Below are positions 1-39,928 of a stretch of DNA of 39,928 bases, in pieces. The notes under the pieces were generated by a model. The model saw only the letters and a program-made list of their open reading frames with translations, made no database searches and was not told the DNA's origin. Source of the DNA: Actinomycetes bacterium (lineage in GTDB: Bacteria > Actinomycetota > Acidimicrobiia > Acidimicrobiales > Bog-793); the NCBI GenBank assembly GCA_021798985.1, contig JAJZBI010000032.1, forward strand, positions 1 to 39,928. The letters are read 5' to 3'. A program made the translations under genes and the position numbers. Each line of letters begins with the position of its first letter. Positions within the stretch are counted from its first letter, which is position 1.

Positions 1-39
1 CTCATCGCGAGCGCGTTCTTGAAGGCGCTCGGCCGCTGA
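1..39 (+). CDS. C-terminal end of a truncated upstream gene
   Basis: The first 39 bases read as 12 sense codons followed by TGA, ending in the residues FLKALGR. The frame is open to the window edge and the codons are GC-rich at the third position, so this is probably the tail of a plus-strand gene that begins outside the window. Nothing can be said about its function. Confidence 0.4.
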   Translation, partial: LIASAFLKALGR

Positions 40-143
40 GTTGGCGCTCGGCGCCGCGCCGGCGCGCACCGGCTCCCTAGCATCGGCCCCCGCCGCTCAC
101 GCGGCCGTGGAGGCCGGCCTCCCATCGCCTCGGAGGTCGTGCC

Positions 144-566
144 GTGCCGCCTGTCCCCGACCGCTACGCCCTGTCCCTGCTCGCTGCCACGCTCGGTGCC
201 ACGCCCGCCCTGGCGCCGATCTGGCGGACGCTTCGGGCCGAGGTCGGCGACGAGCTCGACTGGCAAGATGCCGCCGGCGAGCTCGCCACGGCGATCTCGG
301 CGCTGCTGTGGCGTGACGACGCTGCGAGCGAGGCGCTCGAGGCGGTCTTTTCGGCCCTCGAGGCCCTGTGCTGCACGGCCGGCGGGGCGCTGTGCGCCCT
401 TGGGGTCCTCCAAGGGCTCGATGCGCCCGCCCGCCGGCGCGCCGATGCCTATCTCCATCCCCGCTCGGCCGCCCTCCTCGCCGCCCTCTGGCGCGCCGAG
501 GAGGTCGCCCGCCGCCGAACGTGCCGGGGAGCAGGCGACGTTTGGCGCTGCCCGGAGGGGCGGTAG
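144..566 (+). CDS. hypothetical protein, 140 aa
   Basis: I do not recognise this protein. The GTG start at 144 has GGAGG at 132-136, seven bases upstream, which decides it over the overlapping arginine-rich frame. The product is alanine- and leucine-rich with several predicted helices, an Ala-rich core, and paired cysteines (LCCTAGGALC) near residues 79-87. It has no clear signal peptide or membrane span. It ends 11 bases before the flavin reductase start, so the two are probably co-transcribed and it may act with that enzyme, but this rests on position only. Confidence 0.55.
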   Translation: MPPVPDRYALSLLAATLGATPALAPIWRTLRAEVGDELDWQDAAGELATAISALLWRDDAASEALEAVFSALEALCCTAGGALCALGVLQGLDAPARRRADAYLHPRSAALLAALWRAEEVARRRTCRGAGDVWRCPEGR

Positions 567-577
567 AGGACGCGACG

Positions 578-1261
578 ATGACGCTCGAGACGCTTCAGCC
601 CATTTCGCCCGCGATCATTGAGGCCGAGCGGGCCGCGAGGGACGAGCTGGCCGGCGCTAGGGTCCGAGGCGGCGCCACCCCCTCGGTGCCCCCGGTCTTG
701 CTCGAAGGATTCGCCGTGAGCCCAGCTGAGCACCTCCCGACGCACCGCGCCAGCGCGCCCGTGGTCGACCCGGGCCAGTTCAAGAGCGTGCTCGGGCACT
801 TCGCGAGCGGGGTCGTCGTGATCAGCGCCCTCGATGGCCATGAGCCGGTCGGCTTCACCTGCCAGAGCCTCTTCGCCCTCTCCCTCGACCCGCCGCTCAT
901 CGCCATCGCCCCGAGCCGGACCTCGACGAGCTGGCCGCGCATCGAGCGGGTCGGGCACTTTTGCGCCAACGTGCTCGCGGCGGACCAAGAGCCGCTCGCC
1001 CGCTCCTTTGCGGTCTCGCGCCCGGACAAGTTCGCCGGGATCGAGTGGGCGCCCGGCACGAACGGCGCCCCCCGCATCGTCGGCGCCCTCGCCTGGATCG
1101 ACTGCAGCATCGAGCAGCGCCACGACGCGGGCGACCACCACCTCGTGGTCGCCCGGGTGCACGATCTCGAGGCCGGTGAGGGCCTGCCGCTCCTGTTCTA
1201 CCGCGCCGCCTTTGAGACCTTCGCCGGCCCGAACGCCCCGAGCGAGCCGAACGGCGCCTGA
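578..1261 (+). CDS. flavin reductase family protein
   Basis: This is a split-barrel FMN-binding protein of the flavin reductase (HpaC/FRP-like) family, which reduces flavin with NAD(P)H, often for a partner monooxygenase. Family hallmarks are visible: LGHFASGVVVISA, SLDPPLIAIAPS, a SW..I segment, the KF.GI stretch, and a C-terminal AGDHHLVVARV segment followed by PLLFYRAAF. The ATG at 578 follows an AGAGGA-like site and gives 227 residues. The conserved domain begins only near residue 62, and a GTG at 716 with GAAGGA six bases upstream would give a more typical ~181 residues, so the start is uncertain. No monooxygenase partner lies in the window. Confidence 0.85.
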   Translation: MTLETLQPISPAIIEAERAARDELAGARVRGGATPSVPPVLLEGFAVSPAEHLPTHRASAPVVDPGQFKSVLGHFASGVVVISALDGHEPVGFTCQSLFALSLDPPLIAIAPSRTSTSWPRIERVGHFCANVLAADQEPLARSFAVSRPDKFAGIEWAPGTNGAPRIVGALAWIDCSIEQRHDAGDHHLVVARVHDLEAGEGLPLLFYRAAFETFAGPNAPSEPNGA

Positions 1262-1289
1262 GCCTCGGGCGGACTAGGCCCGAAGGCGC
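1254..1289. terminator. hairpin between convergent flavin reductase and pheT
   Basis: Two stacked stems are visible: GCGCCT (1254-1259) pairs with AGGCGC (1284-1289), and TCGGGC (1265-1270) pairs with GCCCGA (1278-1283), with a five-base bulge on one side. The structure spans the 12-base gap between the two convergent stop codons and can fold in both transcripts. There is no T-run, so a bidirectional terminator role is inferred. Confidence 0.5.
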
Positions 1290-3781
1290 GCCCCGAGGGC
1301 CTCGCCCGCCTCGATCAAGCGGCGCCGCGCCGCCGACAGCTCGGCCTCATCCAAGGTGTGGTCGAGCGCGCACATGCGCAACCGGAAGGCGAGGCTGCGC
1401 TCGCCCCCCGACAGCGGGGCGCCGCGGTAGACGTCGAGGAGCTGGAGCGACTCGACCAGCTCGCCCCCGGCGGCCGCGAGGGCGCGCCGGAGGCGCTCGG
1501 CGGCCACCGCCTCGTCGAGGACGAAGGCGAGGTCGAGGTCGCTCGAGGGGAAGCGGCTCACCGCCCGGGCAATGCGCGGCCGCTCGGGAGCCGCCAGGAG
1601 GGCGCCGAGGTCGGCGACGAGGACGCCGATGCGCCGCTCGCCGAGCTCGAAGCGCTCGGCGACTTCGAAGTCGAGCTCGCCGAAGCCGACGAGGGGGACC
1701 CCGGCGCACCAGGCAACGGCGCGCCGGGTGGGGTGCATGCCGCGCACGAGGCGCGCGCCGGCGGCCCCGAGGGCGTCCAGCTCGTCCCCTTGGACGAGTT
1801 CGAGGTCGTCGCGCACGAGGCGCAACCCCTCGACGAGGCGCTCGAAGCAGCCCGATGCCGCCGCTGCATCGTCGCCCTCCTCGGCGAGCAGGACGCCGAG
1901 CTCCTCGCGCTCGCGGGGCCACTCGCCCGCTGCCGGGGGCGCCTCGAAGACCGCGCCGAGCTCGAACAGGCGCAGGTGGGGATTGCGGTGCGCGACGTTG
2001 TGGCGCGCCGCCGCGCACAGCCCTGCCAGCACGCTCGAGCGCAGCGCCGACTCCTCGGCGACGATCGGGTTGGTGAGCCGGACGCGCTCGGGGGCGGGCC
2101 CGAGGCGGTCCTCGAGCGCGGGGTCGATGATCGAGGGCGTCCAGGCCTCGTGGGCGCCGAGCCCGGTGAGCAGCGCCATCACCTGGTGCCGGCGGACCTG
2201 GGAAGGACTGCGCCGGCCGACCGCCGGCGAGCGGCGGGAACGGGGCGCGATCTGCTCGTAGCCGTAGTGGCGGGCCACCTCCTCGATGAGGTCGATCTCG
2301 GCCGTCGTGTCGGGGCGAAAGCTCGGCACGTCGACCACGAGGCCCTGCTCGCTCGGCGCGCAGGAAAAGCCGATCGGCTCGAGCAGCTCCGCCGCGTCAC
2401 CGGCGCCGAGCTCGGTCCCCAAGAGCGCGTTCATGCGCTCGGTGCGCAGCTCGATCCGCACCGGTGCGGCCGGCACCGGACGGTCCTCGAGCACCCCGGG
2501 GGCGAGGCTCGGCACCGGCGCGCCGGCGTGGCGCGCCGCCGCGGCAACGAGCTCGATGACCCGGTCCGCGGCGCGGCGCGTGCCCTCGGGGTCGACCCCG
2601 CGCTCGAAGCGGACCGAGGCCTCGGTGCGCAGCCCGCGCCGCTTGGCGGCGCGGCCCACCATCAAGCCGTTGAAGTGCGCCGATTCCAACAAGACCCGCG
2701 TCGTCTGCTCGCTGACCTCGCTGTGGCGGCCGCCCATCACCCCCGCCAGGCCGACGACCTCGTCGTTGCCGTCGGCGATCACGCACTCGATGAGGTCGAT
2801 GTCCTCGCCGCGGCCGTTTGGCGCCCGCCCGAGCACGCGCGCCGTGCCGTCCAAGGTGACGAGCGCCTCGCCCGGCCGGGCGAGGCGGGCGACGATGCGG
2901 CCGCCGGCGAGGTGGTCGAGGTCATAGGGGTGGGTGGGCTGGCCGAGCTCCAACATCGCGTAGTTCGAGGCATCGACGACCGCCCCGAGCGGGCGCATGC
3001 CCGAAAGGATCAGGCGGCGGGCGACGAGGGGAGGCGAGGCGATCGGCGCCAGGCCGACCAGGACGCGGCCGACGATGCGGTCACAGGCCGAAGGCGCCCG
3101 GGTCTCGACCGCCGCCAGCGCCTCGGCGGCCTCGCCGCGCTCGAGGCCCGACACGTCGGGCTCGGGCAGGACGAAGGGCAGCTTGAGGCGCGCCGCCAGG
3201 TCGCGGGCGATCCCCGCGATCGACAAGCAGTCGGGCCGGTTGGGCTCGATCGAAAGATCCAAGACCGCGTCCGGGACGATCCCGAGGTGCTCGGCGAGCG
3301 GGCGGCCCGGCTCGATGCCCGCCGGCAGCGCTGCGCCGGGTCCTGGCGAGGACAGGACGAGCAGGCCGGAGCTCTCGCCCGGCAGGCCGAGCTCGCCCGG
3401 CGAGCACAGCATGCCGTTCGAGGTCACCCCGCGCATCGTCCGCCGGCCGATCGCCATGCCGTTCGGCAGCTCGGTGCCGACCGTGGCGAGCGGGACGACG
3501 TCGCCGAGACCGAAGTTCCAGGCGCCGCAGACGATCTCGAGCGGCTCGGGGCCGCCGGCGTCGACGAGCACCCGACGGATCTTGTCGGCGCCCTTGATCG
3601 GCTCGAGCGCGACCACGTGGGCAAGGACGACGCCGTCGAGGCCCGAGCCGACGAGCTCGGCACCCTCAAAGACAAGGCCGAGCGAGGACAGGACGCGCCC
3701 GAGCTCGGCGACATCGGCCTCCTCGCTCGGGGAGGTCGGCAGGGGGACGAAGTCCTTCAGCCAAGACAGCGGTACGCGCAC
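1274..3781 (-). CDS. pheT: phenylalanine--tRNA ligase beta subunit
   Basis: This is the beta subunit of the alpha2-beta2 phenylalanyl-tRNA synthetase, which binds and edits tRNA-Phe. The start MRVPLSWLKDFV is typical. In order come the EMAP/OB-like tRNA-binding domain (about residues 43-155, with GVTSNGMLCSPGELGL), the B3/B4 editing region, the B5 domain (VPSFRPDTTAEIDLIEEVAR near 460-485), the synthetase core-like region, and the C-terminal anticodon-recognition (FDX-ACB) domain containing RFPSSDLDLAFV. The length of 835 residues is normal. The GTG start has GGAG five to six bases upstream. It follows pheS by 40 bases in the same operon. Confidence 0.97.
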   Translation of the reverse strand: MRVPLSWLKDFVPLPTSPSEEADVAELGRVLSSLGLVFEGAELVGSGLDGVVLAHVVALEPIKGADKIRRVLVDAGGPEPLEIVCGAWNFGLGDVVPLATVGTELPNGMAIGRRTMRGVTSNGMLCSPGELGLPGESSGLLVLSSPGPGAALPAGIEPGRPLAEHLGIVPDAVLDLSIEPNRPDCLSIAGIARDLAARLKLPFVLPEPDVSGLERGEAAEALAAVETRAPSACDRIVGRVLVGLAPIASPPLVARRLILSGMRPLGAVVDASNYAMLELGQPTHPYDLDHLAGGRIVARLARPGEALVTLDGTARVLGRAPNGRGEDIDLIECVIADGNDEVVGLAGVMGGRHSEVSEQTTRVLLESAHFNGLMVGRAAKRRGLRTEASVRFERGVDPEGTRRAADRVIELVAAAARHAGAPVPSLAPGVLEDRPVPAAPVRIELRTERMNALLGTELGAGDAAELLEPIGFSCAPSEQGLVVDVPSFRPDTTAEIDLIEEVARHYGYEQIAPRSRRSPAVGRRSPSQVRRHQVMALLTGLGAHEAWTPSIIDPALEDRLGPAPERVRLTNPIVAEESALRSSVLAGLCAAARHNVAHRNPHLRLFELGAVFEAPPAAGEWPREREELGVLLAEEGDDAAAASGCFERLVEGLRLVRDDLELVQGDELDALGAAGARLVRGMHPTRRAVAWCAGVPLVGFGELDFEVAERFELGERRIGVLVADLGALLAAPERPRIARAVSRFPSSDLDLAFVLDEAVAAERLRRALAAAGGELVESLQLLDVYRGAPLSGGERSLAFRLRMCALDHTLDEAELSAARRRLIEAGEALGARLRA

Positions 3782-3821
3782 GGGGTCTCCAAAGGTGCTC
3801 GGTGAGGCGGCGGCGAAGCGA

Positions 3822-4898
3822 TCAGAACTGGGTGAGGAACCGGACGTCGTTCTCGATCAGGCTGCGGATGTCCTCGATCTGGTAGCGGATCATCGCCAGG
3901 CGGTCGATCCCGAAGCCGAAGGCGAAGCCGGACCACTCCTCGGGGTCGACGCCGGCCATGGACAAGACGTTCGGGTGCACGAGGCCACAGCCGCCGAGCT
4001 CGATCCAGCCGGTGTTCGAGCACGTGCGACAACCGGCGCCGGAGCACAGCACGCAGGTCACCTCGTACTCGGCCGACGGCTCGGTGAAGGGGAAGTACGC
4101 CGGGCGGAGCCGGCTCTTGATCGCCGTGCCGAAGATCGCCTCGGTGAAGGTGGCGACGGTCCCGGCCAGGTCCGCGAAGCTGATGTCGCGGTCGACCGCG
4201 ATCCCCTCGATCTGGTGGAAGGCGGGCAGGTGGCGGGCGTCTGGGGTGTCCCGCCGATAGGCGCGCCCGGGCGCCACCGCGTACAGCGGCAGCTCCTTTC
4301 GCGCCAGCAGGCGGATCTGGACCGGCGAGGTCTGCGAGCGCAAGAGGAAGGTCTCGCCGTCGTCGAGGTCGAGGTAGAAGCTGTCCTGGTTCGAGCGCGC
4401 CGGATGGTGCGGGGGCATGTTGAGCGCCGTGAAGTTGTGCTCGTCGGACTCGACCTCGGGCCCCTCGGCGATCTCATAGCCCATGCCGAGGAAGATGTCC
4501 TCGAGCTCGGCGCGCACCTGGCTGACGAGGTGGAGGTGCCCCGCCGCAAAGCGCCGCGTCGCCAGCTCGCTCAGGTCCAAGCGGTCGGCCTCGAGCGCCG
4601 CGGCGCGCTCGGCCACCGCCAGCACGTCGCCGCGCGACGCCACGGCCGCCTCGAGGCCGTCACGCGTCGCGTTGAGCGCGAGACCCACCTCGCGGCGTTC
4701 CTCGGGCGTCGCCCCGCCGAGCGCCCGCTTCCAGGCCGACAGCACCGAGGAGCGCCCGAGGAGCTCGAGGCGAACCGCCTCGAGCTGACGCCGGTCCGCG
4801 GCTGCGGCGATCGCCTGGCTGGCCTCGGCGAAGAAGGCCGCGAGCTCGTCGCTACTCGGCAGGCTGGCGCGGTCCGCTTCGCGGTCGGGGCGGGGCAT
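3822..4898 (-). CDS. pheS: phenylalanine--tRNA ligase alpha subunit
   Basis: This is the catalytic alpha subunit of phenylalanyl-tRNA synthetase and charges tRNA-Phe. An N-terminal coiled-coil arm (about residues 15-100) precedes the class II core. Motif 2 lies around RSQTSPVQIR and the following FHQIEG, and motif 3 is GFGIDRLAMIRY near the end. A cysteine cluster C-x2-C-x4-C-x2-C just before the GWIE..GCG segment is the usual small knuckle found in many PheS proteins. The length of 358 residues and the end DVRFLTQF are normal. It lies 40 bases upstream of pheT and nine bases downstream-side of the RNA methyltransferase gene. Confidence 0.97.
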   Translation of the reverse strand: MPRPDREADRASLPSSDELAAFFAEASQAIAAAADRRQLEAVRLELLGRSSVLSAWKRALGGATPEERREVGLALNATRDGLEAAVASRGDVLAVAERAAALEADRLDLSELATRRFAAGHLHLVSQVRAELEDIFLGMGYEIAEGPEVESDEHNFTALNMPPHHPARSNQDSFYLDLDDGETFLLRSQTSPVQIRLLARKELPLYAVAPGRAYRRDTPDARHLPAFHQIEGIAVDRDISFADLAGTVATFTEAIFGTAIKSRLRPAYFPFTEPSAEYEVTCVLCSGAGCRTCSNTGWIELGGCGLVHPNVLSMAGVDPEEWSGFAFGFGIDRLAMIRYQIEDIRSLIENDVRFLTQF

Positions 4899-4907
4899 GG
4901 CCCCATG

Positions 4908-5729
4908 CTAAATGCTCGGCGCCCCGGGCCTCGTGGCCCCCTCCTGACGGCGCCGGCGGGCGATCTCGAAGGCGAGCACGGTGGCCGCCATCGCCACGTT
5001 CAGCGACTCGGTGGCGCTCGCCATCGGGATCGAGACGGCGCCGTCGAGCTGGCCGGCGAGCTCTGGGGGAAGGCCGCTCGCCTCGTTGCCGAGCACGAGG
5101 GCGAGGCGTGCGGAGAGCGTCGCCGTCGCGTAGTCCTCGCCGCCGCGCGCCAAGGTACCGAGGACCGAGAAGCCCGCGGCGCGCAGCGTCGAGAAGGCCT
5201 CGCTTGCGCCGATGCCGAGCGCGATCGGCACGCTGAACAGCGCCCCGGCCGAGGCGCGCACCACCTTGGGGTTGTAGGGATCGGCGCTGCCCTCACAGCA
5301 GATCACCCCGCCCACCCCGGCCGCTGCCGCGCTGCGCATGATCGCCCCGAGGTTGCCCGGGTCGCGCACGTCGACACAGACGAAGAGCACCTCGGCGCTC
5401 GCCACGAGCGCCGCGGCGGGGCGGTCGAGCGCCGCCACCACGCCGCACAGGCTCTGGGGGCTCGTCGTGTCGGCGACGCGCTCGATTACCCCGGCCCGCA
5501 GCGCGAAGCACCGCACGCCGGCCGCCTCAAGGCGCGCCAGCACTCGGGCGGCGGCCTCCTGGCGATGCGCCTCGGGGGCGAAGTAGACGGCCTCGATGGC
5601 GGCGCCCGCGTCGAGCGCCGCCTCGAGCACCTTGGTGCCTTCGACGACAAAGGCCCCGTCCGACCGGCGCACGCTGCGCTGGCGGAGCAGGCGCCGCAGC
5701 CGCTGCACCCGCTGATGGCGCGGCCCCAA
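4908..5729 (-). CDS. SpoU/TrmH-family RNA 2'-O-methyltransferase
   Basis: This is a SPOUT-class (SpoU) RNA ribose methyltransferase, probably acting on 23S rRNA with SAM. An N-terminal substrate-binding domain (FVVEGTKVLEAAL) precedes the knotted domain with the three SpoU motifs: DVRDPGNLGAIMRSAAAAG, LVLGNEASGLP and IPMASATESLNVAMA. No ATG exists near the N-terminus. A TTG at 5729 keeps the family-typical HQRVQRLRRLL opening, while the next candidate, GTG at 5708, would remove it. Placement between rplT and pheS is a common actinobacterial order. The exact rRNA position cannot be told from sequence. Confidence 0.88.
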   Translation of the reverse strand: MGPRHQRVQRLRRLLRQRSVRRSDGAFVVEGTKVLEAALDAGAAIEAVYFAPEAHRQEAAARVLARLEAAGVRCFALRAGVIERVADTTSPQSLCGVVAALDRPAAALVASAEVLFVCVDVRDPGNLGAIMRSAAAAGVGGVICCEGSADPYNPKVVRASAGALFSVPIALGIGASEAFSTLRAAGFSVLGTLARGGEDYATATLSARLALVLGNEASGLPPELAGQLDGAVSIPMASATESLNVAMAATVLAFEIARRRRQEGATRPGAPSI

Positions 5730-5755
5730 GGCCGCGCCCGGCAGGGAGGTCTGCG

Positions 5756-6136
5756 TCAGGAGGCGGCCGGCGCCGCCTCGGCGCCGAGGGCGTCGGCAGC
5801 GACCTTGACGATCGCTGCGAAGGCCGCCTGGTCGCGCACGGCGAGATCGGCGAGGACCTTCCGGTCGATCTCGACCCCGGCGCGGTGCAGCCCGGCGATC
5901 AGGCGGCTGTAGCTGATGCCCTCGGCCCGTGCCGCGGCGTTGATGCGCTGGATCCACAGCGTGCGGAAGTCACCCTTGCGCGCCCGGCGGTCCCGGTACG
6001 CGTACTGCAGGGAGTGCATGACCTGCTCGTTGGCGGCGCGATAGGACCGCGACTTGTTGCCGTAGTAGCCCTTCGCCCGCTCCAGGACGACGCGGCGGTG
6101 CTTCTTGCCATGGACGGCCCGCTTCACCCTGGCCAT
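5756..6136 (-). CDS. rplT: 50S ribosomal protein L20
   Basis: L20 binds 23S rRNA early in large-subunit assembly and in many bacteria represses its own operon. The N-terminus [15 protein letters not shown] and the stretch [18 protein letters not shown] are diagnostic, followed by [11 protein letters not shown] and the globular C-terminal domain. The length of 126 residues includes a short alanine-rich tail. The ATG has AAAGGAG eight bases upstream. It lies 95 bases downstream of rpmI in the infC-rpmI-rplT operon. Confidence 0.97.
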
Positions 6137-6231
6137 GGATCCTGCTCCTTTCGACGACGTGTGTGGTCAACGCGCCCTGCGGACGTGCCGCGGCGCTCGG
6201 CGCTGGCGCCTGCTGGCGCCGGCCGGAAGGC

Positions 6232-6426
6232 TCAGATGCCGAGGAGGCGCCGCACCTGGCGGCGGTCGCCGGCCGCGACCTCGGCCTCGTTCTTGAGGCG
6301 ACGGGTCCGCTTGGACGCCTTCTTCTCGAGCAGGTGCGAGCGGAAGGCCTTGCGCCGCATGATCTTGCCGGTCCCGGTCACCTTAAAGCGCGCCGCCGCG
6401 CCCCGGTCCGTCTTCATCTTCGGCAT
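6232..6426 (-). CDS. rpmI: 50S ribosomal protein L35
   Basis: L35 is a small basic large-subunit protein. The 64 residues match the family throughout: [21 protein letters not shown], then the [13 protein letters not shown] segment and a basic C-terminus. It starts three bases after the infC stop codon, with an AAAGAGG-like site inside the end of infC, consistent with translational coupling in the infC-rpmI-rplT operon. Confidence 0.97.
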
Positions 6427-6429
6427 CGC

Positions 6430-7059
6430 TCAGGCCTCTTTCTGCTCGGCTTGCTCGGCGTTGCCCGGAGCAGCGCCGTCGTGTGCTGGGAGTTCCTCAT
6501 CTTGGACGGCACGAGCCGCCTTGGCCTGGCGGGCCCGCTTGTCGGGCGCCAGCACCATCACCATGTTGCGACCGTCCAGCCGGGCCTCGGACTCGACCTT
6601 CGCCGAGCCGTCCACCTGCTCGGCGATGCGGTCCAAGATCCGCTTGCCGAGCTCGGGATGGAAGACCTCACGGCCCCGGAACATGATCGTCACCTTGACC
6701 TTGTGGCCGTCGTCGAGAAAGCGCGCCACCTGGCGGGTCTTGGTGTCGAAGTCCCCTTGGCCGATCTTGGGCCGGTACTTCATCTCCTTGATGCCGACAT
6801 TGCTCGCCTTGCGCCGGGACTCTTTGGCCCGCTGCGCCTCGTCGAACTTGAACTTGCCGTAGTCCATGATCCGACAGACCGGCGGGTCGGCGAGCGGCGC
6901 CACCTCGACGAGGTCGAGATCCATCTGCCGCGCGATCGACAGGGCCTCAGGCAGCGGCTTGATGCCGAGCTGGGTCCCTTCGGGATCGACGAGGCGGACC
7001 TCACGAGCGCGGATCCGATCGTTCAGCCGCGGCTCGTTGGCGCTGGGAGCACTGGAGAT
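6430..7059 (-). CDS. infC: translation initiation factor IF-3, ATC start codon
   Basis: IF-3 binds the 30S subunit, prevents premature subunit joining and proofreads the initiation codon. The N-domain (RLNDRIRAREVRLVDPEG, then LVEVAPLADPPVCRIMDYGK), linker (KASNVGIKEMKYRPKIG) and C-domain (GHKVKVTIMFRGRE) are all present. No ATG, GTG or TTG precedes the conserved region at a sensible distance. An ATC at 7059-7057 has GAGGAG nine bases upstream and gives 209 residues beginning ISSAPSANEPRLN. Rare AUU/AUC starts are a known feature of infC and allow IF-3 to repress its own translation. The acidic C-terminal tail (AEQAEQKEA) is a mild extension. Confidence 0.95.
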   Translation of the reverse strand: MSSAPSANEPRLNDRIRAREVRLVDPEGTQLGIKPLPEALSIARQMDLDLVEVAPLADPPVCRIMDYGKFKFDEAQRAKESRRKASNVGIKEMKYRPKIGQGDFDTKTRQVARFLDDGHKVKVTIMFRGREVFHPELGKRILDRIAEQVDGSAKVESEARLDGRNMVMVLAPDKRARQAKAARAVQDEELPAHDGAAPGNAEQAEQKEA

Positions 7060-7243
7060 CTGGCACCACTCCTCTCGGTGGGAGCCCTGCGTCGCACGCA
7101 GGACGTCGACAAGGGAAGACGCGGCGCGCTGCCGGCTCAACCACCGAGACCCGCTGCACACGCCCGCTCGAGGCGGCGGTGAGCGGGTGGGAGTCGCCGA
7201 GGCGGCCCCGCTTCCCAATTCAGTTGGCCCCTAGGCTAGCAGC
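7060..7243. promoter_or_regulatory. divergent infC / DUF1844 control region with leader hairpin
   Basis: This 184-base gap separates the divergent infC and DUF1844-type genes and must hold both promoters. A perfect stem, CCTGCGT (7086-7092) with ACGCAGG (7096-7102) around a three-base loop, sits 27-43 bases upstream of the infC ATC start and would form in its leader. On the plus strand TAGGCT lies close to the ATG at 7244 and could be a -10 element. The promoter calls are inferred; only the hairpin is seen directly. Confidence 0.4.
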
Positions 7244-7726
7244 ATGAGCAGCCTGTGGACACCTGGCGGTGAGCGGCCGGTCCGCCGTGAGCAGCCCGAA
7301 GCCCAAACGAGCCCGCCGGGCGGTCCCGCCGCCGGCCGGGGCGCTGTTGCTGGCGGCGAGCCGAGCCCCGAGGAGGCCGCCGCCGAGCTGGCGCGCCTTG
7401 AGGCGCAGCTGCTCGGCGTGCCGGCGGGCGACGTCGTCGCCAACCACTGCTACGGCCTGTTCGAGCTGGCGGCGCTGCACCTCAGCCAGCAACCGCCCAA
7501 CTTCGAGCAGGCCCGCATCGCGATCGACGCCCTCGGTGCCGTGGTCGAACAGCTCGGCGAGCGCCTCGGCGAGGGCGCGCCGGCGCTGCGCGAGGGACTT
7601 TCGCAGATCCGCCTCGCCTTCGTGCAGCTCTCCGGCGCCCCCACCTCGGGCCCTGACGCCCCGGGCACCACCGCGCCCCAAGCCGGGCCGGGCGAGGACG
7701 CCGCGGCGAGCGGCGAGGCGAACTGA
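7244..7726 (+). CDS. DUF1844-like domain protein
   Basis: The N-terminal ~60 residues are Pro/Gly-rich and probably disordered. Residues about 67-128 form a helical domain resembling DUF1844: NHCYGLFELAALHLSQ, then a Pro-rich turn, then ARIAIDALGAVVEQL, then LREGLSQIRLAFVQL. The Pro/Ala/Gly-rich tail also looks disordered. I recall genes of this type beside infC in other actinobacteria, which supports the assignment. The function is unknown. It ends two bases before the GTG of the HAD hydrolase, so the two form an operon. Confidence 0.7.
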   Translation: MSSLWTPGGERPVRREQPEAQTSPPGGPAAGRGAVAGGEPSPEEAAAELARLEAQLLGVPAGDVVANHCYGLFELAALHLSQQPPNFEQARIAIDALGAVVEQLGERLGEGAPALREGLSQIRLAFVQLSGAPTSGPDAPGTTAPQAGPGEDAAASGEAN

Positions 7727-7728
7727 GC

Positions 7729-8535
7729 GTGCCCGCGCCGCTCGTGCGGCTCGTCGCAACCGACCTCGATGGCACGCTGGTGCGCCCGGACGGCACGGTC
7801 TCGGCCCGCACCCGCGCCGCCCTCGAGGTCGCCACCGAGCGCGGCGCCCGCGTGGTCCTCGTCACGGCCCGCCCGCCGCGCTGGGTCGACGAGCTCGCCG
7901 CCGCGCTCGCCTGCGACGAGGTCGTCATCTGTGCCAACGGCGCCCTCGTCTACGACGCCGCGCGGCGGCGCGTGCTGCGCCACGATGCGATCAGCGCCGA
8001 GGTCGGCACCGAGCTCGTCACGCGCCTGCGCAGCGAGCTCCCCGAGCTCAGCTTCGCGATCGAGCGGGAGAGCAGCTTTGGCCACGAGCCCACCTACTGC
8101 TGCACCTGGGAGCGCCCCGAGGACACGCTCGTAGCCCCGGCCGAAGAGCTCGTCGCGGCGGGTTGCACCAAGCTGTTGTGCCAGACCGTGCCGCCGGTCG
8201 ACCACGAGGTGCTCGTGAAGCGCTGCCAGGCGGCGGCCGGCGACCTCGGAACCGTCACGATCTCGAGCCTCGACGGGCTCGTCGAGATCGCCGCCCCCGG
8301 GGTTTCCAAGGGCGCTGCCCTCGCCCGGCGCTGTCTCGAGCTGGGTATCGAGGCGAGCGAGGTGGTCGCCTTCGGGGACATGTTGAACGACCGATCCCTG
8401 CTCGCCTTCGCGGGCTGGGGCGTGGCGGTCGACAACGCGCACCTCGAGCTGAAGGCCATCGCCGACGAGGTCACAGCACGCTGTGACGAGGACGGCGTGG
8501 CAAGCGTGCTCGAGCGGATCTTCACGATTCGCTGA
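7729..8535 (+). CDS. HAD-superfamily (Cof-type, IIB) phosphatase
   Basis: This is a haloacid-dehalogenase-like phosphatase of the Cof subfamily; the substrate is probably a sugar or nucleotide phosphate but cannot be told. Motif I is DLDGTLV (the nucleophile aspartate in DxDGT, residues 12-16), motif II is the Thr in VLVTAR, motif III is the Lys in SKGAALARR, and motif IV is FGDMLND. A type IIB cap lies between motifs II and III. GTG at 7729 begins two bases after the upstream stop codon. The length of 268 residues is typical. Confidence 0.88.
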   Translation: MPAPLVRLVATDLDGTLVRPDGTVSARTRAALEVATERGARVVLVTARPPRWVDELAAALACDEVVICANGALVYDAARRRVLRHDAISAEVGTELVTRLRSELPELSFAIERESSFGHEPTYCCTWERPEDTLVAPAEELVAAGCTKLLCQTVPPVDHEVLVKRCQAAAGDLGTVTISSLDGLVEIAAPGVSKGAALARRCLELGIEASEVVAFGDMLNDRSLLAFAGWGVAVDNAHLELKAIADEVTARCDEDGVASVLERIFTIR

Positions 8536-8601
8536 GCTACCGATCGGGCCAGTCCGCCGGCAAGGGTTGATCTGGGCGACAAGACCGCCACCTCCGTCGA
8601 G

Positions 8602-8870
8602 TCAGCGCAATCCGAGGACGGCAAGGAGCGCCTCGTCGATCCCCAAAGCTCCTCATGGCAGAGGTGCCCGGCGAGTTCGTCGAGCCGCCGAGCATCCACC
8701 GCACCGATCTGCTCCACGAGCACCCGAGTCTTGAACCCGCGATCTCCGCCTCGGGGCGAAAGGATGTGGCCCGAGCGCTGCGCGACATGGGGGCCACGAC
8801 GACCACCGACCGCGACACCAGGTCGTCGGCTTGCAGGACGACGCCGCAGCGGTCGCCGGGGCGTTCGTGG
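8602..8870 (-). pseudogene. decayed MazF/PemK-like toxin, frameshifted and 5'-truncated
   Basis: On the minus strand, segments matching the toxin that starts at 39705 are spread over two frames. First come GDRCGVVLQADDLVSRS, APMSRSARATSFRPEAEIAG, then, after a one-base frame change near 8730, TRVLVEQIGAVDARRLDELAGH and CHEELW. A second frame change near 8640 restores IDEALLAVLGLR and a TGA at 8604-8602. The first ~17 residues of the intact relative are missing and the fragment stops abruptly near 8870, where an antitoxin remnant begins on the opposite strand. Two frameshifts and lack of a start make it non-functional as a single protein. Confidence 0.75.
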
Positions 8871-8871
8871 T

Positions 8872-9066
8872 TCGACAAGGCGCTCAGCGCCCTCGAGTCC
8901 ACGGGCTTGACGCCGTTGGAGGCCATCCGCGTCGCCCGGCTCACTGAAGTCCGGCGCCGGCGCCAGGAGCTGGCGGCCGAAGTGGCCGCGCTCGAGGCTA
9001 ACGAGCAGGACCGGGAAGAGATGGCAGCGGTCGCCGAGGTGACAGAAGCGCTCCGTGCGGTGACCT
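8872..9066 (+). pseudogene. decayed ribbon-helix-helix antitoxin fragment
   Basis: The translation FDKALSALESTGLTPLEAIR, continuing through EVRRRRQELAAEVAALEANE to TEALRAV, matches residues ~14-77 of the intact antitoxin at 39479-39718 without a frame break. The N-terminal beta-strand that contacts DNA (residues 1-13 of the relative) and any start codon are missing. It sits head to head with the toxin remnant, whereas the intact pair is co-directional. The frame stays open downstream but that extension has no recognisable content. Confidence 0.75.
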
Positions 9067-9324
9067 CTCTCGCTTCTGGTTGCCGACCGAACCCGGGCCT
9101 CGTCGTCGAGGCGACCGAGCTCGCTCGCGCCATGGGTCGCTGGTATCACAAAACGTGGTACAACGAGCTCACCGCCTGCCGGCGAGCTGCGATCTCCGAG
9201 CTCGACTCGATCGGCGATTCGGTCGCGTCGGACGAGCGCCGCCTGGAGCCGCGCGCCAAGGGGCTGCCGTCTCCAGCCGGCGCCGGGCTGGGATCGCCTC
9301 CTGCCGTCTCGCCGAGCGAGCGCG
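9067..9324. other. gene-poor spacer, no gene recognised
   Basis: I see no convincing gene in these 258 bases on either strand. The only structure noted is an imperfect inverted repeat: TGGTATCAC and GTGGTACAA separated by five bases, at roughly 9140-9162, with seven of nine pairs matching. It could be an old operator of the decayed toxin-antitoxin locus or chance. Confidence 0.35.
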
Positions 9325-9597
9325 TCACGGCGTCGTCGGGTACGCCATTCGGCCGGCGTCGAGCGCGACGAGTTCGGATGCCTCCAAGGTACCGAGCGGG
9401 CTCGCGAGGAGGTGGAAGGTGACCGCCGCGCCGGACGCGATCTGGCGCGAGCCGTCGGCGATCGCGACGGCGTGGAACCCGTAGCGCTCACCGCCCTCCT
9501 CGGCGAGCTCGCCGAGGCCGCGATCGGCGTCGAAGGCGACGACGCGACCGCGACGGGGGGCTGCCAGCGGGCCGAGCCCGCGCACCTCGAGGCTCAC
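9325..9597 (-). CDS. divergent cold-shock-domain-like protein, 90 aa
   Basis: Residues ~17-75 follow the cold-shock-domain pattern: GRVVAFDADRGLGEL corresponds to the first strand and RNP1, and YGFHAVAIADG to RNP2, followed by G..V.F.L. RNP1 is degenerate (GLGEL rather than GFGFI) and RNP2 has lost the usual VFVH, so nucleic-acid binding may be altered. The GTG start overlaps the hisG stop codon as GTGA (9594-9597), indicating translational coupling to hisG. Regulatory RNA binding is possible but not shown. Confidence 0.65.
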   Translation of the reverse strand: MSLEVRGLGPLAAPRRGRVVAFDADRGLGELAEEGGERYGFHAVAIADGSRQIASGAAVTFHLLASPLGTLEASELVALDAGRMAYPTTP

Positions 9598-10469
9598 GGG
9601 ATGATCTTGGAGAGCGGCAGCTCCAACACGTCGCTCGCGCCCCGGTCGATCAGCTCGGGGATCAAGACGTTGATCGTCGCCTTGGGCACCACCGTCTCGA
9701 TCGCGTAGCCCCCTTCGCCAAAGAGCTTGCTCACCGTCGGGGCCTTCATCGACGGCAGCACCGAGATCACCGCCTCGAGGTTCTCCTCGGCGACGTTCGC
9801 CTTCACGAGCACCTGGGAGCGGGCGGTCAGTGCCCCCTGCAAGAGCGCCAGCAGCTGGCCCATGGCGTGCGCCTTTCGCGGATCTGCCGCCGCGGTCGGA
9901 TTGGCGATGACCTCCGTGTAGGACCGGAGCACCTGCGCGATCACCCGCAGCCCCGCGGCGCGCAGCGCCCGGCCCGTCTCGGTGATCTCGACCACCGCAT
10001 CGGCGATCTCGGGCACCTTGGCCTCGGTCGCGCCGTAGGAGAGGCGGACGTCGGCCTTGATGTTGTGGGCGAGCAGGAAGCGCTCGGTGAGGCGCGGGTA
10101 CTCCGTCGCCACCCGCGCCCCCTGGGGCAGGTCCTCCACCTTGTGGTACGGCGAGGCACCGTCGACGGCGAGGACGACCTTGATCGGGTCGCTCGTCGCC
10201 TTGGAGTAGGCGAGCTCACCGAGGCTCGTCACTTCGGCGCCCGTCTCTTCGATCCAGTCCCGCCCGGTGATGCCGAGGTCGAACAGGCCGTCGGCGACAT
10301 AGACCGGGATCTCCTGGGGCCGCAGGATCCGCACCTCGGCGACGCGAGGGTCATCGATGCTGGCCCGGTAGTCGACCTCAGAGGATCGGCGCACGGCCAG
10401 GTCGGCGTCGGCGAACAGCTCGAGCGTGGCGCGCTCGAGCGATCCCTTGGGAAGGACGATCCGCAGCAT
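9594..10469 (-). CDS. hisG: ATP phosphoribosyltransferase (long form)
   Basis: HisG catalyses the first step of histidine synthesis, joining ATP and PRPP. The start MLRIVLPKGSLE is typical, followed by VYVADGLFDLGITGRDW, the PRPP-binding region around VEITETGRALRAAGL, and a C-terminal regulatory domain (LLQGALTARSQVLVKANV to the end). The length of 291 residues marks the long, HisZ-independent, histidine-inhibited form. It is not with other his genes here. The next gene overlaps its stop by four bases, and rpe lies 60 bases upstream. Confidence 0.95.
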   Translation of the reverse strand: MLRIVLPKGSLERATLELFADADLAVRRSSEVDYRASIDDPRVAEVRILRPQEIPVYVADGLFDLGITGRDWIEETGAEVTSLGELAYSKATSDPIKVVLAVDGASPYHKVEDLPQGARVATEYPRLTERFLLAHNIKADVRLSYGATEAKVPEIADAVVEITETGRALRAAGLRVIAQVLRSYTEVIANPTAAADPRKAHAMGQLLALLQGALTARSQVLVKANVAEENLEAVISVLPSMKAPTVSKLFGEGGYAIETVVPKATINVLIPELIDRGASDVLELPLSKIIP

Positions 10470-10529
10470 CCCTACAGCGTGCCTGCAACGGCGCCGGGCC
10501 GCCAGCGGCCGGGTGGTCCGGCGCGCGGA

Positions 10530-11219
10530 TCAGTCGGCGCGGACCGAAAAGGCTGCCTGCTCGGCGCGGCGGCGCAGGTCCACCACGGCGTCGAAGGGCC
10601 GCTCGTTCGAGAACACGGCGCTGCCGGCGACAAAGACCCGGGCACCGGCAGCGGCGGTCAGCTCGACCGTGCCCGGCGCGATCCCGCCGTCGACCTCGAT
10701 CGCCACCGCAAGGCCGCGCTCGTCGATCAGACGGCGCGCGGCCGCGATCTTCGGCACGACCTCGTGCATGAACGACTGGCCGCCAAAGCCCGGGAACACG
10801 GTCATCAACAACAGCAGGTCCATGCTCTCGAGGTAGGGCTCGGCCGCCGCGAGCGGCGTGTCGGGGTTGCAGGCGAGCCCCGCCTTCATCCCGAGCGCGT
10901 GGATCTCACGGAGCAGGCGCGGCGTGTCGCCGATCTCGACGTGCACCGTCACCGAGCTCGCCCCGGCATCCGCGAAGGCCTTCAGGAACTCCCCGGGATT
11001 GGTCATCATCAAATGGCAGTCGAAAAAGGCCGGCGAGTGGCGGCGCAAGGACGCCACGACGGGCGGGCCGATCGTCACGTTCGGTACGAAATGGCCGTCC
11101 ATCACGTCGAGGTGCAGCCAGTCGGTCACGCTCGTCACCTCGCCGGCCGCCGCCGCCAGATGGCCGTAGTCGGCGGAAAGCAGCGACGGGGCGATCTTCA
11201 CCACACCGGGCTCGAGCAT
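10530..11219 (-). CDS. rpe: ribulose-phosphate 3-epimerase
   Basis: Rpe interconverts ribulose-5-phosphate and xylulose-5-phosphate in the pentose phosphate pathway. Family motifs are clear: KIAPSLLSADYG at the N-terminus, WLHLDVMDGHFVPNVTIGP, CHLMM, TVFPGFGGQSF and EVDGGI near the C-terminus, covering the metal-binding His/Asp residues. The ATG at 11219-11217 gives 229 residues, the usual length, although the frame stays open further upstream. Its ribose-5-phosphate-related pathway could feed PRPP to the adjacent hisG, but this is positional inference. Confidence 0.95.
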   Translation of the reverse strand: MLEPGVVKIAPSLLSADYGHLAAAAGEVTSVTDWLHLDVMDGHFVPNVTIGPPVVASLRRHSPAFFDCHLMMTNPGEFLKAFADAGASSVTVHVEIGDTPRLLREIHALGMKAGLACNPDTPLAAAEPYLESMDLLLLMTVFPGFGGQSFMHEVVPKIAAARRLIDERGLAVAIEVDGGIAPGTVELTAAAGARVFVAGSAVFSNERPFDAVVDLRRRAEQAAFSVRAD

Positions 11220-11326
11220 CGCCTCGAACCCTAACGCGGGCGCCTCTGGCGACTGGCGGAGACGCCCCGCCGGAGCGCCAGCGCCGATCGAGGGGTCTTC
11301 TCCCCAGCGACGTCTGGGGCCCGGGC

Positions 11327-11508
11327 CTATGGGGCGCGGGAGCGACCCGTGCGCCGGCGGGCACGATGGCCGGCGTCCGAGGGCACGTAGCTCACCGGCT
11401 CGCTGCCATGGCGCTTCAGGCACCGGTCCTCGCTCATGGTGCTCGTCATCAAGGGGATCACGGCGAGGAGCACCACGAAGACGAACACCAGATGAGGTAG
11501 GCCAGCAT
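11327..11508 (-). pseudogene. small one-span membrane protein gene, apparently frameshifted
   Basis: An ATG at 11508-11506 with GAGGTGA five bases upstream opens MLAYLIW, but the frame stops after 16 codons. A one-base shift at about 11488 joins a second frame, VFVFVVLLAVIPLMTSTMSE, that continues to a TAG at 11327. Together they would make a ~60-residue protein with one hydrophobic N-terminal span and a basic tail. Alternatively the gene starts at GTG 11488 and gives 53 residues. A real one-base deletion, a sequencing error or a wrong start are all possible. It fills the otherwise empty 430 bases between rpe and the permease. Confidence 0.35.
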
Positions 11509-11651
11509 GGTTTCACCTCGCCGAGCGGGGTCGTGTCGGTGCGGGCGTCCCGCCCCAGCACTCGGCTCGTCCACCCCATTCCCTAAACGGCCGGCACGCA
11601 ATCGCTGCGCCGCCACGAAGCGGCAGCGCGCCAGCATTATGGTCAGGCACG

Positions 11652-12491
11652 ATGGCCGGCTCGCTCGAGGCGTCGCTTCCCGAACGGGCGCACCCGCGAG
11701 GGCGCAGCGGGGCGCTCGTGCGCGCCGAGGTCATCAAGCTCGCGAGCCTGTCCTCGGCGCGCCGCGTGCTCGTCGGCGCGGCGCTGGCGGGGATCGCGGT
11801 GTCGGCCGGGCTGTGCGCGAGCCACCGGGGCGGGGGCGGGGTGTTCGACCCGACGGTGCTGAGCCTCCTCGGCCTGCTCGTCGCGCAGGTGACGGTCGGC
11901 GCCGTCGGCGCCGTCGCCTTCTCGGGCGACGACGAGCAGGGCACCTTGGCGCTCAGCCTGGCGGCGTCGGGAGGGCGCCGCATCGCCGTCTTTTGCGCCA
12001 AGGCGGCGGCGGTCGCCACGCTCGCCTTGGCAATCGGCGAGCTGGCGGCCTTCTCGGCGTTCGCGATCGGCCAGCGCACGCTCCCCGCGTCGCTGCGTGC
12101 CAGTCTGGGCGAGCCCGGGGTGCTGCGGGCCGTGGTCTTCGGCGGCGCCTCGGTCGCCCTCGTCGCGCTGATCGGGCTCGGCCTGGCGAGCGCGCTGCGC
12201 CACGGTGCCGCCGCCATCGCCTGCCTGGCGGCGCTGTTGTTCGCCGCCCCGGCGCTCATGGCGGCGCTCCCGCTGGCGATCGAGAACGTCCTCGATCGCT
12301 TCGTGGTCGCCAACCTCTTCGCCGTGCTCGTCAACGTCGGCCACGGCCGCCTCGTCAGCTTTGCCCTCTCGGGCACCGGGGTTCCCCGCGCCACGCTGTT
12401 CGACGCGCCCGAGGCGCTCGGGGTCCTCGCCGGCTACGCCGCCGTCACGCTCTTGGTCGGCGCGGCGCGTTTTTGGCGTGAGGGCGCCTGA
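11652..12491 (+). CDS. ABC-2-type multi-span membrane protein (permease-like)
   Basis: The 279 residues include about six hydrophobic spans. The layout, with a cytoplasmic RAEVIKLASLSSARRVLVG start and then FSGDDEQGTLALSLAASGGRR between spans two and three, resembles ABC-2 family permease subunits. No ATP-binding partner is adjacent, so the substrate is unknown and the call is by topology rather than a strong motif. There is no ribosome-binding site; TATGGT at 11638-11643 ends eight bases before the ATG, so a leaderless mRNA is likely. It converges with the thioredoxin gene and shares a terminator-like palindrome with it. Confidence 0.6.
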   Translation: MAGSLEASLPERAHPRGRSGALVRAEVIKLASLSSARRVLVGAALAGIAVSAGLCASHRGGGGVFDPTVLSLLGLLVAQVTVGAVGAVAFSGDDEQGTLALSLAASGGRRIAVFCAKAAAVATLALAIGELAAFSAFAIGQRTLPASLRASLGEPGVLRAVVFGGASVALVALIGLGLASALRHGAAAIACLAALLFAAPALMAALPLAIENVLDRFVVANLFAVLVNVGHGRLVSFALSGTGVPRATLFDAPEALGVLAGYAAVTLLVGAARFWREGA

Positions 12492-12512
12492 GCGAGCTCA
12501 GGCGCCCTCACG
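12477..12512. terminator. 16-bp perfect palindrome covering two convergent stop codons
   Basis: The 16 bases 12477-12492 are exactly complementary to 12497-12512 around a four-base loop (CGAG). The structure contains the stop codon of the permease (12489-12491) and that of the thioredoxin gene (12500-12498), and both proteins therefore end in the same residues, REGA. It can fold in both transcripts. There is no downstream T-run, so a bidirectional terminator or 3'-end stabiliser is inferred. Confidence 0.65.
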
Positions 12513-13121
12513 GGAAAGGCGGGCCACCCAGCGGCGCAGCGTCGGTGGGCTGATCGGACCCTCGACGACGTGGACGACCTTGCCCTTGGCCGAGAGGAAG
12601 ACGGTGTCGGGTAGTCCCGGGAGGCCCAACTGGTCGGCGACCGCCTCCTGTTGGTCCGAGACGGCGACGAAGGGCAGCTTCACCTTGCGGGCAAAGGCGA
12701 GACCGCTCGCGGTGGGGTCGTTGCCGTCGATGCCGATGAAGGCGACCGGGGTGTGCGCGGCCTCGAGGCCGCGCACCACCTTGGAGAGCACCGGCATCTC
12801 CTTTTGACAAGGGCCGCACCACGAGGCGAAGAAGACGAGCACCACGGGCCGGTGGCGATAGGCCGCCGAGGGATAGGCGAGCGTGCGCGTCTGGCCGAGC
12901 TCGGAGAGACGGAACGTCGGCGGAGCCGGCAGCGGCGCGGCGGTGTTGGTTGGGGCCGAGCCGCCGGTGGCGGCGAACAGCACGCCGGCGGCGATGAGCA
13001 CCACGAGCGCGCCGATCGACCAGCGCATCCGCCGGCGGTAGCGGCGGCGCGCCGCCTCGATGCCCGCGGCCTCGGCATCGGCCGGCGCCGGTGCGCTCTC
13101 GATTGCCTTCATCACCACCAC
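12498..13121 (-). CDS. membrane-anchored thioredoxin-like protein (TlpA/ResA type)
   Basis: This is a thiol-disulfide oxidoreductase facing the outside of the membrane. A basic cytoplasmic start leads to one membrane anchor (residues ~34-52), followed by a Pro/Ala linker and a thioredoxin fold with the active site WCGPC (cysteines near 102 and 105) and the cis-proline region GLPGLPDTVF. The start is one of GTG GTG GTG ATG at 13121-13110. It lies 13 bases downstream of ctaB, within a cytochrome oxidase region, which suggests a role in reducing cysteines of the CuA site or a cytochrome. This role is inferred from context. Confidence 0.88.
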   Translation of the reverse strand: MVVMKAIESAPAPADAEAAGIEAARRRYRRRMRWSIGALVVLIAAGVLFAATGGSAPTNTAAPLPAPPTFRLSELGQTRTLAYPSAAYRHRPVVLVFFASWCGPCQKEMPVLSKVVRGLEAAHTPVAFIGIDGNDPTASGLAFARKVKLPFVAVSDQQEAVADQLGLPGLPDTVFLSAKGKVVHVVEGPISPPTLRRWVARLSREGA

Positions 13122-13134
13122 CGCCGGGCCACCC

Positions 13135-14055
13135 TCAGGGGTGGCGCACCACCACGTCGACCGCCATCACCAAGAACAGCAGGCTGAGGTAGCTGATCGA
13201 GTACTTGAACATGCGCAGCGCCGTCACCGCATCGAGGCGCTTCAGCAACCGCACCGAGTAGGCGAGGAACGAGGCGCCGAGGACGATGGCGACGGCGAAG
13301 TAAAGGGCCCCCATGTGGCCGACGAAGCCGAAGAGCACCGTGAGGCCCACGAGCAGCGCCGTGTAGAGCAGGATCTGCCGCGCCGTCTTGGCGAAGGTGG
13401 CGACGACGGGGAGCATCGGGACCTCGGCGGCCTCGTAGTCGTCGCGATAGCGGATGGCGAGCGCCCAAAAGTGCGGCGGCGTCCAGACGAAGATGATCGC
13501 GAAGAGCACGACTGGTGCCCAGCTCAGCGTGCCGGTGACCGCTGCCCAGCCCACCAACACGGGCACTGCGCCCGCTGCCCCGCCGATCACGATGTTGCTC
13601 GACGAGCTGCGCTTCAGCCACATCGTGTAGACGAAGACGTAGAAGGCCGTGGCGGCGACCGCCAGGCAGGCCGACAGCAAGTTGACCGTCAGCCAGAGCT
13701 CGACGAAGGCGACGATCTCGATGGCGATGGCGAAGGTGAGCGCGGCGCGGGCGGTGACCTCGCCGGTGACGAGCGGACGGTTGCGCGTGCGGCGCATCAC
13801 CTTGTCGATGTCGCGGTCGATGACCATGTTCGTCGCGTTGGCGCCGCCGGCCGCCAGGGTGCCGCCGACCAAGGTGGCGAGCATCAAGGTGACCGAGGGC
13901 ACGCCGCGGCGGGCCACGAACATCGTCGGCAGCGTTGTGATCAGCAACAGCTCGATGATCCGCGGCTTGGTGAGCGCCACGTAGCTGCGAACCTTGGCGA
14001 GGCGCAGCGTCGCCGCGCTCGGCGCGCGCGTCGTCTCGATGGAGCGAGTTGCCAT
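13135..14055 (-). CDS. ctaB: protoheme IX farnesyltransferase (heme O synthase)
   Basis: CtaB adds a farnesyl group to heme B to make heme O, precursor of the heme A of aa3 oxidases. It is an UbiA-type prenyltransferase with about nine spans. The first Asp-rich motif is NMVIDRDIDKVM, with RTRNRP after it, and the second is RYRDDYE. The start SYVALTKPRIIELLLITT and the segment IFVWTPPHFWALAI are family signatures. The length of 306 residues is typical. No heme A synthase (ctaA) is present in the window. Confidence 0.95.
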   Translation of the reverse strand: MATRSIETTRAPSAATLRLAKVRSYVALTKPRIIELLLITTLPTMFVARRGVPSVTLMLATLVGGTLAAGGANATNMVIDRDIDKVMRRTRNRPLVTGEVTARAALTFAIAIEIVAFVELWLTVNLLSACLAVAATAFYVFVYTMWLKRSSSSNIVIGGAAGAVPVLVGWAAVTGTLSWAPVVLFAIIFVWTPPHFWALAIRYRDDYEAAEVPMLPVVATFAKTARQILLYTALLVGLTVLFGFVGHMGALYFAVAIVLGASFLAYSVRLLKRLDAVTALRMFKYSISYLSLLFLVMAVDVVVRHP

Positions 14056-14147
14056 TAGCGCCAGCCTAGGGTCGCAGGGAAGACAGGGACAATCACCCCG
14101 CCCGGCAGGGCAAAGCTGCCGAGAGGGGCGGTGGTAGCCTCGGCGCG

Positions 14148-15023
14148 ATGACCCCGCCGAGCGATGCTGGCGAGTCCGGCGCGGTGACCGCCGAGCGGCC
14201 CGTAGCGCCGCCGGAGCCCTCCGTCGACCGCAAAGCCGCCTTCGCGGCAGGCCCGCCTGGCGTCAGCCGCAAGGCGATCGGCATCGGGCTCGCCATCATG
14301 GCGGCGGTCGCGATCTCGGGCACCTTGCTCGAACACGTGATGTCCTCGGGCGGCCCTGCCCCAAATGCCACCGCCCGAGCCACGGGCCGCGCCATCCAGG
14401 TGCTGCACGTGCCGGCCAAGCACCTCCCCGGCGGGGCCAGCGTCGTCAACTTCCTCGGCGTCGAGGCCCTCGCCCGCCACAGCGCCCCGCCGTTGCGGCT
14501 CCCCTCGAACCGCGGCGGCGAGCTCTCGCTCGCCTCCCTGCGCGGCAAGGCCGTGGCGCTCAGCTTCCTCGACGCTCCCTGCAATGACGCCTGCCCGGTG
14601 ATCGGCGCCGAGCTCGCGGCGGCCGACCAGCGCCTCGGCGCGGCGGCGGCAAGCGTCGAGTTCGTGATCGTCAACGCCGACCCCGACGCCACCGCCTGGC
14701 AGGCCGCACCGCCGGCGCTCTCGCGCACCGGCCTGCAGGGCCTGGCGAACGTGGCGTTCCTCACCGGCCCGATCGGCCGCCTCAACCCGATCTGGAAGCG
14801 CTACGGCGTGGGCATCCAGGTCAGCAGCACCGGCCAGGTCGCCCACAGCAACCTCATCTACTTCATCGACCCCAAGGGACGGCTCGCCTACCGCGCCACG
14901 CCCTACGCGAACGAGGCCCGCAACGGCACCTACCACCTCGCCCCTGCACTCGAGCAGCGCTGGGCTGGGGGGATCGCCACCTACCTCGACTCGCTGGTGC
15001 CGGCCGCTTCGTCGCACCGCTAG
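14148..15023 (+). CDS. SCO1/SenC-like copper chaperone
   Basis: SCO proteins deliver copper to, or reduce, the CuA centre of cytochrome oxidase subunit II. A disordered ~40-residue start is followed by one membrane anchor (about 42-60) and an external thioredoxin-like domain. The copper-binding CxxxC is CNDACP (cysteines 145 and 149), and the histidine expected near the C-terminus is supplied by AHSNLIYFIDPKGRL. It is divergent from ctaB. Its last three bases overlap the convergent gene at 15020 through a shared CTAG. The N-terminus is longer than usual, and no clear ribosome-binding site precedes the ATG. Confidence 0.85.
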   Translation: MTPPSDAGESGAVTAERPVAPPEPSVDRKAAFAAGPPGVSRKAIGIGLAIMAAVAISGTLLEHVMSSGGPAPNATARATGRAIQVLHVPAKHLPGGASVVNFLGVEALARHSAPPLRLPSNRGGELSLASLRGKAVALSFLDAPCNDACPVIGAELAAADQRLGAAAASVEFVIVNADPDATAWQAAPPALSRTGLQGLANVAFLTGPIGRLNPIWKRYGVGIQVSSTGQVAHSNLIYFIDPKGRLAYRATPYANEARNGTYHLAPALEQRWAGGIATYLDSLVPAASSHR

Positions 15024-15706
15024 CTCCGCTCGGGCAGGACAGGGAGCTTCGGATACCCAAGGTGCGCGCGCAGCAGCCGGTTCGCTGCGTCGACCTCGGC
15101 GTGCAGCTTTGCCCGGTCCTCGGCGGCAAAGCGCTCGGCCTTGTCCAAGGTGGCGAGCGCCTTGGCCTTGGCCGCCGGCGAGGGGTGCTCGACCAAGGTC
15201 TCAATGGCGATGATCGCGGCGAGCGCATCCGAGGTCGTCCAGGTCGTCACGGTCGAGACCGCCTGGGACATCTCACGCCCGGGCGCCGAGCCCGGCGTCT
15301 CGATGCCAGAGAGGTTGAAGATGTCGTTGTTGGTGAATGAGCACGCCGCCTGGTCGTCGCGCAACAGCCCGGGGATCCGCATGCGGTTCGAAGGCGCCAG
15401 GCTCGGCGACTGGGCGTCGTTGTAGAGCCGGAACGCCTCGCCGACCGAGAACGTGCACGAGCCGGCATCGGTGTTGATCGCCTCGACGACCGAACGCTCC
15501 TGGGCGATCGCGGCAGCCCGCGAGGTGTGCTGGGGCAGGTCGGTCACAACCGTCACCGCGAGGATGGCCGCGACCACCAGCGCGAGCAGCGGTCCCCGCC
15601 GGCGGTACCAGACCCGGGGCCGGCCGACGGGCCGGTTCGGGTCCAGGCCGAAGCCGACCGCCGCGCCGATGCGCTGGGGACGATCCGTCACGCTCTGCTC
15701 ACTCAT
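15020..15706 (-). CDS. hypothetical membrane-anchored protein in the oxidase locus
   Basis: I do not recognise a family. The 228 residues comprise a ~37-residue cytoplasmic start, one membrane span (about 39-55, LLALVVAAILAVTVVT), and an external helical domain with only two cysteines (in GSCTF and AACSF), perhaps a disulfide. Its start overlaps the end of the upstream ctaG-like gene by eight bases (ATGAGTGA), so it is translationally coupled to it. The position suggests an accessory or assembly role for the oxidase, without direct evidence. Confidence 0.7.
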   Translation of the reverse strand: MSEQSVTDRPQRIGAAVGFGLDPNRPVGRPRVWYRRRGPLLALVVAAILAVTVVTDLPQHTSRAAAIAQERSVVEAINTDAGSCTFSVGEAFRLYNDAQSPSLAPSNRMRIPGLLRDDQAACSFTNNDIFNLSGIETPGSAPGREMSQAVSTVTTWTTSDALAAIIAIETLVEHPSPAAKAKALATLDKAERFAAEDRAKLHAEVDAANRLLRAHLGYPKLPVLPERS

Positions 15707-16469
15707 TGCCCGTCGCCCATGGTCTCGTCCCACCCATCTTGTTGCCAAACTCCCGATTCGGTGGCCCGAAGGCCCGCCGCCGCTCCTCGCGGACGAGCCG
15801 CCGGAGCTCGGCGTCGGGTCGATCGCTGTCATCGAGCCACATGCGCAGCGTCACGAAGATCACCGGCAAGAAGACCGCTGCCGCCACCAAGAACACGACC
15901 CCGCTCATGATCTGCTGGTCGGTCACCACCACGCCCGGATCGACGTGTGAGCCGCTGTAGACCGGATACCAGCTCGTCGAGAAGGCCGCGAGATACGACA
16001 CGATCCAACTTGCCCACATCGTGAGCGCCGCCACGAGCGCCCGCGCCGGCGACGGGGAAAGGCGCGGCGTGAGCGGCGGACTGTCGATCAGCTCGAGCCA
16101 CAGGCCGATCCCCGCCGGCACGAGCGTGAGCACCTCGGCGATCACGAGCAGCCGGTGATCGACGAGCGCATCCACCGCCACGGGCAGGCGCCAGCCGATC
16201 GTCACCAAAAGCTCGATGCCGAGGTATCTCGCCGCTCGAGAGAAGGTGGCATGCCGTCGACGGCGCTCGCCGAGGCGCTCGGCAAACCGCCGACCCCCTG
16301 CCGTCCACCGCAGCGGCCCGGCCGCCACCACGGCCGGCGGCACGAGGAGCGCGAGCACGACGAACTGGATGACCTCGAGGTAGCCGTGCCGCCCCATCCC
16401 GGTGATCACGGGGGGACACAGCACGACCACGAAGGCGACCCCGCCTCCGATCCCCGCCAGGCGCCGCAT
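15699..16469 (-). CDS. CtaG-like cytochrome oxidase assembly protein (copy 1, divergent)
   Basis: This is a multi-span protein resembling the caa3-type CtaG family, which helps insert copper into cytochrome oxidase. About seven spans are visible. The C-terminal segment DQQIMSGVVFLVAAAVFLPV with the following RMWLDDSD parallels DQQ..., RVF..VIDESD in the second CtaG-like protein at 21276. Copy 1 is shorter (256 residues). The histidine-rich HMIEHLLL segment present in copy 2 is replaced here by GYLEVIQFVVLALL, so copper binding may be lost. ATG at 16469 is chosen; a TTG lies two codons upstream. Confidence 0.65.
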   Translation of the reverse strand: MRRLAGIGGGVAFVVVLCPPVITGMGRHGYLEVIQFVVLALLVPPAVVAAGPLRWTAGGRRFAERLGERRRRHATFSRAARYLGIELLVTIGWRLPVAVDALVDHRLLVIAEVLTLVPAGIGLWLELIDSPPLTPRLSPSPARALVAALTMWASWIVSYLAAFSTSWYPVYSGSHVDPGVVVTDQQIMSGVVFLVAAAVFLPVIFVTLRMWLDDSDRPDAELRRLVREERRRAFGPPNREFGNKMGGTRPWATGNE

Positions 16470-16495
16470 TGCCAACGCCCCGGCTGGGCGAACTG

Positions 16496-16612
16496 CTAGC
16501 GGCTCGGGTGCCGTTGGAAGAACGCCCAGAAGCACACCGCCACGAGCGTCCCGATCGGGATCGCGAACGTGAGCACCTGAGCTCCGAGCATCGTGCTCGC
16601 CGCAACCATCAT
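16496..16612 (-). CDS. 38-residue single-span membrane protein
   Basis: This short gene has an excellent ribosome-binding site: AGGAGG six bases before tandem ATG codons at 16612-16607. The peptide has a short polar start, one hydrophobic span with FAIPIGTLVAVCFWAFF, and the tail QRHPSR, then TAG. It lies between ctaE and the ctaG-like gene on the same strand, 26 bases upstream of the latter. Small one-span subunits such as CcoQ or subunit IV types are common in terminal oxidases, and an equivalent role is likely. It has no recognisable sequence family that I can name. Confidence 0.7.
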   Translation of the reverse strand: MMVAASTMLGAQVLTFAIPIGTLVAVCFWAFFQRHPSR

Positions 16613-16722
16613 CCCCGTCCTCCTGGCCGACGAGCTCCGCCGACGACGGATCTCTTCCCTGCCCACGCCACACTACCGCTACCGCCTTTAACCACTGCCT
16701 GTCGCACCCGCGAACCCTCAGC

Positions 16723-17373
16723 TCAGATGAGGTAGAAGAGGATCCAGAAGAACACGGCCACCACGGCGAGGAAGCCCCAGAAGACGGTGCAGCCCTCGAC
16801 GCTCGCCCGGAACAGGCGCGCCGCGGGGAGCGTGGAATTCGCCGCTCCGCCGTCCTCGGCGACCGCGCGCCGCAGCCGGAGCGAGCGCGCCAGCAGCGTC
16901 TCGAGCCAGTAGCAACCGCCCAGCAACCCCACGAGGTTGAGCACGCCCCAACCGATGAACGTCGAGGCATAACCGCTCGAGCCCGGGTAGAAGGGCAAGC
17001 GGGTGAGCTCGTAGATCTGCAGTGCGAAGCCGAGCGCCCCGAGCAGCAGGCCCATCCAGCCCGCCACCTCCCAGTCCACGACCGAGCCCCGACGGAAGCG
17101 GTACATCCCGTACACCGACAGCGCCGCCGTCGCCGCGCTGAGGGCGAAGATCGTCGCCCCCATCTCGGTCGGCGCCGTGACGTGGTTCGGGCGCCAAAGC
17201 TGCGCCTGGTTCGCCGAGCGTAGGTAGAAGAACGCGAAGGCGAGCGAGGCGTAGATGAACGACCCCACGCCGATCAGCGAGCGACTGCCGATCCACGCGG
17301 CGCCCTCGGCGGCGCGCAGCTCGTACGCGATCTCCTCGGGGGTTTCTTTGAAGTTGGTGACTGGGGTAGCCAT
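16723..17373 (-). CDS. ctaE: cytochrome c oxidase subunit III
   Basis: Subunit III stabilises the heme-copper oxidase core and binds lipid. The 216 residues show about five spans. Recognisable segments are AYELRAAEGAAWIGSRS before span one, SFIYASLAFAFFYLR, a central loop with FRRGSVVDWEVAGW, and a C-terminal EGCTVFWGFLAVVAVFFWIL in which the usual E..YWHF motif is altered to EGCTVFWGF. It is shorter than seven-span subunit III proteins, as in many actinobacteria. It follows ctaD with 40 bases between. Confidence 0.88.
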   Translation of the reverse strand: MATPVTNFKETPEEIAYELRAAEGAAWIGSRSLIGVGSFIYASLAFAFFYLRSANQAQLWRPNHVTAPTEMGATIFALSAATAALSVYGMYRFRRGSVVDWEVAGWMGLLLGALGFALQIYELTRLPFYPGSSGYASTFIGWGVLNLVGLLGGCYWLETLLARSLRLRRAVAEDGGAANSTLPAARLFRASVEGCTVFWGFLAVVAVFFWILFYLI

Positions 17374-17413
17374 GGCTGCTCCGAATCCGATGGGCTGGTC
17401 GAGTGCGGTTGGC

Positions 17414-19426
17414 TCAGACGATCGGCGGGCGAGGGTCGAGGTCGCCGCTGTCGTCGGGTGACTGGACGTCGGCCGGGGGCACCTGCTCCCCCGGTGCTGC
17501 TACCTCAGACAGTGCCGGCTCGGAGAACGTGCCGAAGTCGGCGACGCCCTGGTCCGGCTCGTCGTAGTGGTACGGGTCGGCGACCACGACCGGCAGCCGC
17601 TCGAAGTTGTAGTGCGGCACCGGTGTCGGGACCTGCCACTCGAGGCCGCGAGATCCCCACGGGTTGGATTCCGCGCGTTTGGGGGCGATGTAGATCGACC
17701 ACACGAAGTTGAAGGCGAAGATCAAGAAGGACGAGCCGAGGATGTAGGCGCTGACCGAGGAGAAATCGTTCAGGCCCTGCAGGCGCGTCGCGTACTCGAA
17801 CACCCGGCGGGGCTGACCGAGGAGGCCGATGATGAACATCGGGAAGAAGGTCAGGTTGAAGAAGACGAACATGATCCAAAAGTGCCAGATGGCGAGCTTT
17901 CGGTTCAGCGTCTTGCCGGTCATCTTGGGCAGCCAGTAGTAGAGGCCACCGAAGAAGGCGAAGATCAGGCCGCCCATGATCGTGTAGTGGAAGTGCGCCA
18001 GCACGAAGAAGCTGCCGTGCACGGTCACGTTCACCGGCACGTCGGACAAAAAGACGCCGGTCACGCCGCCGATCAGGAAGTTGAAGTACACCGCCAGCGC
18101 GAAGAGCATCGGTGGTTCGAAGCGGATCCGGGCTTTCCACAACGTCCCCAGTCCGACCAGGAAGATGAAGCCGGTGGGGATCGAGATCAGCTCGGTCGTC
18201 AACATGAACAGCGGACGCATGTCCGGGTTGATGCCGCTCTGGAACAGGTGGTGCTGCCAGACAAAGAACGAGAGCAGGGCGACGCCGAGCATGCCGGCGG
18301 CACCCACCTTGTAGGCGAACAGGGGCTTTCGGCTGAAGACCGGCAGGATCTCCCCGACGATGCCGAATCCCGGCAGCGCCATGATGTAGACCTCGGGATG
18401 GCCGAAGAACCAGAAGAGGTTCTCCCACAAGAATGAGCTGCCACCGTGCTCGTTCACATAGAAGGCGGTGAGCGCCGTGCGGTCCAAGATTCCGAACAGG
18501 CCGGCCACCACCAAGGTGGGCGTGGCGAAGACGAGCAATGCCGTCGTCGCCAGCACCGACCAGACAAAGATCGGCACGCGTCCCCAGGTCATGCCCGGAG
18601 CCCGGTAGTTGATGATCGTCGCGCCGAGGTTCAGCCCGGCGAGGATCATGCCCATGCCGATAATGGCGAAGCCAACGAGGTAGGAGTCCATCCCCGCCGT
18701 CGACTGGGTCTGCAGCGGGGCGTAGCCCGTCCAACCGGTCGGGAAGCCGCCGAGCGGCAGCGCCGTCAAGATGACCAGGTAACCCGCGCTGAACAGCCAC
18801 ACCGACGTGGCCTCGACGCGGGGGAAGGCCATCCGGCGCGAGCCGATCATGAGCGGCACCAGCCAGTTGCCGAGTGGGCCGATGACGACCGAGGAGGCCA
18901 TCATCATCATGATCGTGCCGTGCTCGCCGACCACTGCGATGTAGGTGCCCGCCCCGAAGAAGTGGTTCGTCGGGTTCAACAACTCGGTCCGAATCGCCAT
19001 CGCCAGCAGTCCGCCGGTGAAGAGGAACAGCAGCGAGACGATGACGTACTGCATGCCGACGACTTTGTGGTCGAGGTTGAAGCGGAAGTAGCGCTGCCAG
19101 CCCTCCTCGGCGACCTCGGGGAGCGGCTCGCGGCCGATCAGCTTGGCTAGCGGGTAGTTGAACGCGCCGATGCCGATCAGGTAGCCGAGGGCGCCGAGCG
19201 CGAGGCCGAGGACCACCGCGACATCGTTCTCGCCGTTGCTCTGCGGCACGGTGTAGCCCGCGCCGATGACGTTGCCGATCCAGTGGCCAAAGGCGTAGCC
19301 CGCGACCGCACCGATCAGCGCGGTGCCGAGGTGCTGGCTCGCCCAGGCCGGCCGGTTGCGCACCCGCTGTGCCGGCGGCGGGGCTGCGGTGTTCCCGGCA
19401 ACTGGGGTGGTGATGGTGCTCGCCAT
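17414..19426 (-). CDS. ctaD: cytochrome c oxidase subunit I, unusual proton-channel residues
   Basis: This is the catalytic heme a/heme a3-CuB subunit. All redox ligands are present: H169 in GEHGTIMMM (heme a), H343 and Y347 in FGHPEVY with E345 retained, H392-H393 in WQHHLF (CuB), and H478/H480 in AHFHYTIMGG. Yet R198 stands where the D-channel aspartate is expected (GSRRMAFPR instead of GAPDMAFPR), and I421 replaces the K-channel lysine (IPTGFIF instead of PTGxK). The 670-residue protein has an N-terminal extension of ~115 residues with two extra spans and an acidic C-terminal tail. It is preceded by ctaC in the same operon, 27 bases upstream. Confidence 0.95.
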   Translation of the reverse strand: MASTITTPVAGNTAAPPPAQRVRNRPAWASQHLGTALIGAVAGYAFGHWIGNVIGAGYTVPQSNGENDVAVVLGLALGALGYLIGIGAFNYPLAKLIGREPLPEVAEEGWQRYFRFNLDHKVVGMQYVIVSLLFLFTGGLLAMAIRTELLNPTNHFFGAGTYIAVVGEHGTIMMMMASSVVIGPLGNWLVPLMIGSRRMAFPRVEATSVWLFSAGYLVILTALPLGGFPTGWTGYAPLQTQSTAGMDSYLVGFAIIGMGMILAGLNLGATIINYRAPGMTWGRVPIFVWSVLATTALLVFATPTLVVAGLFGILDRTALTAFYVNEHGGSSFLWENLFWFFGHPEVYIMALPGFGIVGEILPVFSRKPLFAYKVGAAGMLGVALLSFFVWQHHLFQSGINPDMRPLFMLTTELISIPTGFIFLVGLGTLWKARIRFEPPMLFALAVYFNFLIGGVTGVFLSDVPVNVTVHGSFFVLAHFHYTIMGGLIFAFFGGLYYWLPKMTGKTLNRKLAIWHFWIMFVFFNLTFFPMFIIGLLGQPRRVFEYATRLQGLNDFSSVSAYILGSSFLIFAFNFVWSIYIAPKRAESNPWGSRGLEWQVPTPVPHYNFERLPVVVADPYHYDEPDQGVADFGTFSEPALSEVAAPGEQVPPADVQSPDDSGDLDPRPPIV

Positions 19427-19453
19427 CTCAGCGAATCCTCCCGCTCATCCCGC

Positions 19454-20431
19454 TCACGACTGCGCCGCACTGGCGCCGTATTGCTTCACCTTCACGGTGT
19501 TGGCCCCATACAGCGAGCTCTTGCTGTAGGGATTGACGTTGTCGAGGTAGTAGCCCCCATCGGCGCCGTTGGCGTCTGGCGTGTAGGTCCAGGCGAACGG
19601 CGGCAGGGTCTTGGTGTTCGCCGCGAGCTTCTTCTCGGTCGTCGTGGCCCAGTGGTAGAAGGCGGTCGGCGAGACCACGTGGCCGTAGTTGTACATTGCG
19701 CCGTGCCACAGGCCGCACAGCTCGTCGCAGCGCACGGTGAACCGGCCGAGCTGCTGGGGCTTGACGTAGGCGATGTTGTCGGTGCCGGGGTTCGCGTCAG
19801 CCTTCACGCCGAGCTGGTAGGCCCAGAAGTCGTGGATCACGTCGAGCGACGTCACGTGGAAGGCGATCTCGGTGTTGTCCGGGACGATGAGCTGGCTCGT
19901 CTCGAAGCCGCCGAAGCTCGGGTACCGGTACGTCCACATCCACTGCTGACCGATCACCTGGATCGGGAGGATCGTCTTGGTGGTTGGCTTCCAGATCGCC
20001 GTCGGGCCCTCGCCACCACCGGCGCCCGCCGGGGCGATCAGCTCGTAGGTCCCAAAGCCGAAGAGGCCGATGACGACGACCGTGGTGATGGCGATCCAGG
20101 AGGTCTGGATGCGCAGCGCCGTGCGCGCCGGCACGCCGACGGGGGCCTCGTCGGCATCGTGGCGCGAGGCGCGCCACCTGATGATGGCGAAGCCGAGGTA
20201 GGTCCAGACCAAGATCACGACGGGCAGGGCCACGACGAACAAGACGTTGAAGTCGAACTGCGCGCCCTCAGCCTGGTCGCTCATCCGCCCGGGCGGGATG
20301 TGCGGGCCGGCCAAGAACCAAAAGAGCAGGTCGGCGACGATGCTCAGCACCACCCAGATGGTGGCGATGGTGCGCAGGTCATGGGAGTTGCGCGCCCGGT
20401 GGGCGCCGGCGCTGGCGGTGGTGGCAGCCAT
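19454..20431 (-). CDS. ctaC: cytochrome c oxidase subunit II (CuA)
   Basis: Subunit II accepts electrons into the binuclear CuA centre. Two N-terminal spans (IATIWVVLSIVADLLFWF and VLFVVALPVVILVWTYLGF) precede an external cupredoxin domain. The aromatic segment QQWMWTYRYP and the CuA motif CDELCGLWHGAM, with both cysteines, the histidine and the methionine, are intact. There is no fused cytochrome c domain. The ATG shares its A with the upstream gene's stop (TGATG at 20433-20429), so translation is coupled to the cupredoxin gene. An unusual ~70-residue tail follows the CuA domain. Confidence 0.95.
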   Translation of the reverse strand: MAATTASAGAHRARNSHDLRTIATIWVVLSIVADLLFWFLAGPHIPPGRMSDQAEGAQFDFNVLFVVALPVVILVWTYLGFAIIRWRASRHDADEAPVGVPARTALRIQTSWIAITTVVVIGLFGFGTYELIAPAGAGGGEGPTAIWKPTTKTILPIQVIGQQWMWTYRYPSFGGFETSQLIVPDNTEIAFHVTSLDVIHDFWAYQLGVKADANPGTDNIAYVKPQQLGRFTVRCDELCGLWHGAMYNYGHVVSPTAFYHWATTTEKKLAANTKTLPPFAWTYTPDANGADGGYYLDNVNPYSKSSLYGANTVKVKQYGASAAQS

Positions 20432-21102
20432 CAGGCGACCACCTTCAGCAAGCCGTCCATGTACCCAATGGTCTGCATCGGCCCTCCGTTGCCGTAGAGG
20501 TAGCCCAGGCCGCAGGGCACGAAGCACTGCCAGTGGTACTGCCCGACGCCCGGGGTCTTGAAGGTGAAGGTGACCGTGTTGTGCGCCTCTTGCATCGTGC
20601 AGGGCGCGACGTTGCAGAAGTCCTTGGCGTTGCCGGCCACGCCGACGAGCGGGACGTTGATGCCGAGGCTCGGGACCGAGAAGGTGTGGCCGATCCCATT
20701 GCCCTCATAGCTGTTGACGTTGGTCAGTCGCTTGCCGTTCAGCATCGCGCCGCCCACGCCGGTAACGAGGCCCCGCTGCTGGTTTCGGATCGGGCTCCCC
20801 GAGTCGTACTGCAGGATCGTGACGTGCACCGTCGTGTGCGCTGGCAGGTTCCACAACGTGGAGTGGATCCACTTGCCCTGCTGGTCCTTGACCAGGTAGG
20901 AGACCCACTCCGGGTGGATCCCGTAGCCGATCGATCCGACGGTCTGCAGCGTCAGGTCGACCGGCTTTCCGGCCTGATGGCCGCTGGCGAGATCGACGGT
21001 CGGCGGCTCAGTTCGCAGGAACGCCATGGCGACGAACACGACGAGTCCGACGGCGATGGCGAACAACATGCCAGCAACGCTGGCGCGCGCCCCCCGTGAC
21101 AC
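20431..21102 (-). CDS. membrane-anchored cupredoxin-like protein, first gene of the cox operon
   Basis: One N-terminal span (GMLFAIAVGLVVFVAMAFL) is followed by an external beta-rich domain. Its C-terminal segment, QYHWQCFVPCG followed by PMQTIGYMDGLLKV, has the C-x3-C, aromatic and methionine features of cupredoxins; the CuA-type histidine between Cys and Met is not obvious. The GTG at 21102 has GGGAGG eight bases upstream and is preferred over an ATG at 21135 that lacks such a site. It overlaps ctaC by one base. A role as electron donor or copper-delivery partner of the oxidase is inferred from this coupling. Confidence 0.75.
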   Translation of the reverse strand: MSRGARASVAGMLFAIAVGLVVFVAMAFLRTEPPTVDLASGHQAGKPVDLTLQTVGSIGYGIHPEWVSYLVKDQQGKWIHSTLWNLPAHTTVHVTILQYDSGSPIRNQQRGLVTGVGGAMLNGKRLTNVNSYEGNGIGHTFSVPSLGINVPLVGVAGNAKDFCNVAPCTMQEAHNTVTFTFKTPGVGQYHWQCFVPCGLGYLYGNGGPMQTIGYMDGLLKVVA

Positions 21103-21204
21103 CCTTTGCGCCTCCCCGGTAGCAAACGATCGCATCGGTGGGCACGGTGCCCGCCGACTTGTACGCAAACGTGTCCCGGAACCCTATGGCGTGGCGTTGT
21201 TGCC

Positions 21205-21254
21205 GTCAATCATCAATTGACACGGCGCCGTCGAGGTTCGCTGTGCGCACAGCG
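21205..21254. promoter_or_regulatory. two palindromes upstream of the cox operon
   Basis: GTCAAT (21205-21210) and ATTGAC (21216-21221) form a perfect inverted repeat with a five-base spacer, typical of a dimeric repressor site. A separate 16-base perfect palindrome, CGCTGTGCGCACAGCG, lies at 21239-21254. Both lie in the 173-base gap between the second ctaG-like gene and the cupredoxin-ctaC-ctaD-ctaE genes. The first is a likely operator; the second may be an operator or a terminator stem of the upstream gene. Confidence 0.45.
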
Positions 21255-21275
21255 ATGGGCTCCAGGGCGGCTTGA

Positions 21276-22160
21276 TCAGCGGCCGAGCTCGGGCATCGCG
21301 CCGCGGTGCAGCATGCGGTCGACCGCCGCGGACAGCCCCCCGTCGCTCTCGTCGATCACCCGACGGAAGACCCGGATGAGCGCGGGCACCGCCCAGAAGT
21401 CCCCGCAGACCCACAGGATCGCCGCGCCGAGCTGCTGGTCGGCAAAGGGCGAGAAGCTCACGCCCGGGATGTGGTCATAGACCGAGTACCACGAGCTCGA
21501 GGTGAAGATCGACAGCGTCATGGCGAGCACGAACATCACCACGTTCGTCCCGATGATCGCCCCGATCTGGCCGGGCAGCGAGAGCCGGGGCCGGAAGGGC
21601 CGTGACGGCATCAGCTGCAGCCAGAACAGCACGCCGAAGAGGATGAAGCTGCCGTGCATCAACACGACGTGCACGACGGGATTCTCCTGGGCGAGGTCGA
21701 AGGCGCCCGGGACGTGCCAGAACACCATCGCAACGTTCATGGCGAGCACACAGAACCAGCCGTTGCGGGCCAGGCGTCCGAGGACCCGCAGGGGCGCTGC
21801 CCAGGAGGAGAAGACGAGGGCGCGCCCGATCGCACGACGCCAGCCGACGGGAAGGCCGAAGCTGAGGGGCACCCAGGGGGCCGCAGCGACGATCAGCATC
21901 GGGCCGAAGAACATCAAGAGCAGGTGCTCGATCATGTGGACGAAGAAGTAGTCGTCCGCGTAGTAGTCGATCGGCGACGCAACCGCCACGAGCAAGATGG
22001 CGAGGCCGCCATAGAAGCGATAGCTGGCGCGGCGGCGCCGGGCGGTGCGAGCCGGGGTCGAGCGGGCCGCAAGGCGCGACAGGCCGAGCTCGTGCAAGGT
22101 GACCAGCACGGCCACGATCAGGATGAAGGGGTCCAAGGACCAGTGCCTGAGATACGTCAT
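21276..22160 (-). CDS. CtaG-like cytochrome oxidase assembly protein (copy 2)
   Basis: This is a caa3_CtaG-family protein of 294 residues with about seven spans, involved in copper delivery to cytochrome oxidase. Visible signatures are [22 protein letters not shown] with histidines at the membrane face, FWHVPGAFD, a [15 protein letters not shown] span and the C-terminal [18 protein letters not shown]. The ATG at 22160 has GGGAG five bases upstream. It is upstream of the cox operon on the same strand. The protein at 15699 is a shorter, more divergent relative, so the oxidase locus is flanked by two CtaG-like genes. Confidence 0.85.
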
Positions 22161-22348
22161 CGTCTCTCCCCCGCCGCCTTCGGCCCGATCCTGAGAGCGC
22201 AGTATCGCCGCGCGGCACCCTAGGACGCCACGGCACCGCCACGTTGCGACGGGCGCCCGGCGATATCGTGCCCCACGATCGCACGACCCGCGTCGCGGCC
22301 GGCGCGCCCGGACGTCGTCCATCGCTGCGGGCGGCGCGTCGCGCTGGC

Positions 22349-24169
22349 TCAATCGGCCAGCAGGTTCTGGACGAGCGCCGCCAGCGCGGCCTCGAGCGAT
22401 GCTCTGCCGGCCGGCGTCGCCGGTACCGGCTCGGTGGCGAGCACGGCGCGGACCGCCCCGCTCGGATCGATGACCCAGACGACGTCGTCCCGGGCGGGCA
22501 TCTGGCCGTGCGCCGCGAGCTCGTGCGCGACGCCAAGGTGCGCCCACGCCGCGCGCAGCGCCGGGAGCGGGCCGGTGAGGAAGTGCCAAGCAGCCGCGTC
22601 AGAAAGCTGCGCTCGGCGGTCGAAGGCGCGCAGCGCCGCCAGGGTGCGACGGCGCGGGTCGTCGTCGATCGCCACGAGCGTGACGCGCCGGTTCGCGGCG
22701 CCGATGCGCCGACGCGCCTCGGCCAGCTCGCGCGCGACGCCCAGGCTGTGGCCCGCACCGAGCGGGTCGAGGAGGGTGAGCAGCACGACATCGCCATGCA
22801 GCGCCGCCAGCGTGAGCTTCCTGCCGTGCTGATCGACGAGGCCGACGCGCGGCGCCGGGACGTCGGTGATCACGGGGGACCCACCGGCCGCCTCGCGCAC
22901 CAGGGCGCGCGCCGAGCCGCGCTGGAGCATCGACGCGACGGCAATCGGGGCCACGCCAAGGACCACCACCAAGACGGCGCCCAGGGCGGCGAGGGTCCGA
23001 AAGCCGTAGCTCGGGCTGGCGCTCAGCCGCCGCGTCCACGCCAGGCGAACACCGGGCTCGGCCACTCGCGCGCCTTGGGCGCTCGGGCGGAGGGCGGCCA
23101 GCGCTCCGGCGGCGAGGAGGACGAGCTGAGGCGGGATGCTGTTCGGATCGGTCCCGAGCCCGCCGAGCACGCCGAGGTCCTGGACGAGGACCCAGACGGC
23201 GAGACCCAAGGCCCCCGCCGCGACCACCGCCGCACGCAGCAGCGCCGGCCTCCGGATCCACAGGCCGACGCCGATCGCCACCAACAGCACGACGATCAGC
23301 GCGTTCACGGTGGCCGCGTGGGCGTCCACCACGGTGCCGAAGGCACGCAGCCAGCCGGCCAGCACCGGCGGCTGGGGCGTCGCCGCCATCGAGGCGACCA
23401 TCGCGCCGAGGCGCCCGTGGTCGCGCCAGAAGCCGCGCCCAGGCCACGCCTGGAGCACGGCCATCGCGACGAACAACGCGCCGAGCCCGCGCAGGAGGTT
23501 GCGCCCGGTCGCCGCGGCACCAAGGCGCGCCTCGGGAAGGGCGAGCAGCACCCCCGCGACGCCGTAGAACAAGGCGGCGCCGGGCGCGCCGAAGAGCCAC
23601 GAGGCCCCCGGGGCAAGCATGGCGCCGAAGGACTCGCCAAAGACGAAGACCACGAGCGCCCAGGCCGTCGAGGCCCCCCCGGCAAGGCGCGAGAGCGCGC
23701 CGCGGGGGGCGATGAGGAGCCAGGCGCCGATCCCGCACTGGATCCAGACCACGGCGACTGCGGCGGTGACCGGGTGCGCGCTCCAGGTCGTCGTTGCGAA
23801 ACTGACCACATGTTGCACCCAGGTCGGCGAGGCGTCCGCCGTCGGCGCCATCACCTGGCTCGGCATCCCGATCGGCATCGCGCTCTGGCTCTGGAGCAGG
23901 CCGTCGGCCAGCCACAGCAGGCCGAAGCCGATCCGAAGCAGGCGGCGGGGCGCCGGCTCGCTCGTAGCCGACGTCGCCTCCGCCAACTCGCCCCGCGCGC
24001 CGCCTGCCGCCGTGCGCCTGCGCAGTTCGATGCCGCGCAACACGTTCCCCCCGACCACGACGAGCACAGCCAGCGCGAGGACGATGAGGAGCTGATGGCC
24101 AAGGGTGGCGTGGAAGGCCCGCACGATCCTCGAGCGCTCGAGCGACAGGGCGCCACCCATGCCAGGCAC
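22349..24169 (-). CDS. multi-span (DoxX-like) protein fused to a cysteine-less SCO-like domain
   Basis: The first ~420 of 606 residues form about ten to twelve spans; [20 protein letters not shown] resembles DoxX-type membrane proteins. The last ~150 residues have the thioredoxin/SCO fold pattern: [20 protein letters not shown], a TLLDPLGAG segment where SCO proteins have Cxxx[11 protein letters not shown], and [15 protein letters not shown]. Both copper-binding cysteines are gone. GTG at 24169 with GGAGG nine bases upstream is preferred; ATG 24160 is possible. Its place beside the oxidase genes suggests an assembly or regulatory role, but the lost cysteines exclude ordinary SCO chemistry. 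Confidence 0.65.
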
Positions 24170-24209
24170 GGACTGCTTCCTCCCGCTCCCCGCCACCCAC
24201 CAGGCTATT

Positions 24210-24221
24210 CGTACACGTACG
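24210..24221. promoter_or_regulatory. small palindrome upstream of the DoxX/SCO fusion gene
   Basis: CGTAC-AC-GTACG is an inverted repeat of five-base arms about 41-52 bases upstream of the GTG start at 24169. On the minus strand it overlaps TACGAAT, a possible -10 element, so it could be an operator. The evidence is weak because the arms are short. Confidence 0.3.
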
Positions 24222-24289
24222 CAAGGTGCGCCGCCGGCGCATCGTAGCGCCGATGAGCGGCCAGCTTGCTGGCGCCCGGGGCCTGCGCC

Positions 24290-25174
24290 TCAGTCGCCAA
24301 AGCGCTCCCCTGGCGCGACGCGCGCCCCGGCGGCCCAGCTGGCAAAGGGCTGGCGCGCCCGGCCCTCGCCCTGGACCTCGATCAGCGCGAGCAGCCCTTC
24401 GCCGGTCCACACCGCGTCGCCCCGCGCCGTGCCCGGAACGCCTGCCTCGGACCCTGACGGCGCGGGAAGCGGACGAGCACGGTGCACGAGGAGCCGGCGC
24501 CCGCGAAAGGTCGTCGATGCCCGACCCACGCGCACGACCCGCGCCAGCTCACCCGCCGGGCGCCGCCAGTCCAAGATCAGCTCCTCGGGCCGGATCTTGT
24601 CGGCATAGGTAGCCTCACCGACCTGGGGCCGCGGGGACCCGAGGCGGTCGAGGCCGCCCGCAAGGCACTCGAGGAGCAGCCCCGTGCCGAGGTCGCCGAG
24701 GCGCGCGCGCAGCTCCGCGGCGGTTTCCTCCTCCCCGATGCGCACCGGCGCGCTGGCATAGACCGGACCGGTGTCGAGGCCCTCCTCGAGCGCCATCACG
24801 CACACGCCGGTCTCCTCGTCGCCCGCCAGGATCGCCCGCTCCACCGGCGCCGCGCCGCGCCAGCGCGGCAGCAAGGAGAAGTGGAGGTTCACCATCGAGA
24901 GCTTGGCCAGCACCTCGGGCTTGATCAGGCGCCCGAAGGCGACGACCACGCCGAGCTCGGCGCCGCACGCGGTCGCATCGGCGACCCGCTCGCTGACGGG
25001 GAGGCCGAGCGCGAGCGCCCTGGCCTTCACCGCCGTCGGGACGAGGGCGCCACCGCGCCCTCGGCGCCGGTCCGGCATGGTCAGGACCAGGCGGAGGTCA
25101 TGACCGGCGCCGACGAGCGCCTCGAGCACGTCGGCCGCGACCGGCGGGCTCCCGAGGAAGCAGAGCGCGGCCAG
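24290..25174 (-). CDS. fmt: methionyl-tRNA formyltransferase, apparent CTG start
   Basis: Fmt formylates the initiator Met-tRNA using 10-formyl-tetrahydrofolate. The catalytic segment VNLHFSLLPRWRGAAPVERA (with Asn and His), EEGLDTGPV with the catalytic aspartate, and a C-terminal OB domain are present. The conserved N-terminal strand CFLGSPPVAADVLEAL lies upstream of the first GTG (25129), so translation must begin earlier. The only candidate is CTG at 25174-25172, three bases after the def stop codon (TAG-CA-CTG). This gives 294 residues, slightly short for the family. Coupling to def is likely. Confidence 0.92.
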   Translation of the reverse strand: MAALCFLGSPPVAADVLEALVGAGHDLRLVLTMPDRRRGRGGALVPTAVKARALALGLPVSERVADATACGAELGVVVAFGRLIKPEVLAKLSMVNLHFSLLPRWRGAAPVERAILAGDEETGVCVMALEEGLDTGPVYASAPVRIGEEETAAELRARLGDLGTGLLLECLAGGLDRLGSPRPQVGEATYADKIRPEELILDWRRPAGELARVVRVGRASTTFRGRRLLVHRARPLPAPSGSEAGVPGTARGDAVWTGEGLLALIEVQGEGRARQPFASWAAGARVAPGERFGD

Positions 25175-25176
25175 TG

Positions 25177-25704
25177 CTAGAGGTCCGAGCGCGTCGCGGG
25201 CGCCACCAGGCTGCTCGATCCGACCGCCCGCTGGCGTAGGACCCGCATCGCCTCCTTGCGCCGCTCGGGGTCGAGGCGCTCGGTCACCAAGATGCCGTCG
25301 AGGTGGTCGACCTCGTGCTGGAAGCAGCGCGCCAACAGCTCGTCGGCTTCGATGTCGAGCTCCTCGCCGTCAAGGCCGACGCCGCGCAGGTGCACGGTCT
25401 TTGGCCGGACGATGTCCCAGGCGAGCTCGGGAACCGACAGGCAGCCCTCGAAGTAGCTCCATGCCCCGTCGCTCTCGACGAGCTCGGGGTTGATCACGAC
25501 GCCGGGGCCCTCGCCCACGTCGTAGACGAACAGCCGCTTGGACACCCCGACTTGGTTCGCCGCCAGGCCGACCCCGGGCGCGGCGTACATCGTCTCGATC
25601 ATGTCCTCGCAAAGGCGCGCGATCGCGCCGTCGACCTCGGCCACGGGCCGGGTCGGCTGACGCAGCACGGGGTCGCCAAAGAGGCGGATCGCAAAGCTCG
25701 ACAC
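25177..25704 (-). CDS. def: peptide deformylase
   Basis: Def removes the formyl group from nascent proteins and is metal-dependent. All three motifs are intact: GVGLAANQVG, EGCLSVP (metal-binding cysteine) and QHEVDHLDG (two metal histidines and the catalytic glutamate). The GTG at 25704 gives 175 residues, the normal length; the frame remains open further upstream but that part is low-complexity. It is followed directly by fmt, completing a formylation/deformylation pair within the minus-strand translation operon. Confidence 0.95.
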   Translation of the reverse strand: MSSFAIRLFGDPVLRQPTRPVAEVDGAIARLCEDMIETMYAAPGVGLAANQVGVSKRLFVYDVGEGPGVVINPELVESDGAWSYFEGCLSVPELAWDIVRPKTVHLRGVGLDGEELDIEADELLARCFQHEVDHLDGILVTERLDPERRKEAMRVLRQRAVGSSSLVAPATRSDL

Positions 25705-25756
25705 GCCCCGATCGTACCGGCCCAACCGGCAGCACCCGCCTGGCCGGGACCTCGAG

Positions 25757-25793
25757 GCGGCCGGGCGGCCGGGCGGCCGGGCGGCCGGGCGGC
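25757..25793. repeat. tandem 8-bp GC repeat between truB/ribF and def
   Basis: Four exact copies of GCGGCCGG (25757-25788) followed by a partial fifth copy lie in the 97-base gap between the fused truB/ribF gene and def. The unit contains the palindrome CGGCCG, so the tract can fold in several registers. It is probably a slippage-prone tract or part of a transcription pause between the two genes. Confidence 0.8.
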
Positions 25794-25801
25794 GAGGCTC
25801 G

Positions 25802-27484
25802 TCAGCGAACCGCTTCGAGGAGCCGGACGCGCCAGGGCCCGGGCTCGATCGCTGCAGTTGCGTCGAGGGGTACGAGGCGCACGGTGGTGGCGGCGACGCA
25901 GGTGAGTTCGAAGGGGCGCCAAGGGCCGGCGCCCGCGCTGACCTCGGCGCGATAGCGGCCCGGCGGCGGCACGACGAGATCGTCGGGGACCACGTACGCG
26001 CTGTCCTCGACCCGCTCGCCGCGCAGCTCGTGGGGTCGCCCGAGCAGCTCGCCGGCAAGTTCGAGCGACCCGGTCGCGACGAGCGCGCGGATGCGCGAGG
26101 AGGAGATCACGATCCCCTCCTCGCTGGTGAGGGCCATGCCCTCGGTACGAAAGTCCCACTTGGATCCGAGGCGGGCCAGCAAGGCGACATCGCCAAGGGC
26201 CTGGTGGCCGAAGCGGAAGTTGTCGCCCACGACCACGACGGCGGCATTGAGCCGGTCGACCAGCACCTCCTCGACGAAGTCCTCCGCCTCCTGGTCGGCT
26301 CGGGCGCGGTCGAAGGCGAGCATCACGACCTCCTCGGCGCCTGCCTGTTCCAACAGCTCGGCCTTGTGCGCGGCCCCCGTCAGCAGCAAGGGCGTCTCGG
26401 CGGGGCGCAGCGTGGCGAGCGGGTGCCGGTCGAAGGTGACGACCGACAGGCGTGTCCCCATGGCGTCGGCGGCTGCCCGGGCCCTCGCGAGCAGGGCGCG
26501 GTGGCCGAGGTGGACCCCGTCGAAGTTGCCGATCGTCACCACGCGGCGCGGGCGTGGGGCCGGCGCGTCGCGCCGCGTCGCCGCCTCAGCGGCTGGCGCA
26601 GCGCGCACCGGCGCGCTCGGCTCGGCGAGGACGACGCTCGCCTTCAGCTGCTCGCCGCGGCGCTCATAGATGGCGAGCAGGACGCCCTCGGCAAGCAGGG
26701 CGAAGGGGCCAGGCCCCTCCACGCCGAGCGCGGCCGCGTCGATGCGAGCACCGTGCTGGATCGCGCCGATCAGGCGCGCCGGCACCTGCGAGGCTGCCAG
26801 GTGGCCGACGAGCCCCGCGGGAGGGCGCACGAGCGCCGGGGTGATCGCCTCGAGCGCCACGGCGGCTTCGACGGCGAAGGGCCCGATCGCCTCGCGGCGC
26901 AGCGCCCGCAGGTGGGCGCCGCCGCCGAGCGCTCGACCCAGGTCGGCGGCGAGGGTGCGGACATAGGTGCCCGACGAGCAGCGCACGCGGGCGCGGTACA
27001 CGCCAGCTTCATCGGTCGGCTCGATGGCGAAAGCGAAGACCTCGACCTCCCGGTCAGGACGCTCCACCTCCTGGCCAGCGCGGGCGAGCTCGTGCAGGCG
27101 GCGCCCGCCGACCTTGACGGCCGAGACCATCGGCGGCACCTGGCGGATCTTGCCGAGGAAGGCCTCGGCCGCCGCGGCGACGTCATCTGGCGTGACGCTC
27201 GCCATGTCGTAGGTGGCGACGACCTCACCCGACGCGTCGAGCGTGGTGGTCTCGGTCCCGAGCACGATCTCGCCGACATAGGTCTTGTCCAGCTCGCCGA
27301 CATAGCGCAGCAGCCGCGTCGCCCGGCCAACCCCGAGCACCAGCACCCCCGTGGCGTCGGGATCGAGGGTGCCGGCATGGCCGATGCGCCGCTCGCCGAG
27401 CAGCCGCCGCGCCCGCGCGACGACGTCGTGGGAGGTGAGCCCGGCTGGCTTGTCGACGACGAGGTAGCCGTCGGGTGCGCTCAC
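25802..27484 (-). CDS. fused TruB tRNA pseudouridine-55 synthase and RibF FAD synthetase domain
   Basis: Residues 1 to ~290 are TruB, which makes pseudouridine 55 in tRNA: VVDKPAGLTSHDVV, the catalytic-aspartate motif GHAGTLDPDATGVL, KTYVGEIVLGT and CSSGTYVRTLAADLG. After an Ala/Pro linker (~295-310) comes the FMN adenylyltransferase domain of RibF: VVTIGNFDGVHLGHR, VTFDRHPLATL, VVGDNFRFGH and ISSSRIR. The usual C-terminal riboflavin kinase is absent: only about 75 divergent residues follow GRPHEL, with no recognisable GFPTAN motif. The two genes are normally separate neighbours. The GTG start overlaps rbfA by four bases (GTGA, 27481-27484). Confidence 0.9.
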   Translation of the reverse strand: MSAPDGYLVVDKPAGLTSHDVVARARRLLGERRIGHAGTLDPDATGVLVLGVGRATRLLRYVGELDKTYVGEIVLGTETTTLDASGEVVATYDMASVTPDDVAAAAEAFLGKIRQVPPMVSAVKVGGRRLHELARAGQEVERPDREVEVFAFAIEPTDEAGVYRARVRCSSGTYVRTLAADLGRALGGGAHLRALRREAIGPFAVEAAVALEAITPALVRPPAGLVGHLAASQVPARLIGAIQHGARIDAAALGVEGPGPFALLAEGVLLAIYERRGEQLKASVVLAEPSAPVRAAPAAEAATRRDAPAPRPRRVVTIGNFDGVHLGHRALLARARAAADAMGTRLSVVTFDRHPLATLRPAETPLLLTGAAHKAELLEQAGAEEVVMLAFDRARADQEAEDFVEEVLVDRLNAAVVVVGDNFRFGHQALGDVALLARLGSKWDFRTEGMALTSEEGIVISSSRIRALVATGSLELAGELLGRPHELRGERVEDSAYVVPDDLVVPPPGRYRAEVSAGAGPWRPFELTCVAATTVRLVPLDATAAIEPGPWRVRLLEAVR

Positions 27485-27876
27485 GAATCACGCTCCGCGT
27501 CGACGTCGCCGCGGGCCTGGCGCTGCGCGGCCCGTCGCAGCGCCGCCTCGACGCGCTCGCCCGCCTCGATCGCGGGGTCCGCCAGGAAGCGCAGCGCCGG
27601 GGTGCGGCGCAGGTGGGCCTGCGTGCCGATCGCCGCCTGCAGGGCGCGGCGGTGCTGCTCGAGCACGGCCGCGGCCTCCTCGTCGAGATGGGCGAGGAGG
27701 ACCGTGGCGTGGCGCAGGTCAGGCTCGCACGCGACCCCGGTCACCGTCAGCAACGAGAGACGCTCGTCGGCGTCCTCGAGGCGGCGGATCTCCTCGGCGA
27801 GCACCTCTTGGAGGAGCGCGTTCAGTCGCGCCGTCCGCGGGTAGCCGTGCGAGGACCGATGATGGCGACGGTCCAT
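27481..27876 (-). CDS. rbfA: 30S ribosome-binding factor A
   Basis: RbfA binds the 30S subunit and helps 16S rRNA 5'-end maturation and cold adaptation. The KH-like fold is recognisable: RTARLNALLQEVLAEEIRRL, LLTVTGVACEPDLRHATVLL, and LRRTPALRFLADPAIEAGERV. The 131 residues include a basic N-terminus and an Arg/Gln-rich tail. It lies 19 bases downstream of infB and overlaps the truB/ribF start by four bases, in the standard nusA-infB-rbfA-truB order. Confidence 0.95.
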   Translation of the reverse strand: MDRRHHRSSHGYPRTARLNALLQEVLAEEIRRLEDADERLSLLTVTGVACEPDLRHATVLLAHLDEEAAAVLEQHRRALQAAIGTQAHLRRTPALRFLADPAIEAGERVEAALRRAAQRQARGDVDAERDS

Positions 27877-27895
27877 GGGGTCTCCCTGCCCGGGC

Positions 27896-30796
27896 TCAGG
27901 TCCGCGGGACCTCGCGCTCCTCGAAGGTCTCGATGATGTCGCCTTCGTGGAGGTCCTGGAAGTCCGTGAGGCCGATGCCGCACTCGAAGCCCGACTGGAC
28001 CTCGCGCACGTCGTCCTTGAAGCGCCGCAGCGAGCTGATGGCGCCCTTCCAGATGACGACGCCGTCGCGAAGGAAGCGGACCTTCGAGCCCCGGGTGATG
28101 GTGCCGTTGCGCACGTAGCACCCGGCGATCGCCCCGATGCGCGGCACGCGGAAGATCTCGCGCACCTCGGCCTCGCCGGTGACCACCTCTTCGAAGGTGG
28201 GCGCCAGCATGCCCACCATCGCAGCTTCGATGTCCTCGATCAGCTTGTAGATGATCTCGTAGGTCCGGATCTCCACGCCCTGGGTCTCGGCGAGCTCACG
28301 AGCGCGCCGGTTGGGTCGCACGTTGAAGCCGATGATGGTGGCGTTCGACGCCGAGGCCAGCTGGACGTCCTGCTCGCTGATGCCGCCGACGGCGCGCCGC
28401 ACGAAGGCGACCTTCACCTCTTCGCGCTCGAGGCGCCGCAGGCTCTCGGTCACCGCCTCGAGCGATCCCTGAACATCCGCCTTGAGCACGAGCGTCAGCG
28501 TGGCCGTCTCGCCGCGCTGGATCTGCTCGAAGATGTCCTCGAGCTTGCCGCCCGCGCCCGAGGCGACGGCGGTGCTCGCGTAGCCGGCAAAGCGCAGGCG
28601 CTGCTCACGCGCCCGAGCGATCGTCTCGGCGTCCGAGACGTCCTCGGTCACCCGCAGCTCGTCACCGGCCACGGGTGGCTCAGAGCACCCGAGCACCTGG
28701 ACCGGCATCGAGGGCCAGGCTTCTTTGACCTGGTCACCGTGGTCGTCGATGAGCGCCCGCACCCGGCCCCACGCCGCCCCGGCGACGATCGGATCGCCGA
28801 CGCGCAGGGTTCCCCGCTCCACGATCACCGTGGCCACCGGGCCACGGCCGATGTCGAGGTTGGCCTCGAGCACGGTCGCCCGGGCGCGCCCCTCGGGGCT
28901 CGCCTTCAGCTCGAGCACCTCGGACAGCACCAGGATCTGCTCGAGCAAGTCATCGATCCCAAGACCCTGCAGCGCCGACATCTCGACCGCGATCGTGTCA
29001 CCGCCCCACGCCTCGGGGACGAGCCCGCGCTCGGACAGCTGCTGCAGGACGCGGTTGGGATCCGCGTCCTCGCGGTCGATCTTGTTGACCGCCACGATGA
29101 TCGGCACGTTGGCGGCCTTCGCGTGGTCGATCGCCTCGATCGTCTGGGGCATGACCCCGTCGTCGGCCGCGACCACGAGGACGACGATGTCGGTGACCTG
29201 CGCGCCGCGGGCGCGCATCGCGGTGAAGGCCTCGTGTCCAGGGGTGTCGATGAAGGTGATCCGCTGACCGTTCTTCTCGACCTGGTAGGCGCCGATGTGC
29301 TGGGTGATGCCGCCGGCCTCGCCGGCCACCACATCGGTCTGGCGGATGCGGTCGAGCACCGTCGTCTTGCCGTGGTCGACATGGCCCATCACCGTGACGA
29401 CCGGCGGGCGGGGACGCAGCGCTGCGGGATCGACTTCCTCGTCGGCGAAGAACTTCGCCTCGAGCGCGGCCTCTTGCTCCTCACCGGTGTCGACGAGGCG
29501 GATCCGGGCGCCGAGTTCTGCGGCGAACAGCTCGATCATGTCATCGGTCAGCGACTGGGTCGCCGTGACCACCTCGCCTTGCAGGAAGAGGAAGCGGATC
29601 ACGTCGCCAGCCGAGCGGTTCAGCTTCGGGCCCACTTCCTGGGGCGTCGAGCCACGCTCGATGATGACCTCGTGGTCGGGAACCGGCGCGTTCGACGGCG
29701 TGTAGGTCGAGACCTGGATCGGCTCGAGCTCTTCGACGTTGCGACGGCGTCGATGCGTCCGGCGCTGCGGCGGGCGACCGCGCCCTGCCGGGCCTCCGCG
29801 CGCGCCGGCTGGCGCGCCCACACCGCCACCGGGACGGCCACCGAATCCACCGCCACCAGCACCGCCACCGGGACGGCCACCGAATCCACCGCCACCAGCA
29901 CCGCCACCGGGACGGCCACCGAATCCACCGGGGCGCGGAGCACCGCCACCGGGGCGGCCACCGAATCCACCGGGGCGCGGAGCACCGCCACCGGGACGAC
30001 CGGTGACCGGCGCAGGACCTCGGCCGCCCATGCCCGGAGGCGGGGGGATCGGCCGACCGCTCGGCGAGCGCGGCGGGCCGCCGGGAGGCGGCGGAATGGG
30101 CTTGCCCGACGGCCCAAGCAAGGGCCGGCGATCGCCGCTCTGACCGGGGCGACCGGGCGCGGGCGCCGGTCGGCCGGGAGCCGGACGCGGCGCGCCGGAA
30201 GGCGCCGGTCGAGCACCAGGAGCTGCCGCGGCGGGCTGTTCGCCGGGGCGCGGCGCGGGGGTTGGGCGGGGTGGGGCAGGCGCTGGGCGCGGTTCGGCCA
30301 CCTCGCTCGCGGGGCGGCTGCGCACGACATGATGCTCGCTCGCCGCCGGGGCAGCCGGCCGACTCTGCGGCTCGGCGGGTGGCGCCGGCGATGCCGCCGG
30401 GGCGATCGGACGGGGCGCCGGTGGCGCGGGGCGCTCAGCCGGTGGCGCGGGGCGCTCGGCTGGCCGCTCGGCTCGCGGGGGTTCGGCGCGTGGGGGTTCG
30501 GCGCGTGGGGGTTCGGCGCGTGGGGGCTCGGGGGCGGGCGTCGGAGCCGGCTCGGGCGCGCGCTGGGCGCCACGGCCGCCACCGGTGCGGGCCTCGGTGG
30601 CCGGCTCTTCGGGCTGGGTGGCGCGCACGAGGCCTTCGCGCTCCGCCTTGCGGCGGACGCGGTCTGCCTGGGCCTCCTCGATCGAGGATGAGTGGCTCTT
30701 TACGCCGATCCCGAGGGAGACGCAGAGATCGAGCGCCTCCTTGTTTGAAAGGCCCAGCTCACGGGCGAGCTCGTAGACGCGGATGTTCTTCGCCAA
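27896..30796 (-). CDS. infB: translation initiation factor IF-2, TTG start
   Basis: IF-2 is a GTPase that brings formylmethionyl-tRNA to the ribosome. An IF2-N domain (residues 1-55, [20 protein letters not shown]) is followed by a ~320-residue Pro/Gly/Arg/Ala-rich linker with tandem repeats. The GTPase domain has [23 protein letters not shown] and NKID. The elongation-factor-like and IF-2 C-terminal domains complete the protein of 966 residues. The TTG at 30796 is chosen because it places Met directly before AKNIRVYEL, with AGGAAGG about ten bases upstream; the frame is open further upstream. Confidence 0.95.
29831..29992. repeat. 39/42-bp tandem repeats in the infB linker
   Basis: Two identical 39-base units (29831-29869 and 29870-29908) and two near-identical 42-base units (29909-29950, 29951-29992) encode repeats of [11 protein letters not shown] in the IF-2 linker. 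All units are multiples of three, so copy-number change would keep the reading frame. Confidence 0.9.
30481..30525. repeat. 15-bp tandem repeat in infB linker
   Basis: Three exact copies of a 15-base unit (30481-30495, 30496-30510, 30511-30525) encode EPPRA repeats in the N-terminal part of the IF-2 linker; degenerate copies flank them. Like the downstream 39/42-base repeats they preserve frame and may vary in number between strains. Confidence 0.85.
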
Positions 30797-30864
30797 CTGC
30801 CAGAAATTCCCTTCCTGATGCGCGTCCAGAGCGCGCTGTTCCTCGCGCCCCGTCGCCGCTCGAT

Positions 30865-31143
30865 CTATCCTCCCACACCTTGGCCGGGCGCGTTCCCGGC
30901 CTCCAGCTGACGCCAGAGCGCGTCCGGCTGGCGAACCACGATCGGGTCGTGACGCAGCGCTCGTGAGAACGCCCGCCGCTCGATCGCGAGGTCGAGACAG
31001 CGCCGCGCACCGCGACACACCCACGCGCCCCGACCCGGTTGGCCGCGCCCGGCCACCAGCTCGTCACCGTGCAGGCTAAGGCGAACGAGCGCCGCGACCG
31101 GTCGGCGGGTGCGGCAGCCGGCGCAGGTTCGCTCCGGCCCTCC
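30865..31143 (-). CDS. YlxR-family (DUF448) RNA-binding protein, start unclear
   Basis: YlxR is a small RNA-binding protein found between nusA and infB. The conserved core reads ERTCAGCRTRRPVAALVRL, then GRGAWVCRGARRCLDLAI and RRAFSRALR. The coordinates given cover only this core plus a few residues. In this frame there is no ATG, GTG or TTG between the core and a point deep inside nusA. A GTG at 31148 in a neighbouring frame would read VPEG and match the expected start if one base were missing near 31140. The gene may therefore be frameshifted, use a rare start, or overlap nusA by about 100 bases or more. Confidence 0.75.
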   Translation of the reverse strand, partial: GGPERTCAGCRTRRPVAALVRLSLHGDELVAGRGQPGRGAWVCRGARRCLDLAIERRAFSRALRHDPIVVRQPDALWRQLEAGNAPGQGVGG

Positions 31144-31169
31144 GGCACGCTCGCCGCGACGCCCGCGGC

Positions 31170-32441
31170 CTACGGGGCGTCCTCGGTCTCGGCCGGGGCG
31201 CGCTCCTCGCCGCCCTCGTCCACCGCCGGCTCGCTCGCGCTCACCTCGGGCTCGCCCACCGCCGGCTCGGCCCCGTCGACGGCCGGCTCGGCCCCGTCGA
31301 CCACCGAGGCAGCCGAAGGGGCGGGTGCCCCGGTGCCGCCCTCGGCCCACTCGCTCATCGAGATCGCCTCGCCACCCCCGGCGGGCTGGAAGACCATCTC
31401 GCCGGCTTCGTTCTGGACCCACTCACCCTCGGCCCAGTCCTCAGAGGAGAACCCAGCCTCTTCCTCAGCGAGCTGGGTCTCGCTCTTGATGTCGATGCGC
31501 CAGCCCGTGAGGCGGGCGGCGAGCCGGGCGTTCTGGCCCTCCTTGCCGATGGCGAGCGAGAGCTGGTAGTCGTGCACCACGACCGTCGCCGTTCCGGTCG
31601 CCTCGTCGAGGCGCACCTCCTTCACGCGTGCCGGCTGGAGCGCCCGGGCGACGAACTCGGCGGGATCGTCCGAATAGGGGACGATGTCGACCTTCTCACC
31701 GCGCAGCTCGTTGGTCACCATGCGGACCCGCGCGCCGCGAGCGCCAACGCAGGCGCCGACGGGGTCGACGTTCTGGTCGTTCGACCACACGGCGATCTTG
31801 GTGCGGTGCCCGGGCTCGCGAGCGCACGCCTTGATCTCGACGACGCCGTTCGAGATCTCGGGCACCTCGAGCTCGAAGAGCCGCTTGATGAGGCCGGGGT
31901 GGCTGCGCGAGACGACGATCTGGGGGCCCTTGCTCGTCTTGCGCACTTCGACGATGTAGGCCTTGAGCCGCGTGCCGCTCTCGTAGTGCTCGTAGGGGAC
32001 CTGCTCGGCCTGCGGCAACAACGCCTCGACCTTGCCGAGGTCGAGGAGCGTGTAGCGGTTGTCGTTCTGCTGGATGATCCCGGTGACGATGTCGCCCTCG
32101 CGCCCGGCGTACTCCTCGTATTTGAGGTCGCGCTCGGCCTCTCGGATGCGCTGGAGGATCACCTGGCGGGCCGCCTGGGCGGCGATCCGGCCGAAGTCGT
32201 TCGGCGTGTCGTCCCACTCGCGCACGACGTTGCCGTCCTCGTCCAGCTCCTGGCCGTAGACGCGGATCTCACCGGAGTCCGAGTCGATCGTGACGAAGGC
32301 CTCCTCGGCGGCGTTCGGCAGCCGCTTGTACGCCGCGACGAGGGCGTTGGCCAACGCTTCGAGCAGCGTGTCCACGGCGATGCCCTTGTCGCGCGCGATC
32401 TGCTGTAGCGCGTCGAGGAACTCGAAGTTGGTCGAACTCAT
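31170..32441 (-). CDS. nusA: transcription termination/antitermination protein NusA
   Basis: NusA binds RNA polymerase and controls pausing, termination and antitermination. The N-terminal polymerase-binding domain (residues 1-125), S1 domain (REGDIVTGIIQQNDNRYTLLDLG), and KH1/KH2 domains (VDPVGACVGARGARVRMV and LAIGKEGQNARLAARL) are in order. The C-terminus ends in an acidic Ala/Glu-rich tail with VDGAEPA repeats, as in short actinobacterial NusA proteins. The ATG overlaps the rimP stop codon as TAATG, so the two are coupled. The length is 423 residues. Confidence 0.96.
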   Translation of the reverse strand: MSSTNFEFLDALQQIARDKGIAVDTLLEALANALVAAYKRLPNAAEEAFVTIDSDSGEIRVYGQELDEDGNVVREWDDTPNDFGRIAAQAARQVILQRIREAERDLKYEEYAGREGDIVTGIIQQNDNRYTLLDLGKVEALLPQAEQVPYEHYESGTRLKAYIVEVRKTSKGPQIVVSRSHPGLIKRLFELEVPEISNGVVEIKACAREPGHRTKIAVWSNDQNVDPVGACVGARGARVRMVTNELRGEKVDIVPYSDDPAEFVARALQPARVKEVRLDEATGTATVVVHDYQLSLAIGKEGQNARLAARLTGWRIDIKSETQLAEEEAGFSSEDWAEGEWVQNEAGEMVFQPAGGGEAISMSEWAEGGTGAPAPSAASVVDGAEPAVDGAEPAVGEPEVSASEPAVDEGGEERAPAETEDAP

Positions 32442-33028
32442 TACCGTGCCACCCTCTCTCGCTCATCGCCTCGACGATCCTCTGATGCTGCCTGCTCGCG
32501 CTTGGAGCGAGCGCGCTTCGCTGTTCCACCCGTGGCGGCCTTCTCGGCCCGCTCGGCCGCGCGGCGCGCCGCCAGGTCGGCTTCCCAGTCAAAGACGGTG
32601 CGCGCCCGCTCGAGGTCGCGATAGGCGATCGGGCGCGGACCGTCGGCGAGCTCGAGGACAAAACCCTCCTCATCCGCGCTCACGAGTGATCCCTCGACCC
32701 GCCGCTCGCCCTCGGTGCCCGGCAGCGTCCGAGCGCTCACCCGAGCGCCGACCGCGCGGACGAACTGGGCTGGGCGGCGCAGTCGCCGCTCGAGGCCTGG
32801 GCTCGACACCTCGAGCTCGTAGCGGCCGGCCGGCGCGAGCTCGTCGTGCTCGTCGAGATAGGCGGACAGGGCCCGCGAGGCCTCGGTCAAAAGATCGAGG
32901 TCGAGCCCTCCCCCGGGCCGCTCAACGGTCACCTGCAGGGTCGCCCCGCGCAGCTCGACATCGTCGAGCTCAAGTCCAAGGGCGCGACAAGGCCCCTCGA
33001 AGGCGCGAACAAGCTCGTCGCCAGACAC
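32441..33028 (-). CDS. rimP: ribosome maturation factor RimP
   Basis: RimP assists 30S assembly. The N-terminal alpha/beta domain (ELVRAFEGPCRALGLELDDVEL, then VTVERPGGGLDLDLLTEASRALS) and YELEVSSPGLERRLRRPAQF are diagnostic, and the C-terminal SH3-like domain follows. A ~55-residue Arg/Ala-rich basic tail is longer than usual. GTG at 33028 gives 195 residues; GTG at 33034, four bases after AGGAGG, is the alternative. It is the first gene of the nusA operon, and its stop overlaps the nusA start by one base. Confidence 0.93.
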   Translation of the reverse strand: MSGDELVRAFEGPCRALGLELDDVELRGATLQVTVERPGGGLDLDLLTEASRALSAYLDEHDELAPAGRYELEVSSPGLERRLRRPAQFVRAVGARVSARTLPGTEGERRVEGSLVSADEEGFVLELADGPRPIAYRDLERARTVFDWEADLAARRAAERAEKAATGGTAKRARSKREQAASEDRRGDERERVAR

Positions 33029-33113
33029 GCCCACGCGGCCTCCTCTCGACTCGCCCTGCGCTCCGCCTCCCGGGCGCTCCCTTCCAACGTTCTCCCAACG
33101 GCCGCTGAAATGG

Positions 33114-33141
33114 AAGAACGTGGGCATCCGCCCACGTTCTT
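33114..33141 (-). promoter_or_regulatory. perfect 12-bp hairpin upstream of rimP
   Basis: AAGAACGTGGGC (33114-33125) pairs perfectly with GCCCACGTTCTT (33130-33141) around a four-base loop. It lies 86-113 bases before the rimP start, in the 276-base gap between divergent rimP and the BTAD regulator gene. It could be a leader structure of the rimP-nusA-infB transcript, whose analogues are autoregulated by NusA, or an operator in the divergent promoter region. No T-run follows on either strand. Confidence 0.5.
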
Positions 33142-33304
33142 ACGACCCTCGCGACCGCTGAACCGTTGCTGAGTATAGCAGCGACACGCTTCGAGCGGCC
33201 GGGGAGATGGCGACGGGCGTGCAACCAGGCGGGTCAAGCGGTAGACCTAGCGGTAGCACGCGAAGCGAGCCTGCTTCTGGTCGGGGGTCGGTCAGGAGGA
33301 CAAG

Positions 33305-34585
33305 GTGGCAGGCAGCTGGTCGCGCGCGTCTCGAGCGCCGAACGAGGGCGCCGCCGAACAGGCGGGATGGGGCGAGCCGGAAGGTCGCCGCCGAATGCTC
33401 GTCGCCGTCGGACAAGACGGCCCGCGCCACACCCTGGTCGACCTGCTCGAGGCCAAGGTCACGGCGCTCGCGGGCAGCGGACCGGCCGCCCGGCGGCGGC
33501 TCGTGCAGCTTGCTGTCGAGGTCATCGAGGGCCGCTGGTCGGCGCCGTGCCGGGTCTATGGGGTCAACCTCCCCGAGCTGGGACCGGCGTCGTGCACGCT
33601 CGCCGGGGCCGAGCGGGCGGCGCTCGCAGGCGGCGATCCGCTCTTGGTCGTGGCGGCGCGCCGGCCCGATGGGGGCGACGATGCGAGGCTCGAGCTGCTC
33701 GCACGCGAGACCCGCCCACGAGGGACCGTGGCGATCCTCACCGACCACCTCGGCATCGGCGCCGCGGTGGTCTTGCCGCTCGAGGCACCGCCGGTCGCCG
33801 AGGCCGCCGGGCCATCCCCGATCGAGGTCGCCGTGCTGGGCCCGGTCGAGATCCGCGGCGCTGCCCCATCGTTGGCCAAGCGCCCCAAGCTCACCGAGCT
33901 CGTCGTCTACCTCGCCCTGCACCCCGAGGGCGTCAGCACCCCAAGCTGGACCGCCGCGCTCTGGCCCGACCGGCTGATGCCAGCACAGACCGTCCACAAC
34001 CGCATGTCCGAAGCGCGGGGCTTGCTCGGCATCGCCACCGACGGGAGCTCGCGCCTTCGGCGCGAGGGCGACCGGCATCGACTCCATGAGGTCCGAAGCG
34101 ACTGGGAATGCTTTGCGCGCCTGGCGGGGCGCGAAGAGCCCGATGCATGGATTGCCGCGCTCGAGCTCGTGCGCGGCCGACCCCTGGAGGGCCTGCTCGG
34201 GCGGCCGTGGTGCCTCTATGACGGCACGCTCAGCGAGATGGAAGTGGCGATCGTCGAGTGCACCATGCGCCTCGGCCAGGCCCTGCTGCGCGAGGGCAAT
34301 TGGGACGGTGCCCAGTGGGCAGCCATGCGTGGCCTGAAGGCGTGCCCCTTCGACGAGCGACTGCACCGCCTCGCGATGCGGGCCGCCGACGCGGCGGGCA
34401 ACCGGGCGGGCGTCGAGGCGATCTTTCGCGACCTCGCGGTCAAGCTCGAGGTCGACGGCGACCCGCGCCGCCAGCTGCACCCCCAGACAGTTGCCCTCTA
34501 CGAGCGACTCGGCGGGGCTGCCCTGTCGAGCACCCCGAGCACCATCGCGGCGACCGAGGGAGGCAGGCGGACCCGCACGGGGTAG
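33305..34585 (+). CDS. BTAD-domain (SARP-like) transcriptional regulator
   Basis: The first ~165 residues are unassigned. Residues ~168-245 form an OmpR-type winged helix (IEVAVLGPVEIRG, then LTELVVYLALHPEGVS, WPDR, NRMSEARGLLG), and residues ~265-405 form a bacterial transcriptional activator domain of tandem helices (ECFARLAGREE, LREGNWDGAQWAAMRGLKAC, FRDLAVKLEVDGDPRRQLHP). Such proteins act as DNA-binding activators. GTG at 33305 has AGGAGG five bases upstream. In SARPs the winged helix is N-terminal; here an extra domain precedes it. The target is unknown, and it is divergent from rimP. Confidence 0.8.
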   Translation: MAGSWSRASRAPNEGAAEQAGWGEPEGRRRMLVAVGQDGPRHTLVDLLEAKVTALAGSGPAARRRLVQLAVEVIEGRWSAPCRVYGVNLPELGPASCTLAGAERAALAGGDPLLVVAARRPDGGDDARLELLARETRPRGTVAILTDHLGIGAAVVLPLEAPPVAEAAGPSPIEVAVLGPVEIRGAAPSLAKRPKLTELVVYLALHPEGVSTPSWTAALWPDRLMPAQTVHNRMSEARGLLGIATDGSSRLRREGDRHRLHEVRSDWECFARLAGREEPDAWIAALELVRGRPLEGLLGRPWCLYDGTLSEMEVAIVECTMRLGQALLREGNWDGAQWAAMRGLKACPFDERLHRLAMRAADAAGNRAGVEAIFRDLAVKLEVDGDPRRQLHPQTVALYERLGGAALSSTPSTIAATEGGRRTRTG

Positions 34586-34610
34586 AGGCGCGCGGACGAG
34601 AGGAGACGAG

Positions 34611-34823
34611 ATGGGAAGCGAACCCCGCGACGGCGCGCCTGCGGGCCGCCGGCTCCTGCGCACGCCCGATCACGACCATGCCGTCGGAGGCGTCGGTCAC
34701 GGTGGACCGGTCGCGCCCGATCCCCTCGACGACGAGGCGCCCGAACCGCTCGGCGGCGTGAAGCCCGACGGCGGTGACCCACCCCCCAAGGACTACGGCG
34801 CGAGGGTGCCCTTCACCGAATAG
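34611..34823 (+). CDS. hypothetical small acidic protein, 70 aa
   Basis: ATG at 34611 has AGGAG five bases upstream. The 70-residue product is rich in Gly, Pro and Asp (GGVGHGGPVAPDPLDDEAPE and DPPPKDYGARVPFTE), with no hydrophobic core, so it is probably disordered. It begins 25 bases after the BTAD regulator and 70 bases before the enoyl reductase on the same strand. I do not recognise a family. An alternative view is that it is a chance frame, but the ribosome-binding site and spacing argue for a gene. Confidence 0.55.
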   Translation: MGSEPRDGAPAGRRLLRTPDHDHAVGGVGHGGPVAPDPLDDEAPEPLGGVKPDGGDPPPKDYGARVPFTE

Positions 34824-34893
34824 GCGCTCCTCGCCCCGCGACTCGCCCAGACGGCTGGCTATCGTGCAGCGACGTCAGGGAGGGGAGTTGGCG

Positions 34894-35670
34894 ATGGGCA
34901 TTCTCGAGGGCAAGAAACTCCTGATCACGGGGGTTCTCACCGACGACTCACTCGCCTTTGGCGCCGCGCGGCTCGCCCAAGAGGAAGGGGCGGAGGTGCT
35001 GTTGACCGGCTTTGGCCGGGGACGCTCGCTGACCGAGCGCAGCGCGCGGCGGTTGCCGCGACCGGCCGAGGTCCTCGAGCTCGACGTCACCCAGCCCGAC
35101 CAGCTCGAGACCGCCCGCGGGGAGGTCACCGAGCGCTTTGGGCGACTCGACGGCCTGCTCCATTCCATCGGCTTCGCCCCAAAGAGCTGTCTCGGCCAGG
35201 GCATGCTCGAGGCGGGCTGGCAGGACGTCTCGACGATGCTTGAGGTCTCCGCCTATTCGCTCAAGGCGCTCGTGGCCGCGATGTTGCCGCTGTTATCAGT
35301 GAGCGGGTCGGCCTCGGTCGTCGGCCTCGACTTCGACGCCGCGGTCGCCTGGCCGGGATATGACTGGATGGGCGTGGCGAAGGCGGCCTATGAGTCTCTC
35401 GCTCGCTACCTCGCCCGCGACCTCGGGCCGAACAGGATCCGAGTGAACCTCGTCGCCGCTGGTCCCGTGAAGACCGTGGCGGCGCGATCGATTCCGGGCT
35501 TTGCGCGCTTCGAAGAGGTCTGGGACCCGCGAGCTCCCCTCGGATGGGACCTCGTCGACGCCGACGGAGCGGTCGCCAAGGCCTGCGTTGCGTTGCTGTC
35601 GGACTACTTCCCGCGGACCACGGGTGAGATCATCCACGTCGACGGCGGCTTCCACGCCGTCGGAGCTTGA
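34894..35670 (+). CDS. fabI: enoyl-[acyl-carrier-protein] reductase (NADH), InhA-like
   Basis: This is a short-chain dehydrogenase that performs the last reduction of fatty-acid elongation. The alignment with the mycobacterial InhA type is close: MGILEGKKLLITGVLTDDSL at the NAD site, VLELDVTQPDQL, LLHSIGFAP, the catalytic Tyr-x6-Lys in YDWMGVAKAA, NLVAAGPVKTVAA, and TTGEIIHVDGGFH. The 258 residues are slightly shorter than InhA because the substrate-loop region is trimmed. The ATG at 34894 has a GGGAGGGGAG tract upstream. tRNA-Cys follows 63 bases later. Confidence 0.93.
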   Translation: MGILEGKKLLITGVLTDDSLAFGAARLAQEEGAEVLLTGFGRGRSLTERSARRLPRPAEVLELDVTQPDQLETARGEVTERFGRLDGLLHSIGFAPKSCLGQGMLEAGWQDVSTMLEVSAYSLKALVAAMLPLLSVSGSASVVGLDFDAAVAWPGYDWMGVAKAAYESLARYLARDLGPNRIRVNLVAAGPVKTVAARSIPGFARFEEVWDPRAPLGWDLVDADGAVAKACVALLSDYFPRTTGEIIHVDGGFHAVGA

Positions 35671-35733
35671 CGCCGCCAGCCCGGACAGGACAAGCGCGTC
35701 GCCGAGCCATGCCGGGGTAGGGTTAGGTCTCCC

Positions 35734-35808
35734 GGCGGCGTGGCCGAGTGGCTTAGGCAAGGGCCTGCAAAGCCCTGTACACCGGTTCGATTCCGGTCGC
35801 CGCCTCCA
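35734..35808 (+). tRNA. tRNA-Cys (anticodon GCA)
   Basis: A complete cloverleaf is visible. The acceptor stem is GGCGGCG (35734-35740) with CGCCGCC (35798-35804), T is the discriminator base, and CCA is encoded at 35806-35808. The D-arm has GCC/GGC, the anticodon loop is CTGCAAA (anticodon GCA, Cys) in a 5-bp stem, and the T-loop is GGTTCGATTCC. Its 3' half is part of a 58-base sequence repeated at 37883, marking it as an integration site. Confidence 0.97.
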
Positions 35809-35822
35809 GGAATTCTCGCAGT
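35765..35822 (+). repeat. attL-like repeat within tRNA-Cys 3' half
   Basis: These 58 bases run from the anticodon loop of tRNA-Cys through CCA to 14 bases beyond it (ending TTCTCGCAGT) and match 37883-37940 at 54 of 58 positions. Integrases of the tyrosine family commonly use such tRNA 3'-end sequences as attachment sites, so this is read as the left attachment site of an element lying to the right. Confidence 0.8.
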
Positions 35823-35963
35823 TGCGGGTCATGCGTGCCTGCCGGTTCTGGCCCGGCGCAAGGCGGAGTCGCTTATCGTGCTCGCGCCCGGTGGCGGACG
35901 CCCGGCCGTAAGGGCCAGGACTGCCCGACCCGAGGCGGGCGCCCACCTTGGGTCCGACGGCCG

Positions 35964-36359
35964 TCAGGGGGCCACGGTCTGCAGGCTTCGCTTGACGGCA
36001 GCGTTCCAGAGCGCCTCATCAAGGGAGGCAAGGCGTCCGCCGACATGTTCGGCGGCGAGCAGGACACAGCAGTCGGACACCTTCAGACCCGCCTGCGAAC
36101 GCAAGAGCGCCAGTTTGACCGCCGTATCGTCCAGAAATGGGAGCTCCTCGACCTCCAGCTCCCGCAGAGTGAGGCGGGCCTCATCCAGCCGATCATCTCG
36201 GGCGGGCACGACGAGCACTTCGGCAAGCGTCAGCGGGTTGGCGCCGAAGTCATCGTCGATCTCTCGTGCCAGCAGGGCCTCTGCGGCTTCGTGGTGTTCG
36301 TCTTCACCTTCGAGGTACGCGATGAGCACGCTGGCGTCCAGCACGATCATGCCGGCCAT
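35964..36359 (-). CDS. PIN-domain toxin (VapC-like)
   Basis: This is a type II toxin ribonuclease of the PIN family. The acidic metal-binding residues are in place: MIVLDASVLIAYL (first Asp), TLAEVLV (Glu), SDCCVLLAAE (Asp) and a C-terminal ASLDEAL. The 131 residues are typical. The ATG overlaps the last 13 bases of the upstream antitoxin gene, the usual coupling in such pairs. The RNA target cannot be predicted. Confidence 0.85.
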   Translation of the reverse strand: MAGMIVLDASVLIAYLEGEDEHHEAAEALLAREIDDDFGANPLTLAEVLVVPARDDRLDEARLTLRELEVEELPFLDDTAVKLALLRSQAGLKVSDCCVLLAAEHVGGRLASLDEALWNAAVKRSLQTVAP

Positions 36360-36625
36360 TCCTCTCGCGTCTGCTGCAGGTAGTGGGGCCCGTACGAACC
36401 GCTAAACGCGCCGCTGTCTCGGCGGAGTGCTGCGAGCCGGCGCTGATGCCGCTCATCATGGGCGTGTCGAGCAGAGCGGGAGCCCTCCAAAGCCAGCTGT
36501 ACCAACAGCTGGCTCCGGCTGAGATCTGGCCATTGCTTCGCCGCCGCGTCCAACGCAGCAGCGAGATCATCGGTCTCGGTCACAAAGTGCCGTGGGCGGG
36601 TCGTCAGCATCCTCCGGTGTAGCAC
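36347..36625 (-). CDS. antitoxin paired with the VapC-like toxin
   Basis: The 87-92 residue protein is helical and charged, with an N-terminal TTRPRHFVTETDDLAAALDAAA, a SRSQLLVQLALEGSRSA helix that resembles a ribbon-helix-helix DNA-binding region, and an extended tail (SGAFSGSYGPHYLQQTREEW) likely to thread into the toxin. Two starts are possible: GTG at 36625, probably leaderless, or ATG at 36610, where GGAGG abuts the codon and is too close to be useful. It overlaps the toxin start by 13 bases. Confidence 0.7.
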   Translation of the reverse strand: MLHRRMLTTRPRHFVTETDDLAAALDAAAKQWPDLSRSQLLVQLALEGSRSARHAHDERHQRRLAALRRDSGAFSGSYGPHYLQQTREEWPA

Positions 36626-36647
36626 GGCGAGGTGGAGGTACTACACC
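36616..36647. promoter_or_regulatory. inverted repeat at the vapB-like start, likely autoregulatory operator
   Basis: GGTGTAG (36616-36622) and CTACACC (36641-36647) are perfect inverted repeats with an 18-base spacer and flank the GTG at 36625. Toxin-antitoxin operons are normally repressed by their own complex at such sites, so an operator is a reasonable inference. Confidence 0.5.
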
Positions 36648-36895
36648 CATACGGCCTGGTCCTCCTGTCAGCGGGCCGAGCCAAACGGTGGCCATGTGCT
36701 CCCCGTCTGCCCGGTGCTGGCTCCGCCGACTCCGTGTGTGCTCTCAGCGGCGTTACGCGCCGCCGGACCGCAGATCACCGTCACCGGCAGGCGCCCGATC
36801 GACGATTATGGACAATGCCCTGGGCAAGGCCCGCTCCCCCTGACGACGATGGAGTAACGCCACGCAGCGCACTCGCCACCCGCCCCGAGGAGCGG
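36648..36895. other. spacer without recognisable gene inside the island
   Basis: Open frames exist on both strands, but none shows a plausible start, ribosome-binding site or recognisable domain. I looked here for a HicA partner of the HicB-like gene, which would be expected on the minus strand, and did not find one. Confidence 0.4.
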
Positions 36896-37120
36896 CTACT
36901 CGTCCACCGTCACCGTGAGCAGCCGAGGCATTCCGACCTCCTCGGACACCGGTTCGCCGTCAGCCTCGAGCCCGGCGACGTGCACTTCGATTGCCTCGGC
37001 CGCTCGCTCCCGGCACTCCGCGACCGTGCGGCCCTGGGTGAAGCACCCCCGGATCGCCGGGACACACACGACGTAGCCTCCGTCCTCGTCCGACATGACG
37101 ACCGCGGTGTAGGTCCGCAC
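36896..37120 (-). CDS. HicB-like antitoxin/partner, orphan
   Basis: The 74 residues match the HicB-type domain: TYTAVVMSDEDGGYVVCVPA, IRGCFTQGRTVAECRERAAEAI, and a VHVAGLEADGEPV end. GTG at 37120 has GGGAGGAG six bases upstream. HicA, the usual double-stranded-RNA-binding toxin partner, is not adjacent on either side. It lies 50 bases downstream of the ribbon-helix-helix antitoxin, on the same strand, and may be expressed with that pair. It could be a solitary UPF0150-type protein. Confidence 0.8.
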   Translation of the reverse strand: MRTYTAVVMSDEDGGYVVCVPAIRGCFTQGRTVAECRERAAEAIEVHVAGLEADGEPVSEEVGMPRLLTVTVDE

Positions 37121-37170
37121 GAAGTGCTCCTCCCTATCGCTGGACCCGGTGATGCCGCGTCGGGAGCCGC

Positions 37171-37446
37171 TCAGCTCGCCTGCAGGTACTGACGGACGGC
37201 GCGCCGGATCAACTCAGAGACGCTGACGCCCTCCTCGGATGCTCTCAAGATGAGCGCGCCCTTGAGCGCCGGATCGAGCCGCACCGACTCGACCGACGCG
37301 GGTGCGGCGCCCATCGACGGGCGACCGGCGCGCCGCTTGAGGATCTCCTCGACCTCGTAGCCGGCCTCCGCCTCGTCGGCCATGGCCTCGACCATCTCGT
37401 CGGTGATCGGCGTCCCGTCCTTCTTGTGACCGTGGTCCTTTGCCAT
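37171..37446 (-). CDS. ribbon-helix-helix (CopG-like) antitoxin
   Basis: The 91 residues have an acidic N-terminal half (TPITDEMVEAMADEAEAGYE, then EEILKRRAGRPSMG) and a C-terminal ribbon-helix-helix: SVRLDPALKGALILRASEEG followed by VSVSELIRRAVRQYL. The ATG at 37446 starts two bases after the stop of the small toxin-like gene, with AGGGGGA about five bases upstream. Toxin precedes antitoxin here, the reverse of the commonest order but known in BrnTA-like and other pairs. Confidence 0.8.
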   Translation of the reverse strand: MAKDHGHKKDGTPITDEMVEAMADEAEAGYEVEEILKRRAGRPSMGAAPASVESVRLDPALKGALILRASEEGVSVSELIRRAVRQYLQAS

Positions 37447-37448
37447 CG

Positions 37449-37688
37449 CTAGTCCCCTGGGAGCAATCGGCGGTACTTGGCGCGCATCGCCATCGCATGG
37501 ATCACCGCAGGGCCCTGCGGTCGGTCCATCACGACCACCTCCAAAAGGTTGCCGGCGCGGTCGGGGCCAATGACGAGCGAGCGGAGCGGATCTTGTCCGA
37601 CCTCCTCCACCGCCACCGCATGCGCGAGCGCGTGGACGACGTCGTCCGCCTCGACGCCGTGACGATGCGCGGACCAGAGCAGCTCCAC
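37449..37688 (-). CDS. small toxin-like protein (BrnT/DUF4258-like), partner of the CopG-like antitoxin
   Basis: The 79 residues read VELLWSAHRHGVEADDVVHA at the start, then SLVIGPDRAGNLLEVVVMD and VIHAMAMRAKYRRLLPGD. This alpha-beta-beta pattern with a GxD.xG..LEV hairpin and a C-terminal HAM..R..Y segment resembles small BrnT- or DUF4258-like toxins found next to ribbon-helix-helix antitoxins. GTG at 37688 lacks a ribosome-binding site; TTG at 37694 is possible, and a leaderless start is likely. An 11-base palindrome, ACGTACTACGT (37708-37698), lies just upstream as a candidate operator. Confidence 0.65.
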   Translation of the reverse strand: MELLWSAHRHGVEADDVVHALAHAVAVEEVGQDPLRSLVIGPDRAGNLLEVVVMDRPQGPAVIHAMAMRAKYRRLLPGD

Positions 37689-37741
37689 ACGCAAATAACG
37701 TAGTACGTAACGGCGCGGAAGCCGACGGTGCGACCGCGCTC

Positions 37742-37782
37742 GGTCCGTCGTGGCGCGCGTCCGCTGCGCGCCACGACGGACC
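37742..37782. repeat. strong 16-bp inverted repeat near the right end of the island
   Basis: Sixteen bases at 37742-37757 are exactly complementary to 37767-37782, with a nine-base loop that can add one more pair plus a wobble. The hairpin lies 54 bases upstream of the small toxin gene start and about 100 bases inside the right attachment-like repeat. It has no T-run. It may be a terminator-like insulator, a cruciform used in recombination, or an end of a small element. Confidence 0.7.
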
Positions 37783-37882
37783 ACGAGCGACCGCGACGTT
37801 CGCCCCCACGTCGCCCCATCGGCCAATTTCCGGGCCTGATAAAGTGCCTCTGAGCAGGGATTACTGACCACCGGTCGCCGCG

Positions 37883-37940
37883 CTGCAAAGCCCGGTACAC
37901 CAGTTCGATTCCGGTCGCCGCCTCCAGCACTTCTCGCAGT
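37883..37940 (+). repeat. attR-like repeat: duplicated 3' half of tRNA-Cys
   Basis: This matches 35765-35822 at 54 of 58 bases and covers the anticodon loop, T-arm, acceptor 3' strand and CCA of tRNA-Cys plus 14 bases beyond. The 5' half of a tRNA is not present upstream of it, so it is not a functional tRNA gene. Mismatches fall at positions 12, 20, 46 and 48 of the repeat. Confidence 0.85.
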
Positions 37941-38060
37941 AAAGTGGCTGTTCAGTGGCCATTTTTTTGGTCGGTCCACGACAGACCGGGAGTCACCGCT
38001 GGAACCCCTCAGTAACCCCTGTTTTGGACCCAGCGTGGGTCCCAGGCCAGCTGAGGAGAT

Positions 38061-38510
38061 GTGCCACAGATCGACAAGCGCGGGAAGCGCTACCGCGCCC
38101 GCTACTACGACCCCCTCGGGCGCCGGCACTCGAAGACGTTCGCCCGTTGCGCCCATGCGAGCGGTTCCTCTGGGAGCTGCGCGTCGAGATGGACCGGGGC
38201 CACTGGCTCGACCCGAAGGGCGCCGCGCTGACCGTGGCGGAGTGGTCCGAGGAGTTCCTCCGGCTCTCCCGGCGGCTGTCGCCGACGATCCAGGCACCCT
38301 ACCGCCGGGACCTTGACCGTTACGTGCTTCCTCGCCTACCGCATCGGGCGACTGCCGGCCGACGAGATCGAGAACTTCCTGATGGACGAGGTGGCGGCGG
38401 GGATCGCCCCGAGTTCGGTGCACCGCCACTACCGCGCGTTCCGGGGGATGCTCGAGGTGGCGGATGAGAAGGACAAGATCGTCGTGAAGCCGTGCAGCCG
38501 GATGAGACCG
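38061..38510 (+). pseudogene. truncated, frameshifted tyrosine integrase
   Basis: GTG at 38061, with GAGGAG four bases upstream, opens VPQIDKRGKRYRARYYDPLG and RRHSKTFA, an Arm-DNA-binding type N-terminus. After a frame change near 38155 the reading continues as ERFLWELRVEMDRGHWLDPK and LTVAEWSEEFLRLS, and YRRDLDRYVLPR. A second change near 38331 leads to IGRLPADEIENFL and SSVHRHYRAFRGMLEVA, the SAM-like core-binding domain. The catalytic domain with the Arg-His-Arg-Tyr residues is absent. It lies 121 bases from the tRNA-derived repeat, the normal place for an integrase, so it probably made or moved this island and has decayed. Confidence 0.8.
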
Positions 38511-38686
38511 CCGCGCTCCCCGTTTGGGAGATGGTGCTCGCGAGTGATCGAAGCGACGCCATGGGGCCCCGTTGCCGTCGGCGGAAGCCCGCCGCTGCGC
38601 TTTGAGCCTTCAAGTGCTTGTTGGTCGGGGACCTGACGGGCGTCGTTCGGCACTTTTTGTCCTACTTCCTGTGCTACCATCTGCGC
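38511..38686. promoter_or_regulatory. spacer with candidate promoter for the second antitoxin/PIN pair
   Basis: The first part continues the decayed integrase frame without recognisable content. Near its end, TACCAT (38675-38680) lies six bases before the GTG at 38687 and there is no ribosome-binding site, which fits a -10 element of a leaderless transcript. This is inferred from spacing only. Confidence 0.3.
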
Positions 38687-38947
38687 GTGGCTCAGCGTGA
38701 CAAGCGGTCCGTGTCGTTCCCGCCCGAGCTGGCCAAGGCGATCGACGAAGCAGCGGCCGCCTCGGGCAGTTCGTTCAGCGCGTGGATCGCCGAGACGGCC
38801 TCTCGCCGTCTGCGTCTGGAGGCCGGGCGACGAGGCGTTGTCGAGTGGGAGGCCGAGCACGAACCGCTGTCGGAGGCGGAGCTGGCCGAAGGGCTGGCTC
38901 GCGCTCGGGAGCTGCTGGGTCGCGCCCCCTCGCAGCGGTCTGCCTAG
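38687..38947 (+). CDS. antitoxin of a second VapBC-like pair
   Basis: The 86 residues begin VAQRDKRSVSFPPELAKAID, a ribbon-helix-helix strand and helix, continue with SGSSFSAWIAETASRRLRLE, and end in an acidic helical tail (EHEPLSEAELAEGLARAREL) that would bind the toxin. The GTG start lacks a ribosome-binding site and is probably leaderless. Its TAG stop overlaps the next GTG by one base (TAGTG), coupling it to the PIN toxin. Confidence 0.82.
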   Translation: MAQRDKRSVSFPPELAKAIDEAAAASGSSFSAWIAETASRRLRLEAGRRGVVEWEAEHEPLSEAELAEGLARARELLGRAPSQRSA

Positions 38948-39333
38948 TGCCCGGCGCCACCTACGACACCGGGGCCCTGATCGGCGCAGATCGCAATGAC
39001 CGTCGCATGTGGGCCCTTCATGCCGGCTTTATCGCCGAGGAGGTGGTGCCGACCGTGCCCGCGCCGGTGGTCGCCGAGGCGTGGCGGGGAGGTTCCCGGC
39101 AAGCGAGCCTGGCCCGCATGCTGGCCGGCTGCGAAGTCGAGACGATGACCGCCGAGCAGGCCCGCCAGGTCGGTGTACTTGCCGGCCGGGCCGATCACGA
39201 CGACGTCGTGGACGCAGCCGTCGTCGAAGGCGCAACCCGACGCAACGATGAGGTCATCGTCACCTCGAACGAGACCCACATGCGGAAGCTCCTCGACGCC
39301 ACAGGCAAGCGGATCCGCATCGAGGCCGTCTGA
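38947..39333 (+). CDS. PIN-domain toxin (VapC-like) of the second pair
   Basis: The 128-residue protein has the PIN pattern: ATYDTGALIGADRNDR with the first Asp, APVVAEAWRG with the conserved Glu, DHDDVVDAAVVEGATRR with the central Asp, and VIVTSNETHMRKLL near the C-terminus. It is predicted to be a Mg-dependent ribonuclease neutralised by the upstream antitoxin. The antitoxin stop and the GTG start overlap by one base. It is unlike the PIN protein at 35964 and is not a recent duplicate of it. Confidence 0.85.
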   Translation: MPGATYDTGALIGADRNDRRMWALHAGFIAEEVVPTVPAPVVAEAWRGGSRQASLARMLAGCEVETMTAEQARQVGVLAGRADHDDVVDAAVVEGATRRNDEVIVTSNETHMRKLLDATGKRIRIEAV

Positions 39334-39456
39334 CGATCTGCGCCGCCCGCATCGAAGCCCACGACGCTGGGGGCGCGAGCAGTACGCCGACTCGGCGCTG
39401 CTCGGCGATCACCGAGATCTGGAAGGTCCACCGTCGTTCGGTGCGCTGTGTCCTAC

Positions 39457-39468
39457 GAATCGTGATTC
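39457..39468. promoter_or_regulatory. palindromic operator candidate before the RHH/MazF pair
   Basis: GAATC-GT-GATTC is a perfect inverted repeat ending ten bases before the ATG at 39479. It overlaps TACGAAT (39454-39460), a plausible -10 element. A ribbon-helix-helix antitoxin would be expected to bind such a site and repress its own operon. Confidence 0.5.
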
Positions 39469-39478
39469 AATCGACACG

Positions 39479-39718
39479 ATGGCCAGAGCGATCTCCGTCA
39501 GGCTCGACGACGAAGCCGATAAAGCGCTGCGAACGCTCGAAGCCACCGGCCTCACGCAGTCCGAAGCCATTCGAACTGCCCTGCTCGGGGAGGTCCGCCA
39601 CCGCCGTCGCAGCCAGGAGCTGGTCGCGGAGGTGGCTGCCCTGGAGGCCGACGACGCAGATCGGGAGGAGATGCTGGCCGTCGCAGAGCTGATGAAAGCC
39701 CTTCGTGCTCCGAGGTGA
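39479..39718 (+). CDS. ribbon-helix-helix antitoxin of a MazF/PemK-type pair
   Basis: The 79 residues start MARAISVRLDDEADKALRTL, then ATGLTQSEAIRTALLGEV, giving the beta-strand and two helices of a ribbon-helix-helix fold. A charged coiled tail (RRRSQELVAEVAALEADDAD to MKALRAPR) probably wraps the toxin. The stop codon overlaps the start of the toxin gene by 14 bases. A decayed relative of residues ~14-77 is at 8872-9066. ATG has no strong ribosome-binding site. Confidence 0.85.
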   Translation: MARAISVRLDDEADKALRTLEATGLTQSEAIRTALLGEVRHRRRSQELVAEVAALEADDADREEMLAVAELMKALRAPR

Positions 39719-39928
39719 CGTCCACCGCTTCCGACTGCCCAAGGGTCTTGGCCACGAACAGCACGGCGACCGATTCGCTGTCGTGGTTCAAGCCGACGAG
39801 TTCCTGCCGAGGTCGGTCGTCATCGTTGCCCCGACGTCGCGAAGCGCTCGTCCAGCATCGTTCCGACCAGAGGCTGAGATCGCCGGCGAGACCACTCGCG
39901 TCCTGGTCGAGCAGATCGGTGCCGTCGA
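39705..39928 (+). CDS. MazF/PemK-like mRNA interferase toxin, cut by window end
   Basis: GTG at 39705 opens a frame that runs off the window after 74 codons. It reads VLRGDVHRFRLPKGLGHEQH, then GDRFAVVVQADEFLPRSVVI, then VAPTSRSARPASFRPEAEIA and RVLVEQIGAV. The RGDV start, GDR..VV.Q.D, S.R...FR.E and the V.EQIGAVD-like segment are hallmarks of MazF/PemK endoribonucleases. It overlaps the antitoxin by 14 bases. The decayed copy at 8602-8870 shows what the missing C-terminus probably looks like (DARRLDELAGHL to LLAVLGLR). Confidence 0.85.
   Translation, partial: MLRGDVHRFRLPKGLGHEQHGDRFAVVVQADEFLPRSVVIVAPTSRSARPASFRPEAEIAGETTRVLVEQIGAV

Follow-up and report, generated by a model that had tools for sequence, protein, structure and literature searches.

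A truB::FADS gene fusion and a reduced riboflavin kinase module in an uncultured family of acidimicrobial actinobacteria

In nearly all bacteria, FMN and FAD are made on one bifunctional protein, and this is part of why it is pursued as a drug target. The locus described here raises the question of how the two cofactors are made when the FMN adenylyltransferase (FADS) shares a polypeptide with the tRNA pseudouridine synthase TruB, and only a short tail stands in the place of the riboflavin kinase (RFK) module. The window, i.e., the whole stretch of DNA that was analysed (39,928 nucleotides), belongs to a metagenome-assembled genome (G000; 3.76 Mb, 96.9% complete) of a family of uncultured acidimicrobial actinobacteria, and the genomes of its relatives are likewise metagenome-assembled.

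Architecture of the fused chain

An ORF check of the window found 560 codons without a break in a single frame (27484-25802, minus strand). The gene lies in the order infB-rbfA-truB::FADS-def-fmt, and the stop of rbfA and the start of truB::FADS overlap as GTGA (27481-27484). The features of the locus are as follows:

25802..27484, minus strand: complete truB::FADS fusion gene (560 aa), with GTG as start codon and the stop codon at 25802-25804
27481..27876, minus strand: rbfA, directly upstream, given as context (RBFA 4.9e-19)
26846..27472, minus strand: TruB pseudouridine synthase catalytic domain, residues 5-213 (TIGR00431 match)
27341-27382, minus strand: TruB catalytic Asp motif G.LDP.A.G, here GHAGTLDPDATGVL, residues 35-48 (motif position)
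26615..26845, minus strand: C-terminal, probably PUA-like part of TruB, residues 214-290 (TruB_C_2 at 176-218; confident fold)
26549..26614, minus strand: interdomain linker, residues 291-312, Ala/Pro/Arg-rich and disordered (pLDDT < 50 at 291-306)
26039..26548, minus strand: FADS module, residues 313-482 (PF06574 4.3e-45; pLDDT about 95)
25805..26038, minus strand: tail, residues 483-560, RFK-derived mini beta-barrel without PTAN, the catalytic Glu, and the C-terminal helices

The chain is laid out as TruB with its PUA-like end (1-290), the linker (291-312), FADS (313-482), and a 78-residue tail, and it is matched in Pfam by TruB_N (3.5e-49, 26-175), TruB_C_2 (2.9e-9, 176-218), and FAD_syn (4.3e-45, 313-464). 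In the AlphaFold model of all 560 residues (mean pLDDT 90.2, pTM 0.56), confident units are separated by a disordered stretch at 291-306. The TruB half matches the NCBIfam model TIGR00431 over its full length (225.6 bits against a cut-off of 151.45), and residues 231-280 of its C-terminal part are modelled with pLDDT 93-97. Its sequence is that of a complete tRNA U55 pseudouridine synthase, and the corresponding activity is predicted.

The FADS half keeps all four signatures of its kind (GNFDGVHLGH, TFDRHP, GDNFRFG, and SSSRIR), including the (H/T)xGH and SS(T/S)xxR motifs that characterize the FMN adenylyltransferase (FMNAT) module of FADS type I. It is the only FAD_syn match in the whole G000 genome. 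Each NCBIfam equivalog model for bifunctional RibF scores below its own cut-off on the fused chain. This half is thus predicted, from its motifs and domain content, to be a monofunctional FMN adenylyltransferase.

Extent and reality of the fusion

TruB and FADS occupy one frame in only four of the 35 family members, three of one genus (G000, G001, and G002) and one of a second genus (G003). In the other 31, truB ends in a stop codon and FADS starts typically about 10-12 nt further on, in several of them without a change of frame relative to truB, so that the loss of one stop would be enough to fuse the two. This stop and restart in most of the family indicates that the fusion is recent and limited to two genera. 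Beyond the four species, no TruB fusion was found among the family and order matches listed, nor among 29 RibFs of the phylum.

A preliminary description of this DNA had recognized a TruB-RibF fusion of 560 residues, and that frame proved to be as described, recurring in the assemblies of three other species. The same description pointed to the junction as the place where relatives might carry a stop and a restart; they do in the 31 unfused members, while the frame runs on uninterrupted in the four fused ones. Its statement that tRNA pseudouridylation is joined to FAD synthesis holds for the polypeptide chain; a functional link is improbable.

Such a chain could couple flavin supply to tRNA modification, either by keeping FADS near tRNA maturation or by letting the barrel sense flavin and regulate TruB. 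In each of the four fused species neither enzyme domain is truncated, and the barrel was retained despite its lost catalysis, which would fit such a role. However, adjacency of truB and ribF is common in the order whether the genes are fused or not, and most of the family keeps the two proteins apart. The linker, which differs in length from species to species and is poorly conserved in sequence, is disordered, which argues against a fixed interface. We therefore regard functional coupling as improbable.

A different doubt concerns the fusion itself, which might be an assembly or sequencing artefact, or might be bypassed by separate production of FADS from an internal start. The stop and restart in most relatives and the metagenomic origin of the genomes speak for this reading, but the uninterrupted frame is present in separate assemblies of four species and two genera, and its recurrence in the genomes of G001, G002, and G003 excludes an assembly artefact. 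Moreover, dN/dS between G000 and G002 is 0.29 across the junction and low on either side. An internal start is opposed by linkers without any ATG in G000, G001, and G002; in G002, the stretch from the PUA-like end to the FADS core has no ATG, GTG, or TTG at all. Taken as a whole, this reading is very unlikely.

Loss of the kinase module and the stand-alone kinase

FADS type I enzymes end in a C-terminal Flavokinase domain with PTxN and a catalytic Glu, and the fused chain has no such domain. Flavokinase (PF01687) gives no match in the chain, even with the tail alone at E<=10, and a motif scan found that none of the 35 family FADS proteins retains either PTxN or the catalytic Glu motif. The tails of the family nevertheless align on a common pattern, LLGRPHEVRG ... 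LLPPPGxY ... VRVxF, which tracks the strands of the RFK module and skips GxPTAN and the catalytic Glu. In the AlphaFold model of FADS plus tail (pLDDT 93.6), the tail forms compact strands at 180-184, 186-188, 191-193, 204-212, 218-225, 231-234, and 246-254 (model numbering). VIA-align places this model on residues 12-292 of the Corynebacterium ammoniagenes FADS (Z 27.9, rmsd 2.3, 251 residues), identifying the tail as an RFK barrel minus its active-site loops and C-terminal helices; the latter are gone, as the alignment stops at residue 292 of the 338 of that enzyme.

The tail also evolves faster than the module to which it is attached, with dN/dS of 0.39-0.72 against 0.09-0.26 for FADS in nine closer pairs, although most of its values stay well below 1. 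In the more diverged fusion pair G000/G001 (dS 0.87), the values are 0.85 for the tail and 0.46 for FADS, and a tail value this near to 1 suggests that constraint on the scaffold may be slight. The tail is thus best described as a putative non-catalytic scaffold under weak constraint.

The only Flavokinase match in the whole G000 genome lies on another contig (G000:C69:8811-9155). It is a stand-alone RFK of about 143 residues (PF01687 above its cut-off, 2.2e-33) without a FADS part, its GYPTAN and LLEAYVLDF motifs, with PTAN and the catalytic Glu, are intact, and its dN/dS of 0.065 between G000 and the congener G002 points to strong purifying selection. FMN synthesis can therefore be assigned to this separate gene. 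It is most improbable that the tail, though divergent, still works as an RFK, which would leave the chain a bifunctional RibF and make the stand-alone RFK an accessory copy, since the RFK-like barrel of the predicted fold is set against the absence from the whole family of two motifs that are both needed in C. ammoniagenes (PMC2573891), the missing helices, and a tail that evolves fast while the stand-alone RFK is constrained. The preliminary description was right about the adenylyltransferase motifs and the lost kinase domain, and the separate kinase that it predicted was found by the genome search. Its "~75 divergent residues" are indeed a short C-terminus; they are not unrelated sequence but a shrunken RFK barrel still able to fold.

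All 35 genomes of the family carry FADS without an RFK domain next to truB, and 33 of them have a stand-alone RFK elsewhere; the two without it are 80-81% complete. Among the matches listed for other families of the order, the examined loci hold FADS and RFK in one frame, though rare splits may occur there. A survey of 119 Actinomycetota genomes found a sole RFK outside a FADS-sized frame only in G000; two apparent further cases, G353 and G296, were rejected as frameshifted bifunctional genes. These family, order, and phylum comparisons mark the split as a family trait that is rare in the phylum. The loss of the kinase is family-wide and older than the fusion, and the two are separate events.

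In an RFK tree of 128 columns rooted on other Actinomycetota, the stand-alone RFKs of the family form one clade (100/96), which joins those of G040 and G046 (99/80). These represent two other families of the order, and both also possess a complete bifunctional RibF, so the second kinase probably predates the decay of the RibF kinase. The joint stand-alone clade is poorly resolved relative to the bifunctional modules. The simplest order, a supported inference rather than a proof, is a second kinase, then decay of the RibF kinase, then fusion.

Several side observations concern the stand-alone kinases and riboflavin genes. G040 has, besides its complete RibF and its stand-alone RFK, a third copy (L155:3734-4675, plus strand) whose RFK is intact but whose FADS half is degenerate, with only 59 residues matching FAD_syn; it is the mirror image of FADS without a kinase. 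In 16 of the 33 family genomes with a stand-alone RFK, an MFS transporter gene is adjacent to it or no more than about 4 kb away (directly adjacent in about 12; examples are L149:4469-6247 and L138:4497-6275, both minus strand, and L122:3591-9221), and in G028, MFS_1 and Flavokinase share a single 593-codon frame. The two genes are possibly a riboflavin transporter-kinase pair. Three members of one genus (G015, G026, and G031) have an insertion of about 110-130 residues between the PTAN and GVYA strands of the stand-alone RFK (L136:4378-5103, minus; L147:4312-5094, plus; L152:4245-5018, minus). At Rfam gathering thresholds, 13 sources yielded no FMN riboswitch close to the stand-alone RFK or the neighbouring MFS gene; a c-di-GMP-II-GAG riboswitch match (L122:12753-12839, plus strand; 52.6 bits against a cut-off of 40) lies downstream of the G000 stand-alone RFK, at a distance of about 3.5 kb.

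Six family members (G013, G016, G018, G021, G027, and G032; at least 94% complete in four) lack both ribBA (DHBP synthase) and ribH and may be riboflavin auxotrophs. Neither gene was found in the G000 genome, while both are present in most of the family, including the congener G002, and neither the window nor the examined stretch of the contig with the G000 RFK matches the rib region of G002. Riboflavin auxotrophy of G000 as a driver was rejected, as a gap in the assembly is indistinguishable here from a recent loss.

Proposed history and relation to known systems

We consider it very probable that the gene encodes TruB, a tether, and a monofunctional FADS with a non-catalytic RFK barrel, that FMN comes from the stand-alone RFK, and that this state arose in three steps, ending in a fusion that was probably near-neutral. 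The product would be a two-enzyme chain in which TruB is linked by a flexible tether of about 20 residues to an FMN adenylyltransferase with a shrunken RFK barrel. The stand-alone RFK would make FMN, which the fused chain would then adenylylate to FAD; U55 pseudouridylation and FMN adenylylation are most likely independent reactions of one chain.

Comparison among relatives suggests that a stand-alone RFK paralogue first appeared alongside bifunctional RibF in an ancestor within the Acidimicrobiales. The RFK module of RibF would then have lost its catalytic loops in the family ancestor while the barrel stayed, probably because the adenylyltransferase module needs a scaffold. This role is suggested by the C. 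ammoniagenes enzyme, whose isolated adenylyltransferase module is inactive, also when mixed with the kinase module (PMC2573891). Finally, in the two-genus lineage, loss of the stop codon that ended truB would have joined the tightly packed truB and FADS in frame. The fusion was probably near-neutral, joining operon neighbours and fixing their synthesis at 1:1, and does not imply functional coupling. It is conceivable, if rather unlikely, that the emptied barrel is a regulatory or docking module that binds flavin or the stand-alone RFK, with FMN handed to the adenylyltransferase and FAD synthesis tied to tRNA maturation in the fusion.

Under the three-step history, a bifunctional FMN/FAD enzyme was undone across a whole family, and the intermediates can still be read: an additional kinase, a degraded module able to fold, and then a new fusion partner. 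Given the inactivity of the isolated C. ammoniagenes module, the FADS proteins of this family are natural minimal constructs for the role of the kinase barrel in FAD synthesis.

Separate FMNAT and RFK proteins are already known; what is new here is the family-wide dismantling with a structural remnant, together with the TruB fusion, of which no description was found in the literature searched. Relatives of RibF with only the N-terminal or only the C-terminal part were noted by Frago et al. (2008; PMC2573891) in fewer than 5% of sequences. In a survey of 1194 genomes, Yruela et al. (2010) found FMNAT and RFK separate in four, named bacterial copies without PTAN FADS type II, described the degraded C-terminal module of plant plastid enzymes, and stated that a monofunctional FMN adenylyltransferase had yet to be reported from a prokaryote (PMC2972280).

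The fused chain resembles bifunctional RibF (FADS type I; C. ammoniagenes FADS, PDB 2x0k) in its FMNAT motifs and in its fold through residue 292, and type I RibF in relatives adjoins truB as FADS does in this family. It differs in its mini-barrel without PTAN, Glu, and C-terminal helices, in the separate gene for its kinase, and in the joining of FADS to TruB. The chain shares with FADS type II, compared by description rather than by sequence, an FMNAT and a shorter C-terminal module without PTAN (PMC2972280); type II proteins, however, are mostly extra copies beside a type I enzyme, whereas here an entire family has such a protein as its sole FADS, accompanied by a stand-alone RFK. Plant plastid RibF1 and RibF2 likewise combine a bacterial-type FMNAT with a C-terminal module lacking PTAN and kinase activity, but they keep an invariant Glu and a distinct conserved module, and no TruB fusion is described for them (PMC2972280). 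The split genes of Chthoniobacter, Mesoplasma, and two Mycoplasma (PMC2972280) are neither actinobacterial nor described as fused to TruB; as in the present family, they place FMNAT and RFK on separate proteins.
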